Below, piece by piece: positions 1-48,301 of a stretch of 48,301 nucleotides of DNA. The position numbers and the translations under genes were made by a program. The DNA is from Candidatus Hydrogenedens sp. (lineage in GTDB: Bacteria; Hydrogenedentota; Hydrogenedentia; Hydrogenedentales; CAITNO01). The notes beneath the pieces were generated by a model that worked only from the letters and a program-made list of their open reading frames with translations, was not told the DNA's origin and did not search any database. The DNA is taken from the NCBI GenBank assembly GCA_012522755.1, contig JAAYJV010000145.1:1-48301 (forward strand), written 5' to 3'. Position 1 is the first letter of the stretch; every line of letters begins with the position of its first letter.

Positions 1-56
1 GCGCATTATAGGTGATAGGTGATAGGTAATAGGGCTGACGACTTTGAGTCGAGCAC

Positions 57-260
57 CTGGGAACGCCAATTTCCACATTGGCAGACAGCGTGTTATGACA
101 TTGACATTTTGTAAACAGTGATGCGGTAACAGGTCGGTTGCCAACCAAGAATAAAATAAAAGCCTTTATAAACTCTGAGGCTTTATTCTCCCGTCAAATG
201 CATATATAAGTCATGGTCTTTTTCCGGGTGTCCTGCCAATGTGGAAATTGGCGTTCCCAG
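57..260 (-). repeat. 204-bp element with 27-bp terminal inverted repeats, copy 1
   Basis: The two ends are inverted copies of each other; each begins CTGGGAACGCCAATTTCCAC at the outer edge and runs to about 27 bp. Read on the minus strand, the interior matches the copy at 47850-48053 over its full 204 bp with few differences. It has no coding capacity. The layout is that of a small non-autonomous (MITE-like) element or a large structured intergenic repeat. No target-site duplication is obvious. Confidence 0.8.
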
Positions 261-415
261 GCTGCGCGACCCAAGGTCTTTAATTTATCAGTGGTAATCA
301 GTGTTCATCTGTGGCTCTAAGAAAGGCCGTGTCAGTGTTATCTCTTCTGTTAAGATGTGTTTTCCGTGTGTTCAGTGATTTCCGTGGTTCAATTCGAAAA
401 GTATCATTTGGTTGC
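261..415 (-). repeat. Flanking module of the dispersed repeat
   Basis: On the minus strand this segment resembles 47755-47849: both contain CACATCTTAAC, an ACTGACACG block and CACAGATGAACACTGAT, then lead into ATAAATTAAA and ACCTTGG just before the 204-bp element. The repeated unit is therefore longer than the 204-bp inverted-repeat core. The far end (about 385-415) carries the CCGCAACCAAATGAT word, inverted, also seen near 42780 and 48230. Nothing here looks coding. Confidence 0.6.
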
Positions 416-462
416 GGCTGTCCACTCTGTCCACCTGCTTCCGGCTATACCGCATTCTTCCA

Positions 463-1428
463 CTATTGAACCAGCACTTCCCCCACCCAGATGCGCCTGT
501 TGGACGCACTGTGTTTTTTCAACCCCAGACGATGGGGCCAGTCCCCCGGATCCTGACTCGACCAGTCCACAAGAATACTCTGTGTCTTTGCCGGAAACAA
601 TGCGCAATCAAAAGTCAGAGGAACCCAGATCCCTTCCCGGAGATGCAACTGGTAGCGTGTTGTATTGCTTGGAGATGCGCGAAAAAGAGCCTCTTCCCCT
701 TCTGCACGATGGGTATAACTGCGCACCCGGACATAAAGAGGGGCATCCTCTGTCTCCACTTCCTCACAGGCCGCGAAAAACAAACTCACTGTCTTTCCTG
801 ATTCACAGCTGAGGGAAAAAGGCAGTGCTTGATTTTCAGACAGCAGCAGCGCCGGCAAAACAATTTCGCCTACGGCCACAGGCTCCATTTCTGCGCCCTG
901 CACAATAGTGACCTTATCCACGGAGATGAGATAGCTCACAGCGGAAAAGACCAGGGCAAAAAGAGCGGCACCCGAAGGGACAAGCCAGAAGAAACTGTAA
1001 CTCCTGGGCGCAGGCGGGCCTTGTACAGCGGCAAAGAAAAACATGAGTTTGAAGAAAAGATGGAAGGAAACAAAGGCTGCAAAATACAGGAGAGGCATCA
1101 CAATGGCCGGCAGGGAATCGGCTTGCGCAGGCAGCGGCAATGCGAGACCGAGCAGAGAGGGGATCAGAAAAAGAGCGGAGAGCTGCGCCAACGCTTCGGA
1201 AATCACTGCACCAGCCCCACGGGTGGGCTTCATGAACATGACCAGTCCATGAAAAGCACATTGACTCACCCCGTAAGCGGCTGCGAGAAAAGCAGCGATG
1301 GTCAGGGTTGTATCAAAATCCCTGAGCAGGCCCAGATCCATGAGCAACCCGCGCCCCCAGAGTCCCACGAGCAGGGAGGCGCAAAATATCAGCAGTACTT
1401 GTAAGGCTCTTGCCATGAAGCATTCCAT
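463..1428 (-). CDS. Membrane protein of unknown function
   Basis: I do not recognise this 321-residue protein. Its first half (about residues 5-170) is strongly hydrophobic with four or five likely membrane segments and an internal 'AAFLAAAYGVSQCAFHG' stretch. The second half, from about residue 175, is a soluble, probably periplasmic domain with alternating beta-like segments. It follows the radical SAM gene by 36 bases on the same strand, so the two are probably co-transcribed and may act together. The start could be the first Met or Met5 (at 1416), because no ribosome site clearly chooses between them. The function is open: a membrane anchor or acceptor for whatever the radical SAM enzyme modifies is only a guess. 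Confidence 0.75.
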   Translation of the reverse strand: MECFMARALQVLLIFCASLLVGLWGRGLLMDLGLLRDFDTTLTIAAFLAAAYGVSQCAFHGLVMFMKPTRGAGAVISEALAQLSALFLIPSLLGLALPLPAQADSLPAIVMPLLYFAAFVSFHLFFKLMFFFAAVQGPPAPRSYSFFWLVPSGAALFALVFSAVSYLISVDKVTIVQGAEMEPVAVGEIVLPALLLSENQALPFSLSCESGKTVSLFFAACEEVETEDAPLYVRVRSYTHRAEGEEALFRASPSNTTRYQLHLREGIWVPLTFDCALFPAKTQSILVDWSSQDPGDWPHRLGLKKHSASNRRIWVGEVLVQ

Positions 1429-1464
1429 CCTGTTGAACTGAATGTCCGGATATGATGCACCGGA

Positions 1465-2577
1465 TTATCTGTTGTACTCAATAAAACAGCAGCCGGGACA
1501 TACGGGAAAAAGACCTTTGCGACAGGCACGACGAAAAGCACGTGATCCGGCACCATTCCACATTGCCGCCAGTGTTTCCTCCCGCACATTCCCGATCTTC
1601 TGAAGCCAGCAGGGAAACACATCGCCTGTCCTGCCGATGATCAGAGTATTCCACGGACTGCGGCAGGTATAGTCTTCCACAGCCACGCCCCCATCATAAT
1701 AACGGAGCAGCTCTTCCCGGGGCATGCGGGGCCAGCGTATGTCAACCTGGTGTTTGCGCGCCTCTTCGTCCGTTTCAGCCAGGGCCTGTTCCAAAGCCTC
1801 TCTGTTGATACGGGGCCATTCCAGATCGGAAGCACTCCATTTGCCTGGAGCTTCTTCTCCCACCTTGGGCAGATCATGGAGCCTGGTTTCCGTAACCATA
1901 TTGAGTGAGGCCGCTCCGATGGAAGCGGCCAGTGCCGGCATCTGCGCCAGCACCGAAACATTGGCCTCCTGAATAACCGTGGTTATATGCACGACAGGAC
2001 AACTTTTTCCGGCTTCCTTTCTGGCCTCTGCGAGCAGTGTCAACCCTCGCATCGATTTTTCAAAAGCACCCTGTTGGTGACGGATGGTGTCATGAAACTC
2101 CTGAGGGCCTTCCAGGGAAACGCCGATGGCATTGAGGCCTTTTCCACCCAGACGGCGCGGTGCCAGACGCATACACTTTTCCACCGCTTCTTCATTGAGC
2201 ATGGTGGCATTGCTGATGAAATGGGTCCGTCTTTTTTTGGAGGCATAAGCAAGCAACTCAAAGAAATCGGAACGGACCAGAGGCTCTCCTCCTGTAAAGG
2301 TGATCAGGCCGAGGCGGTTCGTCTGATCCACCACGGCTTTCCATTCATCCAGAGAAAGTTCGCCCTTCTTCTGTTCGGAAACGGGCACATTTTCCAGATA
2401 GGACAGATACTGGCACATGCGACAACGCAGATTACAGCGGCGGGTCACTTCAATAAAATAGTGCCAGGCCGGGAGCGCTTTGCCTGAAGGTGAAAGACGA
2501 TAGGGCGCTTCGCTGTATATACGCTGAAAGAGGTCGTAAGCCCACGCCATCATCTGATGTCCGCTTGTATCAGCCAT
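1465..2577 (-). CDS. Radical SAM protein with SPASM-like C-terminus
   Basis: A 370-residue radical SAM enzyme. Cys48, Cys52 and Cys55 (motif CNLRCRMC) form the CX3CX2C site for the SAM-binding 4Fe-4S cluster, and 'TGGEPL' follows at the usual distance. The C-terminus has a partial SPASM/twitch arrangement: a Cys before a 'GDVFPC' turn, then 'CPGCC' eight residues from the end, which suggests an extra iron-sulfur cluster. Such C-termini occur in enzymes that modify peptides or proteins and in several cofactor pathways. AAAGGA lies six bases before the ATG. It sits between a membrane protein and a chorismatase-like gene, all on the minus strand. The substrate is unknown. Family assignment is firm; role is not. 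Confidence 0.9.
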   Translation of the reverse strand: MADTSGHQMMAWAYDLFQRIYSEAPYRLSPSGKALPAWHYFIEVTRRCNLRCRMCQYLSYLENVPVSEQKKGELSLDEWKAVVDQTNRLGLITFTGGEPLVRSDFFELLAYASKKRRTHFISNATMLNEEAVEKCMRLAPRRLGGKGLNAIGVSLEGPQEFHDTIRHQQGAFEKSMRGLTLLAEARKEAGKSCPVVHITTVIQEANVSVLAQMPALAASIGAASLNMVTETRLHDLPKVGEEAPGKWSASDLEWPRINREALEQALAETDEEARKHQVDIRWPRMPREELLRYYDGGVAVEDYTCRSPWNTLIIGRTGDVFPCWLQKIGNVREETLAAMWNGAGSRAFRRACRKGLFPVCPGCCFIEYNR

Positions 2578-2782
2578 GATCTGTCCTTTGATCCAGCCCG
2601 CATTGTAAACCCTGATCAGGGTCCACAGCGATTATGAAGAATCCGCTTATTTAAAAACAAACCCTCTTCCGCGCATATTTCGAAGGGATCTGAAATCTGT
2701 GTGCAGAACAGCAAGGCCCCGGGATAAAGGCACTTCAATGACGGCTCAGAAACTGTCCGGAACACAAAAAACAGGCAATAAA

Positions 2783-3877
2783 TTAAAGCAGTGCGTCCAG
2801 TTCAAGTTCGAATAGAAGGTCATCCCGGCAGATATCCGTATGGGCGAGAAGCACGGGAATGGGTGCAATACCCCGGGCTGTCATGCACTTGGCAAAGAGA
2901 GGGGCATCGGCCGCATCTTTGAAATAGGCAATGGCACGGGATACCTGAGACCAGTTCATGCCCCGGGATCGCAATATGGCCTGAACCACACAAAGGGTCA
3001 GGTGAATCTGTCGTTCCATATCTCCGAAATGGATGCTCTTGCCACCCGGCTCAATGCTGGCCGTTCCGGAAATAAGAAGACGGCGCAGGGAAGGCGATCC
3101 GAACTCCACGGCACGACTGAAGGCACTGCCATATTCGATGGAAGGACACTGGAGAGGCGAAGGAATGGCCACAGGAGCCAGGCTCTGCTCACCACTTTCC
3201 AGCGCAACCAACCCGGCTGTCAGGGCGGCACCTGCGCCGTTCCGGCAACCGATGCCCGTACTCGCAGGAACCAGTTGATCGAAGATGGTGCGTTCTTCAA
3301 AAAAAGCCGTGCGCACCTCATTGAAATCGTCGTACCACTCCAGCATATCGTGGTTATAAAACCAGGTACGGGCCACTTGAGAAAACCGCATCTTTGCCCG
3401 GGCAAGCGCTTTTTCCAGAGAGTCGAAAAGAGAGCGTGTCTGTTCTTTCCGACTGGCTGCAAGATCCCCGGGAAGCAATCCTGTGAGCCGGCACCACCGT
3501 GCCCCGTCCATCTCATAATGCATGCCCACCAGCTGATTCTCCAGATGGATGGGCTCCAGGGTGATCTTCGACACGGCCCACAGCTGAAAGCCCTGAAGCG
3601 TACTGCTGTGATCCTGACGCCCTGTGAGCCACATGACGGGACAGGGAAATGCTTCCAATGCCCGATCCCACAGAGGCCGGGACGCGGCATCCACACCGAA
3701 GACCTCTGCAGAGATGGGTAAAGCCTCCAGACTTCTCAAGGTGTCGCCCAGGGTGGTCAGCAGTTGCTCAAAAGACTGTTCCTCCCCCACCTGGGCCGTA
3801 ATGAAATATTCACTATGACTTTTCCGCTCCACGGCGGCAATCTGCAATCCATTTTCATTGTATCGGGTAAAGCTCAC
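2783..3877 (-). CDS. Chorismatase-like protein (FkbO/Hyg5/XanB2 type)
   Basis: A 364-residue protein whose C-terminal half has the landmarks I know from chorismatases: 'ARTWFYN', 'PASTGIGC', 'SGTASI' followed by a 'HFGDMERQ' segment, and near the end 'LLAHTDICRDDLLFELE', which parallels the HTDIxREDLLxExE ending of FkbO. These enzymes have a RidA/YjgF-like fold and release pyruvate from chorismate, giving dihydroxycyclohexadiene or hydroxybenzoate products used for macrolide starters, xanthomonadin or quinones. The N-terminal half is diverged. The start is GTG, preceded by GAGGGG at seven bases. The gap to the downstream radical SAM gene is 205 bases, so operon membership is possible but not shown. 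Specificity (3-HBA, 4-HBA or diene) cannot be read from the sequence. Confidence 0.72.
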   Translation of the reverse strand: MSFTRYNENGLQIAAVERKSHSEYFITAQVGEEQSFEQLLTTLGDTLRSLEALPISAEVFGVDAASRPLWDRALEAFPCPVMWLTGRQDHSSTLQGFQLWAVSKITLEPIHLENQLVGMHYEMDGARWCRLTGLLPGDLAASRKEQTRSLFDSLEKALARAKMRFSQVARTWFYNHDMLEWYDDFNEVRTAFFEERTIFDQLVPASTGIGCRNGAGAALTAGLVALESGEQSLAPVAIPSPLQCPSIEYGSAFSRAVEFGSPSLRRLLISGTASIEPGGKSIHFGDMERQIHLTLCVVQAILRSRGMNWSQVSRAIAYFKDAADAPLFAKCMTARGIAPIPVLLAHTDICRDDLLFELELDALL

Positions 3878-3967
3878 AAATTTTCCCCTCTATTCATAAA
3901 AGGTTTGACAAAACAAAAAGTATCTATGACAGTTCTTTCCACAGGATTGGGAATTCCATGAAAGCGT

Positions 3968-5815
3968 CTACAAAGACTCAACGTAAGCAATGAGATCGGA
4001 GAGATCTTCTTCGCTCATTTTGGAAGTGATTCCATGACGATCGTCTTTATTGTGACTGATGAAGAGTGTCCGAAGATCGGCAGCCCGACCATCATGAAGA
4101 TAGGGAGCCGTACGCCATACTTCAATGAGTGTCGGTGTATCCACGGGCTTGCCGAAATCCATGCCCTGAGTCGTGCCCAGATCATGAAGCTTCAGATCCG
4201 TATAAAGCGGTGCAGGATGGCAGTCTGCACAACGGGCCTGAGTGAAAAGGATTTCGCCACGTCGGGCGGCTTCACTCAATTCACCGCCTTCGAGCCTCGG
4301 CGAAGGCACAGGAACAAGTGCCTTCAGATAGGCATCAATGGCCTCAGCATCTTCTTCCGGACGAACCGAAAACTGAATGAATTTGATTCCGGCTCGAACA
4401 GCCACTTCCGCCTGAGCACGAACACCAAGACTCATGACGGGTGGCGTCTTGTGAGTGAGAAGCATGCTCCGTGTGTTTTTGGGATTGCCGATACCGTCAT
4501 TGAGCAGGTCCCAATTTATTCCGTCCACCCGAGCATCAGGATGACAACTCACGCAACTTTGCCACTGTTGAAAGCAAAGTGCGGCGTCATGAAAATTGAT
4601 TTCACCCTTCCGCTCCTCTGTCATGGCCAGATCTTCAAGAACCAGAGGAATGCTGCTGATATCCGGTGCTCCGCTTTTATGAAGCGCCACAATGGCCAGA
4701 TCATTACTGAAATAATTGGCGACGACAGCCTGGTTATTGTTCAGCCACAGGGAACGGGGGCCATTGCCCGGCAAGGAGATACGCTTGCGCAGATCCACGA
4801 GAAAGGCCAGATTATTCGGTGTTTCCGTAATACCTTTATCATCGAGTGCCTCAAGTTTCTCATGGAGCTTCAGCCGGTCTATGACGCTGATCTCATGGGT
4901 CCCGGCATGACTCACTGCAATGGCCTGGCCATCAGGCGTACAGGCAACAGCCCAGGGATTGGAAGCCCCTGCGTCCACATCATCCAGCAGTACAGTATTG
5001 ATCAACTGACGCTCTTTGACGGAGAAAACACTGAGAGCATTGGTATTCATCCAGCCCCGTTCCAGCTGTGTTGTGGGAAGGTGGTAACGGGCCAGAATAT
5101 GGCTCACATAGACATGGGCTCCGTCGGGAGATATGCAAATCCCGCGCAGCCCCGTGCTGCCGTTCAGAAGAACAATCTCCCCTGCATTCGTGTCAGAAAC
5201 CGTATCGATGACAGAGACACTGGCCGCCACATAGTCGCCATCAGAGGCGCCCCGGGGCATCAGGTTCGCTACAAACAGCAACGTGCCGTCAGGAGTCAAG
5301 GCCGCATCAACAGGCTCACGCACCACCGGCACACGGGAAAGGACTTTCTCATCCTGCAAATCAACAACAGCAACATCATCATTGAAACGGCAGGTGATAT
5401 AGGCTCTGGTACCGTCGGGACTCAGGCAAATACTTTCCGGCGTATGTCCCACAGGCAGGGTTGATGCCACTTCTGTAAAAGGTGCGGGGATAATGAAAAG
5501 GAGCCCCTCAGGACATGCGCCCGTGGCATAGAGGGTGGAACCATCGGGTGACAGCGCCAGAGCCGAAGGGGGCTGAGAAAGGGGAAGGCGACTGCTGACA
5601 ACAGAGCTGTCACGATCAATGATCGAAATGGCCTGACCCTCTTTTTCAGCAACAAAAAAATGCTCTCCTGAGGGATCAGCTGTCACAGCCGTGGGGGAAG
5701 GGTAAACAGGCTCATCTCCATAAAGGCCGGAAGACAACAGAAAAATGACCAGAGCACAGAGGGTAAAAACCCTGACGGAAGTTTTAAAAAAACGGCGGGT
5801 AAACAGGATATTCAT
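3968..5815 (-). CDS. Beta-propeller/dihaem cytochrome c fusion protein
   Basis: A 615-residue exported protein. I chose the ATG at 5815, which gives a standard signal peptide (basic 'TRRF' then a hydrophobic stretch ending near 'LSSGLYG') and has AAAGGA just upstream; a start eight codons earlier is open but poorer. Residues from about 35 to 380 form a YVTN-type propeller with repeated 'SPDGT', 'TPDGT' and 'YVSH' segments. Two CXXCH haem sites follow, CVSCH near residue 420 and CADCH near 530, in a MauG/cytochrome c peroxidase-like C-terminus with 'YLHDGRA'. It probably acts in periplasmic electron transfer or peroxide reduction. Divergent from the uronate cassette across a 356-base promoter region. 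Confidence 0.85.
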   Translation of the reverse strand: MNILFTRRFFKTSVRVFTLCALVIFLLSSGLYGDEPVYPSPTAVTADPSGEHFFVAEKEGQAISIIDRDSSVVSSRLPLSQPPSALALSPDGSTLYATGACPEGLLFIIPAPFTEVASTLPVGHTPESICLSPDGTRAYITCRFNDDVAVVDLQDEKVLSRVPVVREPVDAALTPDGTLLFVANLMPRGASDGDYVAASVSVIDTVSDTNAGEIVLLNGSTGLRGICISPDGAHVYVSHILARYHLPTTQLERGWMNTNALSVFSVKERQLINTVLLDDVDAGASNPWAVACTPDGQAIAVSHAGTHEISVIDRLKLHEKLEALDDKGITETPNNLAFLVDLRKRISLPGNGPRSLWLNNNQAVVANYFSNDLAIVALHKSGAPDISSIPLVLEDLAMTEERKGEINFHDAALCFQQWQSCVSCHPDARVDGINWDLLNDGIGNPKNTRSMLLTHKTPPVMSLGVRAQAEVAVRAGIKFIQFSVRPEEDAEAIDAYLKALVPVPSPRLEGGELSEAARRGEILFTQARCADCHPAPLYTDLKLHDLGTTQGMDFGKPVDTPTLIEVWRTAPYLHDGRAADLRTLFISHNKDDRHGITSKMSEEDLSDLIAYVESL

Positions 5816-5904
5816 GGAAGTCCTTTCCTGAGGTATCATATCACTTTACCGGACGCGCTATCTTCTCCGTAACACTTATCAGCCCGTCCTTGTAAAATAT
5901 AGTA

Positions 5905-5920
5905 TCATGGTATACCCTTA
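5905..5920. promoter_or_regulatory. Candidate FadR-family operator (GGTATACC core)
   Basis: The sequence ATGGTATACCC contains the perfect 8-bp palindrome GGTATACC. Operators of hexuronate regulators in the FadR branch of GntR (UxuR, ExuR) are known to have a TTGGTATACCAA-type core. The cassette downstream encodes both a mannonate-type dehydrogenase and a FadR-like regulator, so autoregulation here is plausible. The palindrome is short. Confidence 0.4.
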
Positions 5921-5965
5921 TACTGAAAGTTGATTCCGGGAGCTCGAAATATTTGGTGAATCAAT

Positions 5966-5995
5966 TTGAAAATCTAGTGCTTATTCTGTTATAAT
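5966..5995 (+). promoter_or_regulatory. Sigma-70-type promoter for the uronate cassette
   Basis: TTGAAA (5966-5971) and a perfect TATAAT (5990-5995) are separated by 18 bases, about 175 bases upstream of the SDR start. This implies a long leader of roughly 170 bases. Confidence 0.6.
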
Positions 5996-6171
5996 CCTTT
6001 GTGTGCAACCAAAAGCACCTCTCAGGAGTCTCATAGGAGAGCCAGAGACGAATTCAATCATTTCTGGTTTTATCCGGCAATTTCTCTCCTCTCGCCTTTT
6101 TGCCGGAAAAATAATGTACCAAGAAGGTCGGGTTCTGAAAGGACCTGATTGCTGGAGAATCACGCTATATT

Positions 6172-7008
6172 ATGAATATGGAACACAGATCCCTTTTTGA
6201 TTTGGAAGGTAAAATAGCCGTTGTAACAGGTGGTGGCGGCGTTTTAGGCGGTGCCATTGCGGAAGGTCTTGCAGCGGCTGGTGCTACTGTGGCTGTTTGT
6301 GACCTCCTGCCGGATATGGCCGATGCCTGCGCGCTGCGCATCCAAAAAAACGGTGGCACAGCCCGGGGCTATGCTGTGGATGTCTTCAACAGTGACACCA
6401 TCCACCAATGTTGCGAAGATCTCCTCAACGATTTCAGCGGCGTGGATATTCTGGTCAATGCCGTGGGCGGCAATATGAAAGGCGCCACCACGGGACCGGA
6501 TCAATCCTTTTTTGACATTTCCTCCGAAGCCCTGAACAAGGTTATTGATCTGAATCTTGTGGGAGGCACCATCTTGCCTTCCCAGATTTTCGGCCAACCC
6601 ATGATTGCCAATCCCGGGGGCGGATCCATCATCAATATTTCATCCATGAATGCTTTCCGTCCGCTCACACGCATCCCCGGCTACAGTGCGGCCAAGGCGG
6701 CTGTCAGCAACTTCACCCAGTGGCTGGCTGTTCATCTTGCCCAGGAACACAATACCGCCCTCCGCGTCAATGCCATTGCGCCGGGATTTTTCCTGACGGA
6801 GCAGAACCGTTTCCTGTTGACTGACAAAGACACGGGAAGCCTGACCGACCGGGGACGGACCATTCTTGATCATACGCCTCTGGCACGCTTCGGCAGCCCG
6901 ACAGATCTTGTCGGAGCGGCTGTGTGGCTCGCCAGCGATGCTTCCCGCTTCGTCACGGGGATCGTGCTTCCCGTGGACGGAGGTTTTTCCGCATTCTCAG
7001 GCGTCTGA
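6172..7008 (+). CDS. uxuB: SDR oxidoreductase, probable D-mannonate oxidoreductase (fructuronate reductase)
   Basis: A 278-residue classical short-chain dehydrogenase. 'TGGGGVLGGAIA' is the NAD(P)-binding glycine loop, 'NAVGG' and 'NISSMNAF' carry the expected Asn and catalytic Ser, and 'YSAAK' holds the Tyr and Lys. The C-terminal part, with 'FFLTEQNRFLLTD', 'RGRTILDHTPLARFG' and 'GIVLPVDGGFSAFSGV', resembles the SDR-type D-mannonate oxidoreductases that interconvert D-fructuronate and D-mannonate. It is followed by a HAD hydrolase and a FadR-type regulator, which fits a hexuronate operon, although no mannonate dehydratase (uxuA) or uronate isomerase lies in the window. The first ATG has a weak ribosome site; Met3 (6178) is an alternative. 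Confidence 0.85.
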   Translation: MNMEHRSLFDLEGKIAVVTGGGGVLGGAIAEGLAAAGATVAVCDLLPDMADACALRIQKNGGTARGYAVDVFNSDTIHQCCEDLLNDFSGVDILVNAVGGNMKGATTGPDQSFFDISSEALNKVIDLNLVGGTILPSQIFGQPMIANPGGGSIINISSMNAFRPLTRIPGYSAAKAAVSNFTQWLAVHLAQEHNTALRVNAIAPGFFLTEQNRFLLTDKDTGSLTDRGRTILDHTPLARFGSPTDLVGAAVWLASDASRFVTGIVLPVDGGFSAFSGV

Positions 7009-7088
7009 TCCCTGTAAAGTCTCAGACAATTTTGTTTGTTGTATTTCATCACCACCTTTCATGATCTGGTAAAGGAGTAAGCGATTCC

Positions 7089-7991
7089 ATGACCGATGCT
7101 GTCGCCCATTTGAAAAACCATCAGCCGAAACACAAATATCTCATCGCTATCGACAGCGATGGCTGTGCCTTTGATACCATGGAAATCAAGCATAAAGAAT
7201 GCTTTATACCCAATATCATCAAGCATTGGAAATTACAGCCCATTTCAAAATTTGCCCGGGCTGCTGCAGAATTTGTGAACCTCTATTCCAAATGGCGCGG
7301 TGCCAATCGATTCCCGGCTCTGATCAAAACTTTTGACCTGCTGGCTGAGTGGGACGCTGTACAGGCGCGCCAGATGAAATTGCCCGGAATCCCCAACCTG
7401 CGTCGCTGGGTCGAAGAAGAGACGAAGCTCGGCAATCCCGCCCTTCAGGCCTGGTGTGACAGCCACAGCTGTGAAGAGGCACCCGACATGCATCAGGCAC
7501 TGGAATGGAGTCTGGCGGTCAATGTGAGTGTGACTGACATTGTCCAGGGCGGCCTGCCCCCCTTCCCCTTTGTGCGTGAATGCCTGGATGCGGCCCGGCC
7601 TCAGGCTGATCTCATGGTCTGTTCACAGACACCGGGTGAAGCTCTCGTCCGCGAGTGGGAAGAACAGGGACTTGATAAATATGTATTTTGCATTAATGGC
7701 CAGGAGGTAGGCACCAAATCTGAGCATATTTACCACGCATGTCAGGGAAGATATGACAGCGATAAGGTGTTGATGATTGGTGACGCCTTCGGTGATCTGA
7801 AAGCGGCAAAGGCCAATAATGCACTGTTTTTCCCCATCAACCCCGGAAAAGAAGAGCATTCCTGGGAGCGGCTGCATACAGAAGGGCTGCCACGCTTTTT
7901 CGATGGAAGTTTTGCTGGTGACTACGCAGACAGCCTCCTTCACGAATTTGAGAGCTATCTTCCGGACACACCGCCGTGGAAGAAAGGGTGA
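7089..7991 (+). CDS. HAD-superfamily hydrolase
   Basis: A 300-residue haloacid-dehalogenase-type phosphatase. Motif I is 'AIDSDGCAFDT' with nucleophile Asp22 and Asp24; motif II is the 'MVCSQT' region; motif IV is 'MIGDAFGDLKAAK', where the acidic residues bind magnesium. A large insert between motifs I and II (about residues 35-170) forms the cap. AAGGAG lies upstream of the ATG. It sits 80 bases after the mannonate-type SDR and before the FadR-type regulator, so it probably dephosphorylates a sugar-acid phosphate in the same pathway. Substrate unproven. Confidence 0.85.
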   Translation: MTDAVAHLKNHQPKHKYLIAIDSDGCAFDTMEIKHKECFIPNIIKHWKLQPISKFARAAAEFVNLYSKWRGANRFPALIKTFDLLAEWDAVQARQMKLPGIPNLRRWVEEETKLGNPALQAWCDSHSCEEAPDMHQALEWSLAVNVSVTDIVQGGLPPFPFVRECLDAARPQADLMVCSQTPGEALVREWEEQGLDKYVFCINGQEVGTKSEHIYHACQGRYDSDKVLMIGDAFGDLKAAKANNALFFPINPGKEEHSWERLHTEGLPRFFDGSFAGDYADSLLHEFESYLPDTPPWKKG

Positions 7992-8096
7992 GAGGATCCG
8001 GCTGTCAAGGGACGATGCGTTGCAGTAGACATAGCATGTACATAGGAAAATCGCCTAGAGAAGAAACAAACTGTTATAACCCTGGAACTGAAAATT

Positions 8097-8864
8097 ATGG
8101 AAAACATGGAAGCACTCGCAAGAATCCCCAGCAAAACTTTATCCAGCCACATGGCCAGCGTACTGAGCAGACGCATTATTGACGGTGTGTACAAAGAAGG
8201 AGAAAAATTGCCGACGGAACGGCAACTCTCTGAAGAATTCGGTGTGAACCGTCATGCCATCCGCGAGGCAATCAAGCGTATAGAAGCATTGGGTCTGGTA
8301 CAGATCAGACACGGATCCGGAATTTATGCGCAGAAATTGAATATGACGGCCGGCATAGAAATCTTCAACACACTGCTCACAGACAATGAAGGAAACCTGA
8401 ACGTTGATTTTCTGAAGGATGTACTGGAATTCCGACGTCATTACCTGATGAACCTGATCTTGTTGTCTCTGCGCAGGCGCAAGCCCCGCGAGCTGGGCAA
8501 AATCTGCCGGATCATTGATAACATCCTCTTTGACCGCTCCAAGCGGGGTGTCCAGGATGAAAGTGCGGATAATTACAGCCTTTTCCAGGCCATCGTTCTG
8601 GCAACCCATAATCATGTGTACTATCTCATGTATATCACCGTGAGCCAGGTTATGCAGCGTCTGCCCATTATCCTGGATGTGACTTTTCCCCCCTTCTCTT
8701 TTTCAGAAGAAGATCTCAAGAAAATGCGTCATGCCTTTGAATTTTCCAATGAAAAAGAAGCTCTCGAAGTGTTGGAATCTTATCTTTGCTTTATGGAGAA
8801 TCTGCTCAAGCCTTACATCGAAGAAGCAGAAGCCGCCGAAAAGGACAAAGAGGAGGAGAAATGA
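8097..8864 (+). CDS. GntR/FadR-family transcriptional regulator
   Basis: A 255-residue regulator. Residues about 10-80 form the winged helix, with 'EKLPTERQLSEEFGVNRHAIREAIKRIEALGLV' features and the 'RHGSGIYA' wing. The all-helical remainder resembles the FadR ligand domain, which in this branch commonly senses a sugar acid or carboxylate. Placed third after the mannonate-type SDR and HAD genes, it is probably their local repressor; GGTATACC at about 5909 is a candidate operator. The start could be the first ATG or Met4 (8106), neither with a strong ribosome site. A perfect 18-bp hairpin sits just after the stop codon. Confidence 0.88.
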   Translation: MENMEALARIPSKTLSSHMASVLSRRIIDGVYKEGEKLPTERQLSEEFGVNRHAIREAIKRIEALGLVQIRHGSGIYAQKLNMTAGIEIFNTLLTDNEGNLNVDFLKDVLEFRRHYLMNLILLSLRRRKPRELGKICRIIDNILFDRSKRGVQDESADNYSLFQAIVLATHNHVYYLMYITVSQVMQRLPIILDVTFPPFSFSEEDLKKMRHAFEFSNEKEALEVLESYLCFMENLLKPYIEEAEAAEKDKEEEK

Positions 8865-8866
8865 TC

Positions 8867-8884
8867 ATCGCCTCATGAGGCGAT
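8867..8884 (+). terminator. Hairpin after the FadR-type gene
   Basis: ATCGCCTCATGAGGCGAT is a perfect 18-bp palindrome beginning two bases after the stop codon, followed by a short T-rich stretch (ATCCTTT). Probably a weak intrinsic terminator or a stabilising 3' hairpin closing the uronate cassette. Confidence 0.55.
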
Positions 8885-9045
8885 ATCCTTTCGACTTGCT
8901 TTTCCATCAGCAGCCGGGAGGAAACGGCATTGCTCTGTCTGGAATTATGCGAGTCCAGGATCATGCCGGGTTGCTGTAAAGGGCACTGTGCAGGTATCAT
9001 GTGCACAATAATCCATTCATTTTTTGAGCTATCCGGGAGAATACT

Positions 9046-10014
9046 ATGCGTGTACTGGTCACCGGCGGTGCCGGCTTTATCGGCTCTCACCTCTGCGAAA
9101 CGCTGATCAACAAAGGCCACCAGGTCTTTGTTCTGGATGATCTCAGCACAGGCCGTTTTGAAAATATCGAACATCTCACCGACATCACTTGTGTCATTGA
9201 TTCCACCCTGAATCAGGAAGTGGTGCGCGACCTGGTGAAAGAGGTGGATGTGGTATACCACCTCGCCGCCACGGTGGGGGTGCAGCTGGTGGTCAATCAG
9301 CCCATTCGTACCATCATCAACAATATCCGTGGCACGGAAACAATTCTGGAAGAGACCTGCCGATACCGGAGGCGTCTTCTCATCACCTCCACGAGCGAAG
9401 TATATGGAAAAGGCGCCCGCGCCATCTTTCATGAAGATGACGACCGGGTCATCGGAGCCACTCACCTGCACCGCTGGTGTTATGCGGCCTCCAAAGAGAT
9501 TGATGAGTTTCTCGCTCTGGCCTATTGGCGGGAAAAAAGACATCCTGTAGTGCTGGTACGCCTCTTCAATACAGTGGGACCCCGTCAGACGGGCCGCTAT
9601 GGAATGGTAATCCCCACTTTTGCAAGACAGGCATTGCTGGGCGAAGATCTCACTGTCTACGGCGATGGAAAACAGACCCGCTGTTTTGCAGCCGTTCAGG
9701 ATGTGGTGCCCGCCATGGTGCAGCTTATGGAAACGGAATCCATTTGCGGCGAAGTCTTCAATATCGGCAACAATGAATCCGTGTCCATGGAAGACCTGGC
9801 GAAACGGATTATCACACGGACAAAAAGCTCCTCCACCATCCGTTATGTGCCCTATGATCAGGCCTATGGACCGGGATACGAAGATATGCGCCACCGCGAA
9901 CCCTGCCTCGACAAAATCAACAAGGCCATTGGCTATAAGCCGGCCATCTCTCTGGATGAAATTCTTGACGCTGTTATAGAAGATACGAGACAACGTTTGC
10001 GGCGGGATGTCTGA
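9046..10014 (+). CDS. NAD-dependent nucleotide-sugar epimerase/dehydratase
   Basis: A 322-residue extended SDR. 'GGAGFIGSHL' at residues 7-16 is the NAD-binding loop, 'DDLSTG' binds the adenine ribose, 'TSTSEVYGK' carries the catalytic Ser/Thr, and 'CYAASKEIDE' carries the Tyr and Lys. 'RLFNTVGPRQTGRYGMVIP' and 'VYGDGKQTRCFAAVQDVV' are typical of UDP-glucuronate decarboxylases and UDP-glucose/glucuronate 4-epimerases. It makes an activated sugar for surface polysaccharide. GGGAGA lies before the ATG. It is 180 bases from the uronate genes and probably separately expressed. The exact reaction is not decided by sequence. Confidence 0.88.
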   Translation: MRVLVTGGAGFIGSHLCETLINKGHQVFVLDDLSTGRFENIEHLTDITCVIDSTLNQEVVRDLVKEVDVVYHLAATVGVQLVVNQPIRTIINNIRGTETILEETCRYRRRLLITSTSEVYGKGARAIFHEDDDRVIGATHLHRWCYAASKEIDEFLALAYWREKRHPVVLVRLFNTVGPRQTGRYGMVIPTFARQALLGEDLTVYGDGKQTRCFAAVQDVVPAMVQLMETESICGEVFNIGNNESVSMEDLAKRIITRTKSSSTIRYVPYDQAYGPGYEDMRHREPCLDKINKAIGYKPAISLDEILDAVIEDTRQRLRRDV

Positions 10015-10154
10015 GGGACGTACAGCGCCGCATAAGTACAAGCAAATGAAGCTTTTCTTTTTAACCGCGAAAAGCGCAAAAGGACGCAAAAGGAATGCGG
10101 GGAAAAAGCTTATGTCTCCCCGGAGTCTCTTTTGTATCCCAAGACATGCCTACG

Positions 10155-10190
10155 CCCCTCCCACATCCGTCCGATCCGACCGATTCCCCA
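10155..10190 (+). repeat. GATCCG-type tract, copy a
   Basis: CCCTCCCACATCCGTCCGAT followed by iterated GATCCGACC units and GATTCCCCAGA. Related tracts lie at 11620-11675, 28818-28849 and 43186-43240, with an inverted one at 43538-43582. Confidence 0.6.
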
Positions 10191-10240
10191 GAGAAGATCA
10201 ATCCATGAAGTTTTTATAAATGCCTCACGACATATCCCCG

Positions 10241-10299
10241 CCGTCATTCCGGTTTTTTTGCGACCCGGCCCGCCTATCAGAGTATTCAGCCGCAACAAC
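10241..10299 (+). repeat. Truncated hairpin module, copy 1
   Basis: Shares CCGGTTTTTTTGCGACCCGG and the following GCCCGCCTATCA segment with the full modules at 11725-11800 and 43334-43402, but lacks the right inverted arm, which is replaced by another repeat fragment. Confidence 0.55.
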
Positions 10300-10369
10300 A
10301 CAAATTTCTTCAAAAAAACAATGGAAGTGCAAAGGCGCTAATAGGGAGGGATGGCGAAACAAGCCTGAA

Positions 10370-11281
10370 TTAAAAACCGCGACGGTTGTCAATCACAATA
10401 CCGCCATCTTCGCCATGACGTTGTTTTTTGCGTAACTGGGCCAGTGTCTCAAAGTATTCCTGAGGCGTGCGCTTGGATAAAATCGTGTTGCCTGTCAGGT
10501 AGATGATGAGATCCAGCATCACCTTCCCATCTTCTTTTGATGTCGGGGAGGAACCGTCGGTAATGGAGGCGATGTCTTTTTCAAGAAAAGACTTCCAGTA
10601 TTTTTGCAGATGCTCACCCATAGATGACGCTTTATCCGCTTCAATAAGGCTGAAAAAGTGACCATTACCGAAATGACCTGCATGAAAGATTTCGGGGGAA
10701 AGCTTTTTCCGGCAATGTTCCAGAATCTTCACAAAGTGGCGCAGCAATTTATCACGGGTGGCTTCGCCATGAGTCCGGGCAAAATGGGCCAGGCCTGTGA
10801 TCTCAATATAGAGCGTGGCAAATTTCTGCTTTAAGACAATGGCCTTTTGAATTTCCGCACGAATCTGCTTCTGACCGCTCAGACCCGTAACAGGATCCGT
10901 AACCTGAAGACTCCGTGCTTCCGCAAGATGCTGTGAAATCATGGTCATCAGCGATGTGCCGTTGAAAGGTTTGGGAAGAAAACCATCGATTCCCTGGGCC
11001 AGCGCATGGCGCACCTCATCTTCCTCACACATGGTGGACATGAGAATGATGGGGAGCATGCGCAGCTTTTCATGAACACGTATGCGACGGGCAATCTCAA
11101 AACCGCAGACATCGGGGAGCATCACTTCGGAAATGATCAGATCAGCCTCATGCTTTTCAGCCAGAGGAATGGCCTTGGCACCCTGATGGCTGAAAACACA
11201 CTGATGGCCACTGTTCTTCAGCTGGGTGCTGATAAACTGCCCGTATTGGTCATCGTGATCTATACAAAGTACTGTTGCCAA
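10370..11281 (-). CDS. Response-regulator-like protein with degenerate receiver and GGDEF domains
   Basis: A 303-residue receiver-GGDEF protein in which key residues are altered. In the receiver (1-120), the acidic pair region (Asp8, Asp10), the Ser82/Thr83 switch and Lys104 ('LPKPF') are present, but the phospho-acceptor position is Glu52 ('IISEVMLPD') rather than Asp. The second domain starts with the usual 'DPVTGL' (129-134), yet the catalytic GGDEF is 'GNGHF' (205-209). Diguanylate cyclase activity and normal phosphorylation are therefore unlikely. It may be a constitutively 'on' scaffold or nucleotide sensor. The start is TTG, with AGGAG about ten bases upstream. It has no kinase neighbour. 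Confidence 0.82.
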   Translation of the reverse strand: MATVLCIDHDDQYGQFISTQLKNSGHQCVFSHQGAKAIPLAEKHEADLIISEVMLPDVCGFEIARRIRVHEKLRMLPIILMSTMCEEDEVRHALAQGIDGFLPKPFNGTSLMTMISQHLAEARSLQVTDPVTGLSGQKQIRAEIQKAIVLKQKFATLYIEITGLAHFARTHGEATRDKLLRHFVKILEHCRKKLSPEIFHAGHFGNGHFFSLIEADKASSMGEHLQKYWKSFLEKDIASITDGSSPTSKEDGKVMLDLIIYLTGNTILSKRTPQEYFETLAQLRKKQRHGEDGGIVIDNRRGF

Positions 11282-11619
11282 GCCGAACGCACTCCTATAC
11301 GGGGATACCAGCCCGCTGAGTCTTGGTTATTTCTCCGGAAAAGGGAGAAGGCCCGATTGGTAAAAATCAGGATTGCCACACAAAAACCTCGACTATAGGA
11401 ATTATACCATATTTTTTCCCTGTTGCAGAAAAGCCCGATGAAAGAGTCAAAAATAGAGCGCAGTTCAGACGCAGCCAAATTATCCTTTCTCTTTTAACCA
11501 GGTCAATCACGGAACACACGGAAAAAGTACAATGGGCATAAAAAGACCTATAGTCTTGACTCGTCCCCTCTGTCCACTTGGTCCACTGACCCCGCAACAA
11601 TGCCCGGAACAGACCCCCG

Positions 11620-11675
11620 CCTCCCCCACATCCGTCCGATCCGACTGATCTGACTGATCCGACCGATTCCCCAGA
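11620..11675 (+). repeat. GATCCG-type tract, copy b
   Basis: CCTCCCCCACATCCGTCCGA followed by alternating GATCCGAC, GATCTGAC and GATCCGACC units and the GATTCCCCAGACAC ending shared with the copy at 43186. The CTCCAAGTCTCTTA word follows in both. Confidence 0.65.
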
Positions 11676-11724
11676 CACCCTGATCCCTCCAAGTCTCTTA
11701 TATCTCCTGACTCCGACCTCCACT

Positions 11725-11800
11725 GTCATCCCTGTTTTTTTGCGACCCGGCCCGCCCATCAAAGCATTCAACCACAAGAACGCGAAAAAAGACGGTCATC
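11725..11800 (+). repeat. Hairpin module, copy 2
   Basis: TGTTTTTTTGCGACCCGGCC at the left and CGCGAAAAAAGAC at the right are inverted arms around a conserved GCCCGCCCATCAAAGCATTC interior. It matches 43334-43402 closely and follows a GATCCG tract in the same order. Confidence 0.65.
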
Positions 11801-11904
11801 CAGATTGGGAAGACACCGAAAAACATGACCGATCTCTTCAGTATTGTGTGTCGCCGTTGCGTTATTCTATCTTCTCGACACACATAAAGCCGTCTGGTAC
11901 TTAT

Positions 11905-12367
11905 CTGGGAACGCCAATTTCCACATAGGCAGGATACCCGGGAAAAGACCGTGGTTTATGTATGCATTTGACGGGATAAAAAAGACTTTTCATCCTTGTC
12001 CCAATGAGCTTTTCTTGGACAGGCTCGTTCCATGTGCTGACACCTGTTTCTATGTGCTGAGCACCCGAAAAAGCTTGTCTTTATGGTATTGTATAGCTGT
12101 AGAACCGTCTAACACGGGCCTTCGTAATTTGGACAGGCCAATGCAACGATCAGTTAGCCTGATCCTGGGAACCGGAAAAATGAAGACAAAATCTGCCCAA
12201 AATACCAATGAATTCAACTGTGTGGATTCGATGGTGTCCTTAATTTGGACACCAGTGAAGACTTTTATTTAATTCGTGACCGACAAAAGGCCTGTTGCCG
12301 AATCATTGTGTACAAAATCTCAATGTCTTAACTCGCTGTCTGCCAATGTGGAAATTGGCGTTCCCGG
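11905..12367 (+). repeat. 204-bp-type inverted-repeat element, copy 2, enlarged by insertion
   Basis: Both 27-bp terminal inverted repeats are present (left CTGGGAACGCCAATTTCCAC, right end at 12367). The outer parts of the interior match the two 204-bp copies, but this copy is 463 bp: about 259 extra bases lie between GACGGGATAAAAAAGACTTT and GAAGACTTTTATTTAATTCG. The repeated AGACTTTT at both sides of the extra DNA may be a junction duplication. Confidence 0.7.
11993..12252. repeat. Insertion inside the copy-2 element
   Basis: About 260 bases absent from the other two copies. It has no convincing open frame. Near its right edge GGTGTCC and GGACACC form a 7-bp inverted repeat around TTAATTT, and GTGCTGACACCTG and GTGCTGAGCACCC are internally similar. 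It may be a second, nested non-coding element. Boundaries are approximate. Confidence 0.45.
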
Positions 12368-12560
12368 GAGTGAATCTCAACGGCTTTCAGGGTTTCCCAA
12401 GTCATTGTTTGGTCGTGATTGTCGGAAGACAGTTTGCCGAATCGAGGAACTCACAATATCTTGAGAGTATGTGACTTGCAGAGTCAACAGCACAAACTTC
12501 TTCGGAACAATAATGGAAGTTGATGGGTAGTAACGCATAGGGACACAGTGTCTCTTCTTT
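12368..12560 (+). repeat. Downstream module of the dispersed repeat, copy 1
   Basis: Directly follows the copy-2 element and matches 48054-48235: CTCAACGGCTTTCAGGGTTT, TCGTGATTGTCGGAAGACA, CACAATATCTTGA and the CTTCTTCG..AATAATGGAAG words occur in the same order and spacing. Not coding. Confidence 0.65.
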
Positions 12561-12755
12561 TTGTCTGCTAAAAATTGCGTTTCGTTCTTGAACTCACGCA
12601 ATCTCTTGTATTTTTTTTCAAGGTATAGTATAGTAAAGACACGAAAACAGTCGAACATTTTGTTGATATTCAATCACAGGTATGGATGCTGACCCTCGCC
12701 GGGCAGTTCATCCATGCTTTATTTTTGGCCTTAAATATTTCATTGAGGATCGATC

Positions 12756-14132
12756 ATGAAAAAGAAACTCCTGATTGCAGCCATCATTCTGGGTGCTTGT
12801 GGTGCTGTAGCCTTTCCCCTTTTGAATCTTGTTATTCCTCTTCCTGACAGCCGTCTGGCAAGCCTTCAGGTGGATGATCCTGTTACAGCCGCAGCACTTC
12901 AGGTATTGGAAGCGAAGTGCGTGCACTGCCATACAAGCGAAATCCAACTTCCCTGGTATGGTGTCCTTCCCGTGGCAAAACAAATTCTGGAATATGATAT
13001 GTATACGGGTCTGAAACACAGCGATTTCATGCGCGTATTTTTCCCGGAAGAAGAGCAGCCTGTGGATCAGGTGACTCTGGCGAAAATCGAATATACCACT
13101 GAAAATCGCTCCATGCCTCCGGCCGCCTATCTGCTCATGCACTGGAACCACCGTATGAGTGCCGATGACGATGCCGCTCTTCTGGCCTGGATTGAGCAGG
13201 AACGCAAAGAACACCACGTCCTCCCCGGCATTAATCCCGATACAATGTTCAAAGGCATGCAGCCCCTGCCCGAGTCTGTGGAAACGGACCCGGTTAAAGT
13301 GACCCTGGGGCAAAAGCTTTTCCATGATGTGCGCCTCTCAAAGAATGATACTGTTTCCTGTGCTACCTGCCATGACCTGGGAAAAGGTGGTACAGATCAA
13401 CTGAAATTTTCCAAAGGTGTCGGTAACGCCGTGGGTACCATCAACTCTCCCACGGTCTTCAATTCCGTATTCCAGTTCGCCCAGTTCTGGGATGGTCGTG
13501 CCGTGGATCTGGCCGATCAGGCTGATGGTCCTGTGAACGACCCGGCGGAAATGGCTTCCAACTGGAAACAGATCATCGAAAAGCTTGATGAAGATGATGC
13601 TTTCCAGGAGGAATTTCTCGCTGCATATCCTGAAGGGTACAGCAAAGAAACTTTCACCAATGCCATTGCTGAATATGAAAAGACACTGCTTACTCCGGCC
13701 CCCTGGGATGATTTCCTCAAGGGCGACGAATCCGCATTGAGCGATGTACAGAAGGCCGGTTTCCAGCATTTTCAGGATCTGGGTTGCTATACCTGCCATA
13801 CAGGCGTTCTCCTGGGTGGCTGTTCCTATGAGTTGATGGGCCTGCGCCGCGATTATTATCGTGACCGCGGCAATGTTGTGGAGGCGGATTATGGTCGTTT
13901 CAATGAAACAAAAGACGAATACGACCGCTTCCGTTTGAAAACACCGACGCTCCGTAATATTGCCCTCACCTTCCCCTATTTCCATGATGGCACTGTGGAG
14001 ACTCTGGAAGAAGCGGTGGACTCCATGGTGAAATACCAGGTAGGGAAAAAAGCCCAGGCATCGCAGACGGCGGAAATTGTGGAGTTCCTCAATTCCCTCA
14101 CAGGTTCTTTCCAAGGAGTACCGCTTCAATAA
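12756..14132 (+). CDS. Trihaem cytochrome c peroxidase with N-terminal haem-binding domain
   Basis: A 458-residue periplasmic protein with an N-terminal membrane/signal segment (residues 3-28). Three CXXCH sites are visible: C55-H59 in an N-terminal haem-binding domain ('CHTSEIQLPWYG'), C202-H206 ('CATCHDLGKGG') and C344-H348 ('CYTCHTG'). The latter two belong to a MauG/CcpA-like dihaem domain, supported by 'LFHDVRLS', 'FNSVFQFAQFWDGRA', 'TPTLRN' and 'PYFHDGTVETLEEAV'. It should reduce hydrogen peroxide with electrons from periplasmic cytochromes. GAGGAT precedes the ATG. The N-terminal third haem distinguishes it from standard two-haem enzymes. The LacI-type gene follows by 88 bases. Confidence 0.93.
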   Translation: MKKKLLIAAIILGACGAVAFPLLNLVIPLPDSRLASLQVDDPVTAAALQVLEAKCVHCHTSEIQLPWYGVLPVAKQILEYDMYTGLKHSDFMRVFFPEEEQPVDQVTLAKIEYTTENRSMPPAAYLLMHWNHRMSADDDAALLAWIEQERKEHHVLPGINPDTMFKGMQPLPESVETDPVKVTLGQKLFHDVRLSKNDTVSCATCHDLGKGGTDQLKFSKGVGNAVGTINSPTVFNSVFQFAQFWDGRAVDLADQADGPVNDPAEMASNWKQIIEKLDEDDAFQEEFLAAYPEGYSKETFTNAIAEYEKTLLTPAPWDDFLKGDESALSDVQKAGFQHFQDLGCYTCHTGVLLGGCSYELMGLRRDYYRDRGNVVEADYGRFNETKDEYDRFRLKTPTLRNIALTFPYFHDGTVETLEEAVDSMVKYQVGKKAQASQTAEIVEFLNSLTGSFQGVPLQ

Positions 14133-14171
14133 TTTCACTTTTGTGCTGTAGTGATATAATGGATCTTCAGT

Positions 14172-14196
14172 AAGATGTTCGCAGCATCTTCATTTT
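14172..14196 (+). terminator. Weak hairpin between peroxidase and LacI-type gene
   Basis: AAGATG and CATCTT form inverted arms around TTCGCAG, followed by CATTTTTAT. It could be a weak intrinsic terminator for the peroxidase gene or an operator for the LacI-type regulator that starts about 30 bases later. Confidence 0.4.
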
Positions 14197-14220
14197 TATA
14201 GAGACCTTTTCGGCCATCTT

Positions 14221-15372
14221 GTGAAATTGTCTGCTGTCACTTTTTTCGAAAGAGCCATTTTGAAACAACGATGCACCATTTATGACATTGCCCGGAAATC
14301 CGGCGTTTCCACAAAAACGGTCAGCAAAGTGATCAATAACAAGCCTGGCGTAAAGGAATCAACCCGTCAGAAAGTGTGGGAAATTATCCGCGAGACGGGT
14401 TATTACCCTCATCATGGTGCACGGAGCCTGCGCGGCCGTGTGCGCAATTGTGTGGGTGTGACGCTGGCCCCCACGCTTCATCAGGTACCGCTCAATGAGG
14501 ATTTTCTGCTCTGGCTCTTTGCCAAGCTCTCGGAAGTCTTTTCCTCTCGAGGTGCCTATATCACCTTTGATCTGGCGCCCCGCTCCACCGCTACCCTGGG
14601 AAATGATTATGGCCGAGGTGTCTGGGAACAGGTCTATGACTCCTGTCTGGTCGTAGGCCCTCTTCCCAGTGATGACACGGTCATAAAACGGATCCACGCC
14701 TCCGGCATTCCTTATCTGGCTTTGGGACAGACAGCCGCTTTCCCGGAATGCAGCTGCGCCTCCGTCGATTTCTTTCTGGGCGCACTGGAAAGCACCCGTT
14801 TTCTTCTGAATCGCGGGCACAGCCGCATCGCATTGCTCACGGCTTTTGAAGGCTACCAGGCCGGGGCAGACCGTATCCGGGGCTACAAACAGGCTCTGGA
14901 GGAAAGCGGGATCCCCTTTGATCCCGAGCTGGTGGTTTACACGGATCCCACATCGAAGACCCGGGAGGAAACGGTGACAAAGTTGATGCAACAGCCCGGG
15001 GTTACAGCTCTGGTGGAATCCAGTGTGGCCGAAGATGCCGGGCTTCTGCGTTCAGCAGCCAAAAAGAGCGGTCATGTTCTGGGCGATTCTCTGGAATGCC
15101 TGGTCTGGACATACAGCAAGGAAGTGGCTGTGTTGCCCGAGGCTGTGGCCCATATGTGGTTGCCTGTATTGGATTGTTCTGTTGAGGGGATTCATCAGCT
15201 GGCTGAGTGGATGGATGGCACCCGGGAGGGGCCCATTCATGTTGTCCATGATCCCGTCTTGAGCGATGCGCCCCGCACGGGCTCACTGCCCAAACCGACC
15301 CGTGTTGCCGAGCTGTTGAGCCATGCCGTATTGAGAGAAGAATCCAAAGACTCAAAGAACACAGGAGTTTGA
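14221..15372 (+). CDS. LacI-family transcriptional regulator
   Basis: A 383-residue regulator. The DNA-binding helix-turn-helix and hinge are clear: 'TIYDIARKSGVSTKTVSKVINNKPGV' followed by 'YYPHHGARSLRGR'. The remainder is a periplasmic-binding-protein-like effector domain ('FLLNRGHSRIALLT', 'RIRGYKQALEESGI'), which senses a sugar or related ligand. The listed GTG start leaves an unusual 17-residue lead before the helix; TTG at 14260 would place 'TIYDIA' at the customary position, and AAAGAG lies before it, so that start is also credible. Target genes are unknown; no sugar operon adjoins it on this strand. Confidence 0.9.
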   Translation: MKLSAVTFFERAILKQRCTIYDIARKSGVSTKTVSKVINNKPGVKESTRQKVWEIIRETGYYPHHGARSLRGRVRNCVGVTLAPTLHQVPLNEDFLLWLFAKLSEVFSSRGAYITFDLAPRSTATLGNDYGRGVWEQVYDSCLVVGPLPSDDTVIKRIHASGIPYLALGQTAAFPECSCASVDFFLGALESTRFLLNRGHSRIALLTAFEGYQAGADRIRGYKQALEESGIPFDPELVVYTDPTSKTREETVTKLMQQPGVTALVESSVAEDAGLLRSAAKKSGHVLGDSLECLVWTYSKEVAVLPEAVAHMWLPVLDCSVEGIHQLAEWMDGTREGPIHVVHDPVLSDAPRTGSLPKPTRVAELLSHAVLREESKDSKNTGV

Positions 15373-15417
15373 GTCCTTATTTCGACACATGTCTTTACGG
15401 CCTGAGGGGCTGATCTC

Positions 15418-17697
15418 TTATTTGTAAATGGATACCTCGTCACCAATACGGAGGATGTGGTCTTTTTTCCAGTTATTCCATTTGTAGAGATCGTTGACAG
15501 CGACGCCATAGTGGCGGGCTATGCTCGTGGGGTTTTGCCCGGCTCTCACCTTGTGCACCACTTTTTCCGCTGCAGAGGCCTGTGAAACAGTCAGATCCTT
15601 TTGGCGATCCCGGCCGGCGGCCGCCACAGCCGTAGTTTTTATTTTCAGGCTCTGACCGACCCGCAATACGGATTTTGTCGTCAATTTGTTCCAGGACAGA
15701 AGATCGTTCAGAGAAACATTGTGTTTTTTGGCAATGCTCCCCGCCGTTTCCCCTTTGGCGACTTTATGGATTATTTCCTTCTGTTCCGGCGCCTTGGTCT
15801 GCCTTTTAGCCGTGGTATTTCCGGAGCTGCTGCTTCGTGATCCGGAAACAATCAGTTTGTCACCAGTGCGAATGATGGAGCTGCTGTTGAGTTTGTTCCA
15901 GGCCAGAAAATCACTCAAGGGTATATCATAGAGCTCGGCAATAATGGCGGGATATTCCCCCGGCTTCACCAGATGAAAATCATCATCTTTGGAGGAAGAG
16001 GCGGCTGCGGCAACCTGAACCGGAGCTTCACCCACTTTCAACACCTGGCCGATGTGAACCATTTTATTGGATGGAATCTTGTTCCACTTCTGCAGTTGGT
16101 TCATGGAGACCTTATGGCTTTGAGCGATTTTACTCAGAGTATCCCCTTTTTTCACTGTATAAGTGATATCAGCTCCTTTTTGCGCTGCAGTGGGCGTATT
16201 CTTTTGCGCAGCAGCTGTGGCTGTATGGCCTCCGCTATTTGAAGCCTGTTGTGAGGACCCTGTTCCGGGAAGTTGAAGCACCTGGTTGGCTTTGAGCGAA
16301 CGGGCTGATTTTATATTGTTGACTTTCATCAGAGCCGATTCACTGACGCCATGATGGCGCGCGATTTTAGAGATGCTGTCGCCCCGTTTCACTTTGTAAG
16401 TGGTTCCGCCGCTGTGAGCGAGTATGGGTGCCGAGGCGGCGGGAAGCGGTACGGGCTTCACCGTCGAGAGTGCGGCGAGCATCTTGTTGCGCTGCTGTCC
16501 GGGTACGGAAAGCATATACTCTCCATGTACAGGGGTCATTTCACGGAGCAGATCGGGATTCCAAGCCGCCAGAGTACCTTTGGAAAGTCCGGCCGCTTCT
16601 TCCAGAGATGCCAGGGTATAGGATCCCTGCACGGGAATGCGCTCCATATCCAGAGCTGGCTCCACAGGGGCGGTAAATCCGTATTGCTCGGGTGCGTGGG
16701 TCACGATGATATAAGCGAGCAGTCGAGGATAGTATTTTTTTGATTCATCCTTCATTTTGTTGCTGGGTGAGGTATTGTTCAGAAGCGTCCATAAGTCACG
16801 TTCGCCTCCACAGGCTGTGAGAGTGCGATCCAGACCGCCCTCACCCATGTTGTAGGCGGTTACAGCCAGTGCCCAGTCCCCATTGAAAAAGTTGTGGAGA
16901 TTCTTCAGGTAGCAGATGGCCGTTTCTGTAGAACGATACCAGTCAAAGCGTTCATCCACATATTGGTCCATACGCATTTTGTAATGACGGGCTGTGCCCC
17001 GCATGAACTGCCACATGCCCCCGGCACCGGCCGGAGAAATGACCTTTGTCCGGAACATGCTTTCCACCATGGCCAGCCAGGCGAGTTCTTCAGGCAGGCC
17101 CGCTTCGCGGAACATATGGCGTAAATGAGGCATATAGATGGAACTGCGGTCCAAGCCACGCTGAAAGGTGCCGCTGTATTCATTTTGCAGTGTCTGAATT
17201 TCCACCAGTACCTGAGGAGGCAAGGGCGTGGGAATTACGATATCGCTGTATACCTCCGAGCTGGCCTGACCCAGGCAAGTGCCCGGATCATGATAGAGAT
17301 GGCTGTGACGCAGATGGGCTGTGAGGATCTTTTCGAAGAGGTCCCGGGAGGCATAATTCAAGGCCGGATCCAACTCCGCCTCCTGCAGGAGAGAAAACAT
17401 CTGCTGATAGTGGCGGATGGCCCCTTCCTGATCTCCCTGTTCGTGAGCGGCATTGGCTCGCTGCAGAGAGGCTTCAGCCTGGCGGAGCAGATCGGAGACC
17501 GCTGGCGGCAGACTGGAGTCCAACTCCGTGACATCCATTTCTTCAGGAGGAATCGGGTCAAACTGAGCGATGCGATCTGGACTGTGGGCACAACCGCCCA
17601 GAACCAGTCCCACAAGCAGCAAAGCCGCCGCCAAAGAACTGCGCCCTTCGCTGAAACCGCCGAAAATACGTCGAAAGCGTCTGTTTAAGATACTCAC
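15418..17697 (-). CDS. mltD: MltD-like membrane-bound lytic transglycosylase with LysM repeats
   Basis: A 759-residue lipoprotein. The signal peptide ends in a lipobox ('LVLGGC'). Residues about 185-330 form a family-23 transglycosylase domain: 'LPEELAWLAMVESMF' holds the catalytic Glu and 'SPAGAGGMWQFMRGTA' and 'VTAYNMGEGG' are family motifs. Five LysM peptidoglycan-binding repeats follow, each opening like 'YKVKRGDSISKIA' and closing near 'GQVLKV', separated by Ser/Gln/Thr-rich linkers, the last ending the protein. It cleaves glycan strands to 1,6-anhydro ends during wall remodelling. Five repeats is more than the usual two or three. The start is GTG with AGGAG twelve bases upstream. Confidence 0.93.
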   Translation of the reverse strand: MSILNRRFRRIFGGFSEGRSSLAAALLLVGLVLGGCAHSPDRIAQFDPIPPEEMDVTELDSSLPPAVSDLLRQAEASLQRANAAHEQGDQEGAIRHYQQMFSLLQEAELDPALNYASRDLFEKILTAHLRHSHLYHDPGTCLGQASSEVYSDIVIPTPLPPQVLVEIQTLQNEYSGTFQRGLDRSSIYMPHLRHMFREAGLPEELAWLAMVESMFRTKVISPAGAGGMWQFMRGTARHYKMRMDQYVDERFDWYRSTETAICYLKNLHNFFNGDWALAVTAYNMGEGGLDRTLTACGGERDLWTLLNNTSPSNKMKDESKKYYPRLLAYIIVTHAPEQYGFTAPVEPALDMERIPVQGSYTLASLEEAAGLSKGTLAAWNPDLLREMTPVHGEYMLSVPGQQRNKMLAALSTVKPVPLPAASAPILAHSGGTTYKVKRGDSISKIARHHGVSESALMKVNNIKSARSLKANQVLQLPGTGSSQQASNSGGHTATAAAQKNTPTAAQKGADITYTVKKGDTLSKIAQSHKVSMNQLQKWNKIPSNKMVHIGQVLKVGEAPVQVAAAASSSKDDDFHLVKPGEYPAIIAELYDIPLSDFLAWNKLNSSSIIRTGDKLIVSGSRSSSSGNTTAKRQTKAPEQKEIIHKVAKGETAGSIAKKHNVSLNDLLSWNKLTTKSVLRVGQSLKIKTTAVAAAGRDRQKDLTVSQASAAEKVVHKVRAGQNPTSIARHYGVAVNDLYKWNNWKKDHILRIGDEVSIYK

Positions 17698-17867
17698 AGA
17701 AGAACGTGCTCCTCTCGTTGCCTGCTGTCGGGAAAAACAGGTGAATTCATTTGTCTTCCCACAGCGTGACGTAATGATGGGCCACTTCCCCGGAAGCGGC
17801 TGGCTCCGGTCTTCTCCCGGAGCTTAAACAAACGTACAGACTCCATTAGCCATACATTGAGACTTGG

Positions 17868-17899
17868 TATAGTTTAAACTATATCTTGTGGTATGTCAA
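17868..17899 (-). promoter_or_regulatory. Promoter with overlapping palindromic operator
   Basis: On the minus strand TTGACA (17894-17899) is followed after 17 bases by TAAACT (17871-17876). The perfect 16-bp palindrome TATAGTTTAAACTATA (17868-17883) covers the -10 box. This is the arrangement of a repressed promoter, reading toward the lytic transglycosylase about 170 bases away. Confidence 0.5.
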
Positions 17900-17939
17900 G
17901 CCATATACTTCCACATAGGGTGGTTTTCTGAAAAGAAAG

Positions 17940-17971
17940 AAACAGCCGGAAAGCAAAATTTCCGGCTGTTT
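17940..17971 (-). terminator. Intrinsic terminator after glycogen phosphorylase
   Basis: A 13-bp perfect stem (AAACAGCCGGAAA paired with TTTCCGGCTGTTT) with a six-base loop lies 23 bases past the stop codon and is followed on the minus strand by CTTTCTTT. Confidence 0.8.
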
Positions 17972-17993
17972 CACAGGAAAAAACAATAGCTCA

Positions 17994-20552
17994 CTATGCC
18001 CAGGTGATCAACCCGGTCTCATGTTCATGAATCATATCAGGATGGCTGGGCAGAACGCGCACGGAGATACCCAGAGCACCTGTGCGATCGCAGCGGGCAT
18101 GGCCTTTGAAGAGATGCACATCTCCTTCCAGCGCTTTCACCCAGGACATGCGTTCACGCGCAGTGTCTTCGAGAGTTCCTTCGGGATTCAAGGCACCGTG
18201 ATAAATCTCCACTTTCACGTCCTTTTCCGAGAGGCTGCCCAATCGGATTTTAACCGTAACTTCCAATGTGTCGCCAAAGGAAAGATTACCGGCATTGCCG
18301 TTGGTCACTTCCAGAATCTTCACCTGTGCCCAGGAGTTGCGGACTTTTTCTTTCCAGGCGGCCAGTTCATAAACCGGCTTTCGATCATTCTGAAAGAGAC
18401 GATGTCTGCGTCTGCAGTTGGGAATATAGAAACGGTCACCATATTCGAGAACCATGCGATAGGTGTTGAACATGGGGGCTATGGTGCGGATGGCGTTTTT
18501 CATGCGGCCAATCCATTCGCGTGGCAGGTTATCCTTGTCGCGGTTATAGAACATGGGCACCACATCCTGCTCCAGAATTTCATAAAGAGCTTCGCTCTCC
18601 ACGGTATCCTGTTCTTCACGGCTGCCATAGAGCTCGCCTTTACCGATACTCCAGCCATTTTCGCCCAGTTCTTCGGCTTCACACCACCATCCGTCGGGAA
18701 TGCTGATATTCAGGCCGCCATTGGCGGCGGCTTTCATGCCGCTGGTTCCACTGGCTTCGTTGGGCCGCAGAGGCGTATTGAGCCAGCAGTCCACTCCCTG
18801 AAGCATGTAGCGCGCCACATTCATGTCATAGTCTTCTATGAAGACAATGTGCTGGCGCACTTCGGGGTCCCGTGCGAAATGCACGATCTGTCTGATGAGT
18901 TCCTTGGAATCCGAATCGCGGGGATGAGCTTTCCCGGCGATAATCAGTTGCACCGGCATCTCCGGATTGGTGAGAATCTTTTTGAGCCTCTCAGGATTTC
19001 TGAAGAGCAGGGTTGCCCGTTTATAGGTGGCAAAGCGGCGCGCGGAACCGATGGTGAGCACTTCGCCATTGAGCAGCTCGCTGGCCGTCCGGATTTCAGC
19101 TGCGGAAGCACCGCGATTGGCCATCTGCTTTTCAGCCCGATGGCGGGCAAAATCAACCAGATGCTGGCGACTGCGCATGTGGGTCTGGAAAAGTTCTGAA
19201 TCGGGAATGGAATCCACACGCTCCCAGACGGACTGATCATGAGGCATGGCGAGCCAGTCAGGGCCGAGATAGCGGTCGAAGAGCATGGCCAGATCCCGGG
19301 AAATCCAGGTGGGGATATGCACGCCATTGGTGATGGAAGTGATGGGCAGTTCTTCTTCGGGAACGCCTTTCCACACGGGTGCCCACATCTGACGCGCCAC
19401 TTCTCCGTGAAGGGCACTCACCCCATTGGAGGCCGCTGCCAGTTTGAGAGCCAGAACAGTCATGCAGAATTTTTCTTTCGTGTCCGTCGGATTCTGCCTG
19501 CCCAGTGCCAGAAGGCTGTCCATGGAGATGCCCACCGCTGCGCAATAGTCACGGAAATAGTTGTTGATCATGGCCGGTTCAAAGACATCGTTACCCGCCG
19601 GCACAGGGGTATGGGTCGTGAATACGCTGCCCACCTTCACCACTTCCATCGCTTCATTGAAGCTGATCTGATCGCGCTCGATGAGGTCTTTAATGCGTTC
19701 GAGCAACATGAAAGCCGCATGGCCTTCGTTGATATGATAGGTGGTGGGGTGGAGTCCCAATTCCTTGAGGGCGATCACACCGCCCATACCCAGAAGAATT
19801 TCCTGTTTGATGCGCGTGTCGGTGTCCCCTCCGTAAAGTTGCCCGCTGATGCTGCGATCGGCTGGTGTATTGTCTTCATGATCGGCATCGAGCAGATAAA
19901 GAGGCACGCGGCCTACCTGACATTTCCACAGGTATACTTTGACCATACGCCCGGGATAGGGCACTTCGATGACCTGATGTTTGCCTGTGGCATCACGGAC
20001 AGCCTGGATGGGCATGGAATAAAAATCATTTTTAGGATACAGTTCCTGCTGCCATCCATCGGCATTCAGATACTGTCTGAAATAGCCTTCCCGATAAAGC
20101 AGACCCAGTCCCACCATGGGGAGCCCCAGATCACTGGCGGCTTTGAGATGGTCACCGGCGAGAATGCCCAACCCTCCGGAGTAGATGGTTATGGATTCGT
20201 GAAATCCGAATTCAGCAGAGAGATAGGCCACCAGAAGATTTTCCGGCGCATCGCTGTGTCTGGAGCGCCATTCCCCTTCCGTCATGTAGGCATCCAGTTT
20301 CGCCGCCACACGGTCGAGGTGTGCCAGGAAACTGGCACTTTCCGACAGTTTCTCCAGACGGGCCTGGCTGATTTCACCCAGAAGCCGACTGGGATTGTGC
20401 TCCACACGAGACCAGAGATCCCGATCCATGCGGAAGAAGAGTTCTACGGCGTCCAGATTCCAGGCCCACCATAAATTGCCGGCAATATCAGCCAGACGCT
20501 GCAGTCTTTTCGGCAGCCTGGGAGCAACAATGTATTTAATGATTTTTGGCAT
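17994..20552 (-). CDS. glgP: Alpha-glucan (glycogen/maltodextrin) phosphorylase
   Basis: An 852-residue GT35 phosphorylase of the long bacterial/archaeal type. The N-terminus ('LADIAGNLWWAWNLDAVELF') is the DUF3417 region. 'YSGGLGILAGDHLKAASDLGLP' and 'INEGHAAFMLLE' are catalytic-domain motifs. 'EASGTSGMKAAANGGLN' contains the lysine that binds pyridoxal phosphate. It releases glucose 1-phosphate from storage glucan. I chose the ATG at 20552 because AGGAT lies eight bases upstream and 'MPKIIKYIVAPRLP' matches the family beginning; an upstream frame extension of 29 codons looks unconserved. It is closed by its own terminator. Confidence 0.96.
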   Translation of the reverse strand: MPKIIKYIVAPRLPKRLQRLADIAGNLWWAWNLDAVELFFRMDRDLWSRVEHNPSRLLGEISQARLEKLSESASFLAHLDRVAAKLDAYMTEGEWRSRHSDAPENLLVAYLSAEFGFHESITIYSGGLGILAGDHLKAASDLGLPMVGLGLLYREGYFRQYLNADGWQQELYPKNDFYSMPIQAVRDATGKHQVIEVPYPGRMVKVYLWKCQVGRVPLYLLDADHEDNTPADRSISGQLYGGDTDTRIKQEILLGMGGVIALKELGLHPTTYHINEGHAAFMLLERIKDLIERDQISFNEAMEVVKVGSVFTTHTPVPAGNDVFEPAMINNYFRDYCAAVGISMDSLLALGRQNPTDTKEKFCMTVLALKLAAASNGVSALHGEVARQMWAPVWKGVPEEELPITSITNGVHIPTWISRDLAMLFDRYLGPDWLAMPHDQSVWERVDSIPDSELFQTHMRSRQHLVDFARHRAEKQMANRGASAAEIRTASELLNGEVLTIGSARRFATYKRATLLFRNPERLKKILTNPEMPVQLIIAGKAHPRDSDSKELIRQIVHFARDPEVRQHIVFIEDYDMNVARYMLQGVDCWLNTPLRPNEASGTSGMKAAANGGLNISIPDGWWCEAEELGENGWSIGKGELYGSREEQDTVESEALYEILEQDVVPMFYNRDKDNLPREWIGRMKNAIRTIAPMFNTYRMVLEYGDRFYIPNCRRRHRLFQNDRKPVYELAAWKEKVRNSWAQVKILEVTNGNAGNLSFGDTLEVTVKIRLGSLSEKDVKVEIYHGALNPEGTLEDTARERMSWVKALEGDVHLFKGHARCDRTGALGISVRVLPSHPDMIHEHETGLITWA

Positions 20553-20734
20553 GAGTGCTATCCTGTGGTCGTGGTTATGCCCCGTTATTTCCTGCTTGTA
20601 CAGTTGGGGCGTGGGAAAAGGGGATGCGCCCCTGTTCACAGATCAACATGAAGCAACCTGTGCTTTATTTCCTGCAACGGGGCGACATGAGAACCGGGTT
20701 CTCCCGGTGGCGGGTATTATACCACGACAGACAC

Positions 20735-20769
20735 AAAAAGCCGACCTCTTTAACGAAAGGGGTCGGCTT
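20735..20769 (-). terminator. Intrinsic terminator after the small-peptide cluster
   Basis: On the minus strand AAGCCGACC pairs with GGTCGGCTT; with continuing pairs the stem is about 14 bp around a four-base loop, and it runs into TTTTTG. It begins 21 bases after the last small gene, marking the end of that transcript. Confidence 0.82.
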
Positions 20770-20790
20770 GAAAGGATCTGTCAGGTTATT

Positions 20791-20910
20791 TCATCCGTAA
20801 TATTCGTTTTTCTTTTGAAAACGAAAATCATAAAAAGCGCGGTAAACGGTATACACAAAATCCTGAAATGCCGACGCTTTGCGGACCGTGAGTTTCTGAA
20901 TATGCTTCAT
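20791..20910 (-). CDS. Small MKHI-type peptide A (39 aa)
   Basis: A 39-residue gene preceded by GAGGAG nine bases before the ATG. It begins MKHIQKLTVRKASAF and continues with a basic, tyrosine- and phenylalanine-rich helix containing 'RAFYDFR'. It is a clear paralogue of peptide B: both share MKHI, TVR, A.AF and RA.YDFR at the same spacing, about 17 identities in the first 30 columns. It is the last gene before a strong terminator and follows B by 25 bases. There is no signal peptide; an amphipathic cationic helix that binds membrane or nucleic acid is possible. No known family recognised. Confidence 0.72.
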   Translation of the reverse strand: MKHIQKLTVRKASAFQDFVYTVYRAFYDFRFQKKNEYYG

Positions 20911-20935
20911 AAGTGTTTTCTCCTCGCTTCGTGGT

Positions 20936-21043
20936 TTATAAATATTTTGTATGGCGAAAATCGTACCAGGCGCGCCACAGTGAATTAAACAGGGTCAGAA
21001 AGGCATCGGCACGTCTGACAGTCATCTTACGAATATGTTTCAT
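20936..21043 (-). CDS. Small MKHI-type peptide B (35 aa)
   Basis: A 35-residue gene with GGAG eight bases before the ATG. It begins MKHIRKMTVRRADAF, then has a short hydrophobic-aromatic helix ('LFNSLWRAWYDFRH') and ends near 'TKYL'. Paralogous to peptide A, with substitutions that are mostly conservative (Gln/Arg, Leu/Met, Lys/Arg, Phe/Trp), which indicates selection on the protein. It lies between peptides C and A in one transcriptional direction. Function unknown. Confidence 0.72.
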   Translation of the reverse strand: MKHIRKMTVRRADAFLTLFNSLWRAWYDFRHTKYL

Positions 21044-21126
21044 TGTCATAACTCCATGGGAATGGATTTACAGTACCCGCTATTCATACCATATTTCGAT
21101 GTGAAAAACCAAATGACCGCCCTTTA

Positions 21127-21300
21127 TCAATCTGTATCCGCAGGCGGTGTTGTGGTGCCACTGCCACTCGGGTTCTGCGGATCTTTGTTCTGAAAGAGAG
21201 GCAAAAACACTTTCAGAAGGTCTATGATCAGAGTGATCACCACATCAGGTGCCATGGCCGCATGTTCCGGTTTACGGCTCACTGTATGCAAATGTCTCAT
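21127..21300 (-). CDS. Small MKHI-type peptide C (57 aa)
   Basis: A 57-residue gene with GGGAG six bases before the ATG. It begins MRHLHTVSRKPEHAA, the conservative variant of the MKHI start. A hydrophobic segment ('VVITLIIDLLKVFLPLF', about residues 20-36) follows, then a polar tail rich in Pro, Gly, Ser and Thr and ending in acidic residues. The layout is that of a single-span or membrane-surface peptide with a basic N-terminus. It is 35 bases downstream of peptide D. No homologue recognised. Confidence 0.65.
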   Translation of the reverse strand: MRHLHTVSRKPEHAAMAPDVVITLIIDLLKVFLPLFQNKDPQNPSGSGTTTPPADTD

Positions 21301-21335
21301 GGGATTCTCCCTGTTTCTTTTCCCTGTGATCAGGG

Positions 21336-21536
21336 TTACTCTTCATACGAAGGGGTGTCATCCACAGGAGCTCCCGCCTTCAATCCGATTAAAGGCTGTA
21401 CCAGAGGTACGAACACCTGAGAAAAGAAGGAGAGTACAAAGCAGAACCTGGCCTGCAGATCACTGGTGATATTGGTACAAAGTCCGTCGCTTTGTGCCCG
21501 CTGGGGAAGGCGTCCCATAATCCTGATATGTTTCAT
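21336..21536 (-). CDS. Small MKHI-type peptide D (66 aa)
   Basis: A 66-residue gene with AGGAG seven bases before the ATG. It begins MKHIRIMGRLPQRAQ, then a hydrophobic stretch ('FCFVLSFFSQVFVPLVQPLIGL', split here for length at about residues 31-52) and an acidic tail ending 'DDTPSYEE'. Two cysteines (residues about 20 and 32) are present. It shares start motif and architecture (basic head, hydrophobic middle, polar or acidic tail) with C and E. No known family recognised. Confidence 0.62.
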   Translation of the reverse strand: MKHIRIMGRLPQRAQSDGLCTNITSDLQARFCFVLSFFSQVFVPLVQPLIGLKAGAPVDDTPSYEE

Positions 21537-21605
21537 AATTCATCTCCTGCTGCTGCAGTACTGTTGAAAGTCTACCTTGATATCATCGCATAGCACACGG
21601 GGGCT

Positions 21606-21656
21606 TTACAATTCTTCTCCATAAAAAGACAGAAATCGTCCTGGCCCTGTACCCAT
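21606..21656 (-). CDS. Possible 16-residue micropeptide
   Basis: An ATG with a near-perfect GGAGG six bases upstream opens a 16-codon frame, MGTGPGRFLSFYGEEL, between peptides E and D. It lacks the MKHI start. The strong ribosome site is the only support; it could be a translated leader that couples or attenuates peptide D, or chance. Confidence 0.3.
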   Translation of the reverse strand: MGTGPGRFLSFYGEEL

Positions 21657-21717
21657 ACAATTCCTCCAGAAGGTCAATAGTTCCAAAGAGGAGGCAAGTA
21701 CCGGAAGCTTATCACAC

Positions 21718-21879
21718 TTATTCTGACTCGTCAGATGAAGTGTCAGGTTTCAAGATCTCTTTGCCCTCAAACATGCCCGCAAGAATACCAAGTATCTGAC
21801 CGGCAAGCATGATGTAGCTTCCCAGAGACAGCGAATTGGCCTTTTGAACCGGGCTGCTCAGTCTGATGATATGTTTCAT
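21718..21879 (-). CDS. Small MKHI-type peptide E (53 aa)
   Basis: A 53-residue gene with GAAAGG six bases before the ATG, first of the cluster in transcription order. It begins MKHIIRLSSPVQKAN, has a hydrophobic segment of about 20 residues ('LGSYIMLAGQILGILAGMF') and a polar acidic tail ('KPDTSSDESE'). The prepilin gene ends 129 bases upstream, so read-through from it is possible. It shows the same three-part layout as C and D. Function unknown. Confidence 0.65.
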   Translation of the reverse strand: MKHIIRLSSPVQKANSLSLGSYIMLAGQILGILAGMFEGKEILKPDTSSDESE

Positions 21880-22008
21880 GAAAAACCTTTCGCTATTCCT
21901 TACGGACGAAAATGAGCCGGCGGAGGTACACTTGACTTTCCACAGGTATTCTACCGCTCAAGGAGCAAGAGGGTTACAACAGCCAGGAAAAAGGAAGGCT
22001 GTCACCGA

Positions 22009-22962
22009 TTATAAAATAAGATCCTGCACGGATTGCAAGGCCATCACACAACGACCCACACCACTGTTGACAGGTGCCGGGCCCATCTCTTCATAACGCT
22101 GGAAGGCCACATGACCGTCCATGTAAAGGATATTGGATCCGCCGGGGACATGGTTGAACAGATTGGGATCTATGCCGATCATATCACCCATGATCCAGAC
22201 GGTACTCTGCGCCATGGCACTGGCGGCCGGGTTGTTGATATCTGTAATGAGAAAACGCTCGATCCCTTCACGGAGGCGATAGATGACATTGCCCACTCCA
22301 TTGCCCACTCCATCCCCGACAGTCACATCCTGATCAGCCAGAGCATCATTCTGACTCAAGAGGAAGGGCAAAAAGGCCGCCAGCACACCATCAACCACCT
22401 GCTGAGGGGCCGGACCCGTCAGATTGAGTCCGGGAATGGGCACATTGGCCAGGTCAATACTGGGATCAGAGGAACCCGCTTTATCAATCACCCAGCCAAG
22501 ATAGAGGTAACTGGCGTCACCAAGATGGGCTCCCCGTTTGTTCTCCTGACAGGCAATGCCGATGTCTGTTGTACCGGTGATGGGGTTGATGACGGAATCA
22601 ACCGTCTCCATGGCATCGGAGGGACAAATCAGAATCTTGGCGTCGGTCAGATATTCAGGATAAAGAGGCGGGAGATAGACTCCGGCGGCTACAACACCGT
22701 TACCTCCGGAAAAAGGCATGCCTTCCTGTTCGCAATAACGTGTGGGCACGGTAGCCAGGCAGACTTTGGGGAATTTTTCGCCCGGCGATTCGCTGGAATA
22801 CATTTTATAGACAAGCCCCCATTGCTTGAGATTGTTTTGACAACTGGAACGGCGCGCAGCCTCACGGGCGCGGGCCAGAGCTGGCAGTAAAATAGCCGCG
22901 AGAATGCCGATGATGGCTATGACCACCAGCAATTCAATGAGGGTAAAACCTTTTCTATTCAT
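22009..22962 (-). CDS. DUF1559-type prepilin (pseudopilin) protein
   Basis: A 317-residue protein with a type IV/type II prepilin leader: short basic 'MNRKG' then Phe and '[23 protein letters not shown]', with Glu at position +5 after the Gly/Phe cleavage site. '[17 protein letters not shown]' follows, as in all four copies in the window. The C-terminal domain includes '[19 protein letters not shown]', an H-X-DG type signature of planctomycete/lentisphaerid prepilins. It is processed by a prepilin peptidase and assembled at or beyond the inner membrane; the surface role is unknown. The middle third differs completely from the other copies. A large hairpin lies 41-78 bases upstream. Confidence 0.93.
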
Positions 22963-23002
22963 TACTTAATCACTCCGAAATAACAATTTAAATATAATGG
23001 CA

Positions 23003-23040
23003 ACACTGCGACCCAAAGGCCGATAAGCCTTTGGCAGTGT
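23003..23040 (-). promoter_or_regulatory. Strong hairpin upstream of the prepilin gene
   Basis: CCAAAGGC and GCCTTTGG pair around CGATAA, and the flanking ACACTGC and CAGTGT extend the stem past a three-base bulge. On the minus strand it sits just before TATATT and the ribosome site of the 22962 gene. It may be a 5' RNA structure or an operator. Confidence 0.45.
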
Positions 23041-23204
23041 AAAATATTCTAAAAGTATACTGGAAGAGCACTGAGTATATCTACTTGAGCTTTGATCCCT
23101 TCTGTACTGCTTCGGTTTCATGATGATAAGAAGACAGGTTCAGAATATGAAAAAAAGGACGCTGAACCGACCTGAAACTGTGATCAACCCCTGTAAAGCG
23201 AAAA

Positions 23205-24536
23205 TCAGCGGCGGCGCGGGCCCCAGGAGGGCCCCTCGGCACTCATACCGAGGCGGGCAATGGGTCGTTCCGTCTGTGTGCTCAAGGTGTACACAAACAA
23301 TTCTGAACGTCCATTGCGTGTGGAGGAAAAGGCAATATGCCGCGAGTCCGGCGACCAACAGGGGGCTTCATTGATACCGCTGGAATTGGTGAGACGTGTC
23401 GGATTTGAGCCATCGGAGCCCATGACATAGATCTCATATCCTTCGCCGGGAATGCTGGATACAAAGGTGATCATTTTGCCGTCTGGAGACCAGTGGGGAT
23501 CATAGGCACTGCCTCCGTGAAAGGAGATTCGGCGAGGATTGGAACCGTCAGAGCCCATGACATAGATCTGCGGACGCCCGGCCCGATCGCTGACAAAACA
23601 CATCTGGCCACCATCAGGGGAGAAACTGGGGGAAGTATCATTCTCTCTGTTGTTGGTCAGGCGAAGCGCACCGCTTCCATCCGGATTTTTGAGATAGATC
23701 TCCGCATTGCCGTCTTTACTCAAGGTCAACGCCAGACGGCGACCATCAGGCGACCAGGCGGCCGCACTGTTGAGCCCCACCTCTTTGGACAGAGGACGGG
23801 ATGCTCCGGAGGCACGATCGAATATATAGTGAAAGGCGTAACGATCTTTATAAGACAAATAAGCAATGGAACGGCCATCGGCTGAAATCTCAGGCATGAT
23901 GGAAAGATTCTGGTGATTGGTCACCCTCCGGACATTGGCACCATCGTAGTCGGCTACATAGATTTCTTTCTGGTTGTTGCCGGACAAGCCGGAAAAGACG
24001 ATTTCCGAAGTACCGATTCCCGGCGTTCCATCAACCTGGCGAATCACTTCTTCAGAAAAACGGTGGGAGGCCAGACGGAAATGTTCACGGGCGATCTTCA
24101 CTTCCTGGCCATAGAGTTGTGTATTGGAATAGAGATCAAAGAGTCGGAACTGGGCCACCAGCTGCGAACCTTCGTAAAAGATCAGACCATAAACCAGATT
24201 TTCAGCCTGGGTGGCACGCCAGGAGGGCAAGTCCAGAGTGGAAGGATCAGCGGTGAGGCCGGTAAAGCCCAGAGGATAGCTGGCCGGTGGAAGAAGAACA
24301 AAGACACCGGAAAACTCAAGATCATCAGCCAGGGTCTGTGCCATTTCATTGGCCGTGGCCTGCAATTGCGGATCGATGCAGGCAAAAGGCGGTACGGCGA
24401 CCCGGATGCGTCTGTCCACGGAAGTCCCCGATTCAATACGCACACCGCTTTGTGCATGGCTGAAAAGACTGACTGTCAGAAGCAGTGTCAGCGCGGTTAT
24501 TACCAGATATGTTTTCGGAAGCGCATATTTTTTCAT
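23205..24536 (-). CDS. tolB: Tol-Pal system protein TolB
   Basis: A 443-residue periplasmic protein. I chose the ATG at 24536, which has AAAGG upstream and opens directly into a signal peptide ('LVITALTLLLTVSLFSHAQSG'). Residues about 30-170 are the N-terminal TolB domain ('VAVPPFACIDPQL', 'LADDLEFSGVF'). The rest is a six-bladed propeller with repeated 'SPDGRRLAL', 'SPDGGQMCFVSDRAG' and 'SPDGKMITFVS' blades. TolB links Pal and TolA for outer-membrane constriction at division. The gene just upstream encodes a PKD lipoprotein rather than Pal; tolQRA are not in the window. Confidence 0.93.
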   Translation of the reverse strand: MKKYALPKTYLVITALTLLLTVSLFSHAQSGVRIESGTSVDRRIRVAVPPFACIDPQLQATANEMAQTLADDLEFSGVFVLLPPASYPLGFTGLTADPSTLDLPSWRATQAENLVYGLIFYEGSQLVAQFRLFDLYSNTQLYGQEVKIAREHFRLASHRFSEEVIRQVDGTPGIGTSEIVFSGLSGNNQKEIYVADYDGANVRRVTNHQNLSIMPEISADGRSIAYLSYKDRYAFHYIFDRASGASRPLSKEVGLNSAAAWSPDGRRLALTLSKDGNAEIYLKNPDGSGALRLTNNRENDTSPSFSPDGGQMCFVSDRAGRPQIYVMGSDGSNPRRISFHGGSAYDPHWSPDGKMITFVSSIPGEGYEIYVMGSDGSNPTRLTNSSGINEAPCWSPDSRHIAFSSTRNGRSELFVYTLSTQTERPIARLGMSAEGPSWGPRRR

Positions 24537-24626
24537 GAAGAACAACCTTTGTATAGCCAATGTCCGATGAGGCCCCGAAATCAGATCGGAGATCTCTTGT
24601 ATCACTATATCAACCTGTTGCCGATA

Positions 24627-26651
24627 TCAGAAAACTCCACGGGGAAAGCAGCGTTCTGTCAGCCCCGTCTGCTCTTCTCCAGCTGTGAAACGATAGATAG
24701 CCGAAGAACTGATACAAGCAATACCACGTGCTGAGCCGGGAGGAAGGACACTGTAACTGAAGTATCCGGGTGCCGATGGCGTGACTGTCCAGCCAAATTC
24801 CAGAATACCTTCCTGACCCGTTACAGGGACGATATCCGGCGGCGTTCCCGCATTTTCTTCGATGCCGAGAAAACGCCAGCCCTCAGGCAAAAATTCCGTA
24901 CAGGCCAGAGCCAGAGGGAGCTCCACTCCGATCTGTTCCCAACTCACTGTAATGACGAATGCTGTTCCAGGGCTGTATCCCGAAACAGGGTCTTTATGTT
25001 CCAGAGAAATAAGGGTCTGGTACTGGCGGAACTGACTTTCAACCCGGTTGGAAAAAAGATCTGTTCCGCCAACACTGAAAGAGGCTCTTCCACTGAGGGT
25101 AGCCACTTCATCAGAAATCCCCGGAATAACTTCATAGGAAAACTCAAGAGGAAGTGCGGGAAGGGATGACCAGGTGAAAAGCAATTGACCGCTGTTACTG
25201 TCCCAGCTGGCACTGATGAGACCGGAAGGATCCTGGAGAGTTGAAAAAGACCAGCCTTCAGGAAGCTGCTCTGTCAGACTCAAGGACTCCGGGGTACCCT
25301 TGCCGAACGAAGCGAGAGACAGGTGGATGGTAAGTGGTACCGATGCTTCATAAGATTGATCATCCGTACTCCGGCGTTTGAGGATGAGTACCAGTTTTTC
25401 ATCAGCTTCACTTTCGCCTTCCACAGCTTCACCTTCTGCTGGCTCGCCTTCCACAGCTTCACCTTCTACAGGCTCACCTTCTGCTGGTTCACCTTCTGCA
25501 GCTTCGATCTCACCTTCTGCAGCTTCGATCTCACCTTCTGCAGCTTCGATTTCACCTTCTGTGGGCTCACCTTCTACAGCTTCACCTTCCATAGGCTCAC
25601 CTTCCACAGGCTCACCTTCCATAGACTCACCTTCTACGGCTTCACCCTCAATTTCACCTTCTACAGGGAGAGCTTCACAATAGAGGATACTGTCTTCAGG
25701 TTGGTTCAAGTCCAGGCGGCCTGTATTACGCATTTGAAGTCGGCCCTGAAGAAGGCCATCCACGCAGGGATCAGCAGCTTCAATGAGATATGTCAGATCG
25801 AAAGGAAGTTCAGGGCAATGGCTCCAGAAAAAGCTGACATTATTTTCGTCGGTGCTTTGTTCCACTTCTTCCGGCTCAATGGATTCTTCCGTCAAGCCGA
25901 CAAAGTGCCAGCCTTCCGGGAGTTGCTCATGAAACATGATGGGCGTGGGCACCTGCCGGATCATGCCGTCAAAATGTACGGTTACGGCGATCAGCCCCAG
26001 TTCATCGAGACCGGAAGAGGGACTCAAGCTGCGGCTTGCATTCACATATTGTTGGAAAGCTTCCACCTGTACGGCATTATCAATACTGTGGCTGTATGTC
26101 GCTGATTCTGTGTGGAGCGTCAGGCGCACGTCATAGCAGCCTTCTTGCGTATAACGATGTGTGGGATTGGCCGCCGATGAGGTGGCTCCATCGCCAAACT
26201 CCCAGAGGCGACCGGTAACGGATGCGCCGACAACCATAGACTGATCCGTAAAACTGACCAGAAGTGGTGCAGTACCTTCCCGGGGGCTGAGATCAAAATC
26301 CACTGAAACGATTTCGCCTTCAGCCGGATCACGGAGGATCAGGATCTTTTTTGCAACATCCTTATAAAAAAAGCTCTTCAAAGTGAGTGTAATGGTGTAG
26401 CGTCCAGCCTCTTCGTAATAATGGCTCGGCGATTCCTCGTAACACAGGGGGCTTCCATCGCCAAAATCCCATTCGTAGCCGGGTAAGGAAAAGAAACCCG
26501 GCGTCGATCGGTTGAACATGGTAATACGCAAGGGCGCATCACCCCCCGCCGGTGAGACACTGAAATGTGCTTCCGGTTTTATGAGATTGCAGCCGGAATA
26601 CAAAAAGAGTACGGCTGATAAAAGCGCCAGGATAAGGGTATATTTTCCCAT
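24627..26651 (-). CDS. PKD-domain lipoprotein with acidic EGE repeat
   Basis: A 674-residue lipoprotein with lipobox 'LYSGC' (Cys21). Two PKD domains follow ('YEWDFGDGSPLC' near residue 62 and 'RLWEFGDGATSS' near 155). Two or three DUF11-like beta domains, each with a 'LPEGW' motif, surround a low-complexity region at about residues 330-420 made of EGE(P/A)(V/M/A) repeats, including three copies of 'EGEIEAA'. Such EGE repeats are known from surface proteins of Hydrogenedentes and Lentisphaerae. It probably projects from the outer membrane. AAAGGA precedes the ATG. TolB begins 90 bases after its stop, so co-expression is likely. Confidence 0.88.
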   Translation of the reverse strand: MGKYTLILALLSAVLFLYSGCNLIKPEAHFSVSPAGGDAPLRITMFNRSTPGFFSLPGYEWDFGDGSPLCYEESPSHYYEEAGRYTITLTLKSFFYKDVAKKILILRDPAEGEIVSVDFDLSPREGTAPLLVSFTDQSMVVGASVTGRLWEFGDGATSSAANPTHRYTQEGCYDVRLTLHTESATYSHSIDNAVQVEAFQQYVNASRSLSPSSGLDELGLIAVTVHFDGMIRQVPTPIMFHEQLPEGWHFVGLTEESIEPEEVEQSTDENNVSFFWSHCPELPFDLTYLIEAADPCVDGLLQGRLQMRNTGRLDLNQPEDSILYCEALPVEGEIEGEAVEGESMEGEPVEGEPMEGEAVEGEPTEGEIEAAEGEIEAAEGEIEAAEGEPAEGEPVEGEAVEGEPAEGEAVEGESEADEKLVLILKRRSTDDQSYEASVPLTIHLSLASFGKGTPESLSLTEQLPEGWSFSTLQDPSGLISASWDSNSGQLLFTWSSLPALPLEFSYEVIPGISDEVATLSGRASFSVGGTDLFSNRVESQFRQYQTLISLEHKDPVSGYSPGTAFVITVSWEQIGVELPLALACTEFLPEGWRFLGIEENAGTPPDIVPVTGQEGILEFGWTVTPSAPGYFSYSVLPPGSARGIACISSSAIYRFTAGEEQTGLTERCFPRGVF

Positions 26652-26929
26652 GACAGGTTCCTTTCAAGCACTTAAGTATACAGAGGCTGGCGCAAAATTC
26701 ACAAATTCAAAGCCCTGTGCTCAGGATCAAGCCACCGTCTGTTCTGCTGCGGAGAGGAAAAGAGTGTTTTTCAAAGAAGGTGCACATCGCCCTGATCAGG
26801 CAAAACCGAAAAAAGTCATGCCGTGTCCCCTTTTTTCGAACACAGGAGCCAGAGCCTGTTGTCGAACAGTGGACAAAGAACTGTTCCATCCTTTTGCTGG
26901 TTTTAACCACCAGGAATGTCTGTATCAAA

Positions 26930-28543
26930 TCAGAGTTTTTGTTTTTTCACCAGAGCAGCCAGTTTGTTGCCCAGTAATCCGGCCCGGAGCAGAGCCAGCG
27001 GATGACCGGAATAGAGGGTCTTGAAAAGTTTTTCCAAAAGCTGAAACTTCTCTTTTGTGTAGGGATACCAGTTGATTTCCCTGCGGTCGCTGCTCTTTTC
27101 CAGGGTCATTGATTTGATATTGCTGAAGCTGTGAAGGCCGAAGGGGCCATGATAACGCCCCATGCCGCTGTCTTTGACTCCGCCGAAGGGAAGGGCTGCA
27201 TTCGTCTGCGTGGCGAGGACGTTGTTGATGGACACATTTCCGGTGACCAGGGCACGGGCGACCCGCTCCGCTTTCACAAGATCCTTCGACCATACACTGG
27301 AGTTGAGCCCGAAGGGAGAATCGTTGGCCAGGCGAATGGCGTCTTCTTCCGTCTTGAAAGGAGCCACGGTCATGACAGGTCCGAAAGTCTCTTCCTTCAA
27401 GACTGTAAGCGATAAATCACGAGAGACCACCAGAGTGGGCGGAAAGATAAAAGTGTCGGGTACACGTGAGCCGCCAGCCACGATTTCGGCACCCTTTGCA
27501 CGGGCATCTTCCAGCTGCGCTTCGATCTCTTCGATCTGAAAAACGGTGGTCATACAGCCCACACAAAGATCGCCTTCGTCTTCGGAAAGCTCGCTCATGG
27601 TGGAAATTTTCGCCATCTTCTCCTTCAGCATGGAAACAAAGTCATCGAGAACAGTTTCCTGAACAAAAATCCGTTCCACAGAAGTACAGGTCTGACCGCA
27701 ATTGAGCATGCCACCCCACAAGGCTCCGCTTGTTGCACGTTCGAGATCGACATCTTCAAAAACGATCATGGGATCTTTACCACCCAGTTCCAGTTCGACG
27801 GGAATGAGATATTTCGCAGCCTGGCTCATCACATGTCGGCCGCCGGAGACACTGCCCGTGAAAAAGATTTTTGCCGGTCGGGCGTCAATAAGTCCTTCGC
27901 CCGTTTTGCGGCTGCCATAGACACATTGAATGGCGTCTTTCATGAAGCCGCTTTTTTCAATCATCTCTTCATACAGTCCCTGCAAAGGCGTTTGTGTGGA
28001 GGGTTTGATAATCACGGCATTACCGGCAAGAAAAGCACTGATAGCCGGAAAGAAACTCAGATGAAAGGGGTAGTTCCAGGGGGCGATGACCAGAACAGTG
28101 CCCAGAGGCTCATAAACAATCTTCGCTTTCTTGCCGAAAAAATCCTTGACTGAATTGACCATACCCGGCCCGAGCATGACAACGGGTATGCGAACCTTTT
28201 CATCAGCCAGAAAAGAAACCGCATTTTTAGCGTAATAATCCAGCATATCCAGGATGGGATAGATTTCAGCCAGAAGTGCGTCTGTTCTGCTTTTTCCGGT
28301 TTCACGGATAATTTTCTGACACACTTCTTCCATGTTGTCACGGAGGTAATTCTTCAGCTTTTGCGTTTCTTCTACACGCTCCGCAACAGTCATTGCTGCA
28401 AGAAGCGTCTGAGCGGCCCCGGCCCGTTGGTAGACAGCGGCAATCTCTGTTTCTGAATACTCTGAAACAGCGTAAAGCACCTCTCCGGTTTTCGGGTTAT
28501 GAACTTCAATACGATCGGTTGTTTCAGCTGCATTTTCAGACAT
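26930..28543 (-). CDS. Aldehyde dehydrogenase family protein
   Basis: A 537-residue NAD(P)-dependent aldehyde dehydrogenase. 'APWNYPF' and 'AGNAVIIKPS' bind the cofactor, 'FTGSVSGG' is the Rossmann turn, 'ELGGKDPMIV' carries the general base Glu, and 'GGMLNCGQTCTSVERIFV' carries the catalytic Cys. 'KEETFGPVMTV' is the conserved closing motif. The C-terminus has an extra 50 residues ending in a hydrophobic-basic segment, as in fatty-aldehyde (ALDH3-like) enzymes that attach to membranes. AAAGGA precedes the ATG. It stands alone, bounded by gaps of about 280 and 465 bases. Confidence 0.93.
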   Translation of the reverse strand: MSENAAETTDRIEVHNPKTGEVLYAVSEYSETEIAAVYQRAGAAQTLLAAMTVAERVEETQKLKNYLRDNMEEVCQKIIRETGKSRTDALLAEIYPILDMLDYYAKNAVSFLADEKVRIPVVMLGPGMVNSVKDFFGKKAKIVYEPLGTVLVIAPWNYPFHLSFFPAISAFLAGNAVIIKPSTQTPLQGLYEEMIEKSGFMKDAIQCVYGSRKTGEGLIDARPAKIFFTGSVSGGRHVMSQAAKYLIPVELELGGKDPMIVFEDVDLERATSGALWGGMLNCGQTCTSVERIFVQETVLDDFVSMLKEKMAKISTMSELSEDEGDLCVGCMTTVFQIEEIEAQLEDARAKGAEIVAGGSRVPDTFIFPPTLVVSRDLSLTVLKEETFGPVMTVAPFKTEEDAIRLANDSPFGLNSSVWSKDLVKAERVARALVTGNVSINNVLATQTNAALPFGGVKDSGMGRYHGPFGLHSFSNIKSMTLEKSSDRREINWYPYTKEKFQLLEKLFKTLYSGHPLALLRAGLLGNKLAALVKKQKL

Positions 28544-28754
28544 GGCTCAGGATCCTTTCAGTTCAGTGTATTGAATCTCTCGGGCGGATGGGTTTTGTCC
28601 ATCTGCATGGTAACATACCCTTCTTAAATACACCAAGTGTTGAACAGAGTTCAGGGGGATGAAGATTTCTGCTGGTGTTATTTTTTTTCACCACAGCACC
28701 ACAATGGGACACAGGGCTGCACAACCAAAACTGAATGAACTTTTTTTCCACAAA

Positions 28755-28817
28755 GACTTTTAGAACCACTGATGGACACTGATAAATTAAAGACCTTGGG
28801 TCGCGCACCTGGGAACG
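28755..28817 (+). repeat. Repeat module with truncated element end
   Basis: Matches 48253-48301 (ACTTTTAGAACCACTGATGG then ACACTGATAAATTAAA) and then continues into ACCTTGGGTCGCGCA as at the left edge of the window. The element that should follow stops after about 11 bases. Confidence 0.6.
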
Positions 28818-28849
28818 CCCCTCCCACATCCGTCCGATCCGACCGATCC
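28818..28849 (+). repeat. GATCCG-type tract, copy c
   Basis: CCCCTCCCACATCCGTCCGA followed by GATCCGACCGATCC. It is joined without spacer to the truncated 204-bp element end. Confidence 0.6.
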
Positions 28850-29008
28850 TTATAATCAAAGGGACTGCTCGGATTCGGAGCGCTCACCCCAAAAATATCC
28901 CTTCTTTTGGGTGTCTTCACCTTCTTGGTGTACAATAAGGTTCAGGACAGTGTTCTCTCAGGTTGAAAGGGCGATAAGGGCCGGATCTTCAATTCCGGAA
29001 ACCAGACC

Positions 29009-29680
29009 ATGCAGCAATATTCATTTCAACAAAGAAGTGCCTTTTTTCATACCCCTCGGATTACCTGGGCCGTACAGATGCTGATTTTGCTGAATACGGC
29101 CATTTTCGCCTTGCAATTGCTGGCCTTTCCTGTGGAGCAATGGCTGGGCAACCCCTGGTTCCAGCTGGATCTGTGGCTGGGTTTTCAGCCAGCCTCTTTT
29201 CTCCAGGGCTGGATCTGGACGCCCTTCACTTACCAGTTTCTCCACGGGGGGCTGCTGCATTTGTTCATGAATATGCTCTGGCTTTTTATATTCGGTCCCG
29301 ATGTGGAGCGGCTGCTCGGTTCCCGCCAGTTTCTGATTTTTTATGTGGCCTGTGGTGCCTTGGGTGTTCTGGCAACACTTCTCCCTTATCTGGCCGGAAA
29401 GCCTGTCAACCCTCTCATCATCGGTGCCAGCGGATCAGCGCTGGGTGTGATCGTCGCTTTCGCCATGATTGATCCGCAACGGCAGTTTTTTCTTTTTCCG
29501 CTGCCTGTACCTGTTACAGCCGTCTGGCTCGTTATTCTTGTGGTGATATTCAATCTGCTTACCTTGCGCTCCGGCCAGGGTGGCATTTCCGTTGCCACCC
29601 ATTTCGGAGGTATGCTGGCCGGCGGTGTTCTCATGAAACTTATTCCACGCTATCACAGCTGGCGGCGCAGAAGAAGATAG
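29009..29680 (+). CDS. Rhomboid-family intramembrane serine protease
   Basis: A 223-residue membrane protein with six predicted spans. 'HGGLLHLFMNMLWLF' supplies the His and Asn of the oxyanion region, 'GASGSALGV' contains the catalytic Ser, and 'ATHFGGMLAGG' contains the catalytic His. It cleaves transmembrane segments of partner proteins. The C-terminus is strongly basic ('SWRRRRR'), consistent with a cytoplasmic end. Only GGAA is seen before the ATG. It precedes a membrane-anchored J-domain protein by 58 bases, suggesting a shared membrane quality-control role, which is inference. Confidence 0.93.
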   Translation: MQQYSFQQRSAFFHTPRITWAVQMLILLNTAIFALQLLAFPVEQWLGNPWFQLDLWLGFQPASFLQGWIWTPFTYQFLHGGLLHLFMNMLWLFIFGPDVERLLGSRQFLIFYVACGALGVLATLLPYLAGKPVNPLIIGASGSALGVIVAFAMIDPQRQFFLFPLPVPVTAVWLVILVVIFNLLTLRSGQGGISVATHFGGMLAGGVLMKLIPRYHSWRRRRR

Positions 29681-29738
29681 TACATACCGTGCTTTCAGCG
29701 AAGGCACTTTAAATTTTACAGCAAAAAGGTCTGGCTCC

Positions 29739-30059
29739 ATGCCCGGTTTTTGGCAAATCATTTTCTTCCTCTTTCTGATTTTTATTTTTTATGGTAAAGG
29801 ACGGCAGAGTATTGTGTCGCGACTCTTAAAAAATATAAAGCAAACACTATCTGAGGATACTCCTCAGAATAAAAGCAAAGAGGATGCGGAAATCTGTTAT
29901 CAACTGCTGGGTGTATCTCCAACAGCTCCCTGGAAAGAGATAGAAAAGGCTTATAAGACCAAGGCGAAAGTGCATCATCCCGATCTGGGCGGAGATGAGG
30001 ATGCCATGCGCGCCTTGAACGAGGCCTATCACTATATCAAGAAGATACGGAAAGGTTGA
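29739..30059 (+). CDS. Membrane-anchored J-domain protein
   Basis: A 106-residue protein with one N-terminal membrane span ('FWQIIFFLFLIFIFYG') and a C-terminal J domain: 'CYQLLGVSPTAPWKEIEKAYKTKA' and the DnaK-stimulating His-Pro-Asp at 80-82. This arrangement resembles DjlA/TIM14-like co-chaperones that recruit Hsp70 to the inner membrane. It lacks the zinc and C-terminal domains of full DnaJ. Stop and next start are separated by only four bases, so it is probably translationally coupled to the large TPR protein. AAAGG precedes the ATG. Confidence 0.88.
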   Translation: MPGFWQIIFFLFLIFIFYGKGRQSIVSRLLKNIKQTLSEDTPQNKSKEDAEICYQLLGVSPTAPWKEIEKAYKTKAKVHHPDLGGDEDAMRALNEAYHYIKKIRKG

Positions 30060-30063
30060 GAAC

Positions 30064-33000
30064 ATGATGCCTTCAAAGCATCATGTGACCTCATCCACTG
30101 AGGCTGAAACTGTTCCTCAGGAAAGTGTGTCAACCACCAGTTCCGACCAGATCAAAAAAATGTCTCCCCGCCTTCGACGCTGTCTGCTCATCCTTTGTCT
30201 GATCATAGCCGCAGCGATAAGAGGCTTTCTCTTTGTCGAATACCGTACAAGTCCGGACTATGAGCATCCTCTTCATGATGCTGAATTTCGGGATTATTGG
30301 GCCCGCGCCATTGTCACAGGCGATTGGACGCCCCCGCCAGGACGAAACGACCCTTTCGCGGACTGGCTTCCTCATCCCCATGCTCCGGGATATTCCTGGT
30401 TTCTTTCCGGTGTTTACCGCATCTTCGGATTGGGATACGACGCCCCCCGCTTGGTGCAGATGTTTCTGGGGTTGCTCAGCATTCTGCTTCTCTATGATAT
30501 TGCCCGACGTCTCCATAACGAATCAGCCGCACTCATTGCCGCGGCCATGATGGCCCTTTATTTCATATTCCCTTTGTATGAGATGGATCTGGGCCCCATC
30601 AGTGCCATCATCTTTCTGCTCTTGTATCTCATCCGGAGCGGAGCACGGTCATTGAAACGACCTCGCTTCCTGCGAGACATGACAAGCGGGTTCCTTGCAG
30701 GTGCAGTCTCTATAATGCGACGGGAATTCATGCCCTTCGGCATTCTCTTTCTGGGCATGCATCTTTATGGGTATTGGAAGAAAGGAAAATGGAAAGAAGC
30801 CGCCGTTGCTGCGACTGTCTGGAGTATCTGTTTTATCCTTCCGTCTGTTCCCGGTTCCATATACAATTATAAAAATACCGGAGAGCTTCCTTTGCTGGGA
30901 AGTGAGGGTACCTGTCTTTTCTACTGCTCCAACAATCAATGGGCCACAGGCTACAATCCGGACTCGCCGGATCTGAGAGCTTTTATTCATGATGATGACT
31001 GGTCTCTCTTTGCCTTTCCAGCCATGCTTGAAGGCTACGCAAAAGCCCACAACATCAAAAAACATTCCTATCATGATCTCATCGATCATCTGAAAACAAT
31101 GAATCAGAATTTCCTGACCCACGAGACCGGTCGTATTCTCAAACTCATGCTGAAAAAACAGGCGCTCTTCTGGGGACCTGTTGAAATAGATGAAAATAAA
31201 GTCGTCGCCTGCGAAAAAGAGCATTATGCCGTTATCCGTTATTTACCCGGCTTCACTCCTGTCCTGGCGGTTTCTGTAATAGGCGCAGCACTCATTTTTA
31301 TTCGAGGTATCCGTCGACAAAAAGGATTCAGTAGAGGAAAATGGATACTCTGGGGAATCCTCCTTCTATCCATTCTTGCATACAGCGGTATTTTCTCTTT
31401 GTTTTATGTAACAGCTCGCTATCGTATTCCCGTCATTCCTATCCTGATCCTTTTCGCTTCTGCAGCCGTTGCCGACTGGATCGATTGTCTGAGGTGCGGC
31501 CATTTTAAGAAAGCACTGGTGGGACTGGGCACTTTTCTCCTTCTCATGGTTCTGCTGAGCAGACCCCTGGTTGCTTTCACACCCGATACGGAACGATGGC
31601 TCGATGAACGACGCAGAGCCTGGGTAAAAATAAATAAGGCCGATGAAGGAATCGCTGATCTGGAACGCTGGAATTCCCGGCATCCACAGAGTGCCGGCGG
31701 TCACTATCATCTGGCTCTGCTGCTCATCGAAAAAGGACAACCTGAAGAAGCGCTCAAAGACCTGCAAACTGCAACAGCCTTAGACCCCGAATATCATGTG
31801 GCCTATTACAATCAGGGGATGGTCCTGTTGACTTTGAACAGGCCTGATGAGGCTGTTGAATCTTTTAAAATCCGTCTGGAAAGAGCTGAGAAAGATGAAA
31901 GGGCCTGGTTTGGTTTGTCACAAGCCTGGCAGGCCCTTGGTAATATCGAAGCACAACAAAATGCCTTGGATCAGGCTTTGGCGCTGAAAGCGGGATATCC
32001 CGAGGCTTTGGTGGATCGCAGCATACTTTTCCTGAAAGAAGGGAAGCGTATCCAGGCCACTGAGCTGCTGGAACAGGCTCTGAAAGCATCACCCGGTTAT
32101 GCCATGGCTGAATTCAATCTGGGGCTGCTCTATGCCGAAGAAGGCCGCTACAGTACAGCCCTGGACTTTTTTGGGGCTGCTCTGACTCATGGGCCGGGAC
32201 GGGCTGATTTCCATTACAACACCGGTCTTGTGCTGATTCAGTTGCAGCAATACGAAGAGGCTGTCAGGCATTTTCAGGAAGCGCTGGTCCTGCAGCCTGA
32301 CTATCCCGAAATCTATTCCAATCTGGGGCTGAGTCTGGCACGGCTTCAGCAACCCGAAGAAGCGAAGGAGGCTTTCGACCGGGCCTTTGAACTGCTGCCC
32401 CACAGCGGAGATACATTGTATAACCATGGCTGTGCGTTGAATTCACTGGGAGATCATGAAGGCGCCCGCAAGCATTTCGAAGCGGTGCTGGAAGAAGAGC
32501 CCTCCCATGGGAAGGCGCTTTTTGAGCTGGCTCTGCTGGATATGGCGGACAATAATCTGGAAAGCGCTCTTCAGCATCTGAACCGTGCGCAGCCCATTCT
32601 CTCCGGTGATCCGGAGATCAGCTACAACCTGGCGTTGATCCGTCAACGGCAGCACAATATCAATGAAGCACAGCGTTATTTCAGTGATACCTTGCAGCTG
32701 AACCCCGATCATTTTGGTGCCAACAGAGGATTGGGCACGCTCCTGCGCGGCGCCGATGATTCTTTCAGTGCCCTCCCTTTTCTGGAGGTGGCTCTCCGGG
32801 CGGAAGAAGGACAGGAGGACGGAGATCTTTATTATGAATATGGGCTGGCCTTGAAAGCATTGGAACGGTATGACGAGGCGGAAGAAGCACTTGTCAGAGC
32901 GGCGGAACTTGTCCCGGAGTCAGCCGATATCCAGAGTCATGGGGCTTTGAATTATATTGCACAGGGACGTTATGACGAGGCGGCATCTCACTTTGAAAAG

Positions 33001-34404
33001 GCCATGAAGCTGGATCCGGAAAATCTTCTGCTCCCATACAGGCTGGGTCTGGCGCAGCTCGAGGGCGGCAACGCCGCAGCCGCCGTGGAAAGCCTGGCCC
33101 CTCTGCTGGATGCCATGCCCTATCATGCCACTCTTCGTTATGATTATGGTCGGGCCCTGGCGGCACTCTCCCGTCATGAGGAGGCCATTGAAGCCTATGG
33201 ATGGGCCTGGCTTCTGGACAACGGCTATCTCAATGCCATCAACGGACTGGGCTTTTCTCTGTCGCTTTCCGGACGCCCCGAAGAAGCGCTGGAATGGCTG
33301 CATCTCGCCCTGCAGATGGACCCGGACAATGAAGACGGACTTTTCAACCGGGGTCATGCCCTCCATATTCTGGGTCGCTTGAAAGAGGCGGAGGACAGTT
33401 TCCGCGCCCTCCTCCGTCGTGATCCTCATCACAGCCGTGGCCTGCTCAATCTGGGCCTGATTCTGGAAAGGCAAGGACACCGGGATGCTGCGCAAGACGC
33501 TTTTGAAGCGGCACTGGTGGAAGAAGAAAGGCTGGCTCTGGCCCATCATCATCTTGCGGGTCTGCTCCGTCAGAAGGGAGAGCGTGATGACGCCATCCAT
33601 CATTATCGCCTCGCCCGGGACTATGATCCGGACAATCAGAATACCCTCATCAATCTGGGTTTTACCCTGGTCGAAATGGGCCGTATCACCGAGGCGGAAA
33701 CACTCTTCACGGAAGCACACAGCCTGGCTCCGGAAGATGCGGAAGCACTGATCGGTCTGGGCGACGTGCGCATGGCACGCAATGCCCTCGCTGAAGCGGA
33801 AGAAGCCTATGTGGAGGCCTTGAGTCTGGCACCGGATAATCCCGTGGCCCTCAAGCAATATGGCTTTCTCTTTCTCCAGCAGGGCAAGAGCCTGGAAGCT
33901 CTGGAAAACTTTGAAAAAGCGCTCTTCGCTCTTCCCGATGATGCAGGACTCTATTGCGGGCTGGGTGATGTCGCCTTTGCCCGGGGCGACCTTGAGCATG
34001 CCGAAGCCCATTATCAGAAAGCCGTGGAACTGTATCCGGACTTTGCTCTGGCCTGGAACAACTACGGCGACCTTCTCGCCCGGCGAGGCCAGACAAACGA
34101 TGCTATCCGGGCCTATGAGAAAGCGCGGGCTCTGGAGCCGGACAACATCAGCGTACTCCTTAATCTGGGGAGACTCCATGCCCGCGAAAAAGAGGTGGAG
34201 CAGGCTCTGGAGGTTCTGGAAACAGCCTTGCGTCTGGAACCGGAAAACCTCCGGGTACGCGCACTCGTGGGAGACATGAAGCTGCTGGGCGGCGATGTGG
34301 AGGCCGCTGTTCGTGAATACAACCGTATTCTTCTGGAGCGGCCGGACTGGCTGGATATCCGTGACAAAATGGAATCGGCCCGGACACAGAGTGCATCTTC
34401 CTGA
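30064..34404 (+). CDS. Giant membrane glycosyltransferase/TPR protein
   Basis: A 1446-residue protein. Residues about 35-500 are a polytopic membrane region resembling GT39/ArnT/PMT-type glycosyltransferases: 'HDAEFRDYWARAIVTGDW' has the acidic motif of the first periplasmic loop and 'PHAPGYSWFLSGVYRIFG' follows. From about residue 520 to the end come roughly 25 tetratricopeptide repeats, recognisable as 'YYNQGMVLLTLNRPDEAVE', 'YSNLGLSLARLQQPEEAKE' and similar. The enzyme part may transfer a lipid-linked sugar to protein and the TPR part may select substrates or assemble a complex. Which side of the membrane the repeats face is unclear. It follows the J-domain gene by four bases. Confidence 0.87.
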   Translation: MMPSKHHVTSSTEAETVPQESVSTTSSDQIKKMSPRLRRCLLILCLIIAAAIRGFLFVEYRTSPDYEHPLHDAEFRDYWARAIVTGDWTPPPGRNDPFADWLPHPHAPGYSWFLSGVYRIFGLGYDAPRLVQMFLGLLSILLLYDIARRLHNESAALIAAAMMALYFIFPLYEMDLGPISAIIFLLLYLIRSGARSLKRPRFLRDMTSGFLAGAVSIMRREFMPFGILFLGMHLYGYWKKGKWKEAAVAATVWSICFILPSVPGSIYNYKNTGELPLLGSEGTCLFYCSNNQWATGYNPDSPDLRAFIHDDDWSLFAFPAMLEGYAKAHNIKKHSYHDLIDHLKTMNQNFLTHETGRILKLMLKKQALFWGPVEIDENKVVACEKEHYAVIRYLPGFTPVLAVSVIGAALIFIRGIRRQKGFSRGKWILWGILLLSILAYSGIFSLFYVTARYRIPVIPILILFASAAVADWIDCLRCGHFKKALVGLGTFLLLMVLLSRPLVAFTPDTERWLDERRRAWVKINKADEGIADLERWNSRHPQSAGGHYHLALLLIEKGQPEEALKDLQTATALDPEYHVAYYNQGMVLLTLNRPDEAVESFKIRLERAEKDERAWFGLSQAWQALGNIEAQQNALDQALALKAGYPEALVDRSILFLKEGKRIQATELLEQALKASPGYAMAEFNLGLLYAEEGRYSTALDFFGAALTHGPGRADFHYNTGLVLIQLQQYEEAVRHFQEALVLQPDYPEIYSNLGLSLARLQQPEEAKEAFDRAFELLPHSGDTLYNHGCALNSLGDHEGARKHFEAVLEEEPSHGKALFELALLDMADNNLESALQHLNRAQPILSGDPEISYNLALIRQRQHNINEAQRYFSDTLQLNPDHFGANRGLGTLLRGADDSFSALPFLEVALRAEEGQEDGDLYYEYGLALKALERYDEAEEALVRAAELVPESADIQSHGALNYIAQGRYDEAASHFEKAMKLDPENLLLPYRLGLAQLEGGNAAAAVESLAPLLDAMPYHATLRYDYGRALAALSRHEEAIEAYGWAWLLDNGYLNAINGLGFSLSLSGRPEEALEWLHLALQMDPDNEDGLFNRGHALHILGRLKEAEDSFRALLRRDPHHSRGLLNLGLILERQGHRDAAQDAFEAALVEEERLALAHHHLAGLLRQKGERDDAIHHYRLARDYDPDNQNTLINLGFTLVEMGRITEAETLFTEAHSLAPEDAEALIGLGDVRMARNALAEAEEAYVEALSLAPDNPVALKQYGFLFLQQGKSLEALENFEKALFALPDDAGLYCGLGDVAFARGDLEHAEAHYQKAVELYPDFALAWNNYGDLLARRGQTNDAIRAYEKARALEPDNISVLLNLGRLHAREKEVEQALEVLETALRLEPENLRVRALVGDMKLLGGDVEAAVREYNRILLERPDWLDIRDKMESARTQSASS

Positions 34405-34471
34405 CCTGCGTGACTCGTCGTCCTGACCTGCGATTCTGGTATACTATCCACTCCAGCGGAGACCACCGGAG

Positions 34472-34500
34472 TTGACTTGAATACAGCCGGTCGATACACT
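34472..34500 (+). promoter_or_regulatory. Promoter of the PIG-L/ABC transporter cluster
   Basis: TTGACT (34472-34477) and TACACT (34495-34500) are separated by exactly 17 bases and lie 58 bases upstream of the deacetylase start. Confidence 0.6.
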
Positions 34501-34558
34501 TGATTCTATTGCAGAAACAGCGTGTTTGCTTTCCCATAAAATCATAAAGGATTCAACC

Positions 34559-35410
34559 ATGAACTTTACACTTCCCGATGCCGAAGTCTTTGTGCCTGAT
34601 AACGCAGCTCTTCCCGGAGCGCTGAGCCGGGTCACCCACCTGGCCGTAGGCGCTCACCAGGACGACCTGGAAATCATGGCCGCCGATGGCATTCTCAAAT
34701 GCTTTCAACAGCCGGACAAATGGTTTGCCGGCGTTGTGGTGACCAACGGCGGAGGCTCACCCCGGACAGGTCTTTATGCCCATCTCAGCGATGAGGAAAT
34801 GATGGAAGTACGGCGTACGGAGCAGAAGAAAGCCGCCATCATCGGTGATTATGCAGCCCAGTTCCTGCTCAACCATCCGAGCAGCGCTGTGAAGGACGGC
34901 AAGAATACCGATGTGGTGGACGATCTCACAGCCCTGCTGAAGGCGACCCGTCCGGAAGTGATCTATACACACAATCCCGCGGATAAACACGATACCCATG
35001 TGGGCGTATTGCTCAAGCTCGTGGCGGCATTGCGCCGGCTTCCCCAGGAAGAGCGTCCCCGACACGTGTACGGCTGTGAGGTCTGGCGTGATCTTGACTG
35101 GATGTGTGACGGGGACAAGGTCGCTTTTGATGTTTCGGAACATGAAAATCTTCAGGCCGCGCTGGTCGGTGTTTTCGATTCGCAGGTTGCCGGTGGAAAA
35201 CGCTATGACCTGGCCACCCTCGGCCGGCGGCGTGCCCATGCCACGTACAGTGCCTCTCACGCAGTGGACACGGCAACCGCTGTAATTTATGCCATGGACC
35301 TGAGTCCGCTCCTGAACGATGATTCGCTCACGCTCAATGATCTCGTGGATGCGCATATGCAACGCTTCAATGACGAAGTGAGCGACAGGATCCGTCGGAT
35401 GGCTGAATAA
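34559..35410 (+). CDS. PIG-L (LmbE-like) family deacetylase
   Basis: A 283-residue protein of the zinc-dependent N-acetylglucosaminyl deacetylase family. The metal/catalytic motif usually written AHPDDxE is 'AHQDDLE' here, with Gln in place of Pro, and 'KHDTHVG' supplies the later His residues. I chose the ATG at 34559, which has AAGGA seven bases upstream; the frame stays open for 11 codons before it. Products of this family include deacetylated amino sugars and thiol-glycosides. It is followed by an oligopeptide-type transporter and sugar oxidoreductases, so it may act on an imported amide or N-acetyl sugar. Confidence 0.85.
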   Translation: MNFTLPDAEVFVPDNAALPGALSRVTHLAVGAHQDDLEIMAADGILKCFQQPDKWFAGVVVTNGGGSPRTGLYAHLSDEEMMEVRRTEQKKAAIIGDYAAQFLLNHPSSAVKDGKNTDVVDDLTALLKATRPEVIYTHNPADKHDTHVGVLLKLVAALRRLPQEERPRHVYGCEVWRDLDWMCDGDKVAFDVSEHENLQAALVGVFDSQVAGGKRYDLATLGRRRAHATYSASHAVDTATAVIYAMDLSPLLNDDSLTLNDLVDAHMQRFNDEVSDRIRRMAE

Positions 35411-35461
35411 GAACCCGGGCACTTTCCCGGTCTTTCCCCTGAACTCTGGAGAAAGAGGACA

Positions 35462-37135
35462 ATGAAACAGTGCAGATTTTTGAGCCTCCTCCTACTGGTG
35501 GCCTTTGTGGCCGGTTGCAATGCGCCATCCAGGAAAACGGCTGATCCCGGAGAGATTCTCAGCGAATACATGGCTGATGCCACCCCGGAACCGGGCGACG
35601 TGTTGCGGCTGCTCCTCCCGGCCGAAATGCCCCATCTGAATCCGCTCACGAGCACGGACTATTACGCCAGCACGGTACTGGCCTGGGTTTTCGACACGCT
35701 GCTGGACCGTGATCAGGAGACGCTGGAAAGTCAGCCAGCCCTGGCGGAGCGCTGGGAGATCTCTGAGGATCATCTGGCCTACACCTTTTATCTGCGCCGG
35801 GATGTCGTCTTTTCTGATGGTGCTCCCCTCACGGCAAGAGATGTGAAATTCACCTTTGACAAGGTCATGGATCCCGCTGTTGATGCACCCAACCTGCGCA
35901 ACTATTATATTGATATCCGTGAATGTGAGGTACTCGACGAGTATACCGTCCGCTTTGTCTGCAACGAAGCCTATTACCAGCACCTGATCATGCTCGGAGG
36001 ACTGAGCATCATTCCCGAGCATATTTACGGCGAAGGCGATTTCAACCGTCATGCGAACAACCGCAAACCTGTCGGTTCGGGCATGTATACTCTGGAAGAA
36101 TGGGAGACCGGTCAGCGGATCAGCCTCCATAGAAATGACAGCTATTGGGGAACCCGGGAGAAAGGATGGCCCTGGTTTGACCGCATTGAATATGCCATCA
36201 TCCCCGATGACAATACGGCCTTTCAAGTGCTGACCAAGGGCGAGCTCGATTTCATGAGCATGCCTGCGGAGCTCTTCATGCGGCGGGCCAATACAGCGCG
36301 CTTTCAACAACGCTTCAACCGATTCGCCTATTTCAGACCCGCTTACAACTATCTGGGCTGGAACATGCGCAAGTCCATGTTTCAGGACAAGAGAACGCGG
36401 CAGGCCCTCACCATGCTTCTCGACAGAGAGCTGATCCGCGATGAGATCTATTACGGCCAGGCCGAGGTCATTGCCGGGAACTTCATGCCCGGATCCGCCG
36501 AATGGAACGAAGACATTGAGCCCTGGCCCTTTGACCCGGAAAGAGCAAAGGAACTGCTGGCCAGAATGGGCTGGGAAGCCAATGAAAAGACCGGGCTGCT
36601 GGAACGCAACGGCATCCCCTTCCGCTTTGATGCGGCCACGACCAACCAGAATCCCGTGGCGGAAAAAGTGCTCACCTTGTATAAAGAGGAGCTGGCGCGG
36701 GTGGGCATTGAACTCACCATCCGACTCATGGAATGGGCCTCTTTGCTTGAACGGGTGGACAAGCGGGAATTTGATGCCATCCTCATGGGCTGGAGCATGC
36801 CTCCCGACCCCGATCCTTATCAGGTGTGGCATTCCTCCCAGGCCGATGCGGGCTCCAATTATGTGGGGTTCATTAATCCCGAGGCCGATGAGATTGTGGA
36901 AGCTGCAAGGCGTTCCTTTGACAAAGAGGAACGGATCCGGCTGTACAAGCGTTTTCAGGAAATCCTCCACGAAGAACAGCCTTACCTTTTTCTGCTGACT
37001 CCGAAAGTACTGGCGGCGGGAGACAAACGCCTGCATGGCATTCAGGTCTATCCCTTCGGCGTGGATCAGCGGGAATGGTTTGTACCCCGGGATCTGCAAC
37101 GGATCAGCCGCGAAGGCATGCCTGTGAAACCCTGA
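35462..37135 (+). CDS. ABC transporter substrate-binding lipoprotein (family 5)
   Basis: A 557-residue extracytoplasmic binding protein. The signal peptide ends in a lipobox ('VAFVAGC'). 'LAERWEISEDHLAYTFYLRRDVVFSDGAPLTARDVKFTFD' features and 'VGSGMYTLEEW' are typical of SBP_bac_5 proteins (OppA, DppA), which bind peptides, nickel complexes or glycosides. It lies 51 bases after the deacetylase and 14 bases before the first permease gene. Ligand unknown. Confidence 0.93.
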   Translation: MKQCRFLSLLLLVAFVAGCNAPSRKTADPGEILSEYMADATPEPGDVLRLLLPAEMPHLNPLTSTDYYASTVLAWVFDTLLDRDQETLESQPALAERWEISEDHLAYTFYLRRDVVFSDGAPLTARDVKFTFDKVMDPAVDAPNLRNYYIDIRECEVLDEYTVRFVCNEAYYQHLIMLGGLSIIPEHIYGEGDFNRHANNRKPVGSGMYTLEEWETGQRISLHRNDSYWGTREKGWPWFDRIEYAIIPDDNTAFQVLTKGELDFMSMPAELFMRRANTARFQQRFNRFAYFRPAYNYLGWNMRKSMFQDKRTRQALTMLLDRELIRDEIYYGQAEVIAGNFMPGSAEWNEDIEPWPFDPERAKELLARMGWEANEKTGLLERNGIPFRFDAATTNQNPVAEKVLTLYKEELARVGIELTIRLMEWASLLERVDKREFDAILMGWSMPPDPDPYQVWHSSQADAGSNYVGFINPEADEIVEAARRSFDKEERIRLYKRFQEILHEEQPYLFLLTPKVLAAGDKRLHGIQVYPFGVDQREWFVPRDLQRISREGMPVKP

Positions 37136-37149
37136 GCTGAGGAAGTGCC

Positions 37150-38145
37150 ATGCGTGCTTATATCATCCGAAGACTGCTGCTGATCATCCCCACTTTTCTG
37201 GGGATCAGTCTGCTCACCTTCATGCTGATCCAGCTGGCGCCGGGAAGTCCCATTGCCTTCAAGCTGCAGGGGATGGAAGGTTCCATGCAGGCCGATGCAG
37301 CCACGCAGGAGATTATCGAACAGACCAAGGCACTCTATGGCCTGGATAAACCGATCCCCGTCCAGTATGTGCTCTGGCTGGGCCGTATGGTGCGTCTCGA
37401 TTTCGGGAACAGCATGAAAGATCAGCGGCCGGTCATGGATAAAATCGCCGAGGCTCTGCCCATCACGCTGCTATTCAATCTGCTGTCCCTGATTTTCATT
37501 TATATTCTCGCCATTCCCATGGGGCTCTTCTCAGCCACCCATTCCGGTACCTGGCAGGACAGCACCCTCACCTTCACGCTCTTCCTTTTATACAGTATGC
37601 CCGCATTCTGGGTGGCCATGCTGCTTGTTCTCTTTCTGGGCGGAGGCGAATATCTCAATCTCTTTCCCATCCAGGGGCTTCACTCGGCCGAGGCCGCTTC
37701 CTTCTCTCCCCTCATGCGCATTCTCGATCAGCTCTGGCATATGGCACTGCCGCTCTTCTGCATGACCTATGGCGGACTGGCCTTTCTCTCGCGATACATG
37801 CGTTCCGGGATGCTCGATGTGCTCCGTCAGGATTACATCCGCACAGCCCGGGCCTATGGCTTTTCAGAGCGGACCATCGTCTGGAAATATGCACTGCGCA
37901 ATGCGCTCATCCCCATTGTCACGCTGCTGGGCGGGCTGCTGCCCGGGCTCATCGGCGGCAGCATCATCATTGAAAGCATATTCTCCATTCCGGGCATGGG
38001 CCGCCTCGCCTTCGAAGCCGTGCTCAGCCGCGATTATCCTCTGATCATGGGCGATGTGACCATTGTCGCCCTTCTCACTCTGGCAGGTCTCCTGCTCAGC
38101 GATATCCTTTATGTTTTTGTTGACCCCAGGATCAAACTCGGATGA
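37150..38145 (+). CDS. ABC transporter permease, DppB/OppB type
   Basis: A 331-residue inner-membrane permease with six spans. The N-terminus 'RRLLLIIPTFLGISLLTFMLIQLAPGSP' is characteristic, and the cytoplasmic EAA loop is 'ARAYGFSERTIVWKYALRNALIPIV', which contacts the ATPase. GAGGAA precedes the ATG. Its stop overlaps the next permease start by four bases, so the two are translationally coupled. No ATPase gene follows in the window. Confidence 0.94.
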   Translation: MRAYIIRRLLLIIPTFLGISLLTFMLIQLAPGSPIAFKLQGMEGSMQADAATQEIIEQTKALYGLDKPIPVQYVLWLGRMVRLDFGNSMKDQRPVMDKIAEALPITLLFNLLSLIFIYILAIPMGLFSATHSGTWQDSTLTFTLFLLYSMPAFWVAMLLVLFLGGGEYLNLFPIQGLHSAEAASFSPLMRILDQLWHMALPLFCMTYGGLAFLSRYMRSGMLDVLRQDYIRTARAYGFSERTIVWKYALRNALIPIVTLLGGLLPGLIGGSIIIESIFSIPGMGRLAFEAVLSRDYPLIMGDVTIVALLTLAGLLLSDILYVFVDPRIKLG

Positions 38146-39161
38146 GTGCAACGCCAGACAACATGGAACAGACAAACCGAAGCAGTCCCGTATGGCGCCA
38201 GTTCAAAAAAAATAAATTCGCACTGGCCGGCCTCTTTCTGGCTGTGTGCATGGGTATCGTGGGACTTCTGGCTCCTTTTCTCGCCGGCGATGTGCCCGTG
38301 CTCATGAAAAAAGACGGGCGGCTCTATCTCTTCCCCAACCTCATCCGTTACCAGCAGCTGCAGGCGGAAAATCTGTATCAGAATTTTGACCGATGGGAAG
38401 CCGGTGACGGAGAATTCGCCATCAGACCCCTTGTCCCTCATGGTCCGCTCCGTCAGAATCTGCGGGACAGGCTTCAGGGACCTTCCCGGGAACATCTTCT
38501 CGGAACCGATGACCGGGGCCGCGATGTACTCAGTCGCATCATCTGGGGAACCCGTGTTTCCATGTCCGTGGGTTTTATCGCCGAGGGCATCGCGGTGATT
38601 CTGGGTATTCTTCTGGGTGCTCTCGCCGGTTATTATGGCGGCAAAATGGATATGCTCGTACTGCGCCTGGTGGAAATCTGGATTTGTGTTCCCTCCTTTT
38701 TTCTGGTCATCACGGTCATGGCATTTCTTGAGCCCAGCATTTTCAATATCATGGTGGTTATCGGTCTTACAGGCTGGCCCGGTATCGCCCGGCTCGTGCG
38801 TGGTGAATTCCTCAAACAGAAACAACAGGAATATGCACTGGCCGCCCGAGCCGCAGGACTCAACGACCGGAGAATCATTTTCCGCCATCTCCTCCCCAAT
38901 TCGCTCAGCCCTGTTTTTGTGAGCGCCACCTTCGGCGTGGCCGGTGCCATCCTCACCGAATCGGCTCTGAGCTTTCTGGGCTTCGGCGTGCCACCGCCCA
39001 CGGCCAGTTGGGGAGAGATCCTCAAGCAAAGCCAGAGCTATGTCGATTTCGGATGGTGGCTCGTTGCTTTTCCGGGCATCGCTGTTTTCATTACCGTCGT
39101 CTCTTTCAATCTCGTTGGCGACGGGCTCCGTGATGCTCTGGATCCCCGCCTGCGTCAATAA
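38142..39161 (+). CDS. ABC transporter permease, DppC/OppC type
   Basis: A 339-residue permease, partner of the preceding DppB-type gene, from which it starts in an ATGA overlap. 'FKKNKFALAGLFLAV' is the N-terminal motif, 'LLGTDDRGRDVLSRIIWGTRVSM' opens the core, and 'ARAAGLNDRRIIFRHLLPNSL' is the EAA loop. A periplasmic insert of about 60 residues lies between the first and second spans, longer than in typical DppC and more like glycoside/peptide OppC proteins. The usual oppD/oppF ATPase genes are absent; a shared ATPase elsewhere is implied. Confidence 0.94.
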   Translation: MSATPDNMEQTNRSSPVWRQFKKNKFALAGLFLAVCMGIVGLLAPFLAGDVPVLMKKDGRLYLFPNLIRYQQLQAENLYQNFDRWEAGDGEFAIRPLVPHGPLRQNLRDRLQGPSREHLLGTDDRGRDVLSRIIWGTRVSMSVGFIAEGIAVILGILLGALAGYYGGKMDMLVLRLVEIWICVPSFFLVITVMAFLEPSIFNIMVVIGLTGWPGIARLVRGEFLKQKQQEYALAARAAGLNDRRIIFRHLLPNSLSPVFVSATFGVAGAILTESALSFLGFGVPPPTASWGEILKQSQSYVDFGWWLVAFPGIAVFITVVSFNLVGDGLRDALDPRLRQ

Positions 39162-39278
39162 CCCCTTCCCTTTGACGACGGGAACAGTTCACCGCTTTCA
39201 TCTGTTAGTAGAACTGTGCGTGCAACCCGGAAACCTGTCCATTCCAATGCGTTTTCAACCCTTACAAGGAGTCTGTCC

Positions 39279-40034
39279 ATGAGCAGCCATTCACTGAAAG
39301 GCAAAGTTGCAGTCGTTGCCGGCGGCGGTAAAAATCTCGGAGGCATGATCAGCCGTGCTTTCGCCCGGGAAGGAGCCAAAGTACTGGTCCATTACAACAC
39401 CGATGCCAGCTGTCAGGAAGCGGAAGATACTGTAAAAGCCATTCAGGAAATGGGCGGCGAAGCCTTTGCTTATCAGGGAGATCTCACAAAACCCGCCAAC
39501 ATCCGCACCATGTTCGCCCGGGCAAAAGAGCGCTTCGGTGCTGTGGACATTGCTGTCAACTCTGTGGGAAAAGTATTGCGCAAACCCATCCTCGAAACAA
39601 CAGAAGAAGAATTCGATGCCGTTCTGGCGGCCAATGCCAAAGTGGCGTATTTCTTCATTCAGGAAGCGGGTCGCCATCTGAGCGACGACGGCAAACTCAT
39701 CACGATTTTAAGCTCCCTGCTGGCGGCCTTCACAGACGGTTATTCCACTTATGCCGGCGGAAAAGCAGCGGCCGAACACTATACCCGTGCCGCAGCGAAA
39801 GAATTTACGCCCCGCGGCATATCCGTCAACGCCGTGGCACCCGGACCCATGGATACGCCTTTTTTCTACGGACAGGAAACCCCTGAACGGGTCGCTTTTC
39901 ACAAGTCACAGGCACTGAAAGGACAACTGACCCGGGTGGAAGATATCGTGCCCATCGTCACATTCCTGGCCACTGATGGCTGGTGGATGAGCGGCCAGAC
40001 TCTCTTCGCCAATGGCGCCTATGCCACACGATAG
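39279..40034 (+). CDS. SDR-family oxidoreductase
   Basis: A 251-residue classical short-chain dehydrogenase. 'VAGGGKNLGGMIS' is the cofactor loop, 'NSVGK' the central motif, 'ILSSLLAAF' gives the Ser and 'YSTYAGGKAA' the Tyr and Lys. It resembles 3-oxoacyl-ACP-reductase-like and sugar dehydrogenase members. I chose the ATG at 39279 because AAGGAG stands seven bases upstream and it leads directly into the Rossmann strand; the frame is open further upstream without conservation. It is 117 bases past the permease gene and may belong to the same catabolic cluster. Confidence 0.9.
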   Translation: MSSHSLKGKVAVVAGGGKNLGGMISRAFAREGAKVLVHYNTDASCQEAEDTVKAIQEMGGEAFAYQGDLTKPANIRTMFARAKERFGAVDIAVNSVGKVLRKPILETTEEEFDAVLAANAKVAYFFIQEAGRHLSDDGKLITILSSLLAAFTDGYSTYAGGKAAAEHYTRAAAKEFTPRGISVNAVAPGPMDTPFFYGQETPERVAFHKSQALKGQLTRVEDIVPIVTFLATDGWWMSGQTLFANGAYATR

Positions 40035-40289
40035 TCACCGGAAAATTCAATCTCTGCTTTTGTGAAATAAAAACATCAGGACAATCCATCGGGTCCGCCA
40101 GGGCTTTTGGTCGGGGTCCGGGCTGAAATGGGCACGCCATGCCCTGCCTCAACCTCGTCCCTCGCCCTTCTCTTGATATCTCCCCATGATTACCGGCAAA
40201 ATGATGGCTGTGTGGATTGTTTGAACCCGAGTCCTGATTTCTTCCACTCAGTCAGCGGAAGAGCAGGTACAACTGATTGGATTTGCCAA

Positions 40290-41594
40290 ATGGAAACAAA
40301 AATCAACCGCCGCCGTTTCATGCAAAACTCTTTGGCCGCAAGTGCCGCCATGGGACTCCCTTATTTTCTGAGCACCAGTGCCCGGGCCGCCGATGGAGCC
40401 GTTCCCGCTTCCGACAGAATCACTATCGGCTGCATTGGTGTGGGACGGATGGGCCGCAACAATCTTGACGACTTCATCAAGCTTCCCGATTGTCAGATTG
40501 TGGCTGTTTGCGACACCTATCAGGAAAATCTTGATCTGGCCAAAGACATTGTGGACAGCAATTATAAAAACACGGACTGCGCTGTCTATGGTGATTTCCG
40601 GGATGTTCTCGCCCGTAAAGATATTGATGCCGTCATTATCTCGGTACAGGATCACTGGCATGGAATCATCGCCACGGCTGCAGCCAAAGCGGGCAAGGAC
40701 ATCTATTGTGAGAAACCGCTGGGCATTTCCATTGCCGAGTCCCGGGCCATTCTCGACGCTGTCCGCGAGAATAACCGGGTTCTGCAGACAGGCACCTGGC
40801 AACGGTCATTGAAACCTTTTCAGCATGCCTGTACCCTGGCGAGAAACGGTTACCTCGGCGAAATCCACACCGTGGAAGTGGGCTCACCTTGTCCCGATTA
40901 CTATGCACGACATACGGGCGATCTGGGCGAGCATCCCGTTCCCGATGGCTTTGACTGGGAAATGTGGCGCGGCCCGGCTCCTGATGTGCCCTACAATCCC
41001 GGCCGTGTGGGCTGGCCCGATTGGTATCTGATTTACGACTATTGCCTGGGCTTCATCACCAACTGGGGTGTCCATCACCTGGACATTGCCAACTGGGGTT
41101 GTCCACGGGTCGGTTCCGAGCCCTTTGAAGTGGAATGCAAAGAAACTTTCCGTGATACAGGCTTTACCAACAACTCCAAGAAATGGGATGCTCTCTTCAC
41201 CTATGAAGGCGGCTTGAAAATGATTTTCAAAGACGATCACCAGGCCGAACGGGGCTGCCGCTTTGTGGGCGATGAAGGCTGGGTCCGTGTCGACCGTGAC
41301 GGTATCTGGTCGGGCCCGCAGTCATTGCTGAAAGTGGAATTCAAAGACGAGGATCTCCGGCTCACCGATTCGACCAACCACGGCGCTGATCTGTTGAAAG
41401 CGATCCGAAACCGTACAAAACCCGTATCCGATGTGGAACAAGGGCATATCGCCTCCTGTCTGGGCATGGTGGCGGATGTTGCCGGACGGATCGGCACGAA
41501 ATTGTCCTGGGACCCCAAGGCGGAACGTTTTACAAACAGCGAAGCCGCTAATGCCCATCTCAGCAGAGAAATGCACTACGGCTGGTCTCTCTGA
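40290..41594 (+). CDS. Gfo/Idh/MocA-family oxidoreductase, Tat-exported
   Basis: A 434-residue protein starting at ATG 40290, where a twin-arginine signal begins ('NRRRFMQNSLAASAAMG', then 'STSARAADG'). The frame is open further upstream but that part lacks a ribosome site and conservation. 'TIGCIGVGRMGRNN' binds NAD(P), 'CEKPLGIS' is the family's EKP motif and 'GVHHLDIANWG' lies near the active site. Members oxidise or epimerise sugars and inositols, and Tat-exported, cofactor-retaining versions are common in planctomycete-like bacteria. It faces the convergent TIM-barrel isomerase gene with 48 bases between stops. Confidence 0.92.
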   Translation: METKINRRRFMQNSLAASAAMGLPYFLSTSARAADGAVPASDRITIGCIGVGRMGRNNLDDFIKLPDCQIVAVCDTYQENLDLAKDIVDSNYKNTDCAVYGDFRDVLARKDIDAVIISVQDHWHGIIATAAAKAGKDIYCEKPLGISIAESRAILDAVRENNRVLQTGTWQRSLKPFQHACTLARNGYLGEIHTVEVGSPCPDYYARHTGDLGEHPVPDGFDWEMWRGPAPDVPYNPGRVGWPDWYLIYDYCLGFITNWGVHHLDIANWGCPRVGSEPFEVECKETFRDTGFTNNSKKWDALFTYEGGLKMIFKDDHQAERGCRFVGDEGWVRVDRDGIWSGPQSLLKVEFKDEDLRLTDSTNHGADLLKAIRNRTKPVSDVEQGHIASCLGMVADVAGRIGTKLSWDPKAERFTNSEAANAHLSREMHYGWSL

Positions 41595-41642
41595 GTTTCA
41601 GAGCATGATAAATACTGATCCTGTCGCCCGGGTTCTTGCGGC

Positions 41643-42668
41643 TCAGGCTTCAGGGTTGGGCACAAATACGGTGCGGCATTTCTTCAGATAGTTCAATGAA
41701 TGCACCTGCCCCGTCATTTCCAGCTCGTCCTTATAGACAGGGTCATGCCAGCCTTCAATATCGATACAGCCCTGGAAGCCGGCCTGACGCATGATGGAAA
41801 TGACCTCCGTCCAGTTCGTATCGCCGAAGCCGGCCGTGCGATGATGCACAAAAGGACGTGCGCCGCCGATACCATAAGTACGGACGACATCCCATTGCAC
41901 GGTGGCATCTTTTCCGTGAAGATGGAAGACCTTGGGCGCCCATTTCCTCAATTGCGGGATGGGATCAATGAGTTGCACCAACTGATGGCAGGGCTCCCAT
42001 TCCAGACCGATATGATCATAAGGCAGGGCGTCGAAAATCAGTTCCCAGGCCGCGGGGTTATGAGCGATGTTCCAGCCACCCGTCTTCCAGGTGCCGCCCA
42101 TCTCGCAATTTTCAAAAGCGATACGCAGGCCCTTATCCGCCGCACGACTCGCCAGAGGGCCGAAAATCTCTTTAAAACGGGGAATACTCTGGTCAATGGG
42201 CTCATCAATGACACGCCCTGTGAATCCGGCCACAATATCACAGCCGAAAAGATGGGCCTTGTCAATGAGCATCTCCCAGGAACGGATCGTATCTTCGTCC
42301 TGAGGCCGTCCCCCGAGAGGATTGCCATAGACAGCCACGCTGCTGATCACCGCATCGGAGTCGGCCAGCACTTCACGAACCTCTCCGGCCATGCGATCCA
42401 GATCGCTGTCGCCGATGTCCTTCCAGAAAGTGATCTGGAAAGATTCAAAGCCATGATGAAGAATCTCGCGGATATACACGGGCGGGTTCATGTGACTCTG
42501 CACCAGCGTACCGATACGGATGTCATCCTGCTTGCCTCCTGCAGCGGCAAACTGAAGGGCGGCTTCATGATCCGCCGCAGCCTGCTCTCCGGGAAAGAGG
42601 GCGGCTGCACCGGCGGCAAACAAAGCGGATTCTTTCAAAAAGGAACGTCTTGTGCGGGTATCTGACAT
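41643..42668 (-). CDS. Sugar-phosphate isomerase/epimerase (AP endonuclease 2-like TIM barrel), exported
   Basis: A 341-residue protein with a Tat-like signal ('TRRSFLKESALFAAGAAALF' then 'GEQAAA'). Its TIM-barrel motifs 'IAFENCEMGG', 'GLEWEPCHQLV', 'FHLHGKDATVQ' and 'GCIDIEGWHDP' provide the metal-binding Glu, His and Asp residues of the xylose-isomerase-like superfamily. AGGAGA precedes the ATG. Such proteins commonly accompany Gfo/Idh/MocA oxidoreductases, as here where the two converge, and act with them on sugars or inositols. Substrate undetermined. Confidence 0.92.
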   Translation of the reverse strand: MSDTRTRRSFLKESALFAAGAAALFPGEQAAADHEAALQFAAAGGKQDDIRIGTLVQSHMNPPVYIREILHHGFESFQITFWKDIGDSDLDRMAGEVREVLADSDAVISSVAVYGNPLGGRPQDEDTIRSWEMLIDKAHLFGCDIVAGFTGRVIDEPIDQSIPRFKEIFGPLASRAADKGLRIAFENCEMGGTWKTGGWNIAHNPAAWELIFDALPYDHIGLEWEPCHQLVQLIDPIPQLRKWAPKVFHLHGKDATVQWDVVRTYGIGGARPFVHHRTAGFGDTNWTEVISIMRQAGFQGCIDIEGWHDPVYKDELEMTGQVHSLNYLKKCRTVFVPNPEA

Positions 42669-42906
42669 GGCAAATTCTCCTCTATGGCTGGAATAATCAT
42701 CATTCAGCGATTATACGAATGGAAGCGAAGACAAAGCAACAGCGACAATAAAACTCAGTAATCAATATAGCGCTGCACAGCCGCAACCAAATTATCATTT
42801 TTTTTTCAACCACGAAGTATGAAGCGCAGGTCGGCTCACGAAGGAAGAAGAGGGGAAGGGCTGACGTCTTCCCAATGCCCATCTGTACCTCAAGAGAACA
42901 CTCTCG

Positions 42907-42996
42907 CCCGCGTCATTCCTGCGAAAGCAGGAATCTTAAGGCGACATGAGGACTTGAATATACGCAAGATTCCTGCTTTCGCAGGAATGACGCGGG
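42907..42996. repeat. REP-like pair, 31-bp inverted arms
   Basis: CCCGCGTCATTCCTGCGAAA and its continuation to 42937 is repeated in inverse, without mismatch, at 42966-42996. Each arm is itself a hairpin (CCTGCGAAAGCAGG). The 'CGTCATTCC..GGAATC' unit is a widespread REP-like sequence, similar in design to the Neisseria dRS3 repeat. Confidence 0.8.
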
Positions 42997-43185
42997 TGCT
43001 GGCGAGTCTTTGGATAATATTAGAATAAAAAGACTTATGTTGTTTCTTGAGTAAACTTCTTCGAAAAAATAATGAAAATTGAGGGGTAGTATCACAGAGG
43101 GGCACCGAGAAATGAGATGACTTTTTACCACGAAGGCAGGTCAGGCACGAATCACCTATCACCTATCCCCCATCACCTATAATAC

Positions 43186-43240
43186 GCCCCTCCCACATCC
43201 GTCCGATCCGACCGATCCGACAGATCCGTCCGATTCCCCA
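43186..43240 (+). repeat. GATCCG-type tract, copy d
   Basis: CCCCTCCCACATCCGTCCGA followed by GATCCGACC, GATCCGACA and GATCCGTCC units and GATTCCCCAGACAC. It is followed by CTCCAAGTCTCTTAAAT, as in the copy at 11620. Confidence 0.65.
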
Positions 43241-43333
43241 GACACGACTGATCCCTCCAAGTCTCTTAAATCCCCTGAGCCTTACCTCAGTCGTATTTCC
43301 CTAGCCCCTATCACCTATATTCCCCCGCCGTCA

Positions 43334-43402
43334 TACCGGTTTTTTTGCGACCCGGCCCGCCTATCAAAGCATTCAGCCACAACAACGCAAAAAAGACCGG
43401 TA
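43334..43402 (+). repeat. Hairpin module, copy 3 (intact)
   Basis: TACCGGTTTTTTTGCG and CGCAAAAAAGACCGGTA are inverted arms about 16 bp long around a conserved interior containing ACCCGGCCCGCCTATCAAAG. This is the best-preserved of three copies. It may fold as RNA or be a tiny mobile element. Confidence 0.68.
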
Positions 43403-43537
43403 TCCAGATTGGGACACAAGAAAAAACCTGACTCGCCAGTAAGTTCAGGTTGAGTATTTCAGCCCTGTGTGACACCGTAGGCATGTCATAAATTAAATAC
43501 AAGAAGTTGAAGGAAAAAGTATGCCCTTGGTCTTTAA

Positions 43538-43582
43538 TCGGACCGATCGGACGGATCAGACGGATCGGACGGATGTGGGAGG
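43538..43582 (-). repeat. GATCCG-type tract, copy e, inverted
   Basis: ATCGGACCGATCGGACGGAT and further units ending ATGTGGGAGGG are the reverse complement of the tracts at 10155, 11620, 28818 and 43186. Confidence 0.6.
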
Positions 43583-43614
43583 GCTGAAAGTATGTCTTTG
43601 GACTTTAAGCAAAT

Positions 43615-43634
43615 GGGCACGGCATGCCGTGCCC
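43615..43634. repeat. 20-bp perfect palindrome
   Basis: GGGCACGGCATGCCGTGCCC is its own reverse complement and is followed by CTACCTC. A degraded relative (GGGCACGCCATGCCCTGCC) lies at 40130-40150 before the Gfo/Idh gene. Similar hairpins are common intergenic repeats in unrelated bacteria. Confidence 0.6.
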
Positions 43635-43749
43635 CTACCTCATACACTTTGGGCTTAAGTAAAGGACCTGAACACTCCCTCTCTCTTCCTCTTCCCTTGG
43701 TGTTCCTTAGTGTGACTTCGTGGAAAATAAAAATCTCGCCTCCCCCAAC

Positions 43750-43785
43750 AAAAAAAACTGCCTCCCAGTCCAAACCGGGAGGCAG
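43750..43785 (-). terminator. Intrinsic terminator, prepilin 1
   Basis: CTGCCTCCC and GGGAGGCAG form a 9-bp stem followed on the minus strand by eight T residues, 24 bases after the stop codon. Confidence 0.9.
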
Positions 43786-43809
43786 CAAATCAATCAGAAC
43801 AACATACAA

Positions 43810-44805
43810 TTACAGGTCAGAATTCAGCAGAGCAACCAGCACAGCCATGGGCTCATTGACCGGTCCATCTCCATATTGCTCATAACGCATGAAGGCCACA
43901 TGACCATCCATGTAGAGCACATTGGAACCGCCGGGCACGTGGTTGAAATCAGCCGGATTCGTGCTGAGCTGGTCGTACATGATGGACACCGTACTCTGGG
44001 CCTGAGCGCTTGCGGCCGGATTGTTGATGTCCGTAATCAGGAAGCGTTCAATCCCTTCACGGATGCGATAGACCGTATCGCTGGTGCCGCCGCCATTGCC
44101 GAGACCAGCCTCCACCTTCACGTCCTTATCAGCCATGGGTGCCGCTCCGATCGGTGCTGTACAGGGCTTGGCGAGATAGGGCATGATGGCCGGAAGATCA
44201 CCCAGAAGAGCGTCCAGAGCCTTGCCCAACTGTGCGGAAACCAGGGTGGTGCCATCAAGATTGGCAATATTGGGTACCAACCCGACAAGCACTGTATAGA
44301 GGTCCAGACTGTCCAGGGTAATCTGCGGTGAGGTCGAATCAATGAGATCCAGCACCCAACCCAGATAGGCATAGCTGGAGTCTACAGCGCGGGCGCATTT
44401 GCCACCGTGGTTATGGCCATAGCCTATGCAGAATTCATCTCCGCCGTCTTTGGCCTGGTCAATCTTACCGCCCAGATCAGCCGTGGAAGGGCAGAAAATA
44501 ATCATGGGATCCGTGAGATATTCCGGATAAATCTGGAACAGATTCGGACCCGCATCAATGGCGCCACGGGTATCCCCTTCTTTACGCAGGTAACAGCCTA
44601 CTTGAAGACTGGGAAACTTTTCGCCCGGAGATTCGTTGGCATACATTTTGAAGACCAGACCCCACTGTTTCAGATTGTTCTGGCAGGAAGAACGCCGTGC
44701 CGCTTCACGGGCACGGGCGAGGGCCGGCAGCAGGATGGCCGCCAGAATGCCGATGATGGCAATCACCACCAGCAGTTCGATGAGTGTGAAACCTTTTTTT
44801 CTCAT
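43810..44805 (-). CDS. DUF1559-type prepilin, tandem copy 1
   Basis: A 331-residue prepilin with leader 'MRKKG' and the same hydrophobic N-helix and '[32 protein letters not shown]' region as its neighbours. The middle is specific to this copy. The C-terminus has '[28 protein letters not shown]' features, '[19 protein letters not shown]' and '[10 protein letters not shown]'. AAGGAG lies eight bases before the ATG. It has its own promoter (44860-44888) and terminator, so it is monocistronic. The role in a pilus-like fibre or secretion pseudopilus is inferred from the leader only. Confidence 0.93.
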
Positions 44806-44859
44806 GAATACATCTCCTTGTCAGTTAGGGATAAAAACAACAAAAGCACCACTATTTCT

Positions 44860-44888
44860 ATTATAGAGCAGTATGCTTCAAATAGCAA
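44860..44888 (-). promoter_or_regulatory. Consensus promoter, prepilin 1
   Basis: On the minus strand TTGCTA and a perfect TATAAT are separated by 17 bases, 55 bases before the start codon. Confidence 0.75.
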
Positions 44889-44927
44889 GACCTTATTACA
44901 AATATTATTTTATTGCAAGGAGGTAAA

Positions 44928-44962
44928 TAAAAAGGCGCCTCCCGGAATTTCCGAGAGGCGCC
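44928..44962 (-). terminator. Intrinsic terminator, prepilin 2
   Basis: GGCGCCTC-type arms form a 12-bp stem with one G-U pair and a five-base loop, followed on the minus strand by TTTTTATTT, 28 bases past the stop codon. Confidence 0.88.
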
Positions 44963-44989
44963 GAGACTGCAATTTTAAACTATGTCAAC

Positions 44990-45979
44990 TTACAGACCAT
45001 TAAGAATGGCAACCAGATATGCCATGGGGCTGTTGACAGGGCCATCGCCTTTTTCTTCGTAGCGCTGGAAGGCAACGTGACCGTCCATGAAGAGGACGTT
45101 GGAGCCGCCGGGCACGTGGTTGAATTTGGCCGGATCCACGGAAATCTGGTCAAACATAACGAAGACCGTGCTCTGGGCCTGGGCACTGGCTGCGGGGTTG
45201 TTGATGTCCGTGATCAGGAAGCGCTCAATACCTTCGCGGATACGATACACTTTGTCACTGTCCGTACCAAAACCCCCGTTACCGGTACCGGCAGCTACCG
45301 TAATGTCCTTATCAGCAGCGGGAACCATGCCTTCGTTACCGGACATCACGAAGGGAAGGGTGGTGCTGTCGCCCAGCATACCGTCGAGGGTCCAGCCGAA
45401 TTGTGCGGACACTTCAGCGTTGGGATCGATGGAGGAGGCGTCGATCAATCCAGCCGTGACGAGGGCGCCGATGTTGGTCAGCTGACCCAGGGTCACTTTG
45501 GGGCTGTCATAATCGACCTGATCAAGCACCCAGCCGATGTAGTTGTAGCTCTCGTCAATCACACGGGCGCATTTACCGCCATGATTGTGCGCGTAACCGA
45601 CGCAGAACTCATCCGTACCATCCTTGGCTTTGTCAATGATTCCGCCCAGATCCGCCGTGGAGGGACAGAAGATGATCATGGGATCACTGATGTACTCAGG
45701 ATAAATCTGGAAGAGATTCGGACCGGCATCGACGGCAAGACGAATGGTTCCATTTCTGTCTTTGTAGTTACCCGCCTGCAGCGAGGGGAATTTTTCTCCC
45801 GGGGATTCGTTGGCATACATCTTGAACACAAGCCCCCACTGCTTCAGATTGTTCTGGCAGGAGGAGCGACGCGCCGCTTCACGGGCACGGGCGAGAGCAG
45901 GCAGCAGAATAGCCGCCAGGATGCCGATGATCGCAATTACCACCAGCAGTTCGATGAGAGTAAATCCTTTTCGTTTCAT
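44990..45979 (-). CDS. DUF1559-type prepilin, tandem copy 2
   Basis: A 329-residue prepilin, leader 'MKRKG'. Its first 70 and last 90 residues are nearly the same as in copies 1 and 3, including '[22 protein letters not shown]', 'HNHGGKCAR' and '[19 protein letters not shown]'. The central 100 residues differ ('[23 protein letters not shown]'). AAGGAG lies nine bases before the ATG. It has its own promoter and terminator. Together the three copies look like variants of one structural subunit. Confidence 0.93.
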
Positions 45980-46038
45980 AGTGAATGACTCCTTGTTGGT
46001 TGAATCTATAAATAAAGAAAACGATTACTTGTAAAGAT

Positions 46039-46066
46039 ATTATACCTGAAAATACGGCAATTGCAA
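46039..46066 (-). promoter_or_regulatory. Consensus promoter, prepilin 2
   Basis: TTGCAA and a perfect TATAAT on the minus strand, 16 bases apart, 60 bases before the start codon. Confidence 0.7.
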
Positions 46067-46283
46067 GTGAAATGGTCATAATTATTTTCCGAGGCCGCAA
46101 TACGTCCATTTCACTATAAATACCAGAGGCTTTCAGAGCGGTTGCAGTGATGGTTTCAAGATAGAAAATGGAGGAATGACGGCGGGAGGCAGGGGTCGGG
46201 TCGTGGTGGAGTTTTTGTCCATTCTGTCCACGGCCCCGCGTCATCGTTCATGGTACAGAACAAAGATCTTTTTTCGTTCACAC

Positions 46284-46317
46284 AAAAAAAGCGCCCCCCG
46301 GCAATACCGGGAGGCGC
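46284..46317 (-). terminator. Intrinsic terminator, prepilin 3
   Basis: GCGCCTCCCGG and CCGGGGGGCGC pair over 11 bases (one G-U) around TATTG, followed on the minus strand by seven T residues. Confidence 0.9.
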
Positions 46318-46349
46318 AAAAAATCAACTCAGAAAATGGGGAGGCGCAA

Positions 46350-47342
<993 letters not shown>

Positions 47343-47401
47343 AATACATGACTCCTTGGATTTGGTTAAAGGGTACAACAAAAAATAGCAACAACTCCCA
47401 G

Positions 47402-47430
47402 ATTATAATTACTTTCAAACACAAAAGCAA
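47402..47430 (-). promoter_or_regulatory. Consensus promoter, prepilin 3
   Basis: TTGCTT and a perfect TATAAT on the minus strand, 17 bases apart, 60 bases before the start codon. Confidence 0.75.
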
Positions 47431-47754
47431 ATTTTTTTCTCAATATGAATTCTGCTTTGTCTGGACATATCATTTTTATATAAAAAAAGAGAGCCCCGAA
47501 ATTCATAGGACCGCTTGTTCATAAGATTCCATACCGGAAAACCCTGTTGTTTCGCCCCCTTTTATTGGCTTTTCTGTGCGTGGCATCTGAGAACGTCAAT
47601 ATCTTCATCGGCTGAAAGCGCAGCATGACTGATGAAAAGATATTGACCTGATTGCGGCTTGAGATCTCGGTTTAATCGCGAAGCCTCAAACAGATTAATC
47701 ACGTGGAATACTATCCGGCGGTGGAGGTGCATATTCTGGGAGCACAAAAAGACG

Positions 47755-47849
47755 GGAAAACACATCTTAACCGAAGAGATGACACTGACACGCCCTTCCT
47801 TGGAACCACAGATGAACACTGATAAATTAAAAACCTTGGATCGTGCAGC
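47755..47849 (+). repeat. Upstream module of the dispersed repeat
   Basis: CACATCTTAACCGAAGAGAT, ACACTGACACGCCCTTCCTT and CACAGATGAACACTGATAAA match, inverted, the segment at 261-370. It leads directly into the 204-bp element. Confidence 0.6.
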
Positions 47850-48053
47850 CTGGGAACGCCAATTTCCACATTGGCAGGACACCCGGGAAAAGACCATGAC
47901 TTATGCGTACATTTGACGGGAGAACAAAGACTCAGAGTTTACAAAGGCTTTTATTTTATTCTTGGTTGGCAAAAGACCTGTTACCGCATCACTGCTTACA
48001 AAATGTCAATGTCATAACACGCTGTCGGCCAATGTGGAAATTGGCGTTCCCAG
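47850..48053 (+). repeat. 204-bp element with 27-bp terminal inverted repeats, copy 3
   Basis: Exactly the same length as the inverted copy at 57-260, with conserved ends and interior (GACCATGACTTAT, ATTTGACGGGAGAA, GGCTTTTATTTTATTCTTGG, TACAAAATGTCAATGTCATA). Differences are scattered single bases. Confidence 0.8.
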
Positions 48054-48235
48054 GAATGACTCTCAACGGCTTTCAGGGTTTCCCAAGTCATTATTTGTTC
48101 GTGATTGTCGGAAGACACTTTGCCGAGTCGAGAATCCCACAATATCTTGAAAGTATATTACTTGCACAGTCAGCAATATGAACTTCTTCGAAAAAATAAT
48201 GGAAGATTACGGGTAGTAGCACAGCGCAGCACAGC
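48054..48235 (+). repeat. Downstream module of the dispersed repeat, copy 2
   Basis: Matches 12368-12560 in order and spacing, ending in the CCGCAACCAAATGATC word. The next upstream-type module (48253 onward) then begins, so the units may occur in series. Confidence 0.65.
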
Positions 48236-48301
48236 CGCAACCAAATGATCTTTTTTACCACAGAGACTTTTAGAACCACTGATGGACACTGATAAATTAA
48301 A

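Follow-up and report, generated by a model that had tools for sequence, protein, structure and literature searches.

A candidate RiPP-like system of small peptides with one common head and several bodies in Hydrogenedentota

What is encoded by five very small genes that follow one another on one strand, begin almost alike and are closed by a single terminator? The string lies in the window, a stretch of 48,301 nucleotides from Candidatus Hydrogenedens sp. that makes up a whole contig (C117) of a 4.0-Mb assembly, 95% complete. An earlier note, made from the sequence alone, described five minus-strand frames with MKHI or MRHL starts as a multi-component small-peptide system. All five frames were found again at the lengths and with the starts given in Table 1, each behind a plausible Shine-Dalgarno site. 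The intrinsic terminator that closes the unit is also present (-22.5 kcal/mol, z = -5.25), with 13 pairs in the stem and not the 14 originally counted. A promoter scan gave nothing above shuffled sequences, and Rfam matches to SNORA77 and RFPL3-AS1 fell below the gathering score and were taken as chance. The window peptides contain either no cysteine or two; those of gene 2 are conserved in the context LCTN...QARFCF. In gene 4 the common head is followed by the amphipathic aromatic helix RADAF...WRAWYDFR. Genes 4 and 5 are paralogues with 54% identity.

Table 1. Location and description of the peptide genes, the partner operon and other features mentioned in the text.
Feature	Location	Strand	Description
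Peptide gene 1	window 21718-21879	-	53 aa, type A; head MKHI, hydrophobic helix, K-E, acidic tail
Peptide gene 2	window 21336-21536	-	66 aa, type B; head MKHI, two conserved Cys, hydrophobic helix
Peptide gene 3	window 21127-21300	-	57 aa, type C; head MRHL, hydrophobic helix, QNKxPQNP, polar tail
Peptide gene 4	window 20936-21043	-	35 aa, type D, first copy; head MKHI, amphipathic aromatic helix
Peptide gene 5	window 20791-20910	-	39 aa, type D, second copy; head MKHI
Terminator	window 20738-20769	-	intrinsic stem-loop, 9 + 4 pairs around one mismatch, then T run
c2, c3			GNAT-fold proteins
c4			CPBP/Rce1-like intramembrane protease
c0			DrrA-like ABC ATPase
c5			no family match; position expected for permease partner of c0
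c1			about 640 aa; CteB-like RRE, radical-SAM barrel and SPASM, fused to a third GNAT domain
Operon of the window genome	C173, about 44451-50085		complete, c2-c3-c4-c0-c5-c1
c1 of the window genome	G000 C173; L109 10452-12302		long branch in c1 tree
Flank of the window-genome operon	L109 15523-18851		jag- and mnmE-like genes, yidC-like fragment
Prepilin-like genes	window 22009-22962, 43810-44805, 44990-45979, 46350-47381		near-identical N-termini
Repeat protein	window 24627-26651		674 aa, PKD-like repeats
Membrane protein	window 30064-34404		1446 aa, TPR-like repeats

Short frames can arise randomly, and genes 4 and 5 form a duplicate pair, as would be expected if the string consisted of spurious ORFs or of recent DNA duplication. 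Against this stands the comparison with a sister genome of the same genus (G013), in which synonymous sites of the five genes differ at 71%, near saturation, and non-synonymous sites at 13%, giving a pooled pN/pS of 0.19; 14 other gene pairs from related genomes, taken for comparison, gave 0.05-0.31. The pN and pS values were 0.22 and 0.83 for gene 1, 0.14 and 0.72 for gene 2, 0.14 and 0.77 for gene 3, 0.05 and 0.31 for gene 4, and 0.08 and 0.78 for gene 5. The five small genes are under strong purifying selection. Homologues occur in 53 genomes. In 118 kb of cluster DNA from these genomes there are 113 small ATG frames that open with the pattern M[KR]H[ILV]xx[ILVM][STG], and the 1.28 Mb of strand on their flanks contain none. 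We therefore give chance frames or DNA duplication a negligible probability and reject them. Within the 4.0-Mb genome, ATGAARCAYATHMRN has four matches, three of them in the window cluster; the fourth sits inside a longer ORF and was not accepted as a family member. The earlier note had proposed that the head is conserved at the protein level, and had named preserved frames in related genomes and dN/dS as checks. The ratio is far from 1, the homologues exist, and head codons vary among the members of the family, all in agreement with that proposal.

The family collected here comprises 171 small head-bearing frames from 54 loci in 53 genomes, with one to six per locus. Its consensus head of about 14 residues reads M[KR]H[ILV]xx[IVL][ST]xxPxxA. 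The first four positions are occupied by M (100%), K/R (99%), H (89%) and I/L/V (93%), frequencies that are partly built in because the collection required H3, K2 and a hydrophobic position 4. Positions 7, 8, 11 and 14 were free in the collection, and show I/V/L in 91%, S/T in 93%, P in 51% and A in 72% of the peptides, respectively. Apart from the frequent A14, no cleavage site is evident. Many peptide genes begin with GTG or TTG (L065, L067, L074, L076 and others), so annotation pipelines and ATG-only searches undercount the family.

Behind this one head stand at least four different helical bodies, types A to D, and others exist. Members of type A occur in many genomes, type B was found at 22 loci and type C at 17 or more. 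Types A-C carry a hydrophobic helix of transmembrane grade, and type D an amphipathic aromatic helix. In 146 of the 171 peptides the hydrophobic sequence is followed by Lys and then by E, N, D, K or T. Length differences among type D members are located between head and body, so that the two look like separate modules. Two loci, L052 and L063 (genomes G062 and G061), hold a different head-bearing repertoire outside types A-C; an example is MKHIKTVSVQKA..., and KSPWGRY is found at the ends. That a single head precedes four or more unrelated bodies is the basis for reading the peptides as leader plus core; the 171 peptides have the form expected of RiPP precursors, namely short genes whose leader is conserved while the body varies, and we infer that the common head is a leader that is removed. 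Searches of Pfam and NCBIfam with the peptides returned no match, and among open-licence papers no description of the system was found, in keeping with the view of the earlier note that no described family has this layout. Its broader proposal of a multi-component peptide system with a common head is likewise borne out by the family and head counts.

A partner for these peptides becomes apparent from the other genomes. In 46 of the 54 loci (46 of the 53 genomes) the string lies directly upstream of a six-gene operon on the same strand, with c2 beginning within about 500 bp of the last peptide gene, a type D gene. On contigs of sufficient length the genes run c2-c3-c4-c0-c5-c1. Of the three guesses offered in the earlier note, secreted signals with a common head came closest, and this dedicated operon, which lies outside the window, was missed. 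The glgP and prepilin genes that the note had named as the context of the system did not hold up in that role: adjacency to glgP is confined to the genus of the window and a sister genus, the constant partner is the six-gene operon, and we reject a functional link to either gene. In other genomes gltB and gltD (glutamate synthase) often precede the peptide string. The window itself contains four prepilin-like genes with near-identical N-termini and a C-terminal MDGHVAF, which we take to be of the H-X9-DG type; three of them stand in tandem at the contig end. It also encodes a protein in which PKD-like repeats are accompanied by a long EGE-rich low-complexity stretch (EGEPVEGEAVEGEP...), and a membrane protein that continues into a very long series of TPR-like repeats. 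At L045, L056, L058, L073 and L079, strong hairpins with T runs stand just after the type D gene and ahead of the operon. Such terminator-like hairpins, present in several of the genomes in which string and operon are linked, even where the two adjoin, suggest that peptide production exceeds that of the operon.

Two of the operon products look intact as far as their motifs can tell. The c4 protein matches PF02517 above the cut-off (E 5.5e-11) and keeps EExIxR, HxHFF and HxxRN across 26 sequences, as a membrane protease should; c0 has the Walker and signature motifs of an ABC ATPase. From its position, c5 is presumed to be the membrane partner of c0. A Pfam search with c1 gave no match, and its profile aligned over residues 4-435 with CteB (E 4.7e-39), the thioether maturase of SCIFF, while residues 522-636 match acetyltransferases of the RimL/RimJ kind. 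An AlphaFold2 model (pLDDT 83.5, pTM 0.66) has CteB as its best match in the PDB (E 4.6e-18), followed by GNATs. The N-terminus aligns with the CteB RRE, and the model gives it three strands and three helices; this putative RRE carries an invariant motif of the CFCxECD type. In CteB, the RRE binds the leader of the precursor peptide as a beta strand (PMC8326336). Four SPASM cysteines are kept in c1 (395, 398, 404 and 427).

The catalytic motifs are a different matter. The SAM-binding CX3CX2C motif is found in none of 22 c1 sequences, and the acyl-CoA P-loop [QR]xxGx[GA] in none of 19 c2 and none of 20 c3 sequences. It is also absent at its expected place in the GNAT domain of c1; six regular-expression matches in c1 lie before that place, as read from the alignment. 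A modifying enzyme with intact catalytic motifs, which a RiPP system would include, was thus not found, and there is no support for reading c1, c2 and c3 as radical SAM or GNAT enzymes of the usual, active kind. With both motifs missing, the two chemistries expected from these folds may not happen.

Taken together, these observations make it probable, though well short of certain, that the locus encodes a RiPP-like system of leader-peptide maturation and export with degenerate-looking modifying enzymes, in which the head serves as leader. The precursor-like peptides would share one leader of about 14 residues in front of different helical bodies. The RRE of c1 would read the common head, and c1 together with the GNAT-fold proteins c2 and c3 would present or modify the body. 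The CPBP protease c4 may then cut the peptide, and the ABC pair c0/c5 may move it across or into the membrane. The linkage of 46 of 54 loci to the operon and the presence of c1 in all 53 genomes with type D count for this reading; the absence of CX3CX2C from all 22 c1 sequences and of the P-loop from c2 and c3 counts against it.

Two other views of the enzymes can be considered. In a peptide system that would define the phylum, a CteB-type radical SAM/SPASM protein and the GNAT folds may have turned, as a set, into non-catalytic scaffolds that read peptides, so that the leader-tagged peptides are sorted, cut by the membrane protease and exported without classic RiPP chemistry; we regard this as a tentative idea that is rather less than probable. 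Conversely, the three GNAT-fold domains might all be active and acylate the peptides, for example at the Lys after the helix or at the N-terminus, and an ABC-2 exporter would secrete the resulting lipopeptides, products comparable to selidamides. Three such domains in one operon and the Lys that follows the hydrophobic sequence in most of the peptides would suit this proposal, as would the precedent of selidamides and nostolysamides, in which Lys or Orn is acylated by GNATs (PMC9505594, PMC13060382). The missing acyl-CoA P-loop in c1, c2 and c3 speaks against it, and we consider acylation unlikely. Some GNAT-fold enzymes use donors other than acyl-CoA.

Several known systems can be compared with the locus. 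SCIFF/ranthipeptide systems (CteA-CteB; TIGR03974; PDB 5wgg) share the RRE-barrel-SPASM arrangement to which c1 aligns, as well as an ABC exporter and small peptides whose head resembles a leader. Unlike their maturase, an active radical SAM enzyme with CX3CX2C, c1 lacks this motif, has four SPASM cysteines and a C-terminal GNAT domain, and scores 55-69 bits against TIGR03974, for which the cut-off is 425. The precursors differ as well, since a SCIFF peptide has six cysteines in 45 residues, a feature not seen in the window peptides with their none to two, and several precursor types stand together at one locus. Selidamides and other GNAT-acylated RiPPs (phaeornamide, nostolysamides) resemble our system in combining a GNAT-fold protein with small precursors and a transporter (PMC9505594, PMC13060382). 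They differ in that no lanthionine synthetase and no match to NHLP or Nif11 leaders was found here, and in that c1, c2 and c3 lack the acyl-CoA P-loop of the selidamide GNAT. Judged by these sequence features, the layout is RiPP-like, yet the system is neither a SCIFF nor a selidamide system.

Members of the pseudo-radical-SAM/SPASM family TIGR04347 likewise combine SPASM with a radical-SAM domain that has degenerated, but the match is weak and lies far under the threshold (E 0.001; 18 bits where 525 are required). To our knowledge, neither a GNAT fusion nor MKHI peptides are part of that family. For c4, the nearest NCBIfam matches are CPBP proteins of the myxosortase type (MrtJ, MrtS, MrtC; E about 2e-5), with which it shares the CPBP core, although it falls below every curated cut-off. 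The peptides described here carry an N-terminal head and presumably no C-terminal sorting signal of the myxosortase type.

Our 68 genomes of the order are identical to the phylum-level set for Hydrogenedentota. Most are draft metagenome assemblies. A profile of genes 4 and 5 matched 53 of them, and a broader type D profile likewise 53 of the 68. The type D body was found in none of 127 genomes outside the phylum by profile search, a sample that leaves scope for distant relatives. The c1 gene, for which genome contigs were scanned with short patterns, is present in 62 of the 68 genomes. It occurs in every type D genome, and the six genomes without it also lack type D; five of these six belong to one family, so the co-occurrence rests on few independent losses. 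Assembly gaps or divergence may account for the nine c1-positive genomes without type D. The c1 tree follows families, which is consistent with vertical inheritance of the system and its near-universal retention in the phylum.

This distribution bears on two further explanations. If the peptides instead built up a membrane or envelope assembly as its small structural subunits, the head would be a targeting signal that is not removed as a leader, and the operon would be a dedicated insertion and assembly machine. The helices of all four types, the vertical retention and the fact that each locus keeps several types together would be in line with a structural part. With its RRE/SPASM architecture, however, c1 points to peptide processing, as does the CPBP protease, and the sets of body types differ between families, which would be unusual for fixed subunits; structural subunits thus seem to us an improbable answer. 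Bacteriocin loci with small peptides, an ABC transporter and a CPBP protein are known, and the small amphipathic or hydrophobic peptides beside such proteins could be taken as several bacteriocin peptides encoded together with their exporter and a CPBP immunity protein. Vertical inheritance, phylum-wide retention and bodies under strong purifying selection are unlike the product of an arms race. Moreover, the peptides have no double-glycine leader and the operon has no C39 peptidase domain, as c0 matches only ATPase families and c5 none. We hold the bacteriocin explanation to be very unlikely.

The RiPP-like maturation and export reading must also accommodate the genome of the window itself, in which the complete operon lies on a different contig (C173) and no peptide gene stands beside it in the stretch examined. 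Peptide loci away from the operon are found in genera g1, g3 and g7 of the window's family, plus one exception, a second locus in G050 at a contig end. In the c1 tree g1, g3 and g7 form one clade (support 100/99) inside the family group (94/98), consistent with a single separation of peptides and operon. Peptides and operon products would then act in trans. The c1 of the window genome has a long branch (1.44); it keeps CFCFEC and the SPASM cysteines. Relaxed or changed selection on this c1 after the separation is possible. The operon lies just downstream of jag- and mnmE-like genes, which are preceded by a yidC-like fragment.

The system described here is thus a near-universal, vertically inherited peptide system of one phylum, known here from metagenome assemblies only and named by none of the family libraries searched. 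It offers a test case for the evolution of RiPP enzymes into pseudo-enzymes, and its common head provides a motif for finding precursors. Since both peptides and operon were kept after their chromosomal separation, their function is likely to be important to Hydrogenedentota.

Follow-up and report, generated by a model that had tools for sequence, protein, structure and literature searches.

The five short peptides A–E encoded in the window, by which we mean the whole 48.3-kb stretch of DNA analyzed, are quite probably precursors of a leader-guided, RiPP-like system that extends throughout Candidatus Hydrogenedentota and derives from SCIFF, with the radical chemistry gone. The layout of a RiPP system is present, namely a leader and a variable core near genes for recognition, processing, and export, and the peptides have in common an N-terminal tag, M(K/R)H(I/L/V/M)xx(I/V/L)(S/T)...A. 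Searches of the peptides against Pfam, NCBIfam, PHROGs, and PADLOC returned no credible match, and a literature search joining Hydrogenedentota, RiPP, and radical SAM found no publication.

The peptide cluster and the A/B pair

Open reading frames of 20–130 aa that begin with M(K/R)H(I/L/V/M) number exactly five in the window, every one of them in this cluster and all on one strand (Table 1). Against the nearest relative, a locus of the same genus (L032), their codons carry 91 synonymous versus 53 non-synonymous changes (A 16/5, B 5/4, C 23/13, D 26/13, E 21/18), and because the changes are mostly synonymous, these frames are real genes, with A and B under purifying selection. The dN/dS values are 0.05/0.40 for B and 0.15/2.48 for D, dS being saturated and not estimable for A, C, and E; the reading frame is kept in all five peptides, and the intergenic DNA is 53% identical. 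The bodies of A and B are of an aromatic–basic helical kind, those of C, D, and E hydrophobic segments. An alternative upstream ATG (MTM...) is available to B, and the GGAG spacing, read by eye, favors MKHI as its true start. The hairpin that follows A is a probable intrinsic terminator, which would end the unit ahead of the gene for glycogen phosphorylase; a terminator consensus scan did not list it, and no candidate stood out in a promoter search at the cluster. As a separate observation, the DNA of B is 90% identical to its counterpart versus 63–80% for the neighboring peptides, with few synonymous changes, and an overlapping signal in it is possible.

Table 1. Peptides and associated features of the window, with related peptides and genes at other loci
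Feature	Position	Strand	Description
Peptide A	20791..20910	(-)	39 aa; second copy of B type; leader MKHIQKLT; helical body ends KKNE
Peptide B	20936..21043	(-)	35 aa; type M(K/R)H(I/L)xxI(S/T)xxRADAFxxFxNAxWRAWxDFRxxK, order-wide
Peptide C	21127..21300	(-)	57 aa; MRHL leader; hydrophobic body, end FQNKDPQNP
Peptide D	21336..21536	(-)	66 aa; MKHI leader; body LCTN...LQARFCFVLSFFSQVFVPLVQPLIGLK, two Cys
Peptide E	21718..21879	(-)	53 aa; MKHI leader; hydrophobic Gly-rich body, end EGKE
Hairpin + U run	20738..20769	(-)	just after A; -18.1 kcal/mol, z = -4.6, 0/200 shuffles as good
Solitary ILxIVGTVL-type peptides	L186 4152; L191 3921; L190 504; L195 3995; L196 1894, 2193; L197 3975, 4276; L185 4271; L201 4005		
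E-like peptide	L184 4016 (own genome, C54); L200 4027		
Solitary RPIS-type peptides	L160 3541; L161 2929; L162 3570; L167 1707		one genus
MKHIKK-type peptides	L135 2722; L142; L143 10398; L150 10234		Bdellovibrionota-type loci
Extra GNAT1-profile GNATs	G020:C3:91648-92184; G042:C12:22798-23346; G047:C523:4123-4635; G051:C70:19901-20449; G054:C174:27441-27986; G056:C527:2428-2967; G064:C315:380-922; G065:C23:9641-10159		

The sequence-only reading had taken A and B for paralogues, and rightly so. Aligned without gaps, they agree at 17 of the first 30 positions and 18 of 33, their Smith–Waterman score is 95 versus a maximum of 51 among 5000 shuffles of B, and B as a query against its own 4.0-Mb genome retrieves A at E = 9.6e-7. 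The MKHI block had been counted toward this paralogy; it is indeed identical in both, but it is common to the other cluster peptides and to SCIFF precursors and thus probably serves docking to the maturase. Likewise supported is the notion that a functional peptide, helix-forming and with a motif that is conserved, has been duplicated. The profile search for relatives and the inspection of their frames, set beforehand as a test, yielded strong relatives with open frames, so that an explanation by chance-only matches or broken frames fails. An AlphaFold2 model built from 24 rows places residues 1–8 of B in coil and 9–34 in one helix (mean pLDDT 75.8). The amphipathic moments of A and B are not significantly greater than those of shuffles, 18% and 10% of which, respectively, are as high (1.8% for one consensus-like relative). 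Alignment A7 leaves out L086, one of the 23 B-type rows listed, and B searched against PDB sequences gave chance matches only.

The further proposal that A and B act as a functional hetero-oligomer is not supported. Among the 54 genomes having the B type, 46 carry a single copy, which makes an obligate A/B hetero-oligomer unlikely; a pair-specific A/B heterodimer was rejected on the strength of copy number across these genomes. Since two full-length copies (E < 1e-10) occur in only eight of the 54, A is a local duplicate. Six of the eight (G000, G001, G003, G008, G014, G016) belong to the window's own family, and the duplication is mostly restricted to a few of its genera.

The leader and its presumptive reader

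By its sequence and modeled fold, the ~620-aa maturase-like protein of the partner operon is a relative of CteB, with a predicted RRE-type leader-binding region, a barrel, one SPASM site, and a fused C-terminal GNAT. The sequence match to CteB (5wgg) reaches E = 1.1e-43 and spans profile positions 4–433; RimL-type GNATs are matched at 3e-6 over 522–635. An AlphaFold2 model of the L077 protein (40 rows, mean pLDDT 86.7) aligns with CteB at Z 27.3 and rmsd 3.5 over 387 residues and with GNATs at Z ~17 over 446–621; CteB-type and GNAT chains fill its list of fold matches, in which the absence of other folds carries no meaning.

The radical-SAM motif CxxxCxxC is absent from all 40 maturase-like rows and from the protein of the window's own genome. 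Controls indicate that the scan detects the motif when it is present: it occurs in 4/4 CteB-like paralogues within the order and in 21 of 23 relatives belonging to other phyla, among which the two exceptions are short or truncated reading frames. Invariant in 40/40 rows are the SPASM cysteines C374, C377, C383, and C406, which we take, from the anSME numbering, to be those of the second auxiliary cluster, together with the N-terminal C25 and C28; the position following CGGG, where CteB-type proteins have a Cys, is occupied by one in only 4/40. These rows (alignment A6) represent 40 of the 42 maturase-like ORFs tried among 52 loci (L075–L126), with two ORFs shorter than 560 aa and partial loci left out. 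In an unrooted tree of 37 rows, which includes 12 of the 40 A6 rows and omits L128 and L138 (fragments lacking the Cys motif) and the in-phylum paralogue L181, the maturase-like proteins form one clade on a long stem (SH-aLRT 100), a topology that fits a single origin followed by long retention.

SCIFF precursors were examined because in CteB their leader forms a strand lying on the RRE (PMC8326336). Those recovered through TIGR03973, in nine of 22 genomes, all start KH(I/L/V)xx(I/L/V) (9/9); precursors beside CteB-like genes of Bacillota read MKHIKVLS... and MKHIITVI..., and one outside the order, MRHIKVVAKRP, adjoins an intact maturase. With a leader profile made from 114 Hydrogenedentota peptides, between one and 16 of 10,750 other ORFs, a background that itself contains SCIFF rows and dispersed tag peptides, score as high as five SCIFF rows; the other four of the nine, for which no ATG start was found, went unscored and have KH(I/L) at the matching place. 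The occurrence of this leader in true SCIFF precursors suggests that the tag probably descended together with its reader, while the bodies and the chemistry were replaced; the leader is short, however, and the case for homology of the tags rests on ~6 residues plus the homology of the partner proteins. TIGR03973 itself, which describes six Cys in ~45 residues, has no match in the window's own genome at E ≤ 10, and most peptide bodies are without Cys.

The partner operon and its co-occurrence with the peptides

The operon runs in the order GNAT (~180 aa), GNAT (~206 aa), CPBP/Rce1-like protease, ABC ATPase, permease, and ~620-aa protein. The peptides lie directly upstream of operon members on the same strand in 34 of 41 loci (the window and L032–L071); of the seven loci that deviate, six, with the window among them, are from genera of the window's family and have their peptides elsewhere, and the seventh (L047) is a contig end. 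The window's own genome has the operon complete and unbroken on contig C173, where the adjacent genes resemble mnmE, jag, and yidC on visual inspection. The CPBP/Rce1-like glutamic protease motifs EExxxR, FxxxH, and a later His are present, and both transporter and protease motifs are intact in this genome; the permease has weak ABC-2 similarity, below the Pfam cut-off. The free GNATs exceed Pfam cut-offs, and the departure of their acyl-CoA loop from the textbook motif decides nothing, since the regular expression used would reject RimL too. PADLOC matches of the ABC ATPase were set aside as generic ATPase matches.

Within the order, the maturase-like gene occurs in 62 of 68 genomes, GNAT1 in 57, and relatives of the B- or E-type peptides in 61. 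The B profile (E ≤ 0.01) matches 54 of the 68 and none of 32 genomes outside the order, one of the 54 (G012) being marginal at E = 0.008 with a match to the leader only; E-type profile matches are confined to the order, and the named loci carrying the same genes are Candidatus Hydrogenedentota, a phylum to which the window, judged by kinship, would belong as well. Any operon gene and any peptide occur together in 61 genomes, the operon alone in two (G066, G067), neither in five (G032, G037, G041, G044, G050), and peptides alone in none, for which a plain hypergeometric calculation gives 2e-6, a number weakened by kinship: four of the five double negatives are one family, so the 68 genomes cannot count as independent observations. 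The remaining double negative is a genome of 60% completeness. Eight genomes have the ~620-aa gene without a B match, and in five of them (G011, G027, G065, G066, G067) the contig ends less than 3.9 kb upstream.

Proposed pathway and competing explanations

How might such a system work? The RRE-type domain would dock peptides with many kinds of body by their MKHI tag, a step strongly suggested by homology. The fused and free GNATs would acylate the peptide, most likely on a Lys close to the helix end, present in nearly all bodies, or on the N-terminus freed by cleavage; whether peptides are acylated we regard as an even call. The CPBP intramembrane protease would plausibly trim the leader, as its motifs are intact, and the ABC pair could plausibly export or flip the product, a membrane-seated helix. 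A Lys follows residue 14 in 131 of 132 MKH peptides and forms an invariant column in 38/38 B-type and 21/21 E-type rows, although a Lys within a body of 25–50 residues is common by chance and the rows are related. Given the GNAT partners, the natural candidate for a modification site is the Lys close to the end of the helix. The near-universal presence and near-constant peptide set in the phylum suggest a standing cell-surface or signaling role more than warfare, in line with what has been argued for SCIFF.

Comparison with known systems helps to place this proposal. With SCIFF/ranthipeptides (TIGR03973 CteA, TIGR03974 CteB/ScfB), the system has in common the KH(I/L/V) leader, the RRE–barrel–SPASM architecture over 430 residues (SPASM here in part, with one Cys set), and wide retention within one large taxon. 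Unlike them, it lacks CxxxCxxC, keeps only one SPASM cluster site, has a fused GNAT, and combines non-Cys helical bodies and several precursors per genome with GNAT, CPBP, and ABC partners. The epipeptide operon yydFGHIJ encodes a peptide, a radical-SAM-type protein, a membrane protease, and an ABC transporter, its protease being of M50 type and its radical-SAM epimerase active. The same four kinds of component stand in one operon here, but the protease is CPBP and there is no radical-SAM motif. GNAT-acylated RiPPs (selidamides, nostolysamides) also have GNAT enzymes beside precursor peptides. In nostolysamides (PMC13060382), a GNAT acylates a Lys, which is also the candidate residue here, but there the leader is of Nif11 type and the partner a lanthipeptide synthetase, whereas here the scaffold is CteB-like and the acylation putative.

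The best-surviving competitor, which we consider somewhat unlikely, holds that the peptides are unmodified, secreted or surface membrane-active peptides akin to bacteriocins or modulins, the CteB-like protein being a leader-binding escort to protease and transporter and the GNAT folds relics or self-immunity. The hydrophobic bodies of C, D, and E (best 19-residue Kyte–Doolittle means 1.9, 1.8, and 1.7) speak for it, as does the make-up of the dispersed peptide types, which are Gly-rich hydrophobic helices; the loss of the radical-SAM motif, the atypical look of the GNAT loops, and the intact transporter and protease would also suit it. However, near-universal presence and slow change within the order are unlike competitive toxins, and three GNAT domains are kept, with the free ones over Pfam cut-offs.

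Two further explanations appear improbable to much the same degree. In one, the maturase-like protein still performs redox or cross-linking chemistry via its SPASM site and N-terminal Cys pair, with an electron source other than radical SAM. The invariance of all six cysteines, beyond the apparent need of a pure scaffold, speaks for it; the missing SAM-cluster motif, the scarcity of Cys after CGGG, and the lack of Cys in most peptide bodies speak against it. In the other, A/B with C, D, and E are small membrane-protein subunits of one complex, and MKHI is a targeting or assembly motif without RiPP-type processing. Several distinct bodies are encoded and conserved together, and B is predicted to be helical from residue 9 on, as this would have it, but the leader matches precursors read by a homologous maturase family, solitary peptides with the same leader and other bodies are scattered over genomes, and most genomes lack the A copy. 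That the peptides are chance ORFs, or a conserved DNA or RNA element read as peptides, is hardly credible, for although B conserves 90% of its DNA versus 53% between genes, the dN/dS pattern with its dominance of synonymous changes refutes it, length variation keeps the frame, ribosome-binding-like sites precede 124 of 132 MKH peptides, and an Rfam scan gave matches below gathering scores only and none credible.

The precursor reading can be carried further, tentatively and with somewhat less than even confidence. In the phylum's ancestor, the radical centre of a radical-SAM maturase may have disappeared while its leader-reading half was retained and a GNAT domain was added, such that one MKHI tag would route many unrelated membrane helices (at least seven here) to acylation at Lys or the N-terminus, cleavage within the membrane, and export. 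The products would be a standing component of the envelope and a distinct class of peptide natural product. If true, a radical-SAM RiPP enzyme would have turned scaffold, with leader recognition kept and chemistry exchanged. The system yields a ready list of precursors. SCIFF is widespread among Clostridia, which has been taken as an argument against an antimicrobial role (PMC8326336); a second system of phylum-wide reach that uses this tag would offer a comparative test for the question of SCIFF function.

Related peptides and genes elsewhere

The window's own genome encodes at least seven tagged peptides, A–E and at least two elsewhere, the E-type profile matching further peptides on C54 and C196 that read MKHLKQLSRIPGSAQ... 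and MKHLKVMTQPRKAMS.... Solitary peptides with the same tag and other bodies are scattered over other genomes. The peptide lists derive from regular expressions that demand the tag and therefore miss variants such as MKRI, MMHL, and MIHV.

Several side observations concern these dispersed peptides. A second widespread solitary MKH type has a body like ILxIVGTVLSSIGALLLTVAPLISK and forms a tandem pair in some genomes. An E-like peptide keeps its synteny in both genomes of the genus, beside genes that by eye resemble rpsB and pyrH. One genus has a solitary type of its own, M(K/R)H(I/V/L)RPISxxKAxDxFGxIFxQxWL..., preceded by a strong AAGGAGG. Small MKHIKK-type peptides lacking the SCIFF Cys pattern adjoin Bdellovibrionota-type CteB-like genes whose radical motif is intact, and by their leaders these peptides are another branch of the same tag. 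The system is also carried by L086, labelled Nitrospiraceae, whose gene place matches contig C638 of G057, a genome of the order; L086 is probably a mislabelled bin.

As for the GNATs, in eight genomes the GNAT1 profile also picks up a diverged GNAT immediately ahead of the first; this additional gene could be either the operon's first free GNAT or a further copy. The GNAT fused to the C-terminus of the maturase-like protein shows weak cross-matches with the operon's first free GNAT, and the two look paralogous.
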